From NCBI GenBank assembly GCA_017431785.1, contig JAFRKJ010000071.1, positions 62,001 through 126,000 on the forward strand: a DNA stretch of 64,000 bases, written 5' to 3'. This document shows, piece by piece, positions 1 to 64,000 of the stretch. The notes below the pieces were generated by a model, which was not told the origin of the DNA, did no database searches, and saw only the letters and a list, made by a program, of their open reading frames with translations. Within the stretch, counting starts at the first letter, position 1. Each line of letters opens with the position of its first letter. This stretch comes from Bacillota bacterium (GTDB taxonomy: Bacteria > Bacillota > Clostridia > Peptostreptococcales > Anaerovoracaceae). The translations under genes were made by a program, and so were the position numbers.

Positions 1-66
1 GTATGGTAAAAGCCTGCTTGTCTGTACCTCGATAACATGTGGCTGCTCGGGTACAACTGACACACC

Positions 67-1707
67 TCATGCCATCACCGCCCTGTCTCCGGCAGGATCA
101 TTCCTGAAATATGTCACCAGATCCTGGATCTCGTCGTTGTAGCGAAATATGACTTCGACATTGTTTTTGTCGTGTATCAGGATCCTGTCAATGAGCATCA
201 CTACCATTCTTCTCGTCAGCTTCTCGATCTGCCCATGGTTCCTTATCTCTTCGAGCCACTCCGGAGGAAGTATCGGTTCGTCTCTCGCCTCAGTCTTTTG
301 CCGCTCCAAGGAACTCTTTATCTGTTTTGCTTTTTCTATATTCTCAACGAATTTCTGCTTCAGATCCTCATAGTCATTCTGATCAATGACCCCATCTTTA
401 TAGTCTGCATTCAGCCTGCCCCTCATTAACTGATAGCGCGTGATCTCTTCGTCCAATGTTCTGATCTGCCCGGAAAGAACTTTTTCTCGGTGAGATCTCA
501 AAGGCAGATTGTCACTTTTCTCTATTAGGGCGTTGACATCCAGGAGAAGCTTAACCTGATTCTGAACGACAGACAGTATGACACGCTCAAGTTTATCTGC
601 GTTGATTGAATGGTAAGCACAGCCTTTGCCATCTCTCGCCGTAGAGCAGTAATAGTAGCGGTAACTCTTGTCACCTCTTCTACGCGTCCGCAGAGTCATG
701 TTCTGACCACATTCTGCGCACCGCAGTATTCCGGCAAACAGTTCTACGGTTTCCTTGTTCGGAGAAGTCCTTGTGTCAAACTGAAGCAGCTCCTGGATCC
801 TCTCGAATACAGCTTTTGTTACGATCGCATCATGCGTTCCTGCAACTCTGACCCAGTCCTTTTCATCAACGGCTTCCAGCTTTTTGACTTTATAATTTAC
901 CTTCCGAAATTTTCCCTGAACCATATTGCCTATATACTGCTCATTGGTGAGGATCCGTGTGACCATTGGCGGCACCCATCTGGGTGAATCGCCTTTCCAA
1001 AAACCGACATTACAGTTCAGCCCAGTCGAACGTTTATACTCCAGAGGAGTAAGAACACCCATTTCGTTCAGCTTGTCCGCAATTCTGCACTGGCTGTAAC
1101 CGGATAGCTTCATGTCGAATATCATCTTCACGATATCCGCTGCCTTCTCATCAATGATAAGGTGCGATTTGTCTTTGGGATCTTTCCTATAGCCATACGG
1201 TGCCCACGCTCCGACAAATTGTCCGTTCTTGCGTTTCACGTCCAACTGGCTACGTATCTTCATGGAAATATCTCTGCAGTAGGCGTCGTTGATCAGATTC
1301 TTGAAGGGAACAATGATCTGATCCGCTTCATTGTTGTCGCTGAAGCTGTCAAAATGATCATTTACAGAAATGAAACGAATTTTAAGAAGTGGGAAGATCT
1401 GATCGATCAGCCTTCCGGTTTCGATATAATTTCTGCCGAGACGAGACAAGTCCTTGACGATGATACAGTCAATGGTGCCACTTTGCGCCTGGTCGATCAT
1501 TTCCTGAAATCCCGGACGATCAAATGTGGTTCCACTATAACCATCATCAACGAATTCTTTTGTTAACTCCAGCTCCGGATCATTTTCAACATAGTCCCGA
1601 AGAAGAGCTCTCTGGTTTTGAATGCTGTCGCTTTCCGCTTTATCACCATCATCTCTTGAGATACGCAGATAGATCGCAGCATGATAGATATCCTTATTAG
1701 AACGCAT
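67..1707 (-). CDS. Large serine recombinase (TndX/DUF4368 type)
   Basis: Site-specific recombinase expected to excise and integrate the surrounding conjugative element through a 5'-phosphoserine intermediate. From the chosen ATG the protein has 546 residues: a resolvase domain with the nucleophile Ser17 in YLRISRDD, then DLSRLGRN, a recombinase domain, a zinc ribbon (Cys330, Cys333, Cys354, Cys363), a long coiled coil at about 406-470 and a DUF4368-like tail. The frame opens 24 codons earlier at 1779. I prefer 1707 because AAGGAGGT lies 13 nt upstream of it, inside the would-be extension, while 1779 has no ribosome binding site. The gene lies at the outer edge of the element, as usual for such integrases, and follows the DUF6870-like gene. 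Confidence 0.95.
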   Translation of the reverse strand: MRSNKDIYHAAIYLRISRDDGDKAESDSIQNQRALLRDYVENDPELELTKEFVDDGYSGTTFDRPGFQEMIDQAQSGTIDCIIVKDLSRLGRNYIETGRLIDQIFPLLKIRFISVNDHFDSFSDNNEADQIIVPFKNLINDAYCRDISMKIRSQLDVKRKNGQFVGAWAPYGYRKDPKDKSHLIIDEKAADIVKMIFDMKLSGYSQCRIADKLNEMGVLTPLEYKRSTGLNCNVGFWKGDSPRWVPPMVTRILTNEQYIGNMVQGKFRKVNYKVKKLEAVDEKDWVRVAGTHDAIVTKAVFERIQELLQFDTRTSPNKETVELFAGILRCAECGQNMTLRTRRRGDKSYRYYYCSTARDGKGCAYHSINADKLERVILSVVQNQVKLLLDVNALIEKSDNLPLRSHREKVLSGQIRTLDEEITRYQLMRGRLNADYKDGVIDQNDYEDLKQKFVENIEKAKQIKSSLERQKTEARDEPILPPEWLEEIRNHGQIEKLTRRMVVMLIDRILIHDKNNVEVIFRYNDEIQDLVTYFRNDPAGDRAVMA

Positions 1708-1837
1708 AAAAAATCCACTGACCTCCTTCTTTACAACATAGTCGTAACTCGAGAAATCAATGGTTTTCTCAAAACTCATATTTTGTTTTGACCCAAGAAC
1801 ATGGTACCACAGATTTCCCTATGTGTCTATGGAATAT

Positions 1838-2122
1838 TTACCTGTGAGCTTGAACCTCAGACACGAGATAGTCCTCCAGGCATGACTGCAGAGTCCTGCC
1901 GTTATCTGCAAAACTCATCTTTACCAGGACATCACCGTGCTTATAGAAGTACGGATTTCTAACCTGCTCAAGCAGAGATCTCACTCTTTCTTCCGTAGGA
2001 AGAGACTGATTGATCTTGATTTTCGAAAGCTCACCAACTGTATTGATATCTATTTCGTCAAGTCTGATTGCCTTCAGGCTCCGAAGCTGTGCCAGCAGCG
2101 CATCTCTATAGATGTTTGTCAT
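1838..2122 (-). CDS. Small conserved mobile-element protein (DUF6870-like)
   Basis: A 94-residue protein that begins MTNIYRDALLAQL and ends in a segment with GDVLVKMSFADNGRTLQ, a pattern I associate with the DUF6870 family found beside recombinase and relaxase genes in Clostridia elements. The family name is from memory and the function is unknown. AAAGGAG lies just upstream of the ATG. It is the first gene of the short minus-strand unit that ends with the serine recombinase, and it is divergent from mobC. The repeated promoter-like motif lies about 50 bp upstream. Confidence 0.7.
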   Translation of the reverse strand: MTNIYRDALLAQLRSLKAIRLDEIDINTVGELSKIKINQSLPTEERVRSLLEQVRNPYFYKHGDVLVKMSFADNGRTLQSCLEDYLVSEVQAHR

Positions 2123-2173
2123 GGTCTACGGTTCTCCTTTGTTCCCTATGAAATCGAGAATTGAAAAGTTCTC

Positions 2174-2210
2174 TCATTTATTCCAAGCAGAAATGGGAGA
2201 AATAAAGGGA
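2174..2210 (-). promoter_or_regulatory. Repeated promoter-like motif, copy A
   Basis: On the minus strand this reads CCCTTTAT, 19 nt, then AATAAATGAG, with TTGG just before the right-hand box. The same two boxes with exactly 19 nt between them occur at 2235-2273 (+), 32229-32270 (-) and 33195-33235 (-). Each copy lies upstream of a transcription unit of the element; this one precedes the DUF6870-recombinase unit. It is the most diverged copy. Confidence 0.5.
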
Positions 2211-2234
2211 TTTTCAAAAATAGAATTTGAGTTT

Positions 2235-2273
2235 CCCTTTATTCTTCAGACTTTCCATTGTAATTAATAGGAG
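2235..2273 (+). promoter_or_regulatory. Repeated promoter-like motif, copy D (mobC unit)
   Basis: Plus-strand copy of the repeated motif: CCCTTTAT, 19 nt ending in ATTGT, then AATTAATAGG. It is divergent from copy A and about 170 bp upstream of mobC. Transcription from here would cross the hairpin-rich putative oriT before reaching mobC. Confidence 0.5.
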
Positions 2274-2305
2274 CAGAATTCCACAAAACTACCGAGAAGG
2301 CTTTG

Positions 2306-2400
2306 TTGCTCTCGCTTAGAGCAAGATACGCCTACCGACGACGAAAACCCTGCTTCCGGGTTTTCTGTCTGTCGGCATCTTGATGGGGATAACGCTCCCC
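2306..2400 (+). other. Putative oriT: cluster of nested inverted repeats upstream of mobC
   Basis: Three palindromic structures lie between the divergent promoters and mobC. First, TTGCTCT/AGAGCAA with a 5-nt loop (2306-2324). Second, an interrupted stem of CAAGAT, CCGAC and AAAACCC pairing with GGGTTTT, GTCGG and ATCTTG (2322-2382). Third, GGGGA/TCCCC (2385-2400). Relaxosome origins in mobC-relaxase modules usually lie immediately upstream of mobC and contain such repeats. The nick site cannot be placed from sequence alone. The 320-bp gap 2123-2442 holds nothing else besides the two promoter-like motifs. Confidence 0.55.
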
Positions 2401-2442
2401 ATACCCTCTTGAAAGCTCCCTGCGGGAAGAAAGGAAATCATA

Positions 2443-2835
2443 ATGGCAAGACCAAACAAGCATGAATCTGCTGTGTTAACACATCGCCTATCTGTCAGAT
2501 TCAGCGATACACAGTATGCGGTCATAAAGAGATACGCTGATCAGCTCGGTATGCCGATGGCAGAATACATACGGCACCAGGCAGTGCACGGTAAGGTCAC
2601 TATCAGCTACCCGATCGTTGCTTCGATATCGGACATACAGAAGCTGACTGCAGAGTTCGGTAAGATTGGCAGTAACCTGAATCAGATAGCGAAGTATTTC
2701 AACACCGGCGGCATGCAGTCACGATCTATCAGGGAAGATATCAATGAATGCATTGCAGAGCTTATGAATATGAGTAATCAAGTATCAGAAATGGCAGGTA
2801 CATTTAATGGCAATACTCAAACATCTGACGAATAA
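2443..2835 (+). CDS. mobC: MobC-like relaxosome accessory protein
   Basis: A 130-residue DNA-binding protein expected to assist the relaxase in melting and nicking oriT. The N-terminal part (LSVRFSDTQYAVIKRYADQL, about 16-35) has the ribbon-helix-helix pattern of MobC proteins. The later segment with IGSNLNQIAKYFN is the MobC signature. AAAGGAAA lies upstream of the ATG. The 3' end overlaps the relaxase gene by 29 bp in another frame, so the two are probably translationally coupled. It is one of only two plus-strand genes in the element. Confidence 0.9.
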   Translation: MARPNKHESAVLTHRLSVRFSDTQYAVIKRYADQLGMPMAEYIRHQAVHGKVTISYPIVASISDIQKLTAEFGKIGSNLNQIAKYFNTGGMQSRSIREDINECIAELMNMSNQVSEMAGTFNGNTQTSDE

Positions 2836-4216
2836 GAGCAGCAACTACGGTAAGGCTCTGGAATATCTAATCTATCAGCATAACGAGTTCACGCAGAAGC
2901 CCGTACTGGACAGCAATGGCAATATGCAGTTAAGAGAAGAACTGTACATTGATGGTCTCAACTGTCAGCCCCTTACCTTCGCAAAGGAATGTGAACTGCT
3001 GAATGCTCAGTATCATAAGAATCAAAAAGCTGATGAAATCAAATCCCATCATTACATTATCAGCTTTGATCCAAAGGATGCAGAGAATGGATTGACAGGA
3101 GAAAAGGCTCAAGAAATAGGATTAGAGTTTGCTCAGAAATATTTTGCCGGGCATCAGGCGCTTGTGTGTACCCACACCGACGGCCATAACCGCAGCGGTA
3201 ACAATCATGTCCATATTGTCATTAACAGCCTTCGTAAATATGACGTAGAGCGCCAATCGTTTATGGAGCGCGATTATGATAGCCGCGCCGGATACAAGCA
3301 TCATCAAACACGGCAATATCTCACCGCCATGCAGGAAGGGCTGATGGCAATTTGTGAGCGAGAGCATCTCCATCAGGTTGACCTGTTAGCACCGGCAGCG
3401 GATAAAGTGACTGATCGCGAATATCGTCTTAACCAGCGCAGGAGTCAAAACGTAGAGATTGCTTCCGACAATTCCGGTTCTCAGTCTTCTGGCACAAAAC
3501 CATTTCAATCCCAGAAGAAGTATCTGCAGGATGCGATCCGCGAAGTTGCTTCCTATGCTCACTCCCCGGAACAATTCGGAGCAGATCTAAAAGAGCTCTA
3601 TGGTATCCAGTTCAAGATCAGTCGTGGACGCTTCAGCTACCTACATCCTGGTAGACAGAAATATATGACTGGCAGGACGCTAGGAAATGATTATACAGAA
3701 GATTATTTACTTCCTCTTTTCGATGGAAACAGACTTGCTGGAAGAACCCGGGAAGAAATGATACCGAGCACGAACATGAATCGTCATAATAAGCGCTCTG
3801 ATCCTGCAAAAGACTCACGCCCTGCTTACGATCCGACCTATGACTATACTGCTGATCCTATCGCAGTATTACATTTCAGGACAAAGCTTCGACTCGTTGT
3901 TGATCTGCAGACCTACGTCAAGGCGCAGGCCAGCAGAGCTTATGCTCGAAAAATCAAGATGTCTAATCTTCAACAGATGGCTCAAACGATTTGTTTTGTT
4001 CAGGAGCATGGAATTGAAACGCGAGCAGATCTGGAATCGCTCCGTTCCTCAGCACAGCAAAAGCTGAATGGTTTACAAAAGCAGGATCCGTCATATCAGG
4101 AGCTTCACAGACAGGTCAGAGAATTGCAGGTCGTCTGCAGCAACGTGGATGCGATTCTTCTTTCCGAACCACAGCAGCATCATCGGAGCACAGAAAAAGC
4201 GCAGTCTCTTGATTAG
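2807..4216 (+). CDS. Relaxase/mobilization nuclease (MobA/VirD2, MOBP type)
   Basis: A 469-residue relaxase that should nick one strand at oriT and pilot it into the recipient. An N-terminal Tyr region (SSNYGKALEYLIYQHNE) supplies the probable catalytic tyrosine. The three-histidine metal site is seen in HTDGHNRSGNNHVHIVIN at about residues 122-139. The C-terminal half is basic and less conserved and contains a helical region. The start overlaps mobC. Nothing looks truncated: the nuclease domain is complete and the length is normal for ICE relaxases. A minus-strand HTH gene converges on its 3' end 32 bp away. Confidence 0.93.
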   Translation: MAILKHLTNKSSNYGKALEYLIYQHNEFTQKPVLDSNGNMQLREELYIDGLNCQPLTFAKECELLNAQYHKNQKADEIKSHHYIISFDPKDAENGLTGEKAQEIGLEFAQKYFAGHQALVCTHTDGHNRSGNNHVHIVINSLRKYDVERQSFMERDYDSRAGYKHHQTRQYLTAMQEGLMAICEREHLHQVDLLAPAADKVTDREYRLNQRRSQNVEIASDNSGSQSSGTKPFQSQKKYLQDAIREVASYAHSPEQFGADLKELYGIQFKISRGRFSYLHPGRQKYMTGRTLGNDYTEDYLLPLFDGNRLAGRTREEMIPSTNMNRHNKRSDPAKDSRPAYDPTYDYTADPIAVLHFRTKLRLVVDLQTYVKAQASRAYARKIKMSNLQQMAQTICFVQEHGIETRADLESLRSSAQQKLNGLQKQDPSYQELHRQVRELQVVCSNVDAILLSEPQQHHRSTEKAQSLD

Positions 4217-4248
4217 AGCATCTGCGCTTACGCATTCAATTATTTGCT

Positions 4249-4695
4249 TTATGCTTCCTTGATCCTTTGCAGGGTTTCATGCAGAGTTGATAAAGATATA
4301 TGTTCTATAATGCCGCGGTCCATACATTCACGACAGAGCAATCGTTCTGTCCACCGCTTATGACCTTCCGGAGGGTCTTCAGCTAGAAGCCTCTTTATTC
4401 CTTTTTCAACTTCCGGTGTAACCTTTCGATTATCTGTTCGGATCTTACGGTATATGGCAGCCTCCAGTCCATACTTGCCATATTCTGTGCGGACAGTCTG
4501 CACCGTCGTGTGCGTCGTGCCTAACTGCTCTGCAATCTTCGGTATGGACATCTTCTCTGCAGTGTTGATATCCGACATCAACAGAATCCTCGCCCTCAGT
4601 ATTGTTCGGTCAGACTCTGTTTTCTCAGTTGTTATTTTGTTCAATGTATTGCGCTCTTCCTCGGTCAGCGCAATGACATACTTAGTCTTAGCCAT
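4249..4695 (-). CDS. IS630-like helix-turn-helix protein without a catalytic domain
   Basis: A 148-residue protein resembling the DNA-binding N-terminal half of IS630-family transposases: an N-terminal LTEEERNTL segment, HTH core IPKIAEQLGTTHTTVQTVR (about 51-69), and a second HTH-like part with GHKRWTERLL. It stops where the DDE catalytic domain would begin, and no second frame follows because the relaxase gene starts only 32 bp further on. It is therefore either a truncated insertion sequence or a domesticated regulator. The ATG has AGAGGAA upstream. No terminal inverted repeats were seen. Confidence 0.7.
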   Translation of the reverse strand: MAKTKYVIALTEEERNTLNKITTEKTESDRTILRARILLMSDINTAEKMSIPKIAEQLGTTHTTVQTVRTEYGKYGLEAAIYRKIRTDNRKVTPEVEKGIKRLLAEDPPEGHKRWTERLLCRECMDRGIIEHISLSTLHETLQRIKEA

Positions 4696-4833
4696 GTATA
4701 TTCCTCTTATCCTGGCTCATACAGTTCATTATCGTTAGAATCGCTATCGATAAACTCCATAATCTCATCTTAAGAACAATTGATTTTGCACCATTCCAGC
4801 AACGTGGCTTCTCTTTTTTCTCATTGAGGAGTC

Positions 4834-5874
4834 TTATCGTGTTAGTTTGTACTTAAAATCAATAGCATCTGCCCATCGTTTTAGTATTTCTTTCTCAAGA
4901 ACCTCATCTTCATAACGGGGAATTGTAGGATACACTTTACCATCCTTGTTTAACTTTACTTGTACTTTAGAATACAACTGCCGGGTACTAGCTGTATCTA
5001 TTACGATTTCATTCAAAAGCCTTTTGCCTCCTGCAGCTAAACAGACATCCTTTATCTCCTTGTTTCTATCTTCCGGATGCTGTATCAGATATTGTTTAAC
5101 ATCCTCGCTTTGATCAAACCTCTTGCGATTCCATTTCTGATCTACGCACCAGTCGAAATGGCGTTTTTTGAAATCATCATCGCTATACTTACCAATATAA
5201 ACAGCGGATTCTAAATTATCATCTTTATCCCATACGATGCATGTGTCATCAGCTTCTTCTCGACAGAAATGCAAGTTATATGCCCCTACCCCATCCGGCG
5301 TAAACACTTTAGATTCATACTGGCTTGTAAAGTTTAGTGCGCCATATCCTATTATGCCTGCATCAAAACTGTCATCAGCATAATATATATTTAATATATA
5401 CAGTGATCCAAGGGCATTTAAAAGATTTTCTACTGTCCCTTTGTTTAACGATCCATATCTATCATGCTTTAACGCCATATAAGCTCTCTTCCACCTCGAT
5501 CCTTTGTCACCGCGTTTATGCGATTTATGAAGTGGTATGAGTTTCACATTTTCGGCTTTTTCAAAATACATAGTAGCACATGAGATAGTTAATTCCTTCT
5601 TATCAAGTTTCCATGTATTATTTATGAGTTGTAGACAATCTGTATCAAAGTAAAGATCTCTATCATTTCCGTCCTCATCCTTTGGCTCCATCTCTCCGCC
5701 AAGCCGCTCATATAAATCTTTACTTATGGCTTCTATCTCCACAGCACATCGGACAATTAAATCTGCTATATGTATTGAGTACACCCTAAGCTGACCATCA
5801 CAAAAATGGATGGAATCGGCTAATTGTAGCACCTCTGTTTCAAGGTTTTTATAAACTGGCCAATATAAATTCAT
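4834..5874 (-). CDS. Hypothetical protein, 346 aa, probable ICE cargo
   Basis: I do not recognise this protein with certainty. It is mostly predicted helical and soluble, with no signal peptide. It begins MNLYWPVYKNLETEV and has a notable central motif WKRAYMALKHDRYGSLNKG (about 129-147), which resembles helical bundles of HEPN-like or abortive-infection-type hypothetical proteins; I see no clear R-x4-6-H catalytic motif. The gene is AT-richer than the transfer genes, stands alone between the HTH gene and the accessory genes, and has more than 130 bp of non-coding DNA on each side. That pattern suggests acquired cargo. A defence role is only a guess. Confidence 0.6.
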   Translation of the reverse strand: MNLYWPVYKNLETEVLQLADSIHFCDGQLRVYSIHIADLIVRCAVEIEAISKDLYERLGGEMEPKDEDGNDRDLYFDTDCLQLINNTWKLDKKELTISCATMYFEKAENVKLIPLHKSHKRGDKGSRWKRAYMALKHDRYGSLNKGTVENLLNALGSLYILNIYYADDSFDAGIIGYGALNFTSQYESKVFTPDGVGAYNLHFCREEADDTCIVWDKDDNLESAVYIGKYSDDDFKKRHFDWCVDQKWNRKRFDQSEDVKQYLIQHPEDRNKEIKDVCLAAGGKRLLNEIVIDTASTRQLYSKVQVKLNKDGKVYPTIPRYEDEVLEKEILKRWADAIDFKYKLTR

Positions 5875-6094
5875 TGTTTTCTCCGATGACCGTATTCGTT
5901 ATTAGAAATTTCAATACTTTCGCCTGAGCAATTTCAATTCGTTCTTCAAGTGTTGGATTCTTTTTTGTCTTCCCTTACGATCAACAACTCCTGGATATTC
6001 TGTCCAATAACATGATAACACGAACTTTGAAATAATGCGTATCGAAAAGAAAAGAACGCAGAAGCTTTTTGCCTTTGCGTCCATTTCATGTCTA

Positions 6095-6988
6095 CTATTT
6101 TCGGTTCCGTTCTGTTTCGTAGTCCTGGATCAGTTCTGGTGTCTGTGCTGGTAAAGCTGTGTGCTTTACTTCCGTCTGTTTCTCCTGCAACCGCTCTATG
6201 ATTGAGCGCTTTGGAGCACGATTGTTGGCTGTGCCGTCGATCATGTTGTAATTCTGCTCTTCGGTGATCTCGGCTGCTCGCAGATATTCTCCGTTCTCGA
6301 AGTATTGCTGCCAGACTTCAAGTCGCGGCTTCTTGTCCGGAGCATCTATCACCGATGCCGCCTGCCTAGCTTCCAGTTCCTTCAGAGAGCTTCGGATCTG
6401 TTCAATAGCCTCCTCAGTAAAGCCATTTCGATCTGCAGCTAGCTCCTTTCCGGTCTCATCGACGATGACAAAAGGAGCATCATTGCCGTAATCCCTGCTC
6501 TGCATCAGAAACAGATTTCGGCCATCGATTCTCAAGGTATCAATTGTCATCCAGCTGCCTTTTCGTCCGTCTAAGGGGAAATTATCGGTATCAATTGTGA
6601 TCAATGCACCGGATGCAGGCTGATGGAAGAAGTCCGGAAGCAGAATGAGCCGTGTAGGATCAACATAGTAAGCTGTGGTAAGTCCTCCCCGTGTTACGGC
6701 AATAACATCGCTTACATTTATGCAAATGCTGGCTTGATGCTGAGCAGCCTCCATTCCTGGATCATGGTCGCGAGCATGCTCGGCTGTTATCAGTTCATTA
6801 CTCAGCCGTTCCCGGAGCATTTTCACATTTTCATGATCCTTCAAATCTCCGCGGAGCACGAAATCGTAGCTGTCTATTCGAGCAGCGACCCTGTGCTCGC
6901 GGAGATACCGGTATGGTCTGAACTGGCGCTCTTTATGATGATCATCATTTTTTAGCTTGAACAGCTCATAGCCATCAACAATCATCAT
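6095..6988 (-). CDS. YodL/DUF4316-like ICE accessory protein
   Basis: A 297-residue cytoplasmic protein. The N-terminal part (YELFKLKND, QFRPYRYLREH, SYDFVLRGDL) follows the YodL-domain pattern. A middle part, ISDV-like INVSDVIAV followed by AYYVDPTRLI, matches the second half of the same module in the large ArdC-like protein at 9602-11365. The tail NMIDGTANNRAPKRSIIERL resembles DUF4316 proteins of conjugative elements. Its molecular function is unknown. It overlaps the upstream TTRAP gene by an ATGA junction, so the two are probably co-translated. Confidence 0.65.
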   Translation of the reverse strand: MMIVDGYELFKLKNDDHHKERQFRPYRYLREHRVAARIDSYDFVLRGDLKDHENVKMLRERLSNELITAEHARDHDPGMEAAQHQASICINVSDVIAVTRGGLTTAYYVDPTRLILLPDFFHQPASGALITIDTDNFPLDGRKGSWMTIDTLRIDGRNLFLMQSRDYGNDAPFVIVDETGKELAADRNGFTEEAIEQIRSSLKELEARQAASVIDAPDKKPRLEVWQQYFENGEYLRAAEITEEQNYNMIDGTANNRAPKRSIIERLQEKQTEVKHTALPAQTPELIQDYETERNRK

Positions 6989-7266
6989 GCACCTTCATCT
7001 GCTGCATTCAGCTCTATGGTCGGCTCATCGTCTTCATCCATTATGCTGTCCAACTGGTGATCGTAATCACTGAAGTCCATCTGTAGGTATTCCTCGTCCG
7101 TAAACTGCGTAAGCTTATTGATCGTCTCCCCAATGAGTTCTGCCATTGCCGGATCATGTTCCAAAGCGAACAAAGCCTCCTCCATAAGATCCAGGCATGC
7201 ATCCTTACTGTCTGCCTTATACATTGCCATAATCAGCATTTCGTCTTCTGTGAAATCTATTCTCAT
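6985..7266 (-). CDS. Transposon-transfer assisting (TTRAP) family protein
   Basis: A 93-residue acidic protein with the family's usual layout: FTEDEMLIMAMYKADSKDA, a helical segment, then LTQFTDEEYLQMDF (about 52-65). TTRAP proteins are found widely in Tn916/Tn1549-type elements and are linked to transfer, but the mechanism is not known. GAGGAG lies upstream of the ATG. The stop overlaps the start of the next gene (ATGA). Assignment is by motif resemblance and context. Confidence 0.75.
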   Translation of the reverse strand: MRIDFTEDEMLIMAMYKADSKDACLDLMEEALFALEHDPAMAELIGETINKLTQFTDEEYLQMDFSDYDHQLDSIMDEDDEPTIELNAADEGA

Positions 7267-7290
7267 CTTGATTTTTCTCCTCTCTTGTCA

Positions 7291-8478
7291 TCAGTATCCG
7301 GTATATCGCATGACATAAGTGAATCCGTTGTATCTGGACTTGCTCATTTTCTTGACTGCAATGGACGAAGCAGACCAGTTACCGCCGGAAGCTTCCACCA
7401 TCTTTCCCTTCCCTATATACATTGCTACATGTGTCGATTTGACCAGCACATCTCCCTTTTGCAGATTCTTGTATGCTGGCTTGCCTACGCATTTCCAACA
7501 GCCAAATCTGTAGTAGGATGACTTCGTCATATCTATCGCGGATGCCTTTCTGCAGTATTTGAGCATTTTCGGATGCTGTGCTCCGTGGGCATAGGCTGCA
7601 TGTACGAACGGATTGCAGCAGTAGGTCTTCTTATATTTCTTGCTCGGCTTCATGTATTTCCTCGGGCCATAGTTCGTCCCGCAGAAATAGCATCCGTTAT
7701 GATGTGCCCCGCTGCCGGTACCATAAGTAAAGCTGTTGTCATTCGCAATCTTGATTGCCCAGGCTACAGCACCATCGATCTGCTCCTGCTTGGTACTTTT
7801 GCGACATGTGACCTGAACATTCTTGGTAACAGGACTGTAATTGCTGTTGCCTGCCTGTGTGATAGTGATCGTCGCCTTACCGTTCTTCTTCCGCTTGATC
7901 TCGCCGTTGCTCTTGACAGATACCACCTGTGAATTGCTGCTCTTATAAGTCAGTTTCAGCCCGGATGATGCTTTCGCCTTGATCACATCTGAAGTCTTGA
8001 GGTTAGTCAGCGTGATACTTGACGGAGCACTGATCGTCTGTGATTTCTGGATCTTGACTGCAACATTGACCTCAGCCTTTTTTGATGCAGCCAATCCTTT
8101 CACTGCCTGACTCTGAACATATACACTGAATGTGCCGGTGCCGCTCATGTGATCATTTGCATATTTTGCAGGGACTGATAACTTAAATGTAGATGATCCG
8201 TCACCGTTCCCCGCAGTCGTCTGAGCAATGACTGTTTCACCGTCTGCCGCCAGGAGATGGATCGCCTGTCCCTTGCTTCGTGATACTGTACCTGTAATCA
8301 CAATGTTGTCAGTGCTGTCTGCTTTCAGGCTGGCAGCATCAATGGTGACCTTCGGCACTGAGAGCGCATATGCATCATATGTTCCTATGTTCATTGTGAA
8401 AGCCATAATAAGCGCTAGGATCAGCACAAATGATATACATCGGCCTGTAACATTTAGCTGCGTTCTTGATTCCTTCAT
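7291..8478 (-). CDS. Secreted Ig-like/NlpC-P60-like cell-wall hydrolase
   Basis: A 395-residue exported protein. A signal peptide covers about residues 1-40 (hydrophobic core ISFVLILALIMAFTMNIG). It is followed by two beta-rich Ig-like regions and a C-terminal cysteine-peptidase domain with the probable catalytic Cys in TYCCNPFVHAAYAHG and His in STHVAMYIGKGKMVEAS. The expected role is local peptidoglycan cleavage during mating-channel assembly or remodelling. Start: GTG at 8487 is possible, but ATG at 8478 has TAGGAGG at good distance and overlaps the upstream stop by ATGA, so I chose it. It is rich in Cys for a secreted Gram-positive protein (CCNP, CYFCG, CWKC). Confidence 0.8.
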   Translation of the reverse strand: MKESRTQLNVTGRCISFVLILALIMAFTMNIGTYDAYALSVPKVTIDAASLKADSTDNIVITGTVSRSKGQAIHLLAADGETVIAQTTAGNGDGSSTFKLSVPAKYANDHMSGTGTFSVYVQSQAVKGLAASKKAEVNVAVKIQKSQTISAPSSITLTNLKTSDVIKAKASSGLKLTYKSSNSQVVSVKSNGEIKRKKNGKATITITQAGNSNYSPVTKNVQVTCRKSTKQEQIDGAVAWAIKIANDNSFTYGTGSGAHHNGCYFCGTNYGPRKYMKPSKKYKKTYCCNPFVHAAYAHGAQHPKMLKYCRKASAIDMTKSSYYRFGCWKCVGKPAYKNLQKGDVLVKSTHVAMYIGKGKMVEASGGNWSASSIAVKKMSKSRYNGFTYVMRYTGY

Positions 8479-9605
8479 GAACTCCACCTCCTATCTCGCT
8501 TACGGATGGCACTCCGTATATGACTTCCGGCAGAAACCGTGATCATGACAAGTCCGCTAATAAGCATAGCGAGCCAGATTAATGGATTTCTTTCATCCCC
8601 AGTCTTTGGTGTATCGTAATAATCTCCCTTCCCATCATCAGTGCTGTCAGAATCGTCTTTCGCTGTATCTACATAAGCTGCCTGACTGCTGACTTTGGTT
8701 TCACCCTCGGTATCCGCTGCCTGATCTGTTGTATCAGCTGTGTCGCTGTCATCATCATCTGAGTAGTCTTCTCCGGTCATAACTTCTGTGTCATCGACTG
8801 CCGTGGTATCTGTATCACCAACTGAAGTGTCATCTGCATCTTCAGTCGTACCCCAGTTGATGTTGTCATCTGTATCGTCGCCGTCTTCCGCTTCTGTGGA
8901 ATCTATGAGACTGTCCAGATCTTCAGATATGTCTTCCCCGTCAGCAGATTCTGAGTCTGTGCCGGCATTATCCTCGTCATCCGAAAACTCGCTGCCGGTA
9001 GAATCTGCAGCAGTGTCATCGCCGGGATCTGTCACGCCTCCATCAGATGGATCCGTGTCCATATCAGAGGAAGTATCTCCTGATGTATCATCTGTGCCTT
9101 CTCCACTTTCATCAGATATCTGCTGTGAATCACCTGTCCCTGTATCATCACCACTCAGGTCATCTGCTACCTGACCATACTCTTTCTGGATCTCAAACTC
9201 CGATGTAGTCATAAAGATAATCTCAACTAAAAGGTCGTCGTCCAGTTCCTCCAGATCAAGCTCTTCTACAGATTCGCCAAGCAACTCTTTCAGGTCGCTT
9301 GCTGCAAGCGGCTCATCATTTAAAAGAATTCTGCCAATCACATATCCTTCTTCAGAGCTGATTGCGAGCCTCAGACCTTCACCCTGGGATACAGTCTCAG
9401 TGAACTCTCCGGTTTTCTCGTTCACAGAACCATGCTCACCAGCTTTAATGGTGACCGTTACTGAAGGGGTATCCCCTTCCGCAGCAAATGCCGGCTGCAT
9501 CCACGTAAAAGCAAGCAATGCCATGATAATCAGGCTTATTGCCGCAAACGCTGCTCCTCCGGCAATTCTGCGCTCAGTCATTTGTATATCTCTCATATGT
9601 CTCAT
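8475..9605 (-). CDS. Asp/Ser/Thr-rich sortase-anchored surface protein
   Basis: A 376-residue protein with a signal peptide (FAAISLIIMALLAFTW, cleavage probably after PAFAA), a small beta-rich domain (about 45-145), and about 190 residues of low-complexity acidic repeats rich in D, S, T and G. It ends in a wall-sorting tail: TPKTGDERNP, a hydrophobic stretch, and IRKRDRRW. The motif is TPKTG rather than classic LPXTG, which fits the xPxTG preference known for some class B sortases, and the element encodes one. The acidic region is probably a stalk. It overlaps genes on both sides by ATGA (9602-9605 and 8475-8478), indicating translational coupling. Confidence 0.82.
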   Translation of the reverse strand: MRHMRDIQMTERRIAGGAAFAAISLIIMALLAFTWMQPAFAAEGDTPSVTVTIKAGEHGSVNEKTGEFTETVSQGEGLRLAISSEEGYVIGRILLNDEPLAASDLKELLGESVEELDLEELDDDLLVEIIFMTTSEFEIQKEYGQVADDLSGDDTGTGDSQQISDESGEGTDDTSGDTSSDMDTDPSDGGVTDPGDDTAADSTGSEFSDDEDNAGTDSESADGEDISEDLDSLIDSTEAEDGDDTDDNINWGTTEDADDTSVGDTDTTAVDDTEVMTGEDYSDDDDSDTADTTDQAADTEGETKVSSQAAYVDTAKDDSDSTDDGKGDYYDTPKTGDERNPLIWLAMLISGLVMITVSAGSHIRSAIRKRDRRWSS

Positions 9606-11365
9606 AATGTCTGCTCACCTCGTTTCTGATCGACCTTATGTCCGTGCCTGTCAATGCCGAATTCTGCGTTCACCTTCTGCTGTTTGTCTCTAAGCGACCT
9701 CAATATAGATTCCCGCCTTCCCTGTTGTGGCAGCTGATCAGCGATCCTTTCAGTCGCAGCTGCATCTACAGACCTTGCTTCGGATGACTTATGCATCTCA
9801 TCGATCTTGCTAGCGATATCACCATATACGACAGCCTCATTGCTAATCGTCTCTCCGGAATGCCACAGGACATGTTTTATCGCCTCCGTCAGATTCATTC
9901 CTGAATCCACCAACGAACCGCTATGATACTCTTTGAAGTCCTTGTCATAAAAGGTGTAATCATAATCTTTTCCATCCTGCTGGATGGTAAAATACCCCTT
10001 CTCAGTTGCTATAGCCGCCTTTGATCCGCCCGGTGATGCGATCCCCGCCATGTACTGCACTGACTTGCTCTGCTGGTCTTTATCCCAGCCCGGCACATAC
10101 GGTTCTCCCTGAGCAAACGGAATCTCTTTAAATCCCATGCTGTCCACGTAATATGCCTTATCCTCATGGTTCTGATGGAGTACGACCACATCACTGACGG
10201 ACATAGAGTGACCGGCATAGTCTGTCGGCGGATCGATATTGAACTTCTCATAGAGGCTGTCCAGTGTTTCGCCATCCTTCAGCGGCGATGTATAGACCAG
10301 AGCATAATCGTCACGGCTGATCTCCCCGTAGGTCTTCGTAACCTCGTCCATAGAGACGAATTTCTTGTCACGATTCTCACTCCCAATCGGGATCTGATAG
10401 ATCTCAAAACGATCCACATCCTGCTCCAGCATCTGCTCTCTCATGCCCTTTTCGATACCCGAGATGATCTGGGAAGATGTCTTCTGGATCGTAGACAGGG
10501 ATGCATGCAGTTCCTTCATATCCCTGCCGCTGCTCCATGAGGTGAGATAAGGAAAGCTGTAATCACCAACATCTTCAAATCCGAAGTGAGATAAGCAAAC
10601 AAAGGCACAGGCCTCAGCTTCGATCTCGATGGTCATACGGTCCTTCTTCAGCTCTTCTCCATTGAGTTTCAGAGTGTCTTTGTCATGGAGCATGCTGTGA
10701 GTCAGCTCATGCACACACGTTTTCATGGTCTGCTCCTGCGGCATCCCATCCTGAATAACGATCTCTTTCTTGACCGGATCGTAGTAACCTTTTGCACCGC
10801 CCTCGATCTCATCAAAGCGAATTGGTACAGGCGAAATGCGCTTTATCGCCTCCATGAACATCTCATAGTGCTCTACATCTGCGGTCAGCTCTTTGATGCC
10901 AAGCTCCGGCAGCGGCTCGCCGCTGGTCTGGCTCAGGTCGAACGTGCTTACAACCTTGAATCTCGGTACAGTGATCTCCTTTTCAGCTTTCACCGGATTG
11001 CCGTCTGCATCCAGAACAGGCTGGCCGGTCGCAGTATCCACCTGATCTCTTTCCACCTTCATCTTGTAGGGTGCAGGTGCAATGATCTGGATACCTTTTT
11101 CGCCCTTGTTGACCTGGCGGTTGTACTTGCGTTGCCAGTCGGTGTACGACGCGCAAAGAGTCGCATCCGGTTTCTGCATGAATATGAGAAGCGTGTTGCG
11201 AGCTGAATAATTGTAGAAAGACGCCATTACAGAGAGGTAGTTTTTGAACTCGGAAGAATCCATGATACGCGCCATTCCTTCCTCGATCCTGCTGGTTATC
11301 TCTTCAAGCTTTTCCTTACGCCTCTGCTCCCATTCCTGATATTTATTTCTAGCTTCTTCAGCCAT
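9602..11365 (-). CDS. ArdC-like/metallopeptidase/YodL multidomain protein
   Basis: A 587-residue cytoplasmic protein. An N-terminal ArdC-type ssDNA-binding domain (about 1-170, including FYNYSARNTLLIFMQKPDAT) leads into an IrrE/ImmA-like zinc-peptidase region with CVHELTHSMLHD. A YodL-type region follows (FEIYQIPIG, DDYALVYTSPL, GHSMSVSDVVVL, AYYVDSMGFKEIPF). The ArdC family is linked to anti-restriction and protection of incoming single strands; whether this protein does so is inferred. The tail RRESILRSLRDKQQKV resembles those of other accessory proteins here. The stop overlaps the Asp-rich protein start by ATGA. Confidence 0.85.
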   Translation of the reverse strand: MAEEARNKYQEWEQRRKEKLEEITSRIEEGMARIMDSSEFKNYLSVMASFYNYSARNTLLIFMQKPDATLCASYTDWQRKYNRQVNKGEKGIQIIAPAPYKMKVERDQVDTATGQPVLDADGNPVKAEKEITVPRFKVVSTFDLSQTSGEPLPELGIKELTADVEHYEMFMEAIKRISPVPIRFDEIEGGAKGYYDPVKKEIVIQDGMPQEQTMKTCVHELTHSMLHDKDTLKLNGEELKKDRMTIEIEAEACAFVCLSHFGFEDVGDYSFPYLTSWSSGRDMKELHASLSTIQKTSSQIISGIEKGMREQMLEQDVDRFEIYQIPIGSENRDKKFVSMDEVTKTYGEISRDDYALVYTSPLKDGETLDSLYEKFNIDPPTDYAGHSMSVSDVVVLHQNHEDKAYYVDSMGFKEIPFAQGEPYVPGWDKDQQSKSVQYMAGIASPGGSKAAIATEKGYFTIQQDGKDYDYTFYDKDFKEYHSGSLVDSGMNLTEAIKHVLWHSGETISNEAVVYGDIASKIDEMHKSSEARSVDAAATERIADQLPQQGRRESILRSLRDKQQKVNAEFGIDRHGHKVDQKRGEQTL

Positions 11366-11385
11366 ACTGTATTCACCTCCAAAAT

Positions 11386-11410
11386 CAGCCTCGCCAATCT
11401 GACGAGGCTG
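11386..11410 (-). other. Intercistronic hairpin
   Basis: CAGCCTCG and CGAGGCTG form a perfect 8-bp stem around a 9-nt loop between the RadC-like gene and the ArdC-like gene. No T-run follows on the minus strand, so it is more likely an RNA-processing or stability element than a terminator. Confidence 0.4.
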
Positions 11411-11422
11411 CGCTGTATGCTG

Positions 11423-12160
11423 TTATAGCGAGTATTCATTCTTTGTGTGTACAGGCGCAGCCCTATCCGCTCCTGCTGCCTGTTCCTTCTTTTCAGATAG
11501 TCTTTTGATTACAGATTTCTTCGCAGGATCCTTCACATCCTGACTTCCCGGAATCCTATTATTATCTGCCTTATAAGCAATCGTTTCTTCTGCTGCGTGC
11601 CAGCCTTTGGTCGTATCGATCTCCGGAAACACCGAGAGATCCGGCTCAGCGTAAAACATGTCCGGATAGTTCTCCCGGAAGCTGAACTGCTCACCGTGAT
11701 AGGCACCGATTATGATGTGGTCGATGACTGGAATGTCGAGTAATTTGCCTGCCTGAACCATGCGTTTTGTCACATCAAAATCCTCCTGCGACGGTCTGGC
11801 ATCGCCGCTAGGATGGTTATGTAATAGCGCGACGCATGCCGCGTTAGCCGAGAGAAGTGCCGCTTTGAAGCAATTCGCAACGGGAACCATAGAAGCATTG
11901 ATACCGCCCTGAGAGACCACCGTGTAATTGATGGCTCTCATCTTATTGTCGAGATTGATTATGCATACGGTTTCTCTATCGAGTCCGCGCATGAGATCTC
12001 CCATGACATTGACAGCATCCTGCGGCGAAGTGATCGGCGTGCTGCTGTACAGAGCCGATGTCTCCTTCAACACAAGCCGCACGCTGACTTCTTTCAGCTG
12101 GTAGTCATATAGCGATATCTGTTCGCTGTTATTGTTCTTCGCCGTCTTCTTCCCGGCCAT
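11423..12160 (-). CDS. RadC-like JAB-domain protein
   Basis: A 245-residue protein of the JAB/RadC family common on mobile elements. The metal-binding JAMM motif is seen as HNHPSGDARPSQED, with the upstream glutamate region before it and IIIGAYHGEQFSFRENY after it. RadC was once thought to act in DNA repair, but the true activity is unsettled. I chose ATG at 12160 because AGGAG lies 6 nt upstream; the frame extends seven codons further to 12181 without a good ribosome site. The 5' end overlaps a small acidic gene in another frame by 32 bp. Confidence 0.88.
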   Translation of the reverse strand: MAGKKTAKNNNSEQISLYDYQLKEVSVRLVLKETSALYSSTPITSPQDAVNVMGDLMRGLDRETVCIINLDNKMRAINYTVVSQGGINASMVPVANCFKAALLSANAACVALLHNHPSGDARPSQEDFDVTKRMVQAGKLLDIPVIDHIIIGAYHGEQFSFRENYPDMFYAEPDLSVFPEIDTTKGWHAAEETIAYKADNNRIPGSQDVKDPAKKSVIKRLSEKKEQAAGADRAAPVHTKNEYSL

Positions 12161-12278
12161 TGCCGTTCTCCTCGTCCTCATCCTCGGCCATCACCGTTAT
12201 ACGGATGTACTCATCCTCCGGTGCCGTTTTGAGATATTCCTGTAATTCCTCTATGCTGTGAAATACCAGCGTGCCCAT
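12129..12278 (-). CDS. Small acidic protein, 49 aa, nested between topoisomerase and RadC-like genes
   Basis: An unannotated-sized frame starting MGTLVFHSIEELQEYLK and ending in a run of acidic residues (EDEDEENGNGREEDGEEQ). The ATG has GAGGAAA 5-6 nt upstream, inside the end of the topoisomerase gene. The start is 3 nt beyond the topoisomerase stop, and the 3' end overlaps the RadC-like gene by 32 bp. The compact packing, ribosome site and amphipathic first half make it a likely real gene. Function unknown. Confidence 0.65.
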   Translation of the reverse strand: MGTLVFHSIEELQEYLKTAPEDEYIRITVMAEDEDEENGNGREEDGEEQ

Positions 12279-12280
12279 GC

Positions 12281-14395
12281 CTATTTCCTCCCCTGATTCT
12301 TTGGGAACTCCAGTGAATAACTGACCTTCCCATCTTGCACATCCAGCACAAGATCCGCTGAGAACGACTTATCTCTCTTTTTCGAATACAGTCCTTTTAC
12401 GAACGTCCTGCCATCGGTCAGAAGGTCAACGACCATGTCCCGCGTCATGGTCTTGCGCATGCTCCTTAAGAAGTTATTGTCCTTCCACAGGCAGAAACTG
12501 CAGTCATCATCAGAACAGCGAAAAACCTTGGTTTTCTCATAGACGGGCTTACCGCAGATCGGACAGTTTCCCAGAGATTCCCTCTCCCTCTCCTGCCTTA
12601 TGCTGTAGCGGCTGCGCTCATCCTCCGGGACTGCTTTGCATTCCTGCAGCGTATACATCAGCTGCGCAATGATATCTTCGATGAACTGATTCGGATCATC
12701 CTGCCCGCGCTCCATTGCGAGCAGGCGGTTCTCCCACTCCGCGGTCATGGATGCTGACTTCAGATATTCTGGTACAAGAGATATGAGGAGCTTTCCTTCA
12801 TCTGTTGGGAGAAGCTGTTTCTTATTTCTTGTCACATATCCGCCGGCAATGAGCTTTTCGATCATGCTGGCGCGGGTCGCCGGTGTACCAAGGCCTTTCC
12901 GCTCGACATCATCGTCCATTTCCTTGGAACCGGCATGTTCCATGGCAGAAAGAAGACTCCCTTCTGTATAGTGTTTTGGCGGCTTCGTCCAGTGATCCGT
13001 AACTACTGTATCGACAGACTGGATCACATCACCCTCATGCAGCTCCGGCATCCGGGTCTCGACGCCCTTATCCTCATCTTCAGGTGCGTCTGCCCTGCAA
13101 TAAGCTTTCATCGCTTCTTCAAAGCTTTTCCAGCTGGCTCCATCCGTATGGCTGCTTTGCGCTCCGAACAGCTTGCCCTGGCACTCAATGCCTGCGGTGG
13201 TGACTGTGTATTTGTGCGGTTTCCCTGCGGCACAGAGGAGTCTGGTCGCAATGAGGAACAGCACCTTGCGGTCACGCTCTGACAGGCTGTCAAAATCGCA
13301 CTTGCCAATCTCCGCTGTCGGTATGATCGCGTGGTGGTCAGAAACCTTTTTATTGTTAAGCAGCCTCCCTATGTCATCCGGAACCATGCTGATTGCAACA
13401 AATGGTACCGCCTCCAGGATGCTTCTGATCACAATCCCGGCTGTCTCTTCCATATCCTCAGTAAGGAACTTGCTGTCCGTCCTCGGATAGGTGATCAGCT
13501 TCGATTCATATAACGCTTGAGCCGCTTCCAGAGTCTGGCTCGCCGTCAGACCAAAGAGCCTGTTGGCATCCCTTTGAAGGGAAGTCAGATCATAAAGCCT
13601 CGGTGGAGCGATAGTCTTCTGCTCCTGATCCACGAACCGCACAGTCGCATCCTTGCCCCTGCAAAGCTCTGCCAGCGCCTCCGCTTCTGCTCTGTCCGTA
13701 AACTTATCCGATACTGCATCCAGCCCATCCTTCTTCAGGTGAACCAGAAAATACTGCTCTTTCTGAAATCCCTCTATGGCAGCTTCACGATCAACGATCA
13801 TGGCTAGTGTCGGAGTCTGGACTCTGCCCAGTATCAGTCTCCTGCCATATGTCGTTGTGAATGCACGGGATTCATTGATTCCAAGCAGCCAGTCAGCCTT
13901 TGCACGGCAGACGGAGGCGGCTGCGAGATTATCGTATTCGCGACTGGCCTTCATCGTACGGAACCCTTCCCTTATCGCTTCATCCTCCATGGATGAGATC
14001 CAAAGGCGCATCACCGGAAGCTTGCATTTTGCCAGCTGATATACTCTTCGGAAGATCAGCTCTCCCTCACGTCCGGCATCACAAGCGTTGATCACATAAT
14101 CGATGTCCTGCCTGCACATCAGCTCCTTCAGCACTGTATACTGCTTCTTTTTATCCTTTGTCACCGCCAGTCTCCACGGATCCGGGATGATCGGCAGGTC
14201 TTCGAAATTCCATTCCGCATACTTCTCGTCATAGCTCTCCGGGAAGGCGTATTCTGCCAGATGCCCAAGGCACCAGCTGACGATACATTCTCTGCCTTCA
14301 AGGTAGCCGTTCTTCTCCTGATAAGCTCCGATGACATTAGCAAGGGATTTCGCTACGCTGGGTTTTTCGGCTATGATCAGTGGTCTTTTGCTCAT
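12281..14395 (-). CDS. topB: DNA topoisomerase III, type IA
   Basis: A 704-residue ICE-type topoisomerase that relaxes or decatenates DNA during element replication or transfer. The Toprim domain begins RPLIIAEKPSVAKSL and contains DAGREGE (106-112). The catalytic tyrosine is Tyr303 in LITYPRTDS. The DNA-gate repeats are complete (GLGTPATRASMIEKL). A C-terminal four-cysteine zinc finger (CPICGKPVYE ... CSDDDC) is present. Length and domains match plasmid/ICE TopB rather than chromosomal TopA. The ATG overlaps the stop of the small basic gene upstream (ATGA). Confidence 0.95.
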   Translation of the reverse strand: MSKRPLIIAEKPSVAKSLANVIGAYQEKNGYLEGRECIVSWCLGHLAEYAFPESYDEKYAEWNFEDLPIIPDPWRLAVTKDKKKQYTVLKELMCRQDIDYVINACDAGREGELIFRRVYQLAKCKLPVMRLWISSMEDEAIREGFRTMKASREYDNLAAASVCRAKADWLLGINESRAFTTTYGRRLILGRVQTPTLAMIVDREAAIEGFQKEQYFLVHLKKDGLDAVSDKFTDRAEAEALAELCRGKDATVRFVDQEQKTIAPPRLYDLTSLQRDANRLFGLTASQTLEAAQALYESKLITYPRTDSKFLTEDMEETAGIVIRSILEAVPFVAISMVPDDIGRLLNNKKVSDHHAIIPTAEIGKCDFDSLSERDRKVLFLIATRLLCAAGKPHKYTVTTAGIECQGKLFGAQSSHTDGASWKSFEEAMKAYCRADAPEDEDKGVETRMPELHEGDVIQSVDTVVTDHWTKPPKHYTEGSLLSAMEHAGSKEMDDDVERKGLGTPATRASMIEKLIAGGYVTRNKKQLLPTDEGKLLISLVPEYLKSASMTAEWENRLLAMERGQDDPNQFIEDIIAQLMYTLQECKAVPEDERSRYSIRQERERESLGNCPICGKPVYEKTKVFRCSDDDCSFCLWKDNNFLRSMRKTMTRDMVVDLLTDGRTFVKGLYSKKRDKSFSADLVLDVQDGKVSYSLEFPKNQGRK

Positions 14396-14541
14396 TTCTG
14401 TGCCTGCTCCTTTCTGGCTTTGCTCTCGCCCTTCTTCCTGCGTTCAGCGTCCATTTCCTTTACGCGGCTCTCGTAGAAGCGGATACGCTCCTGCTGCTTT
14501 CTGGCAGTCTCCCTGCCTCCATGTGCTTCATACTTCGTCAT
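14392..14541 (-). CDS. Small basic protein, 49 aa, coupled to topoisomerase III
   Basis: Frame starting MTKYEAHGGRETARKQQER and ending with KARKEQAQK. It is highly basic and helical, about 40 percent K, R and E. GGAAGGAGAG lies upstream of the ATG, and its TGA overlaps the topoisomerase ATG by 4 bp, a strong sign of translational coupling. Function unknown; charge suggests nucleic-acid contact, which is only an inference. Confidence 0.7.
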   Translation of the reverse strand: MTKYEAHGGRETARKQQERIRFYESRVKEMDAERRKKGESKARKEQAQK

Positions 14542-14556
14542 GGTCTCTCTCCTTCC

Positions 14557-15573
14557 CTAGATTGCCAATCCAGCCTGACGCTGCTTGTTCTGAGTGATGC
14601 CCGGAGCGCTTCGTTCGATCTGCTCTTTCTTGTCCTGCAGCTTCCCGAGTATCGATCCTCTCTCCGCAGATTTCTCCTGCGTCCGCTTCTCGTAGACATC
14701 CGCTCTTTCAAAGACGCGGTCTTTGCTGTCGTAGTGATAAACGGAATCGGACAGACGGTCCTGCGGATCGACTACCGTGCGATTGGCTTCCTTCACCATC
14801 TTCTCCAGATCCGTCCGATCAAAACTTCCGTTGTCCGGAACGACCAGCGTTTCATGAATCGATGATGGCAGGATGAAGTAATTGCCCTTCATATGCTCTG
14901 CAGCCTTGTCCATCACTCCGCTGCAGAAAAGAGCTCCTGCGCCGAGTGAGCCAAGCTCATTGGTCACGACCATCATCTGCGGGTCCTCTTCCGGGATCCC
15001 GGTAAGTGCCTCCATCATGGATTGGATCTTCGGCCGAAAGATCTGCTCGGTACTTGCGATCGCATCCTGATGTAGCTGCTCCTGACTGATACCGAACTCC
15101 TTCATCATGTCATTGGTTATCCGCGCAGACATAAAGCCACCGTCTCCATCCCTGTCCGGGATATATATGTGGTAGGTCATCAGCAGATCTGCTTCCATGC
15201 GGTGCGGGCTGTCAGCCATAATAGAATCATGACCTTCAGGAGAATTGAGCCTGATAAACAGCTTGTCCTTCACCTGTTCGTAATCCTTCATGACATCTAT
15301 ATCGATCGACGCCGGCGGATCCATCTGGACGATCTCTGCCATATCCTTCATTACATCCGAGATCGGTCTGTCGTCCTGATACTGCTGGTAGAACATTTCC
15401 ATATTGATGACAGGCGCAGATACCTTGTCTTCCAGCCTTACGGTCAGCCCCGTATAGCGCTCATTCATTTTCTGGACTTCATCCAGCCGGATATCTGCCG
15501 TTCCATACTCCGGCGGCAGATGCTCCGTTAAATGTGTCTTCACATATTCTGTAAACTCACTAAAATCCATCAT
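14557..15573 (-). CDS. DUF5688 family protein
   Basis: A 338-residue soluble protein typical of Clostridia conjugative elements. The opening segment (FTEYVKTHLTEHLPPEYG), MNERYTGLTVR and NMEMFYQQYQDDRPI follow the DUF5688 pattern. No catalytic motif is recognisable. The tail RGSILGKLQDKKEQIE resembles tails of the YodL-type proteins in this element, perhaps a shared targeting or interaction segment. AAGGAGAG lies upstream of tandem ATG codons. It sits between the DUF4366 gene and the small basic gene in the transfer operon. Confidence 0.8.
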   Translation of the reverse strand: MMDFSEFTEYVKTHLTEHLPPEYGTADIRLDEVQKMNERYTGLTVRLEDKVSAPVINMEMFYQQYQDDRPISDVMKDMAEIVQMDPPASIDIDVMKDYEQVKDKLFIRLNSPEGHDSIMADSPHRMEADLLMTYHIYIPDRDGDGGFMSARITNDMMKEFGISQEQLHQDAIASTEQIFRPKIQSMMEALTGIPEEDPQMMVVTNELGSLGAGALFCSGVMDKAAEHMKGNYFILPSSIHETLVVPDNGSFDRTDLEKMVKEANRTVVDPQDRLSDSVYHYDSKDRVFERADVYEKRTQEKSAERGSILGKLQDKKEQIERSAPGITQNKQRQAGLAI

Positions 15574-15613
15574 CTCAGTTTCTCTCCTTACTCCTGCAAA
15601 AGCAGGCTATCCA

Positions 15614-16378
15614 TTACTCAAGGAACTCTTCGTCCTCATTCACAGTCGGAAGTCCATCGCCTTCCATATTTTCAGAATAGTCATCCTCCGGTTCTTCAGC
15701 GTTTCTCCGGTATCTCCTGAACAGAACTACCCCGGCAATACCTGCTGCCACAAGAAGCACGAGCGATATGATACCCGGAATGCGGTCCTGTTTCTGCTCC
15801 TTTTTCGTAGTCTCCGGTACGTTTTCCGTTGTCTCCGGTTGAACTGTCTCCGGCAACACAAGACTTCCGCTGCTTTCATCGTCATCTTCCAGGAAATCCT
15901 TCAGATCGTTTTCATCGATGGCAGACAGCATGTAAACGTTGTCCATATTCCCGGAGTGATCGATGACCAGATAAAACGTATTGTCGTTATCTGTTCGGAT
16001 TGTATAGAAGTCCTTAGATCCCGAGCTCTTGATCATATCTCCGAGAGTAGCGTTGCCCGGCGTAGAGAAGGCATTCTCTTCCACTACATCCTCATCATCT
16101 GAATCATTGCTACCGGTCGAACTGTTACTTTCGGAATTCGACTGCGAATTGCTCCCTGTAGATGCGGAAGAAGTGCTATTGCTCTTCGTCTTGGTTTTCT
16201 TCGTCCCAGACGAAGAATCGGTCTGGCTGCTTTCTGATGCCACCACCTTTGCCTGTTCCTCTGTTGGAGACGGATCTACCATCGCATCTACCTGGCACAT
16301 ATCACAGAGCACGAAGAATCCTGCGATCGCTATTACCAGAAGGACCGCAATGATGCTATTCATTCGCCTGACTGCCAT
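15614..16378 (-). CDS. DUF4366 (CD1107-type) membrane protein
   Basis: A membrane-anchored protein of the conjugation module. It has an N-terminal hydrophobic signal/anchor (IIAVLLVIAIAGFFVLC), a Ser/Thr/Asp-rich linker and a conserved domain with FYTIRTDNDNTFYLVIDHSG and NVYMLSAIDENDL. A C-terminal membrane helix (IPGIISLVLLVAAGIAGVVL) and an acidic cytoplasmic tail follow. The frame can start at 16402; I prefer ATG at 16378 because GAGG lies 6 nt upstream (254 residues). The 5' end overlaps the DUF4315 gene in another frame. Family function is unknown; topology suggests a channel-associated role. Confidence 0.85.
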   Translation of the reverse strand: MAVRRMNSIIAVLLVIAIAGFFVLCDMCQVDAMVDPSPTEEQAKVVASESSQTDSSSGTKKTKTKSNSTSSASTGSNSQSNSESNSSTGSNDSDDEDVVEENAFSTPGNATLGDMIKSSGSKDFYTIRTDNDNTFYLVIDHSGNMDNVYMLSAIDENDLKDFLEDDDESSGSLVLPETVQPETTENVPETTKKEQKQDRIPGIISLVLLVAAGIAGVVLFRRYRRNAEEPEDDYSENMEGDGLPTVNEDEEFLE

Positions 16379-16688
16379 AGTCCGCCTCACTTTCCGGAGC
16401 ATGCTCGTATGCTCCTACGTTTTTTTCGTTGGGAGCATTGCTGCTCCCGTCATCCTCATCAAGGAAGTCTTCACTTTTCAGAAGGCTGATCTCACCGCTC
16501 TTAAGTCCATCCAAGAGGTCGGCAAGGTCATGTTTCTCAAGCTTCATTCCCCGGATGATCCGGATGATCTCCTTCTCTTCTTCCTGTCCTCGCGCGACCT
16601 CCAGATCAGCCTTTTGACTCATAAGCTCTGCGATCTTTTTATCGATCTGATCTTCCTCTCTGAGGCATTTTCTTATTCTTTTGTTCAT
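16356..16688 (-). CDS. DUF4315 family protein
   Basis: A 110-residue protein. The first 60 residues are a coiled coil of the DUF4315 type (DQIDKKIAELMSQKADLEVA), followed by IIRIIRGMKLEKHDLADLL and an acidic, probably disordered tail. DUF4315 and DUF4366 genes are regular neighbours in Tn1549-like elements and here they overlap, which supports both calls. Role in transfer is unknown. Confidence 0.85.
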   Translation of the reverse strand: MNKRIRKCLREEDQIDKKIAELMSQKADLEVARGQEEEKEIIRIIRGMKLEKHDLADLLDGLKSGEISLLKSEDFLDEDDGSSNAPNEKNVGAYEHAPESEADYGSQANE

Positions 16689-16715
16689 ATTGCTTTGTCC
16701 TCCTAATAACCGCCG

Positions 16716-18905
16716 TCACGGCAGACGCCCGTAGCTCAGGAAATGCTTCTGCCAGTAGGCTGTCTTCACACTTGTGTACTGGATCGGATTGCCGCAGTGG
16801 ATCATCATGCCGTTACCGACGTAGATGCCTACATGACTTGCTCCCGGTCCGCATGGGTAGGTGTACTGGAAGAAGATCAGGTCGCCTGGCTTCGCTGCCG
16901 ATGGCGATACCTTCGCGCAGATCTGCCTCAGACCTTCTGCTCCAAGTCTTCCATAGCTCCAGCCATTGCCGCAGTGGTTGATGACCCAGCTAACATATCC
17001 CGAACAGTCAAAACTCGTGGATGGCGAAGAGCCTCCCCATACATATGGATAGCCCAGATACTTCTCAGCTTCATGCAGCATGCGTGCAAACCGCTTGTCC
17101 GACAAAGCCTCCGGCGGTACTTTGTAATTGCTCCCGCTCCCTCTTGCTCCATAGGTCGGCAGACTGTCCAGATCAAAGAGGTAATCACGGTTGCCATAGG
17201 TCTTGTTCAGAAGCTCATACTGGACTTCCTCGTCTTTGGTCATCCTTGCCCGAAGAACTGAATCGAGATCATGGTTTGTCATCGTCACGTTCAGGCGATT
17301 AACCTGATGTGTAGTAGTGACCTCGATCTCTTTTTTGCCATTGCTGTCCGCAAGATAGGCCTCCCACTTTTTATGTCCGTGAGCAGAAGCCTGACTGTGG
17401 CTGCTGTAGTAGACATCAAAGTCCACGCCGTACCGTGCAAATGCACCTGTATCTTCAACGACATATTCTGTTCCGTTCATCACGATGTGAGTTCCCATAG
17501 GAACGATCGGATTATTTGCGTCCACTGCGATAGTATGATTTGCTTTCGGCATCTTCCCGCTTGCTGTCGCTCCACCAGCCCAAATCCCACAGCAGATCGC
17601 GCAGGAGCAGTAACCGCTGGTGGTGACTGTTCCCAGGGATTTTCCGACTCTCACCGTCTTCGTCTCTGTCACAGTCCCTGTCTCACTCTTAGTTGAGAGA
17701 CTGTACTGTTCGCGAAATATCTCCCCCAGTTCGTCCTTTACCTGCGCGTAAGTGAACTCTCCGTATTTGGTCGTAAAATATGAAATTAGATGATACGGAT
17801 TATGAGAGATCTCATCCACCTGATAGCGATATTCGTCATACTCCGGATGCGTGCTCTCCATGCGGCTGATCTGCGCGTTCAGTCTGGCTTCCATATCTTC
17901 ATAGGCATCTTCGGTCTTGTGAATGTCTTCATCTGACGAAGGATATGTCGTTGCCATGATGCTGCTGGACATCCCGTGAATGGATGCTGTGCAGCTCGAT
18001 ACCGCAGCCATGATCAACAGAAACATCAGTAGTAGAATCCCGATCACAAGAGCAAGCCTGCTTTTTCTGGCAAAGGCCTCCCGAATCGCTGCCTTGACAC
18101 GAACTGTAAACCTGACGTTTTGCACAACGATCTGTTCGCCTTTCTGCTCAGCATATTTGGCTGCAGCATACTGCCTCTTATAGCGCTGTTTCTGAAAGAA
18201 CTTGTTCAGTCTGCCCTTACGCTCTGCTTCGTTTTTGGCACTACCTGCAGCCTGTTTTCTGGCTGAATCACGAAGCGCTTCTCTGGCCCTGGTCTTCTCC
18301 CGTTCTGCCACCTCTGAAGCAGACCGTTCACGGAGTTTCTGACCCGCCCTTGCAGATACACTGCGGGCAGCATCTTCACTGAGCATTTCTGCCCGGTGCG
18401 ATGCCTCCACACCGACATTCTCATCTTCCTGATCCGATATCCTACGGTGGACACCTTCGTTCAAGGCTGCGGCGGTCATCCGCTTCCGCAGATTGCCTGT
18501 CATGCCGCTTCCCGGTATCGCATCCTCGTCATCCACATAGATCAGCTTGGACTCCTTCGGAGAGCCTTCCCCTTCCATCAGCTTAGAATTGGCCTGACCC
18601 TGTCTGGGTCTTCGATGTGACCTACTTTGGATGCGCGAGTCCCTGATATCCTGGTCAACTTTGCCTTCCCTGACATCTCCTGCCCGCATCGAGTGATCTC
18701 TGGCATCATGCTCGTAGGAGCTGTCGGCGAGTCCGGTCTGATCCATTTCCGTACGCTCATCCTGCGCTTTTCGCCGGATCCTCCGGTCTTTGCCTGCTTC
18801 CATAGCAGTCTCTATTGCTTCAGTTTCTGCGAGTCTTGCTGTCTCCGGCTCAGCCCTCGGAAGAGATGAAATGTTCATGCTCTCCCTTCTATCTGTCTCC
18901 GCCAT
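16716..18905 (-). CDS. CD1108-type bifunctional wall hydrolase (3D + NlpC/P60)
   Basis: A 729-residue conjugation hydrolase (VirB1/TcpG-like role) that should open the peptidoglycan for the mating channel. It has a long polar N-terminus of about 300 residues, very rich in R, E and D. One membrane helix (LALVIGILLLMFLLIMAAV) follows, then a 3D domain (SGYCSCAICCGIWAGG ... AVDANNPIVPMGTHIVM) and a C-terminal NlpC/P60 domain with Cys in SFDCSGYVSWV and His in ASHVGIYVGNG. The frame begins at 18944, but ATG at 18905 has GGGAGGAGC 8 nt upstream and so is preferred. It overlaps the sortase gene by 17 bp. Confidence 0.9.
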   Translation of the reverse strand: MAETDRRESMNISSLPRAEPETARLAETEAIETAMEAGKDRRIRRKAQDERTEMDQTGLADSSYEHDARDHSMRAGDVREGKVDQDIRDSRIQSRSHRRPRQGQANSKLMEGEGSPKESKLIYVDDEDAIPGSGMTGNLRKRMTAAALNEGVHRRISDQEDENVGVEASHRAEMLSEDAARSVSARAGQKLRERSASEVAEREKTRAREALRDSARKQAAGSAKNEAERKGRLNKFFQKQRYKRQYAAAKYAEQKGEQIVVQNVRFTVRVKAAIREAFARKSRLALVIGILLLMFLLIMAAVSSCTASIHGMSSSIMATTYPSSDEDIHKTEDAYEDMEARLNAQISRMESTHPEYDEYRYQVDEISHNPYHLISYFTTKYGEFTYAQVKDELGEIFREQYSLSTKSETGTVTETKTVRVGKSLGTVTTSGYCSCAICCGIWAGGATASGKMPKANHTIAVDANNPIVPMGTHIVMNGTEYVVEDTGAFARYGVDFDVYYSSHSQASAHGHKKWEAYLADSNGKKEIEVTTTHQVNRLNVTMTNHDLDSVLRARMTKDEEVQYELLNKTYGNRDYLFDLDSLPTYGARGSGSNYKVPPEALSDKRFARMLHEAEKYLGYPYVWGGSSPSTSFDCSGYVSWVINHCGNGWSYGRLGAEGLRQICAKVSPSAAKPGDLIFFQYTYPCGPGASHVGIYVGNGMMIHCGNPIQYTSVKTAYWQKHFLSYGRLP

Positions 18906-19701
18906 CAGATGCTCCTCCCTGCACTTCGTTTTCCGGTGCATCAATATGAATCACACTGCCCGTTGTGCTCATCCTTACAGCCACGATCACCATGCGTCCG
19001 TTCTTCTGTGAATACTCACATGTGGAAAGCGTCAGCAGTCTCTGCCCATACTCTGCAGTCTTCCCTGTCGTGTAGATCGACTTTTCCTTGCACTGACGGA
19101 CATAGTTGTTGAACTCTTTCGGATCTTCGGTAGTAGTGAACTTGTAATACTCAAAGTCATGACCCGTGTAGACCGGTGTGGTGAAGACCGCGATGATCTC
19201 ATAGTCCTCGTGTCCCTGCAGCGTCTCCAGCTCGATGTATTTATGCTTTTTGTAGAAAGCCTCGTCCTTGTAATCTTCCAGATGCGCGAACATTGCCCCG
19301 GATCTCATGTGGTGTCCATAAACGATCAGATTATCGCCAAACACCGGATCACAGTTCTCAGCAAGATACAGGGATCCAGACGGTGAGTATTCCTCGTCAA
19401 AATCCCGGTACAGGTAGTACTCTTCTTCCTGTGGATGGTACATGACTGGGTAATCGATCTCGGTGTCCGGGATCTTAAGCCAGTAGATACAATCCGGATT
19501 CTTTGCGTTGAGCGCAGCAAGTTTTTGGTTTACCCCTTCTGAACTTGTTCCCTCGCCATATGTCACGGACATTTCCTCGAACTTCGTCTCTGCTTTCAGG
19601 TCCTGCCAGTGTATGTTCCACAGCTGATATGCCCCTATTCCAACAGCTGCCATACCAATGATCGTCATTATCACAGCGATTACAGTTTTCTTCCCCATCA
19701 C
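18889..19701 (-). CDS. srtB: Class B sortase
   Basis: A 270-residue membrane transpeptidase with an N-terminal anchor (VIAVIMTIIGMAAVGIGAY) and a class B catalytic domain. Visible catalytic residues are His130 in IVYGHHM, Cys228 in TLSTCEYS and a following Arg (Arg236 in GRMVIV). It should attach proteins with a sorting tail to the wall. Two candidates with TPKTG tails lie in the same element, at 8475-9605 and 27530-32008. The gene overlaps VirB4 upstream (ATGA) and the hydrolase downstream, so anchoring and transfer genes are co-expressed. Confidence 0.93.
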   Translation of the reverse strand: MMGKKTVIAVIMTIIGMAAVGIGAYQLWNIHWQDLKAETKFEEMSVTYGEGTSSEGVNQKLAALNAKNPDCIYWLKIPDTEIDYPVMYHPQEEEYYLYRDFDEEYSPSGSLYLAENCDPVFGDNLIVYGHHMRSGAMFAHLEDYKDEAFYKKHKYIELETLQGHEDYEIIAVFTTPVYTGHDFEYYKFTTTEDPKEFNNYVRQCKEKSIYTTGKTAEYGQRLLTLSTCEYSQKNGRMVIVAVRMSTTGSVIHIDAPENEVQGGASDGGDR

Positions 19702-22532
19702 ATGCCTCCTTGTCGCTTCAATTCTTCGTTTGCTTCTTCGATCAACTGCCGGATCTCATCAACAGTGAGACTCGCTCCGGACTGCGTTTTATCTTCACTT
19801 CTAAGCAGATGCTTTTCGATATATTCATCTAGGGCGTCGTCCGCCATGGACTGCGCTGTGTTTCTGCCTGCACGATCAGCCACGCTCACCGACCGTCCCC
19901 TGCTCTCTGCGATCTGCTGTTTCTGCATGGCTTCTTCAGCCTTTTTCCTACGTTCTACTTCCTCCGGCTTGGTCGTCAGATAGGAGTAGATCTTCAGGCT
20001 CTTATCGAAGCGATCGCGGAACGGGATAATGATGTTTCCGTAGAACAGTAGGCCTTCACCTTCGTTGCTGCTAGTCACGTGAGACAGCTGTTCTTTGGAT
20101 ATATTCAGCTGCTTCGCCAGGATCTGCCGGTCGCCGGCAGCCTGATTCAGCATCAGAATGAAGTCGCTATCCTCAAATATGTTCTCGATCTCCCGTGATG
20201 ACAGGAGATCCTTTACGTTCTGTGTGATACCAGTCGGAATGCCGCCCCACTTACGGAAACGCTTCCATATCTCAACGGAATACGCAGCGGTCTGTTCCTC
20301 CTTAAGAAGGAGATGAAATTCATCTACGTAGTACCTGGTGGATTTATGCTCATAGCGGTTTCTCGTCACGCGGTTCCATACCTGATCCTGTACGATCAGC
20401 ATCCCCAGTTTTTTCAGCTGCTTGCCAAGATCCTTGATGTCAAAGCAGACGATCCTGTTATCTAGCTGCACGTTCGTCCTATGGTTGAACACGTTCAGGG
20501 AACCGTTGACATAGATCTCAAGGGCGGTCGCGATACGCTGCGCCTGCGGCTCCGGCTGCTGACGAAGGATGTCGTACAGGTCACCAAGGATCGGCATGTT
20601 CTCCGGCTTTGGATCCTCAAAGTACTTCCGATACACGATCGGCAGGCATCTGTCGATGACAGACTTTTCTTCTGCCTCGATACCGTTCCGGCTTCCCATG
20701 ATCAGTTCACACAGCGACAGGATGAAGTCAGACTTGAATCCTAGCGGGTTATCGTCATCGGAGTAATCCAGATTGATATCCATAGGATTGATGTAGTCCT
20801 TGCTGGTGGATGATATGTGGATCACCTGACCGCCAAGCGCCAGCACGAGTGCATAATATTCAGCCTCTGGATCGCATATGATGACATCATCATTCGTGAC
20901 CAGGAAGACATTCAGTATCTCGCGCTTTGCAGCAAATGATTTACCGGATCCCGGTGTACCGAGGATCAGTCCGTTCGGGTTCTTCAACTTCTTCCGATCC
21001 ACCAGGATCATGTTGCTGGATAGTGCGTTGAGCCCGTAGTACAGTGCCTCTCCGCTCATGAACAGCTCCTGCGTCGTGAACGGAACGAAGATCGCAAGCG
21101 CTGATGTCGTCATGTTCCGTCTTATCGGTACAAGATTGACTCCCAGCGGCAAGCTGCTCATCAGGCCCTCTTCCTGCATGTAGTCGAGACGTCTCAGTGG
21201 GCAATTTGCCTGCGTTGCGACGCCCGCCGTCGGCATCATGATGTTCTCCAGCTTCTCCCGGCTCTCCGCAACATGCATGAAGATCATGGTGATGTAGAAC
21301 ATCCTCTCGTTACGCGATTGCAGATCATCCAGCATGTGCTTCGCCTCATCACTGTAGGTCTGAAGGTCCGCCGGAATGATGTCCATGTCATAGCCGGAAC
21401 GGATAGCCTTCTTCTGCTCCTCGATCTTCATACGGTTGATGTCTGTCATCTTGGACTTCACCATTTTGATGGCGTTCGTCTGATCTAAGGGCTGAATATG
21501 CATGTTGATCAGCATATTCTCCTCGGTATCGAGGAAGTTCTTCAGCACCTGATCTGATAACTCCGGTGCCAGGATGTGAAGATATGACACTGCCCCTATG
21601 GCCTTTCCCATCTCGAAGTATTTGCCGTTTTCGAAACGCATACTGGTCGGTGCAATATAGTCCTTGGTAGAGAGTCCTGCCTTCCTCATCTCGTCATAGG
21701 AGAACGTGAACTTCGTCTGATCCAGTGGATTCAAAGTCTCGTACATGAGCTTCAGCCGCTCTTCTCCGGTCAACGGATAAGCTATAGCGCCCACCACCTT
21801 GAAGTTATTCAAAATATCCGCCTCGATCCGCTCCAGCTTTGGCCTTGCCACATTGATGTTTTTTGCCTGCACGGTATAGGTGATGTATTTGGTCTTAGTC
21901 AGGCCGTTGTTTCCCTTGGCTAGCTGGTTCTTCAGGAACGTGGCATATTCACGCCGGACATCGTCGTACTTATCATTTCTTGGCTTGATGTCGATGCTCT
22001 CCTCGAACTCCGCCATACCGCCTTTATGATTCACAAAGGTCAGCTGGAAATGGATGGAGCTGTCAAAGTAGTTCAGAAAATCGCACCAGCTGTCGAAGAT
22101 CGCCCGCTGGTCCTCTTTCTGTGCTAGCTGATAGTTCACATCCAGGAATCGGATCGTCTTGGAGTAGACGCCCTTGGCCACCTTACAGATCCCGTCCTTA
22201 CCCATCTCGATATACGGAATGGACTGCTGGCAGCTCAAGGTCTTTCCCTTGTCCTTGCCGTACTTGGCCTTGACCCCTTCACTGACATACCTCTCCTGAC
22301 TCGATCTGGTAGCATCGCGAGATGGCTTCCCTTCTGCTTTGTTTTTCTTTGATTTCTTTTGAAGGCGTTTCTCTTCTTTCTTCCGGCGCTTTTCCTCTTT
22401 TCGCCGGAGCTTGTCCTCCTTCCTTCGGAGCTTTGCCGCCTTCTTTTCTTCTTTGATTTCCTGCTTTAAGGCCTTCTTCTCCGCCTTGCGTTCTGCTCTT
22501 GTAAGCTTTCTATCCCTGTCTGCTTCTGCCAT
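19698..22532 (-). CDS. VirB4-like conjugation ATPase
   Basis: A 944-residue ATPase that powers assembly of the type IV secretion channel. The Walker A motif GTPGSGKS is at 525-532 and a Walker B-like segment YYVDEFHLLL lies near 735. The C-terminal P-loop domain has the usual GITQNVKDLL helicase-like motif. Residues 10-68 form an unusually long Lys/Arg/Glu-rich helical extension. It overlaps prgI upstream and sortase downstream. Confidence 0.95.
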   Translation of the reverse strand: MAEADRDRKLTRAERKAEKKALKQEIKEEKKAAKLRRKEDKLRRKEEKRRKKEEKRLQKKSKKNKAEGKPSRDATRSSQERYVSEGVKAKYGKDKGKTLSCQQSIPYIEMGKDGICKVAKGVYSKTIRFLDVNYQLAQKEDQRAIFDSWCDFLNYFDSSIHFQLTFVNHKGGMAEFEESIDIKPRNDKYDDVRREYATFLKNQLAKGNNGLTKTKYITYTVQAKNINVARPKLERIEADILNNFKVVGAIAYPLTGEERLKLMYETLNPLDQTKFTFSYDEMRKAGLSTKDYIAPTSMRFENGKYFEMGKAIGAVSYLHILAPELSDQVLKNFLDTEENMLINMHIQPLDQTNAIKMVKSKMTDINRMKIEEQKKAIRSGYDMDIIPADLQTYSDEAKHMLDDLQSRNERMFYITMIFMHVAESREKLENIMMPTAGVATQANCPLRRLDYMQEEGLMSSLPLGVNLVPIRRNMTTSALAIFVPFTTQELFMSGEALYYGLNALSSNMILVDRKKLKNPNGLILGTPGSGKSFAAKREILNVFLVTNDDVIICDPEAEYYALVLALGGQVIHISSTSKDYINPMDINLDYSDDDNPLGFKSDFILSLCELIMGSRNGIEAEEKSVIDRCLPIVYRKYFEDPKPENMPILGDLYDILRQQPEPQAQRIATALEIYVNGSLNVFNHRTNVQLDNRIVCFDIKDLGKQLKKLGMLIVQDQVWNRVTRNRYEHKSTRYYVDEFHLLLKEEQTAAYSVEIWKRFRKWGGIPTGITQNVKDLLSSREIENIFEDSDFILMLNQAAGDRQILAKQLNISKEQLSHVTSSNEGEGLLFYGNIIIPFRDRFDKSLKIYSYLTTKPEEVERRKKAEEAMQKQQIAESRGRSVSVADRAGRNTAQSMADDALDEYIEKHLLRSEDKTQSGASLTVDEIRQLIEEANEELKRQGGM

Positions 22533-22893
22533 TGGCAGTCCCTCCTTTCTCCGGCGGCCTGGCCCTGTTCACAGGTCTTGCTCTTGTTGTATTTGTAGTT
22601 TCGTACCGTCTGATCTGCGGCTTCAGATAGCGCACCCGTATGAAGTTGCCCAACACCTTTTCCAGCGGCAGCCCGTCTCTCTCATACATAGCGAAGACAA
22701 AGGCCGGCACCATCAGCATGACCATGATCGTCGCAGCATTGCTGTTCCCGATCAGGCCTCGCGTCAGGAAATATGCCGGAAAGCCTATCACCGCTGCTAT
22801 ACCAAAGCAGATGAGCTGCCTTTTGGTCAGGTTGAACGCGACCTTGTTTTTCACTTTTGACAGATCTTTTGGTACGTTCACGTAAAATGCCAT
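22510..22893 (-). CDS. PrgI-like conjugation membrane protein
   Basis: About 127 residues, of the PrgI family (VirB3-like partner of VirB4). FYVNVPKDLSKVKNKVAFNL at the N-terminus is typical, followed by two membrane helices (LICFGIAAVIGFPAYFL and ATIMVMLMVPAFVFAMY) and a basic cytoplasmic tail. A GTG at 22905 is also in frame but lies inside the AAGGAGGTG ribosome site, so ATG at 22893 is chosen. The 3' end overlaps virB4 by 23 bp. Confidence 0.88.
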   Translation of the reverse strand: MAFYVNVPKDLSKVKNKVAFNLTKRQLICFGIAAVIGFPAYFLTRGLIGNSNAATIMVMLMVPAFVFAMYERDGLPLEKVLGNFIRVRYLKPQIRRYETTNTTRARPVNRARPPEKGGTANGRSRQG

Positions 22894-22911
22894 ATTGTAC
22901 TTCACACCTCC

Positions 22912-23784
22912 TTAGTGCGCATTGAAAATCTGCTTGCTCAGACTGAATGTCTTCAGCAGGGTGTAACACAGCAGCACTGTGTATGCCGAAACGCTGAACA
23001 GCGCGATATGCATGTTGTCCGAGAGATGTATCGTAGAGATCAGCACACTGTAGATGCCTACGCATACCATCATCAGGAACGCCTGGAACGCCAGTGCAAA
23101 CAACCCTCTGAAATAGTTGTTTCCGATCTGTCCCCATTCGCGGTTCCCGAAGGTAGCGAACGGGATCGGCGCAACCGAAGTGTATAAATATATTTCGATC
23201 ATCCTTCCGTAGCAGATGATCGTGATCACGATAGACATGATCTTCATACCGAAGCTGACCAGCAGCGTCTCCAGTGCCAGTGCCACAAGCTCACCTATCT
23301 CCATGTCCTCGATCTGCGAATCCATCACGCTGATCATTGAAGTGATGTCGATCGATGTATCATGCCCGATTACACCTGAGGCGGCATTCACAACGTGTTG
23401 TCCCACATCGAACACCGCCATGGTGATCTGAAATGTGTGGCTCACCAGATAGACAGCGATCATCATCTTGAAAAAGTATTTGAAGAACATCCATGTATCG
23501 ATATCATGCATATTGTTCTTCTCTGTCAGCATGGATATGAGTTCGTAGCACAGAACGAAGGTGATGATCATTCCCGCGATAGGCAGGATCACCGTGTTCG
23601 ACAGGTTCTGTATCATGCTGAACACGCTGCTGTTCCATCCCTGCGGAGTCTGTCCGATCTGCGTGGCGATCTCTCCGGTCTTTTCGTTCACATCCGTGAA
23701 CATGGTGGAGAGATTGGAGTCGATCATGTCCTTCAGAAGAGTTCTCATCCATTCTTCGATTGCATCAAATAAGGAATCGAACAC
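22912..23784 (-). CDS. VirB6/TrbL-like channel protein (CD1112 family)
   Basis: A 290-residue polytopic membrane protein with about six hydrophobic helices, among them VILPIAGMIITFVLCYELI and IMSIVITIICYGRMIEIYLY. The final region IALFSVSAYTVLLCYTLL leads to a short tail ending FNAH. It matches VirB6/TrbL proteins that line the inner-membrane part of the conjugation channel. Translation starts at GTG (23784), with GGAGG 8 nt upstream. It lies between maff2 and prgI, as in Tn1549-type elements. Confidence 0.9.
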   Translation of the reverse strand: MFDSLFDAIEEWMRTLLKDMIDSNLSTMFTDVNEKTGEIATQIGQTPQGWNSSVFSMIQNLSNTVILPIAGMIITFVLCYELISMLTEKNNMHDIDTWMFFKYFFKMMIAVYLVSHTFQITMAVFDVGQHVVNAASGVIGHDTSIDITSMISVMDSQIEDMEIGELVALALETLLVSFGMKIMSIVITIICYGRMIEIYLYTSVAPIPFATFGNREWGQIGNNYFRGLFALAFQAFLMMVCVGIYSVLISTIHLSDNMHIALFSVSAYTVLLCYTLLKTFSLSKQIFNAH

Positions 23785-23806
23785 GGATCATTCCTCCTTT
23801 CTCCCG

Positions 23807-24019
23807 TCAGAACAGGCTGGCAAGCTGAGGAATGAGCTGTGTGCCGATCAGGATGACTCCACCGCCGGCCATCAGCTGTTTGATTCCCTGCGACTTGGCA
23901 CCTGGGTTATCATTTCCATAGCCCTCTGCCAGGTTTATCCCTCCCCATACACCAAGGCCTGCACCAATGGCGATAACCATGGTCTTGAGGTTACCTACAG
24001 CGCTCGTAAAAAAGCCCAT
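23807..24019 (-). CDS. Maff2 family mobile-element membrane protein
   Basis: A 70-residue protein with two hydrophobic segments (TMVIAIGAGLGVWGGINLAE and MAGGGVILIGTQLIPQLA) separated by a polar loop (GYGNDNPGAKSQGIKQ). The Maff2 family is a constant neighbour of VirB6 genes in this kind of ICE and has VirB2-like size and topology, so a pilin-like or channel role is plausible but unproven. AAAGGAG precedes the ATG. Confidence 0.88.
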   Translation of the reverse strand: MGFFTSAVGNLKTMVIAIGAGLGVWGGINLAEGYGNDNPGAKSQGIKQLMAGGGVILIGTQLIPQLASLF

Positions 24020-24114
24020 TCGCTTCTCCTTTCTCTTGAGTTACCTCATGTGTAATAACTGATTATTGTTATGATTTCGTAACAAAGGCTGTGCCCGGAT
24101 AGGGGGTCTGTACT

Positions 24115-25923
24115 TCACTGCTCCGTATCTCCTCTCGCCTCATACATCTCAAAACTCTCATCCATTCCGAGCTTCAGATTTTTGCTCAGGTATTTCTCCA
24201 CATCGAAGGCATTTCTCTCATCGTAGTCGGAGAGTTCTTTGTATCGCTTATGTTTGGTGATATCGAATTTGTCTGAGTAAAACGGCCTGACACCTCGAAG
24301 CTGCAATATGCACTTACCGCCCTCCATGACCGCAAGCTCGTCTTTGCTCATGAGCTCTCTGCCGGTCTTCTGGTAGTTGAGTCCGTAAGATCTGTTCTGC
24401 CCTCTGGTATCCGATGTATTGAACAGATCGATGGTCTCCTTGCCCAGCATTTCCGATATGTCTTTCAGCGTCGTTTCTTCCTTGCCGCCCAGGAACAACT
24501 GGGTGTCACAGTTCCCGGTGATTGTCTCGGCTGCGTCCTTGTACAAAGTCTTCAGTTGCGACTTTGACTGCAGTATGATGTTGGCCGAGATCTCACGGGA
24601 ACGGATCGTGGCAATGAGCTTATCGAACTTCGGGATCTGCCCGATGTTGCTGAACTCATCCAGCAGGAACCTCACGTGATACGGCAGTCTGCCGTTATAT
24701 ACATCATCCGCACGCTCGCACAGCATATTGAAAAGCTGGCTGTACATGATGGCAGCGACAAAGTTGAACGTGTCGTCCGTATCGGAGATGATGATGAACA
24801 GCGCTGTTCTCTGGTCCCCGATCATATCCAGCTCCAGTTCGTCGTAGCTCATGATCTCTCTAAGCTCTGCGATATCGAACGGTGCGAGTCTCGCTCCGCA
24901 GCTGATCAATATCGACTTAGCGGTCTTGCCGGCGGCCAGCTTGTATTTCTTGTACTGGCGCACAGCGAAGTGCTCCGGCTGCTCTGCCTCCAGGTCTTCA
25001 AAAAGAAGGTCCACTGCATTTTTGAAGGTCTCATCGTCCTCTCTGGTCTCGGATGCATTCAGCAGTTCCAGGAGTGTTGAGAAATTCTGTTCTTCCTCCG
25101 GTGCCTCATACCAGATGAATCCGATGAGTGCACAGAACAGCAACCTCTCTGCCTTCACCCAGAAATCCTCTGTCGCCTTTTCACCCTCCCCTTTTGTATT
25201 GGCGATGATGGTATTCACCAGCTTCAGGATGTCCTTCTCGGAATGGATGTAATGGAACGGGTTATAGTGCATCGACTTTCTGAAATTGATAGTGTTGAAC
25301 ACTTTCACCCGATACCCGCCGTTCGCCAGCATCCTTCCGCATTCGATCACAAGACTTGCCTTCGGATCAGTGACCACGAAAGACACCTTCTCCGGCATCT
25401 GCATCAACTGCGGTTTGACATAGAACCTAGTCTTGCCACTTCCGGATCCGCCGATGATGATCACGTTTTTGTTCCGTGCATAAATCGGCTTCTTGGGTCT
25501 TCCGTTCAGAGTCAGCCGCTCTGTCGCGGTCAGGAGTATGTTGTTCTCATAGACCGGATCGACAAACGGTGCTATATCCTTTGCCGTTCCCCACCGGGCA
25601 GATCCATATTCGACCCCGTGACGGTAGTGCTTGGCATTTTGCCTTCGGTACCAGACGATGCCTCCAAAAGCCAATGCGGAGCACGCTCCACACATCAGAT
25701 CCTGTGGATACAAGCTCATCCATAGAGGATCAAAAGCCATCTGCCAGTTGGATATGAGCAAAACCAGCCTTGCAATCAGGTCTCTTCCGCTGCAGAATCG
25801 ATAGAGCCAGTGCAGTTTGTCCGCGAGATAGAAGATAATGATGTATGGAATGCTTCCGATGATCAGCTTCTTCCGGTGCTGCATCGCCAGCCAGTTCTGC
25901 AGATCTTCTTTAAGTCTGGTCAT
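24115..25923 (-). CDS. VirD4-like type IV coupling protein
   Basis: A 602-residue coupling ATPase that links the relaxosome to the channel. Two N-terminal membrane helices (about 20-37 and 75-92) are followed by Walker A GGSGSGKT (158-165), Walker B-like VRFLLDEFSNIGQIP and a conserved SKSQLKTLY segment. The start overlaps the PcfB stop (ATGA). The complete motifs and length indicate a functional gene. Confidence 0.95.
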   Translation of the reverse strand: MTRLKEDLQNWLAMQHRKKLIIGSIPYIIIFYLADKLHWLYRFCSGRDLIARLVLLISNWQMAFDPLWMSLYPQDLMCGACSALAFGGIVWYRRQNAKHYRHGVEYGSARWGTAKDIAPFVDPVYENNILLTATERLTLNGRPKKPIYARNKNVIIIGGSGSGKTRFYVKPQLMQMPEKVSFVVTDPKASLVIECGRMLANGGYRVKVFNTINFRKSMHYNPFHYIHSEKDILKLVNTIIANTKGEGEKATEDFWVKAERLLFCALIGFIWYEAPEEEQNFSTLLELLNASETREDDETFKNAVDLLFEDLEAEQPEHFAVRQYKKYKLAAGKTAKSILISCGARLAPFDIAELREIMSYDELELDMIGDQRTALFIIISDTDDTFNFVAAIMYSQLFNMLCERADDVYNGRLPYHVRFLLDEFSNIGQIPKFDKLIATIRSREISANIILQSKSQLKTLYKDAAETITGNCDTQLFLGGKEETTLKDISEMLGKETIDLFNTSDTRGQNRSYGLNYQKTGRELMSKDELAVMEGGKCILQLRGVRPFYSDKFDITKHKRYKELSDYDERNAFDVEKYLSKNLKLGMDESFEMYEARGDTEQ

Positions 25924-26429
25924 CGCTCGAACCCCCGGTTCTTCTCTTTATCTCTGTCGCGTTCGCGATGACCAATGATCCTCGTTCGGTCGAGTGCCTT
26001 CTGCAGCCTCTGTCTCACGGACTTTTTTTCTTCTTTGCTCATGGAAATACCGGTATATTCCCGGAAGGCTGCTGTCATCACATCCACGTCCCTGGCCCGG
26101 AAAAACACGATGTACCTGGGCGGATCCATGGAGCTATCTTTCTTCAGGCTGTAATCGACGCTGTACTTACGCGCCACCTTTTCGAATGATTTGATGTTGT
26201 TATCCGTGATCTCGATATTGGTCAGTTCGCAGCCTTCATCCATCAGCTGTTTCATACTTTTTTTGCCGTGAACCGTTATCTCCGGCTCCTGCTTTCTATT
26301 GACTCCGTACCGGCTCCGGTAGTATCTCTCCCGCAGGAGCATCATGAGAGCCGATCGGAGCACGCCTGCTGTCATCCTTGTTGTTCTGACACACAGCGCG
26401 ATTGTCTTATCATTCACTTCCTCCTGCAT
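25920..26429 (-). CDS. PcfB family protein
   Basis: A 169-residue soluble protein. It begins QEEVNDKTIALCVRTTRM and contains GKKSMKQLMDEGCELTNIEI, both typical of PcfB-family proteins, which accompany VirD4/PcfC-type coupling proteins. The C-terminus is strongly basic, which would suit DNA or relaxosome contact. AAGGAG lies 6 nt before the ATG. It is directly upstream of and overlaps the coupling-protein gene. Confidence 0.85.
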   Translation of the reverse strand: MQEEVNDKTIALCVRTTRMTAGVLRSALMMLLRERYYRSRYGVNRKQEPEITVHGKKSMKQLMDEGCELTNIEITDNNIKSFEKVARKYSVDYSLKKDSSMDPPRYIVFFRARDVDVMTAAFREYTGISMSKEEKKSVRQRLQKALDRTRIIGHRERDRDKEKNRGFER

Positions 26430-26456
26430 TTCGATCTCCTTTTCTTTCTGTCGTTA

Positions 26457-27401
26457 CTATCCGTGCAGATCGTGCCTAACCAGGGCATCGTAATAGCTGT
26501 TGATTGTCAGCGGCGCATTGTACAGTGCCGTCAGCAAATATTGCCGGATATTACGCACTCTGGTTGTCGTTTCATCCAAACTCTCCAGTACATAGCGGAT
26601 ATGCCCGTCATTAAGACTCATCAGCCGTGCTCTGACTTCAGCAGTTGTCCTCTCGTCACCCGAGATTCGGACTGTGTCTCGCTTCGTGCTGCAGACTTCA
26701 GCCAGAAGATCTTTTATTTCTTCCAGCTGATCCGTCTTCAGCGGAAAGTCGATCTTCAGCGCGTCCATTGATAGAGCTTTCTCAAAATATTCAAGATATC
26801 CCTCTCTATCCATCTCATCCAATCCCGGATTCTGATCCCGGCTTATCGCTGATCCTGTATCCGGATAGTCCGGTGGATAAGATTCGATAAGATCAGTCTC
26901 ATTCTTTTCAGTTTTATTGATATCAGTCTTATTCGTGTGTCCTTTCGACATGTCATGACATGTGCTTTCGACATCTCCAGAGATGTCCTTTTGACACTTC
27001 AAGACGTGTCGTTTCGACATGTCTTCCGTAATACATTTGTGGACATAGATCCGGTCCGGTCTTCCCATGCCCTGCCTCACGCGACTGATCAAACCGATGC
27101 CTTTCCTGTCATCCAACTCTGCCAGAAGCTGCCCCGCTTTCTTATTGCCGCAGGCCAGAGCTTCCATGATGCTTCCGACAGTGAAGAAGATATATACACG
27201 GCCTTCCTCATCCATCCAGTCATTACGTACTGACAGCTGCATGCGATCCAGAAGCAGCCCATAGAGCAACCTTGCATCCGTGGACAGCGTCTTGAATTCC
27301 GGCTCGGAAAACAGTACCTTCGGCACACGGTAAAAGGTGTAGCTCTCAGCTTCATAGCCATAGTGATATGGGAAAGCAGGACGTCCTCGTTCAGTAGGCA
27401 T
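26457..27401 (-). CDS. RepA_N-like replication initiator
   Basis: A 314-residue initiator with an N-terminal RepA_N winged-helix domain (about 15-130, including FYRVPKVLFSEPEFKTLSTD and ALACGNKKAGQLL). A variable linker at about 115-175 separates it from a C-terminal DUF6017-like helical domain (VRNIRQYLLTALYNAPLTI). In RepA_N plasmids the origin lies inside the rep gene. Here the linker DNA holds four tandem 23-bp repeats, matching that arrangement. GGAGG lies 6 nt before the ATG. It probably allows the excised element to replicate autonomously. Confidence 0.87.
   Translation of the reverse strand: MPTERGRPAFPYHYGYEAESYTFYRVPKVLFSEPEFKTLSTDARLLYGLLLDRMQLSVRNDWMDEEGRVYIFFTVGSIMEALACGNKKAGQLLAELDDRKGIGLISRVRQGMGRPDRIYVHKCITEDMSKRHVLKCQKDISGDVESTCHDMSKGHTNKTDINKTEKNETDLIESYPPDYPDTGSAISRDQNPGLDEMDREGYLEYFEKALSMDALKIDFPLKTDQLEEIKDLLAEVCSTKRDTVRISGDERTTAEVRARLMSLNDGHIRYVLESLDETTTRVRNIRQYLLTALYNAPLTINSYYDALVRHDLHG
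26942..27033 (+). repeat. Four tandem 23-bp iterons inside the rep gene (putative origin)
   Basis: Units start at 26942, 26965, 26988 and 27011. Each begins C/GTTTYGACA and carries an internal palindrome, for example GACATGTCATGACATGT in unit 1 and GACATCTCCAGAGATGTC in unit 2. Unit 4 is degenerate in its second half. The 23-bp period is not a multiple of three, so the repeat is not visible in the protein and must be kept at DNA level. The position, between the two Rep domains, is where RepA_N origins are known to lie. Confidence 0.75.
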
Positions 27402-27495
27402 GTCTTACCTCCATTTTGGGATGCACGAAACCAGACCTCCGGGATCTGAATGATCCGGATCCCTGGGCCTTCGCGGTTTCGCTATTTTAATCACT

Positions 27496-27513
27496 ATCTG
27501 CATTTCTGCAGAT
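27496..27513 (-). terminator. Hairpin between adhesin and rep genes
   Basis: On the minus strand ATCTGCA, loop GAAA, TGCAGAT: a perfect 7-bp stem with a stable tetraloop just after the adhesin stop. It is followed by an AT-rich but not T-only stretch. It may be a weak terminator that reduces read-through from the adhesin into rep. The 128-bp gap also holds a GGATC-rich inverted repeat at about 27440-27465. Confidence 0.4.
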
Positions 27514-27529
27514 GCTGAGGGGGAACGTA

Positions 27530-30500
27530 TTATTCACACCTGCGTAGTAGAAGCACACTGCCTCCGGTCAGCAGTACTCCTGCAGCCATAAGCCCGAGCC
27601 AAATCCATGGATTTCGGTCATCGCCAGTCTTCGGAGTACCTGTAGAAGTACCAGGTGTAGGTGTCTTCTTCGGAGTTTCCTTCGGTGTATCTTTCGGCTT
27701 CTTGGTGATCTTCACCGTCTGGCCTTTATCGTTGATATCCTTATGCTCAGCTACTACAGTTGACGTTATCTTTTCCTGATCAGCATCTTCCTTGTAATCC
27801 TCCAGCCTGTATGCGGTCTCAAAAGCTACCAGTTCCTTGCCTTCAAGATTGCTGGTATCCACTACAAAGGTGACTTTAACTGTCCCATCCGGCTCCTTTG
27901 GTTGGAATGGTTCGCTAGTCACTTCAACAGGCTTGCCGTTCTCTACCAGTGGATCCTTGGTATCCTTCACCATGAGTGTTCCGGTGAACCTGTACCACTT
28001 GGACGGATCCAGCGCCTTATATGCGATGGTGTCAATCAGAACAGTCTTGTCTGATGCAACAACACTCTTATTGCCTTTATCGTCAGCAAGTGTTGTCCCT
28101 ATCTCTGGCTTCTGTACAGGTGTCTGGGCTACGTCTTCCTTAGGCTCTAATGTGCCCGGCTCATCAGGGTTCTCAGGATTCGGATAAGTCACATTTTCAC
28201 AGTAGGCTGTGTTCCAGTAACCATCCTTATCGTCAGTCTTATTCTTCTGATATACCTGATTGGTATCCTTGCCCTGATCATCAAGAGAGTCAGAGTCGGC
28301 AGCTGCTGCAGCCAGATATTCCTTCGCCTCATCTTTGATAACAGCTGTATATGTCACAACAGCTGTCTCGCCAGGATTCAGCGTAATATTAGCGATCTGC
28401 TTTGACTCTTCGGCCTCTTCTGTATCTTCAGTGGCCCCATCATCTGCTACCTGATCATCTGTGCCAGCCTTATCTACATCATCCGTGGTCTCATTATCAG
28501 AAGCCTGAGCCACATCAGTAGATCCGTCCGATCCAGCGTCGGAAGCTCTTTCCTGATCAGAATCGCTGTCAGCGTCAGTGCGATCAGAAGCGCTGTCGCT
28601 ATCATCAGCTGTTTTCTCTTGATCCTGAACCGCCTCGGTATCCGTATTTTCATTATCTGCAGCCTCCGCATTCTCATCAGTTTCGCTTATATAGTCGGCC
28701 TTATTATTCCAATTCCCTTCACCGCTGAACTTCACATCCTTAAGCTGTGGCTCTGTGAAGTATTCCGCATTCTGGGTGAACTGATCTGACACGTCCATTG
28801 TCAGGACGATATTTCCGGTATTCTCCACATGGACTTCGTATTCGACTTCATCCTGTGCAAAGAATCCGAACTTATCACCTTTGGACGGTGCCTTGGTGGT
28901 TCTGATCTTATACATTTCATATTTCGGATCCGGCTTTTCCCAGGTTACAGTCTGGCCTTCGTCCTCGATGTCTTCGTGCTTGGCAACGATATGTCCGTCA
29001 CTTCCGAATACCTGCTCGTACACGACGGTGTCCTTGCTGTACATATTGCTGCCATCGAAAGTGAAGGTGACTTTGACCTTGCCGTTGGATCCTCTGGCTG
29101 TAAACTCCTGCTCTGCAGTGATCTCGTTGCCAGTAGCGTCTTTCATGACCTCGCCAGTCGCTTTATCGATCAGTCTGCCCTTAGCAGTGTAGTCTTCGCC
29201 TTTCTTCAGGCCAGTATATTCGATGATATCGATCAGTGTAATCTCCTTCTGCGGAGTAATATCTGCATTCTTGCCATCGACTGATGCTTCTGTACCGATC
29301 TCCGGGATGTCATCCGTGATCGTCTCCAGATCCACAGATCCGTTCTGTGATTTCTCATCCACAGTGAAGAAGAACTTCTGCAGGGTATATCCTTCGTTCT
29401 TTTCACAAGGAAGCTCCTCGATGATATATGAGTCGTATGGCAACGCTCCGAAATTAGAATTCATGGCAGCTGTGCTTCCGAATTCACCGGTTCCGAACCA
29501 AACGCCCTGTTTGATATCCTCTTTTCTTTCCTGGATATCTGCAGTAGAGATTGACTCTGCTGTCAGAAGATCATCAAACGGATTCTGCTTACGGGCAGTA
29601 TCTGCGTCCTCATCCTCTTCCAGCTTGTCTTTGGTACGGTTATCCTTGGTGGAGAAATAGCCGTTCATATCTGCCACGACTACATGTGTCTCATCATTGG
29701 TGACACTGGTGATCTTGAATGGCACGTATGAGAATCTCTTGGAATCACCATCGCCGATCTTAGTGCCCTGCAGATCAGAGCGATACACATAATCATCGAA
29801 TGTCAGGGCAGCTTCGTTTTCTCCGTCGTCATAGGCGTAGATCGTTCCGTCCTTACGGACTTTGAACAGATGCTCAGTCTTATCCGTCCTCTGATATGTG
29901 TCGTTGGTCTTGGACTCGCGGATCGTATATGTTCCGTATGGCAGGTCATCCACCAACGTCTCAGCGGTATATGCCTTCTTATCTTCGTTCCAATGAACTG
30001 TGATCTTACCTACATCCTGACCGGTTGGGACGCGCTTGATCGTTCCTGCTTCAAACAGTTCTTTCTTCGATTCAAGCTTCTTCCAGTCCACGGTATCGGT
30101 CTTGTTATCCAGGTCCTTGCGAACGACCACGTCTCTTCCGGATACGTTCTTGATGGTCATGACAATGCCGTCAAGATGCGCTCCACCAAGAGCCTCTGGC
30201 TTGGCAAGTTCTTTATCTCTCTTGATGATCTGCACTCCGCCACGCTCTACGGCTTCGCGAACCTTATCCTCTGTCAGATCGATAATGACTCCGTCCTCAC
30301 GGATTTCAAATGCACGTGACCACTTTTCGTTGAGCAGATATCCCTCGGATGGTTTGGCCTCTTTCACAAGGTATGTTCCATACGGCAGGTCATAATCCCC
30401 GGATGTTGCGACACCATTTTTATCAGTTGTGATAACCAGGCATCCCTCACCCACGGCATATTCTTTGCCTTTAACCATGACGGATTCCTTGGACTTGTTG

Positions 30501-32008
30501 TAAACGGTGAACTCAGCGCCTTCCAGCGTTGCATCTCCCTGCGCATATGCTTCATCCAGATCGTTATCGATCTTGGCCAGCTTCACGCCGCCGCGGATGA
30601 TCGTGTCATCATTACTCACTGATTCGTTATACGTTTTGACATGAAGATTATCTGTACCGTCCTCTGTGATCTTGACCTGAATGACCTCATCGTTGACAAG
30701 ATATCCGGTAGGTGCTTCGATCTCCTGGATCACATACAGTCCCAATGGATAGGCTGTCTTTCCATCCTTGTCCTTATACAGCGCCGAACTTGTATAGCCT
30801 TCTGCAAAAGTCGGCTTCTGACCGTCGATCTTGCCATGCCCATCTGTTACGCAGTACCAGACTGCTTTATAGTCATTAGGGACATTCGGATTGCCGGCTG
30901 CTTTCAGGACAGCTTCCTGATTCAGGGTGTATCTGTCGTAGTATCTGATCTCATAGATCGCGCCTTTCAGCGTTGCATCGCCTTCACCGTGATCATGCGG
31001 ATACCCTTCCGGTTTCTTAGTCAGGAGCAGTTCAATCAGATCTGTGATTGGCTCTTCTTTTGCCGTGAAAGTGGTAGTCTCCTCTGATTCGACCTTCACG
31101 GAATAGGTTTCTGTATCTTTGGCGTATCCTGGAGGGGCGGTTGTCTCCTTGACTGTGTACTTGCCTTCCATCAACTCCAGTGTGTTGCTTGTGCCGTCTG
31201 CCTTAAGTGTCAGCTTGCCTGCTGTTTTGCCGTCGGAGTCATAGACTGTATAGACTGCTCCTTCATAGCTGTAGCAACCATTATCTTCAGTGATAGACTT
31301 GCGGTTGCTGACCTTCTTCATGGTCAGATAGCCCGGCGCTTCCAGATATCCGACGACCATGTCCTGTACTCCTGACATAAAACAAATGAAAACCTTGAAA
31401 CTGTCCGGTACGGCATCATCTTTAGAAGAATCCGGCTTCCAAAGAGCATCGCCCAGCTTCTTTGCCTTGGTCCAGACATCTCCGAGATCGGATGCATGTG
31501 TACCGCCCCAGGTTGCCATATCTGATGGCCTACCGGCATACACATATGACAGAGCCAAATGTGCGATACCCCAGTCTTTACTGAAGTTGCCGGTGTAATA
31601 GTTGTCTTTGACATTCTTTACGTTCTGTTCATATCCCGGATATGACGGTGAATAGTAGATGATGTTTCGGAGAGCATTCCACTTTCCTGTATCGTTATCA
31701 TCTGTGACCACCTTATCTACCGTCACTGTACCTGTCCCAGGCGATGCCTTTGCCGGCTGCACGCAGTAGGAATATCTGGTGCCCAGATCATCATTTAGAT
31801 CGCACTTACGGGAATTGCTGTATCCGCCACTTCCGGATCCATAGGTGATCTGTCCACCGTCCCAGACGGTGTACTTGCTTCCCTTCTTACCGCTGAATGC
31901 TGATACATCCTGCGTTACAAGCGGAATCATCGCCGTAAATACCATTAAAAACGCAAGCCCCATTGTTAGCATGCGACTTGCTCTGGTATTAATAAGTTTT
32001 CCTCTCAT
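27530..32008 (-). CDS. Giant VaFE/SpaA-type isopeptide adhesin, sortase-anchored
   Basis: A 1492-residue surface protein. A signal peptide (MLTMGLAFLMVFTAMIPLV) is followed by a Cys-containing N-terminal domain with YCVQPAK that may be thioester-forming. A series of SpaA/Cna-B-type repeats comes next (for example EGKYTVKETTAPPGYAKD). Two VaFE-type domains start PEIGTEASVDGK and PEIGTTLADDKG, split by an acidic D/E/S/T-rich stalk of about 90 residues. The tail is TPKTGDDRNPWIWLGL plus RRCE. It probably mediates cell contact during mating or host adhesion. The tail closely resembles that of the Asp-rich protein, so the same sortase B should anchor both. AAGGGGGAA precedes the ATG. Confidence 0.9.
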   Translation of the reverse strand: MRGKLINTRASRMLTMGLAFLMVFTAMIPLVTQDVSAFSGKKGSKYTVWDGGQITYGSGSGGYSNSRKCDLNDDLGTRYSYCVQPAKASPGTGTVTVDKVVTDDNDTGKWNALRNIIYYSPSYPGYEQNVKNVKDNYYTGNFSKDWGIAHLALSYVYAGRPSDMATWGGTHASDLGDVWTKAKKLGDALWKPDSSKDDAVPDSFKVFICFMSGVQDMVVGYLEAPGYLTMKKVSNRKSITEDNGCYSYEGAVYTVYDSDGKTAGKLTLKADGTSNTLELMEGKYTVKETTAPPGYAKDTETYSVKVESEETTTFTAKEEPITDLIELLLTKKPEGYPHDHGEGDATLKGAIYEIRYYDRYTLNQEAVLKAAGNPNVPNDYKAVWYCVTDGHGKIDGQKPTFAEGYTSSALYKDKDGKTAYPLGLYVIQEIEAPTGYLVNDEVIQVKITEDGTDNLHVKTYNESVSNDDTIIRGGVKLAKIDNDLDEAYAQGDATLEGAEFTVYNKSKESVMVKGKEYAVGEGCLVITTDKNGVATSGDYDLPYGTYLVKEAKPSEGYLLNEKWSRAFEIREDGVIIDLTEDKVREAVERGGVQIIKRDKELAKPEALGGAHLDGIVMTIKNVSGRDVVVRKDLDNKTDTVDWKKLESKKELFEAGTIKRVPTGQDVGKITVHWNEDKKAYTAETLVDDLPYGTYTIRESKTNDTYQRTDKTEHLFKVRKDGTIYAYDDGENEAALTFDDYVYRSDLQGTKIGDGDSKRFSYVPFKITSVTNDETHVVVADMNGYFSTKDNRTKDKLEEDEDADTARKQNPFDDLLTAESISTADIQERKEDIKQGVWFGTGEFGSTAAMNSNFGALPYDSYIIEELPCEKNEGYTLQKFFFTVDEKSQNGSVDLETITDDIPEIGTEASVDGKNADITPQKEITLIDIIEYTGLKKGEDYTAKGRLIDKATGEVMKDATGNEITAEQEFTARGSNGKVKVTFTFDGSNMYSKDTVVYEQVFGSDGHIVAKHEDIEDEGQTVTWEKPDPKYEMYKIRTTKAPSKGDKFGFFAQDEVEYEVHVENTGNIVLTMDVSDQFTQNAEYFTEPQLKDVKFSGEGNWNNKADYISETDENAEAADNENTDTEAVQDQEKTADDSDSASDRTDADSDSDQERASDAGSDGSTDVAQASDNETTDDVDKAGTDDQVADDGATEDTEEAEESKQIANITLNPGETAVVTYTAVIKDEAKEYLAAAAADSDSLDDQGKDTNQVYQKNKTDDKDGYWNTAYCENVTYPNPENPDEPGTLEPKEDVAQTPVQKPEIGTTLADDKGNKSVVASDKTVLIDTIAYKALDPSKWYRFTGTLMVKDTKDPLVENGKPVEVTSEPFQPKEPDGTVKVTFVVDTSNLEGKELVAFETAYRLEDYKEDADQEKITSTVVAEHKDINDKGQTVKITKKPKDTPKETPKKTPTPGTSTGTPKTGDDRNPWIWLGLMAAGVLLTGGSVLLLRRCE

Positions 32009-32021
32009 AAAACATTCCCCC

Positions 32022-32180
32022 TTACATAAGCAGCATCGCTACGAACACCGGTGATATAGCAAGCACCATAATTCCCGTCAGTATTAGGCACAGCCTGCCT
32101 GCTGGAACATCTGACAGCCAGACAAGATCACCGTTCTCATCGAAAACGCTTACTGCTTCTTTCTCTGCACTACTTTTCAT
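32022..32180 (-). CDS. Small membrane protein, 52 aa
   Basis: Frame starting MKSSAEKEAVSVFDENGDLV with a hydrophobic C-terminal half (LCLILTGIMVLAISPVFVAM). A strong AAGGAGG lies 9-10 nt before the ATG, and the stop is 13 bp before the adhesin start, so it leads the adhesin-transfer operon. The repeated promoter-like motif, copy B, is about 50 bp upstream. Function unknown; a single-pass protein next to the adhesin might assist its export or control it. Confidence 0.7.
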   Translation of the reverse strand: MKSSAEKEAVSVFDENGDLVWLSDVPAGRLCLILTGIMVLAISPVFVAMLLM

Positions 32181-32228
32181 AAACTTCTAGACCTCCTTCG
32201 ATTATTTAGACTGTAACTGAAATAGCCT

Positions 32229-32270
32229 TCTACTAATTCCAAATGGGAGGCGGAAATATAAAGGGGCTTA
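32229..32270 (-). promoter_or_regulatory. Repeated promoter-like motif, copy B (adhesin/transfer operon)
   Basis: Minus strand: TAAGCCCCTTTAT, 19 nt after the CCCTTTAT box, then AATTAGTAGA. It matches copy C at most positions over about 40 bp. It lies 49 bp upstream of the 52-aa gene and is the best candidate for the main promoter of the transfer operon. Confidence 0.55.
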
Positions 32271-32275
32271 TAGTC

Positions 32276-32331
32276 AAAAATAAAAGGGATGCACCGATAG
32301 ATCTGTTTCCAGAAATACCGATGCATCCCTT
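32276..32331 (-). terminator. Rho-independent terminator after the sigma-like gene
   Basis: On the minus strand AAGGGATGCA pairs with TGCATCCCTT (10 bp). An inner TCTG-GAAA-CAGA hairpin lies within the loop, and TTTTATTTTT follows directly. It lies just past the end of the sigma-like gene and before the copy B promoter, so it separates the two units. Confidence 0.75.
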
Positions 32332-32357
32332 GCATCTCCTCTATTAACTTGTTTATA

Positions 32358-33029
32358 TTATTCCTTTTTCTCTTTCACTCCGAGGGCCTTACGCATTCCG
32401 CGCAACCCGCTCTGCACAAAGTAGTTCAGCAGCTGCGGAGACATATCCAGTCGCTTTGCGATTTCCTTTTTCTTTTCATCACTGCTGAAATACTCGACAA
32501 CTACTCTGCGCTGATCCTCAGTGATCTGACTGAGTGCGAAGTTCACGATTCTGATCGTCTCAAGCAGATCCTGATGTTTTATGACCTGCTCAAGCGGATC
32601 CGGGTCAGGATCCACAAGTCCAAATACAGTCTCAGACACAAAGCCCGCCGGGAAAACGTTCTGATTACCGGAGCTGTTGTTCTGACTGTGAACGATCCTG
32701 TCCTCCGCGAACATCAGCGTTCCAAGAAACCATGGCATCGCCATGATATCCTCATCATAGATGCACATACCCGGCTGTATGATTCCGCTGTACGGATGAT
32801 AGCGATAACAACCATCTACATCATGCAGCCTGAGGACTGTACTTCTCGATCCATTGTCATAAACGACATAGCCGTTCTCGTAGACCAACAGGAAGCTTTT
32901 GTCCTCCGTGATCTTGACTTCTACGATCGCTGCGCCTGATTCACGCAGCGCCGCCGGTGTTGGCAGCTTGACCTTGCCTGTCGGAGGTGCTTCCTCAACC
33001 ATTTGCTGTAACGTTCTGAGCGTCTTCAT
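32358..33029 (-). CDS. Sigma-70 region-4-like regulator
   Basis: A 223-residue protein whose C-terminus (about 165-220, with QRRVVVEYFSSDEKKKEIAK and RLDMSPQLLNYFVQSGLRGM) looks like the HTH of sigma-factor region 4. The first 150 residues hold an unrecognised beta-rich domain (FLLVYENGYVVYDNGS). I see no region 2. The start at 33029 has AAAGGAG at proper distance; the frame also opens at 33071. It has its own copy of the repeated promoter motif upstream and a terminator downstream. It is a natural candidate to recognise that motif, but this is inference. Confidence 0.7.
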   Translation of the reverse strand: MKTLRTLQQMVEEAPPTGKVKLPTPAALRESGAAIVEVKITEDKSFLLVYENGYVVYDNGSRSTVLRLHDVDGCYRYHPYSGIIQPGMCIYDEDIMAMPWFLGTLMFAEDRIVHSQNNSSGNQNVFPAGFVSETVFGLVDPDPDPLEQVIKHQDLLETIRIVNFALSQITEDQRRVVVEYFSSDEKKKEIAKRLDMSPQLLNYFVQSGLRGMRKALGVKEKKE

Positions 33030-33194
33030 CACTCTCGCTCCTTTCCGCTTAATAGCAAACGGATGGAACAAAAGCGCACCGACACCCTATACTTCTTTCT
33101 GAACACATCCGCTATGGTGAAAGCAGATTATTCAGGCCGGTATGACCTATATTTTTGAAATCGCCGTCATAAGTGTCGGACCAGGATAAACTGC

Positions 33195-33235
33195 TCTACT
33201 AACTCCAAACGGGATAGCCAAAAATAAAGGGCTTA
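33195..33235 (-). promoter_or_regulatory. Repeated promoter-like motif, copy C (sigma-like gene)
   Basis: Minus strand: TAAGCCCTTTAT, 19 nt ending TTTGG, then AGTTAGTAGA. It is about 165 bp upstream of the sigma-like gene start. The 423-bp gap 33030-33452 otherwise contains only a small terminator-like hairpin at 33262-33284 and no credible gene. Confidence 0.55.
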
Positions 33236-33261
33236 CGTCGCATTCTATAGTTTTGTCAGAA

Positions 33262-33284
33262 TAAAAAATATGCTAAAGCATATT
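33262..33284 (-). terminator. Probable terminator of the HTH regulator gene
   Basis: On the minus strand AATATGC, loop TTTA, GCATATT, then a run of T. The stem is AT-rich but perfect and the T-run follows directly. It lies about 170 bp past the stop of the HTH regulator and before copy C of the promoter motif. Confidence 0.6.
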
Positions 33285-33452
33285 CCCCAGACCTATCAGT
33301 ATTTATTATTTTCCAATCTCATATCGTACAGTAACGGTTTGCATGCAGATGCCAAGCCTTTTTGGGATCTCCCGAGCCTTTGATAAGGCTGATATGAAAT
33401 ACTATTGTTCCTTTCTTTCTTTTTCTCACTATCTGTTATCTCCTTATATGAA

Positions 33453-33962
33453 TCACCTGTTACTTTGTTTTTGCTTTTTTCGTTCCTTATATCTGGCGCA
33501 GCGTATTGCATTACTGCTGCGATCTTTCAGATTATATACAACATCCTGATATGGCAGATTTACTGAAACAGTCACCGTGCTCACATCAAGATCCTTCGCA
33601 ATCTTTTTTATTGCATCTGAGGCATCCAATCCCCCGCCTCCCTCAGACACAGGTTTCGTATAACCGTAAAACAATTCCGCTATCTGACGACTACGTTCTG
33701 TACTCCAGCAGCCGCCGGTAATCAGGATTTTCCTGATCTTTGATGTTGATAGTTTGATCCCAAGGCCTTCCAATTCTTTTGCAAACGCATTTAAACTCTT
33801 GTGATTTGCTTCTTGTCCCGGAATCCAATCCTCCCCAGGCTCTCTAAACTCGTCACCTGCGGCCGGCGGCCGGCAGTCCTCAATACGGTCATCATAAACA
33901 TCACCGTAAAGATCACATATATATTCGATATACTCCCATGATGGATTCTTTTCTTTTCCCAT
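33453..33962 (-). CDS. HTH-containing regulator of the element
   Basis: A 169-residue protein. The N-terminal half (WEYIEYICDLYGDVYDDR) is unrecognised; the C-terminal half contains an HTH-like segment (DAIKKIAKDLDVSTVTVSVN) and a basic tail (SNAIRCARYKERKKQK). The frame opens at 34025, but that ATG lies inside the predicted -35 box. ATG at 33962 has TGAGG 9 nt upstream and is preferred (33977 also possible). It has its own strong promoter and no operon partner, as expected of a regulator. Its target is unknown; an imperfect palindrome in its own promoter hints at autoregulation. Confidence 0.65.
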   Translation of the reverse strand: MGKEKNPSWEYIEYICDLYGDVYDDRIEDCRPPAAGDEFREPGEDWIPGQEANHKSLNAFAKELEGLGIKLSTSKIRKILITGGCWSTERSRQIAELFYGYTKPVSEGGGGLDASDAIKKIAKDLDVSTVTVSVNLPYQDVVYNLKDRSSNAIRCARYKERKKQKQSNR

Positions 33963-33996
33963 TTTCGTGTTCCTCATGTAAAAGATGCGTATATTA

Positions 33997-34025
33997 ATTG
34001 TATTGTGTCTTTTAACACATGTCAA
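33997..34025 (-). promoter_or_regulatory. Sigma-A-type promoter of the HTH regulator
   Basis: Minus strand TTGACA, 17 nt, TACAAT: a near-consensus vegetative promoter ending about 35 bp before the chosen start. The spacer itself contains TGTGT and ACACA as an inverted repeat around TAAAAG, a possible operator. Confidence 0.7.
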
Positions 34026-34070
34026 TTAACACTTATTAAGTAAAAATGAGCACCGTTGCCTACGCTACGC

Positions 34071-34865
34071 TTATAGCCCATATCGCTCAAACAACCTGCA
34101 TAGTATTCCAACATGAATTCCTGCCTCCATTTCAATGGCCGACTCACTCATAATTCCTTGCATGATAGCTCTTATCAAAAGCCATGCATCTTTCCCAAAG
34201 AAGACCTCTTCCACTCCAAATTCTTCAAGTTCATTTTGATACAAAAAATAATCAGTTGCGTATAATTTGCAGATCGATATCCTTCCAAGATGGTTAAAGA
34301 TAAGAGATATCGTTGTTGCAAGCATCTCGACATTCGTTGGAAAGTCGACTCGCTGTATCAAGTCTGTAGCAGTTTTCTTTCCATTACGAAGGACATCAAT
34401 CACAGGTCTATCATTTGCTACACCATAAACAACATCATTCATTGAAAATGATATCTTGTCTGAGAAATGGGTCGCCCCAAGCTGCTTCATCAATTCGACC
34501 TGTGAAGCATGGTATTCCATATACCCTCTGATTTTTGTGTACTTTGATTTGTCCTTCTTCGCTAATTTTTCAATGTCAGCCACATGTGTATATTCATGAA
34601 ATAAGATATAATCCGCATGCAACTCGGGAATATAGAGATCTTTCCATGCTAACAGCGAGTACTTGTCTGTTTCAACGTTATAAAGCACCTGTGCCCAAAC
34701 ACCATATCCCTTAGCATTTGCTTCTTCCATTGTAAGAACTACAGGTTTTCTTTCAACAGCTGGGAATGAATCCAATCCCATGAATTCCATATACTCTTTT
34801 TGAGTACGGTTCAGATATGCATTAAGCGCAAACTTTTCCCTAGCTGTTATTGGTGAATTATTCAT
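34071..34865 (-). CDS. HEYTH metallopeptidase-like protein of the defence operon
   Basis: A 264-residue protein with HEYTH at 90-94 in a helix (ADYILFHEYTHVADIEKL) and a second conserved-looking helix EYHASQVELM (117-126) that could supply the third zinc ligand. This is the layout of small ImmA/gluzincin-like peptidases. There is no signal peptide, so it should be cytoplasmic. It is the last gene of a tight five-gene operon; the upstream gene ends 7 bp before its ATG. Peptidases are found as effectors or activators in several bacterial immune systems, but its role here is inference from context. I do not recognise a named family. Confidence 0.65.
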   Translation of the reverse strand: MNNSPITAREKFALNAYLNRTQKEYMEFMGLDSFPAVERKPVVLTMEEANAKGYGVWAQVLYNVETDKYSLLAWKDLYIPELHADYILFHEYTHVADIEKLAKKDKSKYTKIRGYMEYHASQVELMKQLGATHFSDKISFSMNDVVYGVANDRPVIDVLRNGKKTATDLIQRVDFPTNVEMLATTISLIFNHLGRISICKLYATDYFLYQNELEEFGVEEVFFGKDAWLLIRAIMQGIMSESAIEMEAGIHVGILCRLFERYGL

Positions 34866-34872
34866 ACAAATC

Positions 34873-35502
34873 CTATTCCGTCACAAATGTTCTCAGCGTA
34901 CACTCAGTCTTAAAGTAATGCTTTCCAGTTATAACTTCATCTACTACTATGCGCATATTTGCATCAAGGGATTTATTAGCTGAAATAGATTTTAATCCTT
35001 CACGCAGTTCTTCAACTGGCATGTAGAAGTTGAAGGCTTCCCCCTGATTCAATCGCCTTGGGAACTTTGGCATATAAGAATCAAACGGGGTTCCTTCAGA
35101 TATCATTCCCACAAACACATCACCCTCTTTCTCACCGAAGTTCAAATATATATTATCAACCGTTATTGGTCTTATACCGGCATTCTTCACTGTTATAATC
35201 CACACTGCAATACTATTCACCTCCGGAATGTGACTCAAGCCATATCCAGAGGTTATGTTTGCGTCAATCTTAACCTTCTGTGGCAACCAAAATGCAAAGA
35301 TAGACATCACCAGGGCAACTGCTCCGAATACTGAGCCTGCCCAGCTACCGATAGCACCGATCTTCGTCCAGCGCAATGATTCTGCTGTGAAATCAGTGTT
35401 TGGATCTGCAGGCTGGCATAGTCTTAAAATTGTCCACACGCTAAGACAGATAAGAACCATTGTGGCTGTAATTATTATTGTAATCAGTATCTTCTTTTTC
35501 AT
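34873..35502 (-). CDS. Two-helix membrane protein of the defence operon
   Basis: A 209-residue protein with two N-terminal membrane helices (about 5-27, ILITIIITATMVLICLSVW, and 47-70, IGSWAGSVFGAVALVMSIFA). A beta-rich domain (about 75-209) follows and includes VWIITVKNAGIRPITVDNIY. No catalytic motif is visible. The start lies 2 bp after the HEPN gene stop. The membrane anchor plus soluble domain resembles the effector or sensor layout of membrane-acting defence proteins. I do not recognise the family. Confidence 0.6.
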   Translation of the reverse strand: MKKKILITIIITATMVLICLSVWTILRLCQPADPNTDFTAESLRWTKIGAIGSWAGSVFGAVALVMSIFAFWLPQKVKIDANITSGYGLSHIPEVNSIAVWIITVKNAGIRPITVDNIYLNFGEKEGDVFVGMISEGTPFDSYMPKFPRRLNQGEAFNFYMPVEELREGLKSISANKSLDANMRIVVDEVITGKHYFKTECTLRTFVTE

Positions 35503-35504
35503 GT

Positions 35505-36320
35505 TTATGTTACGGGATTCCTCGGAACAACAACACAGACATCCAGCATCTTATGCAGATATGAGATTTGTGTCAAAATATCAACAGCATCATTCACGTT
35601 TATATCCCACCTAATCCGCAATTCGTGAGCTGTAACGTTTCTTACTAGGTGAATCACTCCGCATAACATTTCTTTCAGTCCATTCTGCTGATTCTTTTCT
35701 GATTCTGTTCTCAAACTGTTGAATGCAATGTGTGGATCTCGTATCGAAAATGCAGTCTGAAATAATTCTGTACCATCAGCTTCTAAGCCAGACATTTCTC
35801 TCACACGATCGCAAAGGCTCTTTGCTGCTTCATGGACAGCATGGAAATAATCCTCCGCGAGCAGTTCTTCTTTACAACAGTTCAAAACATATTGATGCGC
35901 ATGATATCCTGCCAGTTGATCTCGCAATTGTTTCGTTCTTCTTCGAACTTCCGAAAGTCTTTCAGCCTCTGTTATCCGATAGAACTTTCCATCATCACGA
36001 ATTTCAACTCCAACAAACATGAGCACTCTGTTGACTTCAAGCCGCATCCTCTCATATCGATCATGATTTTGCAATCCTTGTGCAGGCTCGAAACAATGTT
36101 GCAAGAATGCATATACTGCATTGGTCGACTTATCATTATTGGCACTTGCACAAAAAGCATTGTGTAACCGTTTCCACTTGGTTAATCCCGGATCTGGATC
36201 TGGTATTCTGCATTGAGCGAGATGGTGCCCAATTTCAGAACCTGTAAAACCATTACCCGTATCCCCAAGCACTTTCGCAATCTGCTCAATTTGTGGTTGT
36301 GATAATGCTGGCAACCCCAT
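35505..36320 (-). CDS. TIGR02391/HEPN abortive-infection-type protein
   Basis: A 271-residue protein. The C-terminal part matches the TIGR02391 (Ymh/HEPN Abi) pattern: YFHAVHEAAKSLCDRVREMS, NSLRTESEKNQQNG, then RNVTAHELR. In the last, Arg227 and His232 form the R-x4-H motif of HEPN ribonucleases. Such proteins usually cut RNA on activation. I chose ATG at 36320, with GGGAGG 8 nt upstream; GTG at 36329 and ATG at 36326 are also in frame but abut the ribosome site. The gene begins just past the ThsA-like stop and is followed by the membrane protein. Confidence 0.78.
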   Translation of the reverse strand: MGLPALSQPQIEQIAKVLGDTGNGFTGSEIGHHLAQCRIPDPDPGLTKWKRLHNAFCASANNDKSTNAVYAFLQHCFEPAQGLQNHDRYERMRLEVNRVLMFVGVEIRDDGKFYRITEAERLSEVRRRTKQLRDQLAGYHAHQYVLNCCKEELLAEDYFHAVHEAAKSLCDRVREMSGLEADGTELFQTAFSIRDPHIAFNSLRTESEKNQQNGLKEMLCGVIHLVRNVTAHELRIRWDINVNDAVDILTQISYLHKMLDVCVVVPRNPVT

Positions 36321-36325
36321 GGCCA

Positions 36326-37195
36326 TCACCTCCCGGGAATTGATTTGAAGCTATCCTTGTATTCATAGAGCTGAAGTTCTTTCGCATTATCATTAATAAC
36401 AACTTTTAGTGTTGACTTAAACTCTAGATCGCTGCTGTTTAACGTACACAACATGCATCGAAGAAGGGAATCGTTGCTTTGACTCGCCCCTTCAAATCGG
36501 GCAATTCCCGATCCTAGCAAGGGCAATACTACATCATTGTAAACATACATACCGTTAATCTGATCCCACATTTCTCGCAGGGTTCTTTCATATTCAGGCA
36601 TTGATGTATAAGCCTTAACTGTGCCGTTTACCTTCTTCTGTTTTGTGAGTGCTACCATTAGATAAGTACTTTCATCAACAGAGCTGTCATATCTAATCAC
36701 TGTGCCAAGCGGAAAATCATACAGGCCATCTTCGTCCTTATCAATCCCAAGTATCTTCGCCTTTTCTTCAACAACTTTCTCTATCTCATCTTTTTTTCCG
36801 TGCTCTAATATGAGCTGACCATGAAGAGATTTTTTTGAAATGATTACATCATCTACCCTCGTATCGAAATGAGAATCACAGCCTATGACTTTATATCCAG
36901 CATAGTCAAATATATTACCAGTAGATATTTCAACCGCTGTAGCGCCAATTGTAAGCTCAATTGAATCCTTAAATATGCGCCCAATGGCTATATATGTAAG
37001 GAAATAGGCAATAGCAAATACCACAAGAACAACAACTAGACTGAGTTTCCAGCTGTTTGTTACTCCTTCCAAAGAAACACCTATGATTGATAATACGGTG
37101 GAAACTAGCCCAATTAATGACCCGGATATTATTGCGCTGTCTCTACTTCTTGCGGATAGCCCGTTGAACCATTTCCAAATATTTTTCATTATCAT
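36326..37195 (-). CDS. thsA: ThsA-like Thoeris effector (two membrane helices + macro domain)
   Basis: A 289-residue protein with two membrane helices at about 20-41 and 49-71 followed by a macro-like domain (about 83-285). Key segments are STGNIFDYAGYKVIGCD (91-107), the DTRVDD/SLHGQLI region, and LPLLGSGIARFEG (224-236). This matches the ThsA_Macro family (formerly DUF6430). In type II Thoeris the macro domain senses a nucleotide signal made by the TIR partner and the membrane part is thought to kill the cell. Its ATG overlaps the TIR gene stop as TAATG. The family call rests on motif memory plus the TIR partner. Confidence 0.8.
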   Translation of the reverse strand: MIMKNIWKWFNGLSARSRDSAIISGSLIGLVSTVLSIIGVSLEGVTNSWKLSLVVVLVVFAIAYFLTYIAIGRIFKDSIELTIGATAVEISTGNIFDYAGYKVIGCDSHFDTRVDDVIISKKSLHGQLILEHGKKDEIEKVVEEKAKILGIDKDEDGLYDFPLGTVIRYDSSVDESTYLMVALTKQKKVNGTVKAYTSMPEYERTLREMWDQINGMYVYNDVVLPLLGSGIARFEGASQSNDSLLRCMLCTLNSSDLEFKSTLKVVINDNAKELQLYEYKDSFKSIPGR

Positions 37196-37701
37196 TAACC
37201 ATCAATTGCATTCGCAATTCCATTGTAGTCCCAGTAATTCTTCCCGTCTGTACCCCGATACCACATTTTCTGATGTGTTCCCTTCCATCGCACTGCCTCC
37301 GGACAGAGACTGCGATCTACAGAGCCACTGTTATAAAGAACCACAATCTTCAAATTGTCTGCAACGGCTTTATCACATTCGAATTTGATGAAGGAACGGT
37401 AATCAACAGTATATCCTCGGCCGCAAGAATACGTATGGCTATTGTAGCTTCCACATAGCTGGCATCCGCCTTTGGTAACTGTATCGGTATGATCACCCAC
37501 AATGAGGATGAATTTATAGGATTGATCGAGCCGATTTCTAAGAGATTTTTTTATGGAACACGCAAGGCTGTCATCATTAGATTGTTGGATATCATGCGCA
37601 TCTTTAAAATAAATATAGCCATTTCTTCTCATCCAATAAAGGCAGTCAACAGCTCCCTTATCATGGTCAAAGTCTGCGGCAATGTACGTATAGTCCTTCA
37701 T
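37195..37701 (-). CDS. thsB: ThsB-like TIR-domain protein
   Basis: A 168-residue single TIR-like domain. The first strand YIAADFDHDKGA (6-17), the strand and loop FILIVGDHTDTV (64-75), and Glu108 in FIKFECDKAVADNLKIVVLY fit ThsB-type TIR proteins. Glu108 takes the place of the catalytic glutamate. On phage infection such proteins convert NAD to a signalling molecule that triggers ThsA. Between strand and catalytic helix is a Cys-rich insert (Cys80, Cys83, Cys93), perhaps metal-binding. It is the first gene of the operon, with GGGAG 13 nt before the ATG, a long spacing. Confidence 0.8.
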   Translation of the reverse strand: MKDYTYIAADFDHDKGAVDCLYWMRRNGYIYFKDAHDIQQSNDDSLACSIKKSLRNRLDQSYKFILIVGDHTDTVTKGGCQLCGSYNSHTYSCGRGYTVDYRSFIKFECDKAVADNLKIVVLYNSGSVDRSLCPEAVRWKGTHQKMWYRGTDGKNYWDYNGIANAIDG

Positions 37702-37850
37702 AGTATTATTTCATCTCCCTTCGTTAATAGTCTACGTGAAATTCAATTCCACTTCGTTCTTCATGACATCAATTCTATGGATTGCACAGCGGCATTAATA
37801 AATGTCGCAATCAGCAACATTGGCTATAATTCTTAATGAAATCGATAATA

Positions 37851-37879
37851 ATTATATCACGAAAAACCCGTTCTGTCTA
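37851..37879 (-). promoter_or_regulatory. Promoter of the Thoeris-like operon
   Basis: Minus strand TAGACA, 17 nt, TATAAT. The predicted start point is about 145 bp upstream of the TIR gene, so there is a long leader. Its -35 box directly abuts the -35 box of the plus-strand promoter of the neighbouring gene, together reading TGTCTATTGACA. Confidence 0.6.
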
Positions 37880-37909
37880 TTGACATGCATCCATGTTGTC
37901 TGTTATTAT
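37880..37909 (+). promoter_or_regulatory. Promoter of the XRE-dehydrogenase gene
   Basis: TTGACA, 18 nt, TATTAT on the plus strand. The predicted start is about 75 bp upstream of the TTG start codon. It is back-to-back with the defence-operon promoter, so one bound protein could affect both. Confidence 0.65.
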
Positions 37910-37946
37910 GTTAATGTTTTATTGGCTCTTCAAATCGAGCATGCAG

Positions 37947-37963
37947 TGTTGCTATTAGCAACA
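37947..37963 (+). promoter_or_regulatory. Perfect 8+1+8 palindrome in the leader; candidate operator
   Basis: TGTTGCTA-T-TAGCAACA lies between the predicted transcription start and the ribosome binding site of the XRE-dehydrogenase gene. A half site AGCAACATT recurs at 37813-37821, in the leader of the divergent defence operon. The downstream gene encodes an XRE-type HTH, so autoregulation is plausible. Confidence 0.5.
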
Positions 37964-37991
37964 TTTAACAGCGGTACAGAAAGGATCTATT

Positions 37992-39488
37992 TTGAAGAAA
38001 CTATCCCTCAATCTCCTTGCCGAGACGGTTGTCTCCCAGCGCAAGGCTAGGAAGATCACACAAGTCCAGTTATCCCAGATGACTGGTATCAATCGATCCA
38101 TCCTATCCAGGCTTGAATCAGAAGATTACATGCCTTCTGTAGATCAGTTACAGGCGCTTTCTGAAGTGCTGGATTTCAATCCTGCAGACCTGTTCATCCC
38201 ATCTGAAGTGGCTGCCCCTATGGTAGACAAGAAATACAATATCGCTGTGGCAGGCACCGGTTACGTTGGTCTTTCTCTTTCAGTTCTCCTTGCTCAGCAC
38301 AATCATGTGACCGCGGTCGATATCATACCGGAGAAGGTCGAAAAACTAAACGCATATATCTCCCCTATTCAGGACGAATATATCGAGAAGTATTTATCTC
38401 AGGCAAAATCTGGAGAGCGCGAGTTGGATCTTACAGCCACAACGGATGGTGCTGCCGCTTATGCAGATACCGATTATATCATCATTGCTGCTCCAACCAA
38501 TTATGATCCGAAAAGTAACTATTTCGACTGCTCTGCTGTCGAGTCGGTAATCGAACTCATTCTTGCATCAACAGAAGCAAGAACTACCAAGCCAACAATC
38601 GTCATCAAGTCAACGATTCCTGTCGGATACACAGAGGAAATTCGTCGCAAATATAACGCCAATAACATCATATTCAGCCCGGAATTCTTACGTGAGTCAA
38701 AGGCCCTGTATGACAATCTCTATCCGAGTAGGATCATCGTAGGCTGTGATGAGGCTACCGAAGACGCAGCTCATACTTTTGCTACCCTTCTGCAGCAAGG
38801 AGCAATCAAACAGAATATTGAAACACTGTTCATGGGATTTACAGAAGCCGAAGCAACAAAGCTTTTTGTAAACACATATCTGGCTCTCCGGGTCTCATAC
38901 TTTAACGAGCTGGATACCTATGCCGAAGTCAAAGGTCTCCAGACAGCACCAATCATCAAAGGCGTCTGTTTAGATCCGAGAGTCGGTGATTACTATAACA
39001 ACCCTTCCTTTGGTTATGGTGGGTACTGTCTGCCTAAGGATACAAAGCAGCTCCTGGCCAACTATAGCAGCGTCCCGCAGAATATGATGACCGCAATCGT
39101 TGAAAGCAATCGCACTAGAAAGGATTTCATAGCGGACAGAGTACTTCAGATGGCAGGCTATTATAGCTACACCGATAATGGGTACGACAGTAGTCGTGAG
39201 CATCCAGTTACTGTTGGTGTATACAGACTTACAATGAAGTCTAACTCAGATAATTTTAGACAATCTTCAATACAAGGAGTTATGAAAAGAATCAAAGCAA
39301 AAGGCGCTTCTGTCATAATATATGAGCCTACACTTGAGAACGGGAGCACCTTTTTTGGAAGTAAAATCGAAAATGATTTGAAAAAGTTTAAGAAGATATG
39401 CAATTGTATAATTGCAAACAGATACGATCCTGTTTTAGAGGATGTAAAGGAAAAGGTATATACACGAGATTTATTTCAACGAGATTGA
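37992..39488 (+). CDS. XRE-HTH fused to nucleotide-sugar (UDP-glucose-type) dehydrogenase
   Basis: A 498-residue fusion. Residues 1-70 form a complete XRE helix-turn-helix ([34 protein letters not shown]). Residues 82-480 form a UDP-glucose/UDP-ManNAc-type dehydrogenase with NAD site [11 protein letters not shown] (GTGYVG at 88-93), the [12 protein letters not shown] segment, and the catalytic Cys346 in [14 protein letters not shown]. It should oxidise a UDP-hexose to the uronate for capsule synthesis. The start is TTG with AAAGGA upstream. It is the only plus-strand gene of the capsule locus. The fused DNA-binding domain suggests an enzyme that also reports on sugar-nucleotide supply by controlling transcription. 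Confidence 0.9.
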
Positions 39489-39489
39489 T

Positions 39490-39529
39490 AGGTTCAATGT
39501 GAGCTGCCGTGAGGCAGCTCATTGAACCT
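39490..39529. terminator. Bidirectional terminator between convergent genes
   Basis: A long near-perfect stem (AGGTTCAATGTGAGCTGCC pairing with GGCAGCTCATTGAACCT around GTGA) fills the 40 bp between the dehydrogenase and phosphomutase stops. It is followed on the plus strand by TATTTCATTTTT. It ends transcription from both sides. Confidence 0.85.
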
Positions 39530-41214
39530 TATTTCATTTTTAGATCAATTTCTCTTTTTATATTCTTTTCTATTTCTATAGTTTCTTTTTGCTCTGTGCC
39601 GGACACACTAATATATATTTTTAACTTTGGTTCTGTTCCGCTCGGCCTAATTACAACTGACGAGCCTCCCTCAAGCTTAAACTTAATTACATCTGATTTG
39701 GGTAGTCCGTTGATGCCGCTCTTGTAGTCTATCGTATGCTCTACTCTAAGTCCCCCTATCGTTTCGATACTCTCGCGGAAAATTTCCATAATTCCCTGCA
39801 TTTTTAGCATTCCACTTGAGCCTTCAAATTGATAGCTATGTAGGGTGTTCATACAGTATCCGTAGGTGTCATATATTTCCTCCAACTTATCTAGAAGGCT
39901 AATCCCTTTTGCCTTATAATATGCAAACATCTCACATATCATAAACGCAGCATTAACTGCATCTTTATCACGTACATATGTCCCTGTGAGATAACCATAT
40001 GACTCTTCAAAGCCGCAAATATAATCCTTCTCTCTCCCATCTTCCTCTAGTTTTCCAATAACCTCTCCGATAAACTTGAATCCAGTCAGTACGTTGATAG
40101 TCTTCACATCATAATTAGCTGCAATTTTTTCTGCCAAATCCGTTGTAACTATAGTCTTGACAAATACTGGGTTCTCAGGCATCTTGCCATGCTTTTGTCT
40201 CTGGTTGCAGATATAGTCTAGCAGCAAAATGCCCACTTCATTTCCAGTAATGAGCCGATAATCCAAACCATCTTTGACTGCGATGCCGCATCTATCTGCA
40301 TCGGGGTCAGTTGCAAGTAGAAGATCTGCCCCTATCTTTTCGCAGTATTTAAGGCCAAGTTCCATCGCTTCACGAATCTCAGGATTCGGGTATGGACATG
40401 TCGGGAAATTCCCATCAGGCTTTTCCTGCTCAGCAACGACAGTGATGTTTGAAAAACCGGACTCTTGCAATGCTCTTGTAACAGGCTTAAGCCCTGTCCC
40501 GTTTAAAGGGCTGTATACTATTGCAACATCACGATTTATCTCGTCACTAAATAGAACTGACTGTCCTTTTATTTCTTCAATGAAGGCCGTATATACATCA
40601 TCACTAATATATTCGACAAATCCCTTTTGAAGAGCTTCATTGAAAGCAATCGACTTTACGTCGTCGAATACATCAATCTTATTGATTTCGGTAAGTATGG
40701 CGTCAGCTGTTTCTGTCGTAATCTGGCAACCATCGTCTCCGTATACTTTATATCCGTTGTATTTTGATGGATTATGGGAAGCGGTGATCACGATTCCTGC
40801 AGAACAGTCTAACGCACGAACCGCATATGATAGGCAAGGGGTAGGCATCAACTCGGAATACATGTATGTTTTGATACCGTTTGCCACAAACACCTCTGCT
40901 GCCGTTCTACTGAATAAATCTGATTTGATTCTGCTATCGTAAGCAATGGCAATAGAAGGAGACTCGAGGAAGTGCTTGTTCACATAGTTAGCCAATCCCT
41001 GACTAGCCTTGGCAACCGTGTAAACATTCATACGATTAGATCCAGCGCCAATTACACCGCGCAAACCGCCAGTTCCAAAAGCGAGGTCGCGATAAAAAGC
41101 ATCCTCTATTTCATTACTATCCATTGATAATAATTCTTCGTGAATATCCACGATATCAGCAGACTTCTCTTCCCAGCGTTTGTATTCGTCTACTATTTCA
41201 TTTATATTTCTCAT
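39529..41214 (-). CDS. Phosphoglucomutase/phosphomannomutase
   Basis: A 561-residue alpha-D-phosphohexomutase. The phosphoserine is Ser146 in TASHNPSKYNGYK, the metal loop is DPDADRCG, the sugar-specificity loop is in GFEESYGYL, and the phosphate-binding loop is RPSGTEPKLKIY. Size matches PgcA-type enzymes, which interconvert hexose 1- and 6-phosphates. Being next to manA and manC, it likely supplies mannose-1-phosphate, and may also supply glucose-1-phosphate for RfbA. It is the last gene of the minus-strand cluster. Confidence 0.92.
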   Translation of the reverse strand: MRNINEIVDEYKRWEEKSADIVDIHEELLSMDSNEIEDAFYRDLAFGTGGLRGVIGAGSNRMNVYTVAKASQGLANYVNKHFLESPSIAIAYDSRIKSDLFSRTAAEVFVANGIKTYMYSELMPTPCLSYAVRALDCSAGIVITASHNPSKYNGYKVYGDDGCQITTETADAILTEINKIDVFDDVKSIAFNEALQKGFVEYISDDVYTAFIEEIKGQSVLFSDEINRDVAIVYSPLNGTGLKPVTRALQESGFSNITVVAEQEKPDGNFPTCPYPNPEIREAMELGLKYCEKIGADLLLATDPDADRCGIAVKDGLDYRLITGNEVGILLLDYICNQRQKHGKMPENPVFVKTIVTTDLAEKIAANYDVKTINVLTGFKFIGEVIGKLEEDGREKDYICGFEESYGYLTGTYVRDKDAVNAAFMICEMFAYYKAKGISLLDKLEEIYDTYGYCMNTLHSYQFEGSSGMLKMQGIMEIFRESIETIGGLRVEHTIDYKSGINGLPKSDVIKFKLEGGSSVVIRPSGTEPKLKIYISVSGTEQKETIEIEKNIKREIDLKMK

Positions 41215-41218
41215 ACAG

Positions 41219-42223
41219 TTATCCTCTCACATCCAACATCTGCATCTTACCATGTACTCGAATTTCTGCTGATTCTGCGGGGATGAAGATGCAATCGCCC
41301 TTATATACATTCAGCACATCTCCGTCAAAAGACAGGGTTCCACATCCATTAACGCACAATAGCACTCTGAAGCTAAGCTCGTCAGAGTGAAACCATACCT
41401 CCTGTCTGCGTTCTGTGTTAATTATCCTACGATGCACCTCGAAGTATTTACATCTTCCAATCATTTCGCTTGCGACACCAGGCTGATACTTAAGCACACG
41501 AAGCGGCTGTTTGGGTCTTTTTGACCCAGTCAACCTTGCAACTTCTAATGCTTTGTCAATATGAAGTTCACGCTTCCTTCCATCTTTATCGATTCTATCA
41601 TAATCATAGAGACGGTAAGTGAGGTTGCTGTTCTGTTGTATTTCTGCTACAAGCACGCCCGCCCCAATCGCGTGTATCATCCCAGGCTCCATAAAAAACA
41701 CATCATTCTTTTTTACTGGTACTTTCTGCAGATACTTTCCAACAGTACCCTTATCAATGCTTTTTTTGAGCTCATCCGCTGTTACATCTGCAGCGAGACC
41801 ATATATTATATTTGCCCCTTTGACCGCATCTAGTACATACCACATTTCGGTTTTGCCTGGCTGTCCATTTTCATTGAGATAAGCATATTCATCACTTGGA
41901 TGCACTTGCACAGAAAGATCTCTGTTTGCATCAATGAATTTGATCATCACCGGCAGACTGCCATTAGCCCCAGATAAAGGGTGTGTTCCCAAATATTCCG
42001 GATGCTCTTCCAATACATCTGCCAGAGTCCTTCCTGTCATTTCTCCGGATGAAACATAAGACAGCCCGTCCGGATGTGTACTGCATTCCCAGGTCTCGGC
42101 CAGTGGAAAAATATCCATATTTTTTGCAAATTCGTCATTAAGCCTTTTACCTCCCCACAGATAATCCTTACCTGCAGGTCTGAGCAAAAAAGGCTTCCTG
42201 AGCTCGCGATTATTGTCGCTCAT
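41219..42223 (-). CDS. manA: Mannose-6-phosphate isomerase, class I
   Basis: A 334-residue zinc-dependent isomerase converting fructose-6-phosphate to mannose-6-phosphate. The N-terminal part has LLRPAGKDYLWGGKRLNDEF; the zinc and active-site segment includes LSVQVHPSDEYAYLNENG and FFMEPGMIHAIGAGVLVAEI. It matches short Firmicutes-type ManA. It opens the GDP-mannose/GDP-fucose route together with the mutase and ManC beside it. Spacing to the mutase gene is only 4 bp. Confidence 0.92.
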   Translation of the reverse strand: MSDNNRELRKPFLLRPAGKDYLWGGKRLNDEFAKNMDIFPLAETWECSTHPDGLSYVSSGEMTGRTLADVLEEHPEYLGTHPLSGANGSLPVMIKFIDANRDLSVQVHPSDEYAYLNENGQPGKTEMWYVLDAVKGANIIYGLAADVTADELKKSIDKGTVGKYLQKVPVKKNDVFFMEPGMIHAIGAGVLVAEIQQNSNLTYRLYDYDRIDKDGRKRELHIDKALEVARLTGSKRPKQPLRVLKYQPGVASEMIGRCKYFEVHRRIINTERRQEVWFHSDELSFRVLLCVNGCGTLSFDGDVLNVYKGDCIFIPAESAEIRVHGKMQMLDVRG

Positions 42224-42244
42224 GTTCAGTCGACCCTTCTAAAT

Positions 42245-43561
42245 CTAATATTCGAGCTCGTACTTCTGTTTATCATCCACAGATATCTCTTTTCCAAGCT
42301 GAACTTCTATCAATTTTAATTCTGTATCCGCAAATACCGTATGTCTGCAACCAGCATCCATAGTTATTACATCGCCGGCCTTGATGATCTGCTCCATGCC
42401 ATCAACTATCGTTCTGCCTGCGCCACTAAGTACCACCCAAACTTCATCTCGTCTGTCGTGACTATGATAGTTCATGGAATGGCCAGGGTTAAGTGTTACC
42501 TTGATAGTCATTGATTCCGGCTCAACATCCATTACCTTGTAACTACCCCATGATTTCTCAGCAAACATCACTTGATGCTCAAATTCATCAACAAACGGCT
42601 TGATATATGAGCTCTGTTCTTTGTCAGATACTAATATGCCTTCAGGAGATGCAGATATTACAACATCTTGTAATCCCATCGCAAGTACCGGAACATCCAT
42701 TTCGTTAATAATGTGGACACCAGAGCATTTATCATTCATTACACCTTTGCCGACAACGGTCTCTCCCATTGCTTCTGTCAGAGTATTCCAAGTGCCAAGA
42801 TCTTTCCATTGTCCTGCAAAACGCTGTACCTGGATCTTTGACTCTTTTTCTGCAACTGCATAGTCAAAAGAAATCTTTGTCAGTGTATCGTACTTGTCGA
42901 ACAGGTCATAATAATCGGTGAAATCGATCATCTCATGAGCCTTATCTATCATGTAGCCAAGGTTGTAAGCAAACACCCCTCCATTCCAAAGGGCGCCTTG
43001 TTTGATATACTCTTCTGCAACTTCTGTGGTAGGCTTCTCCTTAAATGTAGACACTGTCGCAGTATGATCTTGGCTGTCAGGTATGATGTATCCGTACTTT
43101 TCTGACGGATATGTAGGTTCTATCCCCATAAGCACAAGGTTTGCTTCACCCTTATCAGCCTGTTCAGACAGTCCTTTTAACGCTACAAAATAGTCCTCTT
43201 CGACAAAGGGGTCTACCGGACATACCACAACTGACTCTTCAGGGGCTACTCCTTTCACATCGACAAGATATGCTGTCGCAAGGGCAATAGCCGGGAAAGT
43301 ATCTCTCCTACATGGTTCTATAGATATCCAAACTCCTTCGCCAAGCTGATTGGTTATTGCAGATACCTGTGTTCTCGATGTCGCTATTGTAACAGTAGCA
43401 TCAGGGTCTACACTCTTAAGCTGTCTGTAAACCCTCTGCACCATTGACTCATAAGAGCCGTCTTCTTTCTTGAATATCTTAATGAACTGCTTTGAGCGGA
43501 TATCGTTACTGAGAGGCCAGAGCCTCTTGCCCGATCCGCCTGACAACATAACTATGTTCAT
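42245..43561 (-). CDS. manC: Mannose-1-phosphate guanylyltransferase
   Basis: A 438-residue enzyme making GDP-mannose. The N-terminal nucleotidyltransferase domain starts VMLSGGSGKRLWPLSNDIRS and contains VVCPVDPFVEE and FKEKP. A C-terminal cupin (about 345-430, GHSMNYHSHDRRDEVWVVLS) is the extension seen in bifunctional PMI/GMP enzymes; a separate ManA is also present here. It overlaps no neighbour but lies 4 bp from fcl. Confidence 0.93.
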   Translation of the reverse strand: MNIVMLSGGSGKRLWPLSNDIRSKQFIKIFKKEDGSYESMVQRVYRQLKSVDPDATVTIATSRTQVSAITNQLGEGVWISIEPCRRDTFPAIALATAYLVDVKGVAPEESVVVCPVDPFVEEDYFVALKGLSEQADKGEANLVLMGIEPTYPSEKYGYIIPDSQDHTATVSTFKEKPTTEVAEEYIKQGALWNGGVFAYNLGYMIDKAHEMIDFTDYYDLFDKYDTLTKISFDYAVAEKESKIQVQRFAGQWKDLGTWNTLTEAMGETVVGKGVMNDKCSGVHIINEMDVPVLAMGLQDVVISASPEGILVSDKEQSSYIKPFVDEFEHQVMFAEKSWGSYKVMDVEPESMTIKVTLNPGHSMNYHSHDRRDEVWVVLSGAGRTIVDGMEQIIKAGDVITMDAGCRHTVFADTELKLIEVQLGKEISVDDKQKYELEY

Positions 43562-43565
43562 CTGG

Positions 43566-44510
43566 TTACCTTTCTGCTCTCATCGGGTTGTTCTGGAAGT
43601 CTTCGTACGCAAGTTTTATTCCGTCTTCAAGTTCTGTCTTATAAGTCCAGCCGAGCTTGGTTGCCTTAGATACATCAAGCAGCTTTCTCGGTGTTCCATT
43701 TGGCTTGGTTTTGTCCCACTCGATCTTACCGGTATATCCAACTACCTTGGCAATAAGCTCAGTCAGCTCTTTTATTGTCAATTCTTTACCTGTTCCAGCA
43801 TTAACAGTCTCATTACCGCTGTAATTGTTCATGAGGAATACACAGAGATTGGCCAGATCATCCACATAGAGGAATTCTCTTAGAGGTGATCCGTCGCCCC
43901 AGCAGGTGACTATATCCTTACCAGACTCTTTAGCCTCGTGGAATCTCCTGATTAGTGCAGGTAGTACATGACTGTGTTCCGGATGATAGTTGTCATTCGG
44001 ACCATATAGGTTCGTAGGCATAACCGAGATATAGTCTGTTCCATACTGGCCGTTCAAATACTCACAGTACTTGAGTCCGCTGATCTTTGCAAGTGCATAT
44101 GCCTCGTTGGTCTGTTCAAGAGAGCCTGTCAGCAGGCATGACTCAGGCATTGGCTGGGGTGCCATACGCGGATAGATGCAAGATGATCCGAGAAATTCAA
44201 GTTTCTTGCATCCATTCTTCCATGCTGAATGGATGACGTTCATCTCAAGGATCATATTGTCATACATGAAGTCGGCCTTAGCGGTAGCGTTACCCATTAT
44301 GCCGCCTACCTTAGCGGCTGCAAGGAATACATACTCTGGCTTTTCCTCCTCGAAGAATTTCTCCACCTGATTCTGTCTGGTAAGATCTAGTTCCTTGTGA
44401 GTTCTCTTGACTATATTATGATAGCCTTGACGTTCAAGTTCTCTGACGATAGCAGAGCCAACCATGCCTCTGTGTCCGGCTACATATATCTTGGCATCTT
44501 TCTCCATCAT
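43566..44510 (-). CDS. fcl: GDP-L-fucose synthase
   Basis: A 314-residue short-chain dehydrogenase converting GDP-4-keto-6-deoxymannose to GDP-L-fucose. The nucleotide site is [14 protein letters not shown], and the catalytic pair is in [12 protein letters not shown] (YxxxK). [13 protein letters not shown] is a family signature. The frame opens at 44567, but ATG at 44510 lies 1 nt after the gmd stop and gives the usual length, so it is chosen. Confidence 0.95.
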
Positions 44511-44511
44511 C

Positions 44512-45579
44512 TTAGTTCTCTTCTGCCTCCTTGATAGCTTTTTCTCTTTTTGCGAGCTTGCGGTCATGCTCTGCCATGATCCTTATAAGCTCTTCATATG
44601 AAGTTTTCTGAGGATTCCAGCCTAGTACGGTTTTAGCCTTAGTGGGGTCTCCCCAGAGATTATCTACATCGGTCGGTCTGAACCACTGTGGATTGACACA
44701 TACCAGCATCTTGCCCGTATATACATCGTATCCCTTCTCATCAAGGCCAGTTCCTTCCCACCTGATAGTGATACCATTGGCTGCGAAAGCTTTTTCAGTA
44801 AAGTCTCTCACCGTATGCTGCTCGCCTGTTGCGATCACAAAATCATCCGGTTCTTCCTGTTGTAAGATAAGCCACATGCATTCTACGTAGTCTCTTGCAT
44901 ATCCCCAATCTCGCAAGCTGTCCATATTCCCCAGCTCAAGATGATCCTGAAGGCCTTCTGATATCCGGCCGCATGCGAGAGTTATTTTGCGAGTTACAAA
45001 ATTCTCCCCTCGTCTTTCAGATTCATGATTGAACAGGATTCCATTGCACGCGAACATGCCATATGCTTCTCTGTACTCCTTTGTCATCCAAAAAGCATAT
45101 TGTTTTGCTACAGCATACGGACTGTAAGGATGGAATGGAGTCGTTTCTCTTTGTGGAACTTCTTCTACCTTGCCAAAAAGCTCAGAAGTGGATGCCTGAT
45201 ACACCTTGGTCTTCTTAGTAAGCCCAAGTATCCTGACTGCCTCAAGAATGCGTAGTGTACCAAGGGCATCTACATCCCCACTATACTCAGGAACATCAAA
45301 TGAAACCTGAACATGAGACTGCGCAGCAAGATTGTATATTTCATCAGGTTGAACAAGCCCGATAATCCTTATGAGGGATGAACTATCTGTAAGATCTCCG
45401 TCGTGGAGAACGATCTGATCAATAATATGTTCGATTCTTCCTATATTGGAAATACTACTTCTTCTGTGTATTCCATGAACTTCATACCCTTTTTCTATTA
45501 ATAATTCTGCAAGATATGAACCATCTTGACCTGTGATACCAGTAATTAAAGCCGTCTTTTTTACATTCCCTCTATTCAT
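44512..45579 (-). CDS. gmd: GDP-mannose 4,6-dehydratase
   Basis: A 355-residue enzyme making GDP-4-keto-6-deoxymannose from GDP-mannose. It has [19 protein letters not shown] at the nucleotide site, STSELFGKV and [20 protein letters not shown] with the YxxxK pair, and [17 protein letters not shown], all typical of Gmd. It precedes fcl, giving a complete GDP-L-fucose pathway in this cluster. Confidence 0.96.
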
Positions 45580-45643
45580 ACTAATGTCTCCAAAATATTT
45601 CCATTTTCAATGATATATGAATTCAAACTGCATATATTGTTAT

Positions 45644-46459
45644 TCAATACTTTGTTGCAAATTTCATTCCCACTTTTGTTAAGATGGTTTTCAACGGTTT
45701 ACGTAATTGTTTCGGCATTATTTTTGTTGCAATTCCATATATTGTCATTTTTCTAGCTTCTCTAGGCGTAAGCATTCCTCGTTTTGAAGTATCAATGTAA
45801 AACCCGTTTTTTTTCATGTCTTTTACGCCTTTAGGTATCCATTTTCCGGCAGTCACCATATGAGCACATTGAAGGAGTGGTCTAACATCCGTAACATATC
45901 CATCATAATATCCTTTATCACCCTTTGTTGCCGCCTCAGAAAAATGATCTTCTAGTTCCCATGCGCTCTTAGTTCCATCGCCTAAAACATGAATTAATTC
46001 ATCTTTTCTCCACATTGAGGAACCTATAGTTATACTATATACAATGTCTCTTCGTATTTTTGATATGTATTTTTCTCCGGGATATAAATCTTCTTTTTTT
46101 GCTTTTCTCTTTCCCTTGGGTATACGATAATACTTTAGATTATGCTTATACATAAAATCCAATGCTGTTTTAATAGCCTTGTTGTCAACTTTATGACTGA
46201 TAAACAAATCATCAACCGTCATAAGCACTATTTCGCTTTCTATTTCATCAAGCGCCATAAGTACTTCTTTGGTCCACGATACCCCTTCACCACACTTAAT
46301 GACTTTAACATCTTTGTCAGCACAATCAGCCTCTTCTGTAGCTAATACTATTGGAAAATTGCAATCTGGCCAATTTATCCGAAGATAGTGAAAATACATG
46401 TCAGAAATATCCTTATACTTATCGCAACTGACCACGAGTATTGTCATCCTATCATCCAT
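45644..46459 (-). CDS. Probable GT-A-fold glycosyltransferase
   Basis: A 271-residue soluble protein. The start TILVVSCDKYKDISDMYFHY and the DxD-like LMTVDDLFISHKVD (about 90-105) resemble a nucleotide-sugar transferase fold. The C-terminus is basic and amphipathic, suggesting membrane contact. I do not recognise a CAZy family. I chose ATG at 46459, with GAGGAG 9 nt upstream; the frame opens at 46468 directly on the ribosome site. It lies between gmd and rfbB, as a lone transferase inside the sugar-nucleotide block. Confidence 0.6.
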   Translation of the reverse strand: MDDRMTILVVSCDKYKDISDMYFHYLRINWPDCNFPIVLATEEADCADKDVKVIKCGEGVSWTKEVLMALDEIESEIVLMTVDDLFISHKVDNKAIKTALDFMYKHNLKYYRIPKGKRKAKKEDLYPGEKYISKIRRDIVYSITIGSSMWRKDELIHVLGDGTKSAWELEDHFSEAATKGDKGYYDGYVTDVRPLLQCAHMVTAGKWIPKGVKDMKKNGFYIDTSKRGMLTPREARKMTIYGIATKIMPKQLRKPLKTILTKVGMKFATKY

Positions 46460-46473
46460 TGTTAACATCTCCT

Positions 46474-47493
46474 CTATCTATTCACATACATTTTCTGATA
46501 ATAGTTCTGGTATTCACCGCTGATTATTTCCTCCCACCAGCCGCGGTTGTCCAGATACCATTTAATCGTCTTTATGATGCCATTTTCAAAGTTTGTTTCT
46601 GGAAACCAGCCTAACTCATCGTGAATCTTTGATGGGTCTATTGCATAGCGCATATCATGACCTTTGCGATCCGTCACATAAGTTATTAAAGACTCTGGTT
46701 TGCCCAGTTCTTTACAGATCATTTTCACTATGTCAATATTGCGCATTTCGTTGTGTCCGCCTACGTTGTAGACTTCACCTACCCGACCTTTGTGAACAAT
46801 CAAATCAATCGCTTTACAATGATCCTCCACATATAACCAATCTCTGACATTGATACCTTCTCCGTATACCGGTAATTCCTTATTAGCCAGACAATTAGCT
46901 ATCATCAACGGAATAAGCTTTTCCGGAAACTGGTATGGCCCATAATTATTAGAACACCTACTGATGGTTACCGGAAGTCCAAAAGTTCGATGATATGCCA
47001 TTGTTAACAAATCAGCACTAGCTTTTGAACTGCTATATGGTGAGGATGTTTTTATCGGGGTGCTTTCAGTGAAAAATAGATCTGGTCTATCAAGAGGCAA
47101 ATCCCCATAGACTTCGTCTGTACTTACCTGATGGTATCTGTTGATTCCGTATTTTCTGCAAGCGTCCATTAATACACTGGTGCCAATGATATTTGTTTGC
47201 AGAAATATTGACGGATCCTCGATACTTCTATCAACATGGCTCTCCGCTGCAAAGTTTACTACAATACCCGGACGCTCTTCCTCAAATAGTTTATACACGC
47301 CTTCTCTGTCGCATATATCGAGTTTGACGAATCGGAAATTCGGCTCACTCAATACACTACGAAGAGTAGAAAGATTGCCGGCGTAGGTAAGATTATCAAC
47401 GCAAATGATCCTATAGTCAGGATATGCCTTCAACATGTAAAATATGAAGTTTGATCCGATAAAGCCCGCTCCGCCTGTAATAATTATTGTCAC
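46474..47493 (-). CDS. rfbB: dTDP-glucose 4,6-dehydratase
   Basis: A 339-residue enzyme making dTDP-4-keto-6-deoxyglucose. It has IITGGAGFIGSNFIFYML, the FAAESHVDRSI signature, STDEVYGDL, and YSSSKASADLLTMAYHRTFG with the YxxxK pair. Translation starts at GTG with AAGGAG 8 nt upstream. With rfbA next to it and no rmlC or rmlD in the window, the product most likely goes to the FdtA-like isomerase and aminotransferase further upstream rather than to rhamnose. Confidence 0.95.
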   Translation of the reverse strand: MTIIITGGAGFIGSNFIFYMLKAYPDYRIICVDNLTYAGNLSTLRSVLSEPNFRFVKLDICDREGVYKLFEEERPGIVVNFAAESHVDRSIEDPSIFLQTNIIGTSVLMDACRKYGINRYHQVSTDEVYGDLPLDRPDLFFTESTPIKTSSPYSSSKASADLLTMAYHRTFGLPVTISRCSNNYGPYQFPEKLIPLMIANCLANKELPVYGEGINVRDWLYVEDHCKAIDLIVHKGRVGEVYNVGGHNEMRNIDIVKMICKELGKPESLITYVTDRKGHDMRYAIDPSKIHDELGWFPETNFENGIIKTIKWYLDNRGWWEEIISGEYQNYYQKMYVNR

Positions 47494-47505
47494 AATATTG
47501 TCTCC

Positions 47506-48390
47506 TTAGTATTTCATGGTTCCGTTTGCAACATTGGTTAAGTGCTCTCCATAAGGGGATTTCCCATATTGCTTCGCAGATTCAAGCAGTTCTCTCTTTG
47601 TGATCCAACCCTTTCGAAAAGCAATCTCCTCCGGTGCAGATATTTTAACGCCTTGCCGTTTTTCGGTGATCTGGACGAAATTGGTTGCATCTACAAGACT
47701 GTCCATTGTTCCTGTATCTAACCAGGCAAACCCGCGTCCAAGTATTTGAGCCCTAAGTTTCTTCTCCTTCAGATACATATCATTTAGAGAAGTGATCTCC
47801 AACTCGCCACGTGCCGATGGCTGAACTTCCTTGGCTTTCTGAGCCACTCCCTGCGGATAGAAGTACAGTCCCGTTATGCAGTAGTTGCTTTTAGGATGTC
47901 TTGGTTTTTCCTCAACAGACAGAATATTAAAACTATCATCGAATTCCATAATTCCGAATCTTTCCGGATCATTTACATAATATCCAAATATTGTAGCAGT
48001 GTCCGCTTCAGCATTCTCGACTGCTGTTTTTAGAAAGCCAGAAAGACCTCCACCATAGAAGATATTATCGCCCAGAACCATAGCACAGCACTCATCGCCG
48101 ATAAACTCTTCCCCAATAATAAATGCTTGAGCAAGACCATCTGGAGATGGTTGTATTGCATATGAAAGTTCAATCCCAAATTGATGGCCATCACCCAGCA
48201 ACCTTTCAAAATTTGGCAAATCAATCGGTGTCGAAATTATAAGTATCTCTTTGATCCCCGCTAACATCAGGGTTGATAAAGGATAATAGATCATCGGTTT
48301 GTCATATACAGGAAGGAGCTGTTTGCTCGTCACCATTGTTAATGGATAGAGACGAGTACCTGCGCCCCCGGCAAGGATTATACCTTTCAT
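47506..48390 (-). CDS. rfbA: Glucose-1-phosphate thymidylyltransferase
   Basis: A 294-residue enzyme making dTDP-glucose. It opens [20 protein letters not shown] and includes [31 protein letters not shown] and [16 protein letters not shown], all classical RfbA/RmlA segments. GGGAG lies 7 nt before the ATG. It lies 12 bp from rfbB. Confidence 0.96.
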
Positions 48391-48416
48391 TGTGCATCTC
48401 CCATTTCACTCAGCGT

Positions 48417-49961
48417 CTATGCTCTGCCGAGTTTAGATTTTCCAATGTTAATAACTTCTACTGCAGCATTCTCACGAAGCAGCGCTCCAGCGGCAAAATA
48501 TATAACACACATAGTCAGCCCTATTACAAGCATCCTTATAAAAAAGTTTGCTGTTGACATAATCCCAAATCCAAACTTACCAATCACTAAGGTTATCACA
48601 AACGCTGCCAAGGATTTGAAGAAGTCAACTATAAATGGTTTGTTAATAATAAAGCCTTCCATATGTTTCCTAAGAGTTATCGCAGATAATACAAATACGA
48701 ACAGCATCGAAATGCTTGTTGCAACGGCGATTCCTGCTATTCCAAGGAATCGGGAAAGGGTTATGCTTAAAACAATATTCAGGCATACTCCGGCAATACT
48801 ATTCGCCATAGGCGATGTTGTATCCTTATAAGCATAGTGCGTTTTGACAAGGATATCCCTGTTTGCGGTAAATACAAATCCCATAGAATAACATATAGCG
48901 ACTACATTAACGATGGCTGTATTAGATTCATTGAAGCTTCCTCTCTGGAAGAACAATCGTATTAAATCAACGCCTTCCACAAAATAAAGTGCTGTTATTC
49001 CAACTATAATAAATGTCATAACCGACATGATTTTTCTAAGTCTGTTTATTAGTAGTTCCGGATCAAGATTAGATGCAACATCTTTCGTGATTGACGTTAA
49101 TAAAACTGAACCTACCGAAGTAACTATTACTGCGCTTACAATGTCACTGCTAACAACCTGTCCATAATAAAGAGCTGAAACGCTCCCTGCCTCCAGTGAG
49201 GACGCAACTATTTTATCAACCAGATGTCCCAGATCTACTACAGAAAAACCAATTACAAGCGGCACAAACCTCTTGATCATTATTCTGAAGTCTGAGTTCT
49301 TGAACGGATTACTTATGCCAAACCCCACTTTAGGTACTACAAGGAAAAGCATGAGAACCATGTGAAGTATATATCCCAGTAAGAACCCGTATAACAGCGA
49401 TCTCAGACCTAATTGATTCCGTAACAGTAAAACAAAGATGATTATCGAAACACTAAAAAAAAGTGATGTTAATCTTCCCGGTAAAAAACGATTATGCGAA
49501 TCAAGATAACCTGATGATACTCCGATCATTGATGTGAACAACACCACCGGAAGCATAGCGACAAGGAAGTATTTTAACTCAGATAGTTGTTCATCAGTAT
49601 ATGAAATCCCTATAATATGGCAAATGTTATCCGCAAAGCAGAAGTTTATAAGAATCACAGCAACGCTTAGCCCTGCAAAGAACACATAGCTATCGCGAAT
49701 AAGTTTTCGAGATCTGCTTTCATCACCGTTTTCGTTCAGATGAATGTATTGAGTCAGTACTGTAGGACCTACAGTCTGACCCATTATCTGACCAAACATC
49801 GATGCATAACCATCGGCAGCAAAATATATATCCGTAACTGCATTAGAGCCGAATGCCCAGGCTATGACCGCCTGCTTTATGAATCCTAATACTTTACCGA
49901 CTATAACAAGCAAACTAAGTGAGGCGCTTTTTTTTACAATGCTTGTTTCTCCTTTACTCAT
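48417..49961 (-). CDS. MurJ/MVF-family flippase
   Basis: A 514-residue polytopic protein with about 14 predicted helices of the MOP superfamily. The start KSASLSLLVIVGKVLGFIKQ and the AFGSNAVTDIYFAADG segment match MurJ/MVF proteins. In a capsule cluster with a Wzy-like polymerase it is most likely the Wzx-role flippase that moves the undecaprenyl-linked repeat unit across the membrane; a true lipid II role is possible but less likely here. The gene is AT-rich. Confidence 0.82.
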   Translation of the reverse strand: MSKGETSIVKKSASLSLLVIVGKVLGFIKQAVIAWAFGSNAVTDIYFAADGYASMFGQIMGQTVGPTVLTQYIHLNENGDESRSRKLIRDSYVFFAGLSVAVILINFCFADNICHIIGISYTDEQLSELKYFLVAMLPVVLFTSMIGVSSGYLDSHNRFLPGRLTSLFFSVSIIIFVLLLRNQLGLRSLLYGFLLGYILHMVLMLFLVVPKVGFGISNPFKNSDFRIMIKRFVPLVIGFSVVDLGHLVDKIVASSLEAGSVSALYYGQVVSSDIVSAVIVTSVGSVLLTSITKDVASNLDPELLINRLRKIMSVMTFIIVGITALYFVEGVDLIRLFFQRGSFNESNTAIVNVVAICYSMGFVFTANRDILVKTHYAYKDTTSPMANSIAGVCLNIVLSITLSRFLGIAGIAVATSISMLFVFVLSAITLRKHMEGFIINKPFIVDFFKSLAAFVITLVIGKFGFGIMSTANFFIRMLVIGLTMCVIYFAAGALLRENAAVEVINIGKSKLGRA

Positions 49962-49973
49962 TTAGTTCACCAC

Positions 49974-50891
49974 TCATGACTTGCTAATGTATCTATGAAA
50001 CTCTTCATAATCACGTATATAATCTTCTGGCGTATAATAATCTGACGCAGCGACACAAAGAACAGAATCCTTTTGGAGCCAGAGCATCTCCCGCCACGTG
50101 CACTCTTCAATCACCACTGCAATCGATGGATCTGATAATTCTATTTCTTCTCTACCATGCCCGTTCTCAAGAATCAGCTGAATTCTGCCATACGGACAAA
50201 ACAGCAGTTGTTTTAGTTTTTTATGAGCATGAAATCCTCTTCTTACTCCTTCTGGAACCTTCGAGATGTAATATATACGTTTTATATCAAATGGTATTTC
50301 ACGTTTTCCCTCAAAGAAAGACAGCTCTCCTGCATTTACCGTAGGAATCGTTTTGATGTGAAGCACCTTGCAACCCGAAACAGACTCTCTTACATTGAAT
50401 TCGTCTCCCTTTAACACCGAGTACCATTTCAGTTTTTCAACACCTTTATATCGTGCCAGAACTTGATCAGGAATATCCAGTGCCTCATGAAAGTTGTGTT
50501 TATCATAGAATCTTACAGCTCTCTCATTATTTCTGGAAACACACCAATAGACACTTTCCAAGCCCATTTCATCAAAAGCCTTTTCTATGATGCTCTCCAT
50601 ACCGAACCAGGAATACCCTCTTCCCATGGCTCCTGCACGAACGGTAATTGCAAATTCTGCACTGCCATCCTCGATATTCTTCAGACTAACTGTGCCCATG
50701 TACTCGTCTTCATCGGAAGCAATTGCGAGATTAAGATTGTTCTTATCCTCAAGGCTCCACAGGATAAAACTTTCAGCATCCTCCATCGATTTTGATGAGA
50801 AATCACTTCTAAGATTCTGTGTAACGCTTTTGTCATGCATCCATTCCAACATTAAAGGTGCATCCTTTAATTCGAGCTTTCTAAGATACAT
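49974..50891 (-). CDS. GNAT acetyltransferase fused to FdtA/QdtA-like dTDP-sugar isomerase
   Basis: A 305-residue two-domain enzyme. Residues 1-150 are a GNAT domain (YLRKLELKDAPLMLEWMHD, GRGYSWFGMESIIEKAFDEM, NNERAVRFYDKHNF). Residues 165-300 are a WxcM/FdtA cupin with the RGFHAHKKLKQ motif (218-228; His221 and His223). It should isomerise dTDP-4-keto-6-deoxyglucose to the 3-keto sugar and later N-acetylate the 3-amino sugar made by the neighbouring aminotransferase. This combines two steps usually done by separate FdtA and FdtC proteins. GAAGGGTG lies upstream of the ATG. Confidence 0.85.
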   Translation of the reverse strand: MYLRKLELKDAPLMLEWMHDKSVTQNLRSDFSSKSMEDAESFILWSLEDKNNLNLAIASDEDEYMGTVSLKNIEDGSAEFAITVRAGAMGRGYSWFGMESIIEKAFDEMGLESVYWCVSRNNERAVRFYDKHNFHEALDIPDQVLARYKGVEKLKWYSVLKGDEFNVRESVSGCKVLHIKTIPTVNAGELSFFEGKREIPFDIKRIYYISKVPEGVRRGFHAHKKLKQLLFCPYGRIQLILENGHGREEIELSDPSIAVVIEECTWREMLWLQKDSVLCVAASDYYTPEDYIRDYEEFHRYISKS

Positions 50892-50897
50892 TATTTA

Positions 50898-51998
50898 TCA
50901 CCCTTCGAAATAATTGATCGTCTCTATAACGTACTGTATCTGATCATCAGTCATCCCATAATACATAGGAATGCTCAATTCTGTGCTGCTTATCTCCTCT
51001 GCTATAGGGTATGAACCTCTGGTAAGCTTCAAATCCTTATAACAGTCCTGTAAATGCATAGGTATCGGATAGTGCTTATTTGTACCGATATTGTGCTCAT
51101 TTAAGTAATTTTCCAGAGCATCACGGCATTCACATCTGATTCCGTATATATGCCAGACAGGTATGCATTCTGTCATTACATAGGGCACGATAATCCTGGA
51201 GTTGGTAATCCCCTCGGAATACATTTGCGCGATTCTTCTACGCTCTTTATTCATCCTCTCGAGATGTGGAAGTTTCACTGAAAGAAATGCTGCCTGTAAT
51301 TCATCCAGTCGGCTATTATTTCCTTTGTAAATATGATGATATTTAAAATCCGATCCATAATTTCCAAGGGCACGAACTTTATCAGCGATTTCTTTGTTAT
51401 TCGTTACTACAGCTCCTGCGTCCCCTAATGCACCCAGATTTTTCCCGGGATAGAAGCTGAATCCTGCAGCTACGCCAAAAGTTCCAACCTTCTTCCCTTT
51501 ATATGTTGCTCCGTGCGCCTGTGCGCAATCCTCTACTATGTACAAATTGTGTTTATGAGCAATGTCTAGTATAGGATCCATATTACATGCCTGTCCATAT
51601 AAATGAACCGGCATGATTGCCTTTGTTCTATCGGTGATTGCCTTCTCTATCAGCTCCGGCTCAATATTAAATGTTCTGATATCCGGTTCAACAAAAACAG
51701 GAGATGCGCCGACATAAGTAACTGCTAGTGCTGTAGCAATATAAGTGTTAGATGGTACGATGACCTCGTCTCCTGCTCCTATATCCAAAGCCTTTAATAT
51801 CAGGATTAATGCATCGAGGCCGTTCCCAGTTCCTACACAATATTCGACATTGCAATATTCTGCAAATGCTTTTTCGAAGCTTGCGACTTCTTCGCCACCA
51901 ATATACCAGCTTCTATCAAGAACCCTGCCAAATGCACTCTTAAGCCCTGTCTCTAATTCTTTCTCCATCGGAAGAAATGATACAAAAGGTATTTTCAT
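50898..51998 (-). CDS. DegT/DnrJ aminotransferase (FdtB/QdtB-like)
   Basis: A 366-residue PLP enzyme. The PLP lysine is Lys186 in [28 protein letters not shown] and [13 protein letters not shown] are family motifs. Placed directly before the FdtA-GNAT fusion, it probably transfers the amino group to C3 of the keto sugar, giving a dTDP-3-amino-3,6-dideoxyhexose. The ATG overlaps closely with the end of the Wzy-like gene, so the order is polymerase, aminotransferase, isomerase. Confidence 0.88.
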
Positions 51999-51999
51999 A

Positions 52000-53220
52000 C
52001 TAAACGGCCACCTTTCTATTGTTAGCTAAACGATTAGCTCTTATCCTAAACCTGTATTTAGAGGATATAGCCATTCCAATAAATATAAAAAGATAAACAC
52101 TTTGCAAATATGTCCCGGAGAAAAACAGCATCAGATACCCATGTGTCAGCATAATGAAGCGAAGATCTTTTTCTGTTCCCTGCGGGATAAAAAACGAATG
52201 AATTACATGAATCGTTATAAAAGCAAAAATCACCCCACCCACAAGAATCCCAAAATCAAACATCAGCTCTATGGGAAGGCTATGCGTATATTGTCCTCCA
52301 AGAAGTTTAACATCACTTGAAGCGCTATATCCTATAAGTGGGTTTTGCCATATTAACTCAATAGCTTTATCCCTAAAGACGCTTCGTCCGCTATCATTTA
52401 ATATTGCATTACTTAAAAGGTACTGGAAATTTCTGCTATATAAGCCCGCAGTGTTTAATCTGACTCCAATCCAGCTCATAATTCCAGAAATATTCTGAGC
52501 TGCAACGAACAAACCCAAAATACCGATGAAAGATAAGACTAATGCCTTCCTGTTATTCCTTAATTCCAGAATTGTTTTTACTGCAATAAACGCTATTAAA
52601 CACAGCAATGGGCCCCTTGCACCCCGCACAAAAATTGATACTAATTCGACTACAACAAATACTGCATAAAACCATTTATTTTTTTTCGACCTGAATACTT
52701 CGTTATAGTGGATGGAACCAGTAAAAACTAATTGATATGCTCCCGCCATGGAATAAAGGCTAGCATTTTCAGGTGAAAATAAATGTATGATCACAATTAC
52801 CGCTATAGGAAAAGAAGCTATTTTCAGTCCCTTATATAATACTTCGTAGTCGTCCATAGAAGCGGTGGCTATAAGGGCAGGTATGCAAAGCAGTAATGTA
52901 ATTACACAGTATGCTAAAATATTCTCTTGAATCATATAGCCTCTTAAATATGAAAAGGCGTATGATGTTGCAAAGAAAACCTCGAGTCCAAATAGCCATA
53001 TATGGAACCGCCTTTTTACATAAGGCATTGCTAACAAAAACAGTAACAAAGGTATCCCGTATCGTGCCGCGTCATAAACTATTTCCGGAATTGGCAAAGC
53101 TGCAAATATTGACTGTCTTCCAAACACACAAATAGCCGTCAACAGAAAGTACCATACTATAGGCCTGGATAATTTTAGATTGCCTTTATACAGTTGTTGA
53201 TTTGCATCAGTTTCGTGCAT
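52000..53220 (-). CDS. Wzy/O-antigen-ligase-like polysaccharide polymerase
   Basis: A 406-residue membrane protein with about 11 hydrophobic helices and one large polar loop (about 260-320, including [20 protein letters not shown] and [18 protein letters not shown]). This layout is typical of Wzy and O-antigen ligases, whose sequences vary greatly. With flippase and glycosyltransferases around it, it is most likely the repeat-unit polymerase. ATG at 53220 has AAGGA 8 nt upstream; the frame opens 11 codons earlier. Confidence 0.8.
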
Positions 53221-53224
53221 TCGC

Positions 53225-54448
53225 TTATCCTTCTCGGTTGAAAGTCTTAACATCTTTCAAATACCGCTCTGCTACTTCTCTTTCAGAATAATGAATCGCT
53301 GTATCGATTGCAGCCTGACCAATCTTATTTCGCTCTTCTTCGGTCATAGCTGATATTCTCTTATACACTTTCTCCAATTCCTCCTGATCACCAGGTTTGC
53401 AGATAAAACCATTTATCCCATCCCGGATGATTCCATCAAATCCGCCGCCCTTCGAAGCAATTGTCAGACACCCCTGCAACATGGCTTCAATATACACCAT
53501 GCCATAGGCTTCGCTGTCACTAATAAGCGTGAATATATGCGAACCCGCCATCTTATGGAGGACATCCTCTCTACTGATTCTTCCAGTAAATATAACTTTA
53601 TTACCTATATTCAGCTCCTCAACCAGTTTTTTTAGAGATTCTTCCTCCGGCCCGCCTCCTATAACTGTCAATGCATCAGCCTCCTGACAGACATTATTAA
53701 ATGCTCGGATCACTACATCAAGATGCTTTCTTTTAATGAGACTGCCAACGTATATATATTGAATTCCGTTTGTGTAATCCTGCTTCTGACAAATCTTTTG
53801 AGCCGCCCGAACAGCATCATTCGGTGCGCCTGAACAGCATACGAAAGGTGTTTTCTCCATTTCAAGCCGCTCTTTTATATCATTTGCTTCTACAATGGAT
53901 CTTGCTCCAATTGCTCCAATCCTGCCAATGTTATCCCTGATCCTATACTTCTGGATATTCGCATCATTGCAATCATGATGGAATACGATAGAACTCATAG
54001 CCTTATAGTGATCAGCAGTATTTGCGGCGAGTTCCAAACTCGGATTTGCAAAATGACCAATCACAAGGTCTGGTTTGAAACTATCCTCTTCAAGCAGTTT
54101 AATAATCTTTTTCGTTTGCTTTTGCATTGACGTCTTCGAGTATCCTTGCCCCGGCATCATCTTAAGCATAGGTAATCGATAAACTTTGGCGCCATTTTCC
54201 TCCCTAACCAGATTCCTTCTTGATTCAATGGGAGGGACCATTGTAGAAATCCTGCCTGCAAACCTTTCCTTGACAATTTGGGGCAACTTATAAAGGATCA
54301 AAGGGAACTTACTTGGACAGTGCATGACGATAACGCGGTGTCCCATAGCAACCCATTCTTTTACAAAATAATTGACCGTCTTTGTTGGCTTATTATCTCC
54401 CACATCATCTGGTTGTGAGTACATTTGTGTGATAACCAGTATATTCAC
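53225..54448 (-). CDS. Glycosyltransferase family 4 protein
   Basis: A 407-residue GT-B enzyme. The acceptor-side domain starts NILVITQMYSQPDDVGDNKP; the donor side contains YIYVGSLIKRKHLDVVIRAF, VFTGRISREDVLHKMAGS and the GT4 signature EAYGMVYIEAMLQGCLTIAS, with the E-x7-E pair. It probably adds one sugar of the repeat unit; substrate unknown. It lies 4 bp from the next GT gene. Confidence 0.88.
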   Translation of the reverse strand: MNILVITQMYSQPDDVGDNKPTKTVNYFVKEWVAMGHRVIVMHCPSKFPLILYKLPQIVKERFAGRISTMVPPIESRRNLVREENGAKVYRLPMLKMMPGQGYSKTSMQKQTKKIIKLLEEDSFKPDLVIGHFANPSLELAANTADHYKAMSSIVFHHDCNDANIQKYRIRDNIGRIGAIGARSIVEANDIKERLEMEKTPFVCCSGAPNDAVRAAQKICQKQDYTNGIQYIYVGSLIKRKHLDVVIRAFNNVCQEADALTVIGGGPEEESLKKLVEELNIGNKVIFTGRISREDVLHKMAGSHIFTLISDSEAYGMVYIEAMLQGCLTIASKGGGFDGIIRDGINGFICKPGDQEELEKVYKRISAMTEEERNKIGQAAIDTAIHYSEREVAERYLKDVKTFNREG

Positions 54449-54452
54449 AACA

Positions 54453-55682
54453 TCATTCCTCGATTTTATCTATCAGTACCTGAACCAAATTCTTATAGTC
54501 ATATTCCATAGCTGTTGTCCGTGCATTCTTGCAATACTCTTCGTACTCGATCTGATCCATTCTGCTAAAATCTTGAATAGCATTTGCTATTACAACAGGG
54601 TCGTTTTCTACTGAAATTCCTGCTTTCTTTGACTCTACCAGATCATAATTGGGTTTAATCATAGATAGCACTGGTTTTCCGCTTGCGAAGTACATAAATA
54701 GCTTGTTAGGGCTCACGCCATATTTCCATAATGGAGAATCTCTGAATGTAAACACATTTAGATCACTCCGAGACAACAGACTCATAGCATACTTCTTATC
54801 AAGCTTACCCTTAAACTTAATATTACTGAGTCCGTAATCTTCTGCCATCTTTTTGAGACGTTCCTCCTGATTGCCGAACCCATATACCAGAATAACTATC
54901 GTTTCATCCTTACGATCACTTAATTCTTTCGCTGCTTCGACAAGTATTTCAAGCCCATTCATCGCGCTGATTGAGCCTAAATAGACAACCTTAAACTTGT
55001 TTGTATCCAGGTCTGGATCATTCAGAACATATTGAGTCTTTTGTTTATCTACCGTTTCAAGATCAACGCCATTATTAAGGTAGCCAATATCTAAAGTATC
55101 AACGTCACCACCGATCTCCTTGCTCCAGCCTTTGTCTATAATATAGTCTCGTCCTCCCTGCATGGAAAATATGATACCATCCGCTTCTCTATATGACTTG
55201 TGTTCCATATTATAAAGAACACTTGCTATAAGAGATTTTTTCTTAATATATCCCATTTCCACGAAGCCTTCCGGCCACAAATCGAGAACGTCGTATATTA
55301 CTTTTGTTCCATATTTCTTTTTCCACTTAAGAAATACATTTCCGAAAAGTCCCGCGAAATCGGATACTATCACATCTGGTTTAGGAAGCTTGCTGCGCAA
55401 CTTCCATATTCTTTTTTGAAACTGGATTGCAACGAGAACTCTTTCATATGTTCTTTTATAGTTTGAGGTTTTAATGACATAGTATTTGGCACCATCGGAT
55501 TCAACGTATTTGAAAGCTTCATCATCTTCAATGGCATTCTTCCCGCCTTTATTATCAGAACTTCCACAGATCAAATACACTTCATATCCTTGTTCTTCAA
55601 GATGTTGACTTAGGACTGTCTGCCTGGTACGTATGCCTTCCGGGCCGTTATATTCATTTACAATCCAAACGACTTTACCCAT
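54453..55682 (-). CDS. Glycosyltransferase family 4 protein (WbuB-like)
   Basis: A 409-residue GT-B enzyme. It begins VVWIVNEYNGPEGIRTRQTV, has YLGSISAMNGLEILVEAAKE and SLLSRSDLNVFTFRDSP, and the donor-binding segment SPNKLFMYFASGKPVLS, a pattern like WbuB/WcaI-type fucosyl- or amino-sugar transferases. With GDP-fucose made in the same cluster, fucosyl transfer is a reasonable guess, not shown. The gene follows the FemAB-like gene with 5 bp between. Confidence 0.85.
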   Translation of the reverse strand: MGKVVWIVNEYNGPEGIRTRQTVLSQHLEEQGYEVYLICGSSDNKGGKNAIEDDEAFKYVESDGAKYYVIKTSNYKRTYERVLVAIQFQKRIWKLRSKLPKPDVIVSDFAGLFGNVFLKWKKKYGTKVIYDVLDLWPEGFVEMGYIKKKSLIASVLYNMEHKSYREADGIIFSMQGGRDYIIDKGWSKEIGGDVDTLDIGYLNNGVDLETVDKQKTQYVLNDPDLDTNKFKVVYLGSISAMNGLEILVEAAKELSDRKDETIVILVYGFGNQEERLKKMAEDYGLSNIKFKGKLDKKYAMSLLSRSDLNVFTFRDSPLWKYGVSPNKLFMYFASGKPVLSMIKPNYDLVESKKAGISVENDPVVIANAIQDFSRMDQIEYEEYCKNARTTAMEYDYKNLVQVLIDKIEE

Positions 55683-55687
55683 TACGC

Positions 55688-56728
55688 TTAACCTCTATAT
55701 TTTGGAAAGAAACCTGCATTTCCTATTTCAGATCTCAGTCCAACTAATTCATCATACTTTTCTTGATTGAATATCTTTTTACCAATGTAAAATCTGTTGA
55801 GATCCCCCTTATAGAAAGCTCTCTTAAACTTAAACAAGCTGTCCTCACCAGAGCCTACACCTCCGCCAAGATAGAACGTCTTGTAACCATTTGCACAACC
55901 CCACAGAGCTGCTGAATACAAAATCAGGTTACCCGGCGCAAAAGTGCTGAATTCTCGCATCGAACCAGACAAGTGATAATTCATCCTGCCATTTGCGGTC
56001 AGCATTATAGATGCCGCTATTACTTTCTCTTCTTTCTCAGCCCAAAAGACCTGTGCATTTTGAGGCAGATCATAGAGGACTGATTCATAGAATTCAGGTC
56101 CAAAGTAGTAATAATCTTCCGCATTGTCTTTATCCATCGTTGTGTTATATATCACACGGAACTTCTCAAAAATCTCGGGAAACCGACCATTGTATATTCG
56201 TATATCGTTTTTGACGGCCTTCCGAATCATATTACGATTCTTGCTTGTTATATTATCCCAAATCATTTCAGGCGAGGACAAATCCATGTGCACGACTTCT
56301 CCTAATTGAACAACATCGTAGAAGCTATCACACTGCTCATGGTTCTTGACAATAGGATGAAACCGAACAAACTCAGATATTATTCCATTACGTTCTAACC
56401 ATGCTTCATACGCTTTGAACAGGCTTTCTACTTCATCGCCTTCTATTATCCATCCTCCATAGCCGTATGGAGTCGCAAAGTCATAATAAAGGTCTTCCGG
56501 AATCTTCCCTTTAAAATGATCGTCTTTGGCCACATCACGCTTCATTACCACATTGATCCCACGTGTGCTGTTTTTTTCGTAGTAAAACAATAGTGGCTCA
56601 CCATCGCCATGTATCTGGAATGCCTTTACATAGCCGCTAAACCAATATGTATCATGATTTTTGAAAGACCGAACAATGTTGTCCCATTGTTCAGATTGTT
56701 CAATTGTGAAAACTGTGAGCACCATCAT
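55688..56728 (-). CDS. FemAB/BioF2-like GNAT transferase
   Basis: A 346-residue protein of the FemAB-like GNAT group (PF13480 type). Typical segments are NDTYWFS-like NHDTYWFSGYVKAFQ, IWDNITSKNRNMIRKAVKND, and YHLSGSMREFSTFAPGNLIL leading to a FKRAFYKGDLNRFYIGKKIF end. FemAB proteins attach amino acids to lipid II, while capsule-locus relatives may acylate or aminoacylate sugars. It overlaps the upstream aminotransferase-like gene (ATGA), so the pair may make and modify an amino sugar together. GAGGAAAA precedes tandem ATG codons. Confidence 0.78.
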   Translation of the reverse strand: MMVLTVFTIEQSEQWDNIVRSFKNHDTYWFSGYVKAFQIHGDGEPLLFYYEKNSTRGINVVMKRDVAKDDHFKGKIPEDLYYDFATPYGYGGWIIEGDEVESLFKAYEAWLERNGIISEFVRFHPIVKNHEQCDSFYDVVQLGEVVHMDLSSPEMIWDNITSKNRNMIRKAVKNDIRIYNGRFPEIFEKFRVIYNTTMDKDNAEDYYYFGPEFYESVLYDLPQNAQVFWAEKEEKVIAASIMLTANGRMNYHLSGSMREFSTFAPGNLILYSAALWGCANGYKTFYLGGGVGSGEDSLFKFKRAFYKGDLNRFYIGKKIFNQEKYDELVGLRSEIGNAGFFPKYRG

Positions 56729-57726
56729 TTTTCCTCTATAAAACTCTTTATGGTTTCAACTATGCGCATCATGTCTTCTTCGGTGTAACGTTGGTCACAG
56801 ACGAGGCTAAGCTCGTTATCATAAATGTACTTTTCCTGTTCAGTCAGTTTGTGATAATCACTTGTTGGCCAGTGAACTGGACAGTAAATTTCATTATTAA
56901 TAAGATGACTTCTGAGTGCGTCACGCTTTCCGTCCGGAACCAGGACTGGCACGTACATAGGCGTATCAGTGGATGAGAGTGTTGGAAAGATCAGCCAGTC
57001 AGAAAAAGCTACCCGCAACACTTCTGCGTTTTTCCTCCTGTTGCTTTTAATCATCTCAACGTCTAAACGCTTCATCAGCTCCACATCCCTGTCGGCAGCC
57101 GGAGCAATATCCACAGACTCAAGGCAGTCTTCTGCATCATCAAAGGTTTTCAGATATTCTTTGTCTCCCAAGCCCTCTTCTATATACTGTCGCTTCATCT
57201 TCATGGCTTGCGATCGAAGCGAGACATACGCACTTTTGTCAGCCTCTCCCATTTCAAGTGTGTGCTCATCCTTCGTCCAAGCATATCCACCAGTCCATAC
57301 TCCACACCATTTGCGGAGGGAGCCGAAGTAGTAATCCGCATCGGAATATGTAGCCGAAATAATTGAATGTGTAACATCTCGAATTACGATTCCGTCGTAA
57401 TTGCATAGGCCTGGAATCGGCGTAGTATACCCGAAATAATCCATGATAAGGAGCGCATCGCTACCCAGTTCTATTTCCTTAAACAAGCCCTTCTGCCAGT
57501 AAACCGGGTAAAAGCGTACTTCAATTCCAACATCCGCAAAGGGCTTAATCATGCTGTCACAGCACCAGGACGGTAGGGAAATAGTCTTTACCCCAACCAA
57601 TTCAGCAATTATCGCTTTCAGCGCACTTCTGCCAGAGAGATACCACTGTGTACAAGTGGGGAATAAATCGTTATCTGATTCAATAAGTGGGCTTCTCCAG
57701 AATTCACTTCCTATCTCCCGTCTCAT
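56725..57726 (-). CDS. DegT-like PLP aminotransferase
   Basis: A 333-residue fold-type I PLP protein, more diverged than the other two DegT proteins here. The probable PLP lysine is Lys139 in YFGSLRKWCGVWTGGYAW. SGRSALKAIIAEL and ISLPSWCCDSMIKPF correspond to the cofactor and substrate-entry segments. The substrate is unknown. Its stop overlaps the FemAB-like start, which suggests linked function. Confidence 0.75.
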   Translation of the reverse strand: MRREIGSEFWRSPLIESDNDLFPTCTQWYLSGRSALKAIIAELVGVKTISLPSWCCDSMIKPFADVGIEVRFYPVYWQKGLFKEIELGSDALLIMDYFGYTTPIPGLCNYDGIVIRDVTHSIISATYSDADYYFGSLRKWCGVWTGGYAWTKDEHTLEMGEADKSAYVSLRSQAMKMKRQYIEEGLGDKEYLKTFDDAEDCLESVDIAPAADRDVELMKRLDVEMIKSNRRKNAEVLRVAFSDWLIFPTLSSTDTPMYVPVLVPDGKRDALRSHLINNEIYCPVHWPTSDYHKLTEQEKYIYDNELSLVCDQRYTEEDMMRIVETIKSFIEEK

Positions 57727-57732
57727 ACTACG

Positions 57733-58734
57733 TTATACCCCTCTTAAACTCTTAAAACGATCAAACTGCGCTTCGTATTTATAGTCTTCAAATAGCTTGT
57801 GCACATCCATTACTGGCTCATACCCTAGGTCATCTTTTGCATTGGAAATGTCCATTAGGAAGCCGCCGCCGCTCTTTCCAGGATGATATTCAATTGTGGA
57901 TGGGTTATCTTTTGGAGAAAACACGTCAATTATTGCCTGGCACTGCTCTTGAAGCGTCACAGGAATACCAGTGCCTACATTGTAAGTTTCATGATCTTTA
58001 CCGTCGAATAGAACACATTTACAGAGCATTTGTGCACAGTCGTAAACATGAACCATATCCTTGGCGTAATTTGGATCACCCCACAGCTCGAGAGGTTCAC
58101 TTTTTTTTGCTCTGTTAATTTGTTTATACAATGGGCGCATCGTCTTTACACCATTCGGATAATAATACTGAAAAGTACTGTACTCGTATATAGTCGGAAA
58201 ACGGAAAATAAAATACTTTAATCCATATTCCTTCAAATAGTGCTTCATCATTTCGATAGCTGCATTTTTAGAGATTACATACATTGCGTGATCCCCACTA
58301 TAATCAAAATAAGGGGTTAGATGTGGATCTAATACTCTTGTTGGATCCTCTAATGCATATAGACTAATATCGAATACTGTTTGGCTGAATAGTATTCTAT
58401 TAGCATTAACTTTTCTGCAATACTCCAGTACATTGTATGTGCCCATGACATTCGTTTTTAAGTACTTTTCACCACTGTACTCATCCATATATGAAGGAAT
58501 AGTTGCCGCAAGCAATATCACAGCATATACATCTGTTTGTGGTAGCTTATCAAAATCATTCTTATTCAACATATCAACTTGAATAAACTCAACACCAAAT
58601 TGATCAAAAACATCAGTATTTCGGCGACCTGACGCAATCACATCATAGCCCTTTTCAGGCAGAAATTCAGAAGCATATTTAGTTACATATGAACCCACAT
58701 TGCCGGTTGCGCCAAAAATAACAACTTTTTTCAT
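57733..58734 (-). CDS. NAD-dependent sugar epimerase/dehydratase (extended SDR)
   Basis: A 333-residue extended short-chain dehydrogenase. The nucleotide site is VVIFGATGNVGSYVTKYASE; the catalytic YxxxK is in MYVISKNAAIEMMKHYLKEY; NVGTGIPVTLQEQ is a family segment. It acts on a nucleotide sugar, but the exact reaction (4-epimerisation or other) cannot be read from sequence. AAAGGAG lies 7 nt before the ATG. Confidence 0.85.
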   Translation of the reverse strand: MKKVVIFGATGNVGSYVTKYASEFLPEKGYDVIASGRRNTDVFDQFGVEFIQVDMLNKNDFDKLPQTDVYAVILLAATIPSYMDEYSGEKYLKTNVMGTYNVLEYCRKVNANRILFSQTVFDISLYALEDPTRVLDPHLTPYFDYSGDHAMYVISKNAAIEMMKHYLKEYGLKYFIFRFPTIYEYSTFQYYYPNGVKTMRPLYKQINRAKKSEPLELWGDPNYAKDMVHVYDCAQMLCKCVLFDGKDHETYNVGTGIPVTLQEQCQAIIDVFSPKDNPSTIEYHPGKSGGGFLMDISNAKDDLGYEPVMDVHKLFEDYKYEAQFDRFKSLRGV

Positions 58735-58765
58735 TTCAAAACTCCTTTATTCGATCACGCTGTCA

Positions 58766-59593
58766 CTATAATTGATGATTCAAATCTGATTCTTTTATTA
58801 CACCCTCATCTATTTGTCGTTGTCTAATTACGTTGAACGCCTCTGGCTTTTCATCACCTTGTCCAATGCCTTCGCGTTTAAGTACAACAAAAATAGTTTG
58901 AAGAATAGTTTTTATATCTATCAAGAGGGAGCAATTATCAACATAACTAACATCATACTCGAACTTTTCTTCCCATGAACTAGAATTTCTTCCATGCACT
59001 TGGGCAATTCCCGTGAGGCCTGGTCTAACCTCATGACGACGCATTTCCTTTTTCGTATAGTATGGAATATATATTGTGGCCAAAGGTCTCGGTCCAACAA
59101 TACTCATATCACCTTTTATGATGTTGAATAACTCGGGTAATTCATCAATACTTGTTGCCCTTAAGACGCGACCAAAACTCGTTAATCTTTCGTCATCAGA
59201 TAAGATATCAATTCCCTTTTCAACACATTCTAGGCGTTCACTATCTGTAAGTTTTCGCCCATCACGAGTTTGAGGATCCAGCATTGTCCTAAATTTATAT
59301 ATCTTAAAATTCTCTCCATTAATGCCTGGCCTTTCCTGCGTAAATAAAACTGGGCTTCCTAGTTTATAACGAATACATAATGCTGTAGAAATTAGAATAG
59401 GGCTTAACGTTACAGCAGCAGCTGATGCACAAAAAAAATCGAAAGGCCTCTTTGCATACTTTTCATAGAAACTCTGTTCATGTCCTACTTCCTCGTCAGT
59501 TTTTGCTCTAACTGCATTTAACACTGCAACCCCTGCCGCAGCTGATGATATAGCACCTAAAACTGACATTCCTACTTTTACAAGACTCTTCAT
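58766..59593 (-). CDS. Initiating undecaprenyl-phosphate sugar transferase
   Basis: A 275-residue monotopic phosphoglycosyl transferase (PglC/EpsL/WcaJ C-terminal type). A hydrophobic re-entrant segment RPFDFFCASAAAVTLSPILI is followed by GSPVLFTQERPG, KFRTM, SIDELPELFNIIKGDMSIVG and RPLA. It moves a sugar-1-phosphate onto undecaprenyl phosphate and so starts the repeat unit. With the PglF/PglE-like pair directly upstream, its substrate is likely a UDP-2-acetamido-4-amino (bacillosamine-type) sugar. Confidence 0.92.
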   Translation of the reverse strand: MKSLVKVGMSVLGAISSAAAGVAVLNAVRAKTDEEVGHEQSFYEKYAKRPFDFFCASAAAVTLSPILISTALCIRYKLGSPVLFTQERPGINGENFKIYKFRTMLDPQTRDGRKLTDSERLECVEKGIDILSDDERLTSFGRVLRATSIDELPELFNIIKGDMSIVGPRPLATIYIPYYTKKEMRRHEVRPGLTGIAQVHGRNSSSWEEKFEYDVSYVDNCSLLIDIKTILQTIFVVLKREGIGQGDEKPEAFNVIRQRQIDEGVIKESDLNHQL

Positions 59594-59608
59594 GGTTTTT
59601 TAATCCTA

Positions 59609-60895
59609 TTATTCAAAGCATTTTCTTATAGCAGCAATGATTACATTTTGCTGTTCAACCTTCATCTTATTATCACTTGGCAGGCAAAGCCCTCTCTCGA
59701 AGATATCCATGCTCACATCCACAGCTTCTCCATCAATGTAGGCATTTGTCATTGCCCTGCCGCTTCCCTTGCGTGTGATAAATCCGTTCAACCTATAAAT
59801 CGGCTGCATGTGCATCGGTTTCCAGATCGGTCTTCCCTCAGCATTAATGGAAGCAATTGCTTCAAGAATCTCTGTCGGGCAGGATTTCCCTGCTTCCTTC
59901 ACATAGCAGACATCTCTTTCGCCTCGTACTTGCTTGCACATAGCGTCTCTGTCTATGATCATGCAGCTGAGCCAGTAGTTCGGTTCGCTGTTCTCTGCAT
60001 CAAAAGGATTCATGGACACAGGCAGATCCTTAAGTCCTTCCTTGTATCTCTCATAAATCGCTTTCTTCTGAGCGATATGTGTGTCCAGATACGGATACTG
60101 CCCTCTTACAACACCAGCGATAACATTGGACATCCTGTAGTTATATCCAAGCTCTTCATGCTGATACCAAGGCGCATTTTCTCTGGCCTGTGTTGACCAC
60201 TTGCGGACCTTGTCTGCAGCCTCCTTGCTGTCGGTAAGAAGCATTCCTCCAGCGCTTCCTGTAATGATCTTATTCCCGTTGAAGCTGATACAGTTATACT
60301 TACCAAATATGCCTGTCTGCGCTCCCTTATAGGTCGCCCCAAGAGATTCTGCTGCATCTTCAATTATTATTGCTCCGTGTTTTTCACAAACAGCTTTTAA
60401 TTCATCTATCTTACCAGGGGTTCCATACAGATGTGCCATTACAACCAGCTTCACATCTGGATATGTTTCAAATGCTTTCTCCAACGCAATCGGATCCATA
60501 TTCCAGGTATCCATCTCCGTATCAATGAAAACAGGAATACCTCCTTCGTACACGATAGGGTTCACTGTCGCATCGAAGGTCATATCACTAGAGAACACTT
60601 TTTTCCCTTCTAGGGCACCATGTCCAACATTAGGCTGGCCGTAAAGCTCCTGTCCGGCGAGCTTCATGGCCATGTGGAGGGCTGCCGTACCAGCGGAGAG
60701 AGCAACAGCATACTTGCATCCTATTTTTTCGCAAGTAATGCGTTCAACCTCATTGATATTTGCGCCTACAGTAGACATCCAGTTGGTTTCATACGCTTCC
60801 TGCATATACTTTAGTTCATCACCATGCATGGTCGGGGAAGCTAGCCATATTTTGTTATCAAATGGTTTAATTGTATCCGGTCTCTTGAATCCCAT
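59609..60895 (-). CDS. PglE/EpsN-like aminotransferase
   Basis: A 428-residue DegT-family PLP enzyme. Lys209 in SFNGNKIITGSAGGM is the PLP lysine; ALSAGTAALHMAMKLAG and EDAAESLGATYKG are family motifs. It is long for the family, as in EpsN-like enzymes. It should aminate UDP-2-acetamido-4-keto-2,4,6-trideoxyhexose made by the upstream dehydratase. It has its own promoter and a GAGG ribosome site. A second copy of its C-terminus lies at the window's right edge. Confidence 0.9.
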   Translation of the reverse strand: MGFKRPDTIKPFDNKIWLASPTMHGDELKYMQEAYETNWMSTVGANINEVERITCEKIGCKYAVALSAGTAALHMAMKLAGQELYGQPNVGHGALEGKKVFSSDMTFDATVNPIVYEGGIPVFIDTEMDTWNMDPIALEKAFETYPDVKLVVMAHLYGTPGKIDELKAVCEKHGAIIIEDAAESLGATYKGAQTGIFGKYNCISFNGNKIITGSAGGMLLTDSKEAADKVRKWSTQARENAPWYQHEELGYNYRMSNVIAGVVRGQYPYLDTHIAQKKAIYERYKEGLKDLPVSMNPFDAENSEPNYWLSCMIIDRDAMCKQVRGERDVCYVKEAGKSCPTEILEAIASINAEGRPIWKPMHMQPIYRLNGFITRKGSGRAMTNAYIDGEAVDVSMDIFERGLCLPSDNKMKVEQQNVIIAAIRKCFE

Positions 60896-60933
60896 ATTGT
60901 ACCTCAGTTATTCTGCTCTGTTAATTCTTGTTT

Positions 60934-60942
60934 ATTATAGCA
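60934..60942 (-). promoter_or_regulatory. Extended -10 promoter of the aminotransferase unit
   Basis: Minus strand TGCTATAAT, an extended -10 element about 40 bp upstream of the aminotransferase start, in the 109-bp gap after the dehydratase gene. The -35 is weak. It probably gives an internal start for the downstream capsule genes. Confidence 0.5.
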
Positions 60943-61004
60943 TGTAATAGTATATTTGTGGGAGAAGTAATAAAGAAAATGTTAACCTTGTTGACCTGCA
61001 TAAT

Positions 61005-63113
61005 CTAAAGCTTAGGAGTCTTCTTTGCTAGCATTTCCATCATCTGATGCTCATATGCTTCGCCCTTATCTTCCGTTCCATGTTTTCCTGCTGGATGATA
61101 AGTTGAAACAAATTGCTCCACGATTTCTCTGATGTCCTCACGATCTTCATAAGCTGCATCGAAAAGACTCGGCAATTCATCAATGAACTTATCCTCATCA
61201 AACGGTATTGGCTTTCCTATACTGATTAGTTGATTTGAAGTTTTCGAGAGTCCTTCTTCATCCATCAGTCTCTCTTCAAATAGCTTCTCCCCAGGTCTAA
61301 GGCCTGTATATACTACCTGAATATCTTCGTCAGGTTTAAGTCCAGACAGTTTTATCATGTTCCTTGCCAAATCATCTATTTTGACAGGAGTTCCCATATC
61401 TAACACAAAGATTCTTCCTGGCTGTGTAAAGGTACTCGCTTGTAAAACGAGTGACGCTGCCTCAGGAATCGTCATAAAGTATCTTATTATGTCAGGATGT
61501 GTAACTGTTACTGGTCCTCCGGCAGCGATCTGCTCACGAAATCTCGGTATTACAGATCCGTTTGAACCAAGAACATTGCCAAACCGCACAGCAACAAATT
61601 CTGTTCTTGGATGTTCTGGAGGTATAAGTGTGTATTTTTTTCTGATTTGCCCCTCATCCTCACCTGTTAGGAACGTATTACTGTCAGTATGCATATCCGG
61701 AATGTCTCTTGCATGGTCCTCAGCTATCTTCTTTGCAAATGACTGTATAATCATTTCACATAGCCTCTTGCTTGCACCCATGATATTTACAGGGTTGACA
61801 GCCTTGTCTGTTGAAATAAGAACAAACTTCTCACAGTCATATGCCATAGCAGCAAAGGCTGTGTAGTATGTTCCCATGACATTGTTTTTAATGGCCTCAC
61901 ATGGACTATCTTCCATAAGCGGAACGTGCTTATGAGCCGCTGCATGAAAAACTATATCTGGCTTGTAGTCATGAAAGACTTGCTTCAGCTTCCTGCTGTT
62001 ACGGACAGATCCTATCAGTGTGACCAAATCCAAATCAGGATATTTGTCCATTAACTCCAATTTAATAGCATGTGCGTTATTCTCATAAATATCGAATATG
62101 ATAAGTTGTTTGAGCCCCGGTGCCTTAGCTACCTGCCTGCAGAGTTCTGAACCAATGCTGCCGCCACCTCCAGTGATCAATACTACCTTTCCCTCTAAAG
62201 ATTCTCGGACTTCCCTAGAGTTCATCTTGACCGGCTCACGTCCAAGAAGATCTTCAACGTCAACTTTCCTGAGAGAGCTTACTGTAACATCGCCTAGTGC
62301 AAGTTGATACATACCAGGCAGATTCATGATTTCACAATCAGTTTGTCTACAGATATCAATAATCCTCTTGCGCTCTCTTGCGGATACGCTTGGCAGTGCG
62401 ATATATATCTTATTGATAGACATATCCCTTACAGTCTCGATGATAGAATCTCTTCCTCCGACAACTGGAATGCCATCAATATCCCTTCCCCACTTGTTCT
62501 TGTTATCATCAATAAAACAAACTACTTGCTCTTCAATTTGTGGCGATCTCCTTAAATCCGCCAAAAGTTCCCTGCCGGCTGCGCCAGCGCCAACCAAAGC
62601 TATTCTGTTTAAGTTTTCTTTCTGCTTAGACGATCTAAGCAACAGTATATAGCGATAGGAGAAACGAACACCTGTAGTAAGCATGAACTGGATCATTGCT
62701 CCCATTACATAATACGAAATTGGCATTCTACCGAGAGTATAGCCTGAGTCATGTACTATAACATTGAGCACAATCGTTACACCGACAATGTGAATAATTG
62801 TTGTAATGACTGTTGCCAGCGTGACCCTTTCCAGTTCCTTAAAGCTGGCAAATCTCCAGATACTGTTATATAGACGCAGTCTCCAGAATACTACGATGGC
62901 AATAGCAGCGTAAACAGGCGCGAAATAGGCCCATGGCTGAAAATAAACAGTTGGGATCCTGGAGAATTGAAAATCAAATCTGATAAGAAGTGCCAGAAAG
63001 TAGGACAATGTGACTGCTACCACATCATAGGCAACCAGATAGAACGATACCATCTGCCAATGCTGGACCTTTTTCACTAAATTGTTAAGTTGTATTCTTT
63101 CGTCCTTACTCAA
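61005..63113 (-). CDS. PglF/EpsC/CapD-like membrane UDP-GlcNAc 4,6-dehydratase
   Basis: A 702-residue enzyme with four N-terminal membrane helices (about 20-160), a first Rossmann-like domain (ALVGAGAAGRELLADL) and a second one carrying VLITGGGGSIGSELCRQVAK and STDKAVNPVNIMGASKRLCE. It should convert UDP-GlcNAc to a 4-keto-6-deoxy sugar (C6 dehydration). Translation starts at TTG, with GAGAGG upstream; the ribosome site abuts a stable hairpin at 63125-63145. Confidence 0.9.
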   Translation of the reverse strand: MSKDERIQLNNLVKKVQHWQMVSFYLVAYDVVAVTLSYFLALLIRFDFQFSRIPTVYFQPWAYFAPVYAAIAIVVFWRLRLYNSIWRFASFKELERVTLATVITTIIHIVGVTIVLNVIVHDSGYTLGRMPISYYVMGAMIQFMLTTGVRFSYRYILLLRSSKQKENLNRIALVGAGAAGRELLADLRRSPQIEEQVVCFIDDNKNKWGRDIDGIPVVGGRDSIIETVRDMSINKIYIALPSVSARERKRIIDICRQTDCEIMNLPGMYQLALGDVTVSSLRKVDVEDLLGREPVKMNSREVRESLEGKVVLITGGGGSIGSELCRQVAKAPGLKQLIIFDIYENNAHAIKLELMDKYPDLDLVTLIGSVRNSRKLKQVFHDYKPDIVFHAAAHKHVPLMEDSPCEAIKNNVMGTYYTAFAAMAYDCEKFVLISTDKAVNPVNIMGASKRLCEMIIQSFAKKIAEDHARDIPDMHTDSNTFLTGEDEGQIRKKYTLIPPEHPRTEFVAVRFGNVLGSNGSVIPRFREQIAAGGPVTVTHPDIIRYFMTIPEAASLVLQASTFTQPGRIFVLDMGTPVKIDDLARNMIKLSGLKPDEDIQVVYTGLRPGEKLFEERLMDEEGLSKTSNQLISIGKPIPFDEDKFIDELPSLFDAAYEDREDIREIVEQFVSTYHPAGKHGTEDKGEAYEHQMMEMLAKKTPKL

Positions 63114-63124
63114 ATTTCTACCTC

Positions 63125-63145
63125 TCGAAAGGCCTTTCCTTTCGA
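63125..63145 (-). promoter_or_regulatory. Hairpin abutting the dehydratase ribosome site
   Basis: TCGAAAGG and CCTTTCGA pair perfectly around a 5-nt loop. On the minus strand the stem ends directly against GAGAGGTAG, the ribosome site of the TTG-started dehydratase, so it may restrict translation. Confidence 0.4.
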
Positions 63146-63178
63146 ATGACTATATGACTGGTTCTAATCCTGTTATCT

Positions 63179-63355
63179 CTATTCCCTACCGCCCGAAATG
63201 TAATATGAAAACAACCCATCGGGTTTGCTCCCCACAGGTTGCCTCTTTACCTCCTTATACGGTTTGTACTCAATTATTGTTGGGTCAAAACTGAGTTTTG
63301 AGAAAACCGTTTCGACCTTTCGCGCTTCACACTGATACGGCCTTTTTAAGTACAT
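63179..63355 (-). CDS. Possible 58-aa small protein
   Basis: An open frame starting MYLKRPYQCEARKVE and ending GLFSYYISGGRE. Its composition looks protein-like, but there is no good ribosome site, it overlaps a short inverted-repeat element, and I recognise no family. It may be a remnant of a larger gene interrupted upstream. It lies in the 298-bp gap between the dehydratase and its broken copy. Confidence 0.3.
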   Translation of the reverse strand: MYLKRPYQCEARKVETVFSKLSFDPTIIEYKPYKEVKRQPVGSKPDGLFSYYISGGRE

Positions 63356-63425
63356 TTCGAGTTTAGAGTTTTTTAGGCAACTCGTGAACAGCTTGAAATT
63401 TCAACGGTTTCTCAAGTTGTCCCAA
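63280..63425. repeat. Short inverted-repeat element beside the truncated dehydratase
   Basis: The left end (plus strand) reads TTGGGTCAA then TTTTGAGAAAACCGTT; the right end (minus strand) reads TTGGGACAA then CTTGAGAAACCGTT. The ends are imperfect inverted copies with a 7-nt length difference. The right end lies exactly where the dehydratase copy breaks off, and CAATTAT occurs at both borders. It could be a MITE or the remains of an insertion sequence. Confidence 0.4.
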
Positions 63426-63915
63426 TTATACTATGCATGCCAATCAGCATGACATGATTCAACTCATCGCCTTTCTTCTCCGCACGAAGAAGCAATATAA
63501 AACGATACGCAAATCTTATTGCAACCGTAAAAACGAATTGGAGGAATGTCCCCATCATATAATAAGAAATTGGCATTCTCTGAAGAAAGATTGTAATTAC
63601 AATAATGTGAATCGCACAGGTAATTACTGTTGCAACAGATATTCTCTCCAGTTCAGTGAATGACGCAAAACGCCAGAGGCTTTTATATAATCTAAGTGCC
63701 CAAAAAACAACAACACAAAAAAACGCATAGAAAGGTGCGATTTTTATCCATGGTTCCAAATACAACTCAGGGATTACTGAAAATCTGAAATCAAACCGTA
63801 AGAGCAATGCTATAAAGAACGCTCCAGACACTGCAATCAAGTCGTAGATAATCAAGTAACCCACAATTAGTTGTGAGTTCCTCATATGAAGTTTTGAACT
63901 GATTTTATCTGTCAT
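63412..63915 (-). pseudogene. Truncated N-terminal copy of the PglF/EpsC-like dehydratase
   Basis: A 167-residue frame corresponding to the four-helix membrane part of the full enzyme at 61005-63113. Matching segments are LRFDFRFSVIP for LRFDFQFSRIP, YKSLWRFASFTELERISVAT for YNSIWRFASFKELERVTLAT, and RMPISYYMMG for RMPISYYVMG. It lacks about ten residues before RMPISYY and stops right after HVMLIG, where the first Rossmann motif should begin. No catalytic domain follows, so it cannot work as a dehydratase. It appears to be a relic of a duplicated module. Confidence 0.85.
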
Positions 63916-63917
63916 CT

Positions 63918-64000
63918 CTATTCAAAACACTGTCTGATAACTCCAATGACCGTATCTACTTGTTCCATGGTCATCTTATTATCACTTGGTAGGCATAATC
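63918..64000 (-). CDS. C-terminus of a second PglE/EpsN-like aminotransferase (partial)
   Basis: The last 26 codons read LCLPSDNKMTMEQVDTVIGV and then IRQCFE before TAG, matching the C-terminus of the protein at 59609-60895 (LCLPSDNKMKVEQQNV...). The gene continues beyond the right edge. It lies 2 bp upstream of the truncated dehydratase copy, so the two form a second module with the reverse gene order to that of the intact pair. Confidence 0.8.
   Translation of the reverse strand, partial: LCLPSDNKMTMEQVDTVIGVIRQCFE

Follow-up and report, generated by a model that had tools for sequence, protein, structure and literature searches.

We describe a compact row of five minus-strand genes in a 64,000-nucleotide stretch of contig JAFRKJ010000071.1 (positions 62,001 to 126,000; hereafter the window) from a Bacillota bacterium of the family Anaerovoracaceae, which is likely a composite operon of separate defence modules stacked beside an integrative conjugative element, perhaps as its cargo. 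A Thoeris signalling pair heads the row, followed by a HEPN protein, an orphan membrane protein, and a candidate metallopeptidase. The HEPN protein and the candidate protease (genes 3 and 5) are distributed independently in the samples examined, and since elsewhere they stand beside different genes or alone, the row has the appearance of stacked separate defences. The features are as follows.

37851..37879, minus strand: promoter-like site, TAGACA-17-TATAAT with TG ahead of the second hexamer (consensus match only)
37195..37701, minus strand: gene 1, thsB, TIR-like synthase of the type II Thoeris signal, 168 aa (PADLOC, Pfam)
36326..37195, minus strand: gene 2, thsA, membrane effector of type II Thoeris, 289 aa (PADLOC, Pfam, PDB matches)
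35505..36329, minus strand: gene 3, Ymh/TIGR02391-family HEPN protein that also has an N-terminal domain, 274 aa (PADLOC, PF09509, TIGR02391)
34873..35502, minus strand: gene 4, orphan membrane protein, 209 aa (hydrophobic peaks; no family)
34071..34865, minus strand: gene 5, HExxH candidate metallopeptidase, 264 aa (HEYTH at 90-94; E[YF]HAxQ motif at 117)

Organization of the operon

The five open reading frames lie on the minus strand within 34071..37701, and the close packing described in a sequence-only reading of this DNA is real, with junctions of -1 (ThsB/ThsA), -4 (ThsA/HEPN), +2 (HEPN/membrane protein), and +7 bp (membrane protein/HExxH protein). All four are close enough that translational coupling may occur, and the Thoeris pair is probably co-transcribed with the three further genes. 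However, 22 of the 49 same-strand junctions in the window fall within -30 to +8 bp, so that four consecutive junctions of this kind would arise by chance in about 4% of cases, and close packing alone is poor support for functional unity. The same reading had placed the row under a single promoter; the TAGACA-17-TATAAT site does stand upstream, but the 5.1 kb region holds 23 such promoter-like sites where 15.6 (sd 4.1) would be expected. A 17-base palindrome upstream of the operon was discarded as an enriched element, its 12 genome-wide matches being no more numerous than those of a reversed control (likewise 12).

The Thoeris pair

The identification of the first two genes as a TIR protein and a transmembrane-macro ThsA of type II Thoeris was borne out by profile searches, in which both members of the pair matched their families. 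ThsB matches PADLOC PDLC00427 (ThsB) at 2.9e-64 and Pfam PF08937 with 22.7 bits (cut-off 21.2), and its group carries a Cys-rich insert, GGCQLC...SC. The glutamate of the KFECDKA segment, aligned in all eight ThsB sequences compared, is a putative catalytic residue. A passage of PMC11204291 describes an active-site tyrosine in three subfamilies of the ThsB of TM-macro Thoeris. ThsA matches PADLOC PDLC00413 (ThsA) at 3.1e-61, Pfam PF20016 (ThsA_Macro) at 3.1e-35, and the solved ThsA macro domains 9uuz, 8r66, 8v6q, and 8v6s at 4.4e-23 to 9e-19; two N-terminal hydrophobic peaks (residues 22-40 and 53-71) precede its macro domain, and its FDTxxDD and GSGI-like segments align with other ThsA proteins. 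Judged by these matches, genes 1 and 2 form a complete type II (TM-macro) Thoeris system.

With type II Thoeris as described in passages of PMC11204291 (e.g., that of E. coli CFT073), the pair shares a TIR ThsB and a ThsA_Macro protein with a hydrophobic N-terminus. The gene order differs, ThsB preceding ThsA in the window and ThsA being ahead in all six loci that hold the nearest ThsB relatives, and the pair of the window has three additional genes downstream. The pair itself looks reshuffled, because, among ThsA relatives whose partner is visible, the nearest (loci L027 and L028, 52-53% identity) are accompanied by ThsB of another PADLOC subgroup, PDLC00421, whereas the six nearest ThsB relatives (47-58% identity to the window ThsB) are accompanied by ThsA proteins that share no more than 32% identity with the window ThsA.

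Recurrence of the row at other ThsA loci

According to the sequence-only reading, the three downstream genes were partners of the Thoeris pair within an extended system. This was not upheld when 15 other ThsA loci were compared (four from an order-level draw, nine from a class-level draw, and two plasmids; blastp E<=0.1), as relatives of gene 3 or gene 5 were found at none of the 15. The single gene 4 match at one locus (46 residues, E 0.03) was taken as noise. A Klebsiella region (L087) with a ThsA-like gene, in which the record annotation gives no HEPN or TIR label, was left out of the 15. When the plasmid matches of ThsA (60 of 77 records) and of the HEPN protein (60 of 104) were compared by eye, no accession was shared among the matches listed. 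The loci compared include short contigs (L055 is 3 kb long, and L063 stops 285 bp upstream of ThsA), and since the 393 order-level and 391 class-level genomes searched yielded only four and nine other ThsA genomes, respectively, a rare five-gene lineage could escape detection.

We therefore regard as unlikely an extended Thoeris, in which the ThsB signal would also act on the products of genes 3 to 5, as additional effectors or regulators within one integrated system. The shared strand, the junctions of -1 to +7 bp, and the one promoter-like site speak for it, as does L028, which belongs to a close ThsA relative and carries other nuclease-like genes downstream, namely those for PBECR4, Mrr, and an RNKSAH-containing protein (motif recognized by eye, with no family match). 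Accessory nucleases beside Thoeris are thus not unheard of, only different ones. Against it stand the absence of gene 3 and gene 5 relatives from the 15 other ThsA loci and the company that these two genes keep elsewhere, where they accompany unrelated systems.

The HEPN protein and PD-Lambda-3

The third gene starts at GTG 36329, with an alternative ATG at 36326. Its placement in the TIGR02391/HEPN family, already proposed from the sequence, agrees with matches to PF09509 (1.6e-38) and TIGR02391 (1.8e-32) and with an intact RX4H motif (RNVTAH at 230), which is kept in all eight HEPN sequences checked, the window copy included. The product is a probable RNase by these features. A match that the earlier reading had not foreseen is that to PADLOC PD-Lambda-3_B (PDLC03987) at 1.3e-63, which spans residues 6-265 and so includes the N-terminal domain.

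Relatives of this gene are found in varied surroundings. One lies 2 bp after AbiEii (L084), and another is near transfer genes, where a VirB4-like protein is 58% identical to that of the window (L085). Others stand 48 bp ahead of Shedu SduA and 75 bp ahead of Hachiman HamA (both confirmed by PADLOC), 20 bp ahead of an annotated restriction endonuclease, or overlapping a gene annotated as a type I restriction endonuclease; these two endonuclease labels are record annotation, for which PADLOC gave no match in one case and a weak methyltransferase match in the other. Relatives also reside in an integrative conjugative element and in prophages. An Agrobacterium relative has a TIR-domain gene about 5 kb away on the opposite strand; it was not counted as Thoeris, as the stretch contains no annotated macro-domain gene.

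The component B match and the RX4H motif are common to gene 3 and the PD-Lambda-3/Ymh family, its place behind Thoeris being a difference, and one could envisage a Thoeris system followed by a small PD-Lambda-3-like system of its own, made up of the HEPN protein and one neighbour. The strength of the profile match favours such an arrangement, and PD-lambda-3 is termed an abortive infection system in a passage of PMC13190303. However, no PADLOC match named PD-Lambda-3_A was obtained among the eight open reading frames scanned (32358 to 39488). A passage of PMC10952713 places PD-lambda-3 under PD(D/E)XK nucleases, of which family searches of the neighbours show none; passages of PMC9519451 leave the PD-lambda-3 domains unnamed. 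We consider this arrangement improbable, more so than an extended Thoeris.

The membrane protein

Gene 4 encodes a protein with two N-terminal hydrophobic peaks (residues 5-23 and about 48-73), after which comes a soluble domain some 135 residues long. It matched no Pfam or NCBIfam family at the curated cut-offs, had no PADLOC or PHROGs match, and was present in one of the 393 order-level genomes, namely its own; neither tblastn against plasmids nor a single-protein query of viral contigs, which reaches close relatives only, gave a match. As gene 4 is without relatives, nothing indicates its independence from the rest of the row. Queries of the latter kind with genes 2, 3, and 5 and with the open reading frame 32358-33071 likewise confirmed no close relative in viral contigs.

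The HExxH candidate metallopeptidase

The HEYTH motif noted earlier in gene 5 is present at residues 90-94, and HE[FY]TH together with E[YF]HAxQ occurs in all 15 copies checked (its own included; four are alike). A glutamate 22-26 residues past the second histidine, conserved in these copies and in a nine-row alignment (A2), is the presumptive third metal ligand, and the protein is probably, by these motifs, a cytoplasmic metallopeptidase. HExxH and a conserved downstream glutamate are shared with the zincins; in contrast to known HExxH metallopeptidases, gene 5 matches no Pfam or NCBIfam family at the curated cut-offs and has no PADLOC or PHROGs match, and the best match of a profile search of the PDB has an E value of 0.52. 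ImmA/IrrE peptidases were also weighed as a comparison. In a literature search with subscription papers mostly outside its scope, no title or abstract opening described this family or the five-gene arrangement.

Two loci outside the window also place a relative behind defence genes. In a Lachnospiraceae MAG (L011), a 33% identical HExxH protein is encoded by the last gene behind qatB-qatC-qatD, in ATGA overlap with qatD, and is followed by a relative of the window open reading frame 33453-34025 (29%, 1.5e-12); the terminal position and this downstream neighbour are as in the window, whereas the operon ahead is Qat rather than Thoeris. In L010, a relative lies 127 bp behind a CHAT/PDC-S66 gene. 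Gene 5 is, by motif and context, an uncharacterised, mobile candidate metallopeptidase that at three loci follows defence genes of unrelated kinds. More speculatively, it may be a general bolt-on intracellular protease that docks on the 3' end of unrelated Clostridia defence operons (Thoeris, Qat, and CHAT) with a common job, for instance cleavage that turns the effector on, licenses it, or shuts it down, with the Ymh-HEPN protein as a second promiscuous module.

Relatives also occur among prophage genes (L020, L019/L021, L079), and on other viral contigs (L075, L077); in L018 one is next to a conjugation gene, and in L004 and L014-L017 recombinase genes precede them. In these mobile-element loci no defence partner stands directly ahead, which lends some plausibility to gene 5 being a fitness or counter-defence gene of mobile elements rather than a defence gene; overlap with qatD, a position behind CHAT, and a place in the Thoeris row argue against this. 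It is a possible, if doubtful, explanation, confined to gene 5 and compatible with a composite operon. One example would be a protease for the removal of a host repressor or restriction protein, whose gene happens to end the row. No gene 5 locus compared (L004, L007, L010-L021, L075, L077, L079) contained relatives of the other operon proteins. Two weak matches (G290 and G116) were rejected as partial and lying in long frames, no HExxH-type relative being recognizable by eye among the frames listed there, and plasmid tblastn with gene 5, the open reading frame 33453-33986, and the L020 relative returned no match.

A probable composite operon and its implications

In the stacked arrangement that we favour, ThsB would sense infection and convert NAD+ to an ADP-ribose-type signal, the ThsA macro domain would bind it and oligomerise, and clustering of the ThsA membrane helices would stop the infected cell, all as described for relatives. 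The HEPN gene would be a mobile defence module in its own right, which came under the promoter of this operon just as its relatives join others; its product, probably a ribonuclease, would serve as a second effector of abortive infection. The HExxH gene would likewise be a mobile addition independent of the rest, with a cytoplasmic metallopeptidase as its probable product, and the membrane protein is left unassigned. We infer the activities of these modules as well as the lack of a shared signal among them. Stacking is favoured by the missing gene 3 and gene 5 relatives at the 15 other ThsA loci, by gene 5 loci devoid of other operon proteins, by the varied neighbours of gene 3 and gene 5 relatives, and by the reshuffled look of the Thoeris pair; weighing against it are the junctions suited to coupling, the small ThsA samples, the lack of gene 4 relatives, and the L028 genes, which could reflect a ThsA lineage favouring nuclease partners. 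Cross-talk within this one operon may also be compatible with the lack of recurrence.

A known signalling pair that gains mobile genes under one promoter would represent a possible route of defence-operon assembly, so that gene neighbourhood and close spacing alone can overstate functional unity. The row also draws attention to an HExxH family without a name, whose members occur in Clostridia and are carried on phage contigs and recombinase-bearing elements. At three loci they follow defence genes of differing kinds, and their role is directly testable.

Organization of the five-gene row

The window was taken from a draft genome in 96 contigs (G000:C25:62001-126000), and the row consists of five minus-strand ORFs spanning 37701 down to 34071.

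Genes of the row (window coordinates, strand, product and profile matches)
37195-37701, minus: ThsB (gene 1); PADLOC ThsB model PDLC00427, 2.9e-64
36326-37195, minus: ThsA (gene 2); PADLOC ThsA model PDLC00413, 3.1e-61; Pfam ThsA_Macro, 3.1e-35
35505-36329, minus: HEPN protein (gene 3); PADLOC PD-Lambda-3_B, 1.3e-63; Pfam Hypoth_Ymh, 1.6e-38
34873-35502, minus: orphan two-helix membrane protein (gene 4)
34071-34865, minus: candidate HExxH metallopeptidase (gene 5)

The sequence-only reading had recognized a TIR gene paired with a TM-macro ThsA, and this is confirmed by the PADLOC and Pfam matches to ThsB and ThsA/ThsA_Macro profiles; ThsA carries two N-terminal hydrophobic segments and a macro domain resembling solved ThsA macro domains. 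The HEPN motif of gene 3 (RNVTAH) is intact, and gene 5 retains HEYTH and EYHAxQ; genes 4 and 5 gave nothing above the curated cut-off and no PADLOC or PHROGs match. Junctions along the row measure -1, -4, +2 and +7 bp, with a promoter-like site at 37879-37851. The row is followed after 45 bp by ORF 33453-34025 (second start 33986), also on the minus strand, which has a separate promoter-like site (34025-33997). Since 22 of the window's 49 same-strand junctions are comparably tight, spacing alone is no proof of a functional unit.

Two copies of a palindrome, TGTTGCTAATAGCAACA, 144 bp apart (37803-37819, with 3 mismatches, and 37947-37963), sit between the operon and a divergent gene at 37992-39488. 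The window holds 3 matches at two places versus 0.14 expected; genome-wide, 12 matches at 11 places represent no enrichment over the reversed control (12). The divergent gene encodes an HTH domain fused to a UDP-glucose/nucleotide sugar dehydrogenase, possibly an enzyme-regulator, with a full-length, 68% identical relative in another genome (G024, locus L033), and the HTH protein may control both the operon and its own gene. Window 67-33071, like locus L065, is an ICE encoding a relaxase, TraG/VirD4-type proteins, a RepA_N protein, a topoisomerase and an SpaA/thioester adhesin; at the far end, four related serine recombinase genes form a tandem array.

The Thoeris pair

The closest ThsA relatives (51-53% identity) are found at L027, L028 and L063; no TIR gene is seen in L063, whose contig stops 285 bp upstream of ThsA. 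The gene following ThsA in L027 and L028 encodes a ThsB of a different PADLOC subgroup (PDLC00421, 5.1e-72 and 4.1e-72), related to the window ThsB at the profile level only (PDLC00427, 2.6e-8 and 4e-8). The closest ThsB relatives are those of L058 (58%) and L055 (52%), followed by four at 47-48%, and the ThsA partners of these six share at most 32% identity with the window ThsA. ThsA precedes ThsB at all six loci, and ThsB comes first in the window. Across the few loci compared, this partner mismatch, low ThsA identity and reversed order suggest that the window pair may have been reshuffled. By analogy, it would act in the same manner as described TM-macro Thoeris systems; for one class of these, the discussion in PMC11204291 proposes histidine adenine dinucleotide as signal. 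Among the related loci, L058 has a Peptidase_S24 (LexA-type) protein between ThsA and ThsB (L058:5848-6297, 3.3e-29), and L029:7397-8512 encodes a 371-residue ThsA_Macro protein, with no N-terminal membrane segment evident by eye, next to a ThsB sharing 47% identity with the window ThsB.

Recurrence of the five-gene order

ThsA_Macro is present in 5 of 393 genomes in an order-level draw and in 10 of 391 in a class-level draw, the own genome counted in each. Fifteen comparison loci (four from the order draw, nine from the class draw and two on plasmids) were taken with wider flanks, and ORFs of at least 70 residues, called by a simple script, were compared with the five operon proteins. Relatives of the HEPN or HExxH protein occur at none of these 15 other ThsA loci (E<=0.1), several of which have flanks clipped by contig ends, worst in L055 and L063. 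Gene 4, found in one of 393 genomes (the own genome), gave a single 46-residue match among these loci at E 0.03, regarded as noise. These results argue against the proposal of the sequence-only reading that the three extra genes extend Thoeris, and we consider it likely that the row is a composite of separate defence modules stacked beside the ICE.

One integrated, extended Thoeris system of all five genes appears improbable; however, nuclease neighbours do accompany this ThsA lineage. Behind ThsA and ThsB, L028 encodes a PBECR4 nuclease-family protein (L028:4838-5506; 3.1e-39), an RNKSAH-motif protein with no family match (HEPN-like by eye) and an Mrr-type restriction protein (1.2e-18), and a look-alike, by eye, of the PBECR4 gene follows ThsA-ThsB at L027:7821-8498. 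By blastp, none of these neighbours is related to gene 3, and the PBECR4-type gene may be a genuine accessory component of that Thoeris lineage. As for the composite, genes 1 to 3 are known parts; the five-gene combination was met in no other locus read, nor, going by titles and abstract openings, in any paper listed by literature searches.

Contexts of the HEPN gene

Of 364 genomes of the order, four carry gene 3, the own genome among them. Its relative lies 2 bp behind AbiEi-AbiEii in L084 and near transfer genes in L085 (one VirB4-like product being 58% identical to the window's), and is a broken copy in L086. A plasmid tblastn search returned 104 records, of which eight regions were read: the gene overlaps a type I restriction endonuclease gene (annotation) or a hypothetical gene without PADLOC match; stands alone in two regions, one of them with mazF-type genes about 300 bp further; has downstream a Shedu gene (48 bp), hamA of Hachiman (75 bp) or an annotated restriction endonuclease (20 bp, with brxL some 4 kb away); or follows a second HEPN gene 99 bp upstream. 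The family also occurs in seven Streptococcus or Lactococcus phage records. A HEPN survey lists Ymh as solos, fusions and in restriction-modification operons (PMC3710099), and PD-lambda-3 is termed an abortive infection system (PMC13190303). The gene 3 product would be a ribonuclease.

The HExxH family

Of 100 relatives, two carry gene 5, namely G079 and the own genome; a draw of 297 genomes gave four matches, two of them rejected. A genome-contig scan with a three-row alignment yielded ten loci (L010 to L019). Viral-contig scans first added L020 and L021; a further set, L075 to L079, includes the contigs of these two again, as L076 and L078. L010 shares its contig with L003/L007.

Contexts of gene 5 relatives
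L011: overlaps qatD (ATGA) in a qatB-qatC-qatD row
L010: 127 bp downstream of a CHAT gene with a further match to PADLOC PDC-S66
L012: behind a truncated hsdM (HsdM_N)
L004, L014-L017: behind recombinase genes (two checked, phage integrase family)
L018: preceded at 54-63 bp by a gene for a coupling protein, related to that of the window
L019/L021, L020: surrounded by what look by eye like prophage genes
L013: without an evident partner
L075, L077: alone on viral contigs
L079: adjoining a large gene that looks tape-measure-like by eye; the opposite strand encodes AriA/AriB homologues at a distance of about 3 kb

In the window, L010 and L011, the gene immediately ahead of the HExxH gene on the same strand is a defence gene; in L012 a broken defence gene takes this place. 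Given these varied contexts, and with no ORF at the compared loci matching an operon protein other than gene 5 itself, gene 5 travels by itself. Related genes (29%, 1.5e-12) follow it at window 33453-33986 and L011:11193-11852, hinting at a shared cargo site; they have no weighty family match and look HTH-like by eye. The recombinase genes of L004 and L014-L017 presumably resemble Tn554, and behind them stands a 247-residue HExxH protein of equal blast score, which has probably spread recently; four of its copies are on contigs of Lachnospiraceae type and the fifth is in a phage record. As a peak test finds no hydrophobic segment, the HExxH protein would act in the cytoplasm. The family is without a name in the libraries searched (Pfam, NCBIfam, PADLOC, PHROGs and a PDB profile search), and it is this family, more than the operon, that deserves work.
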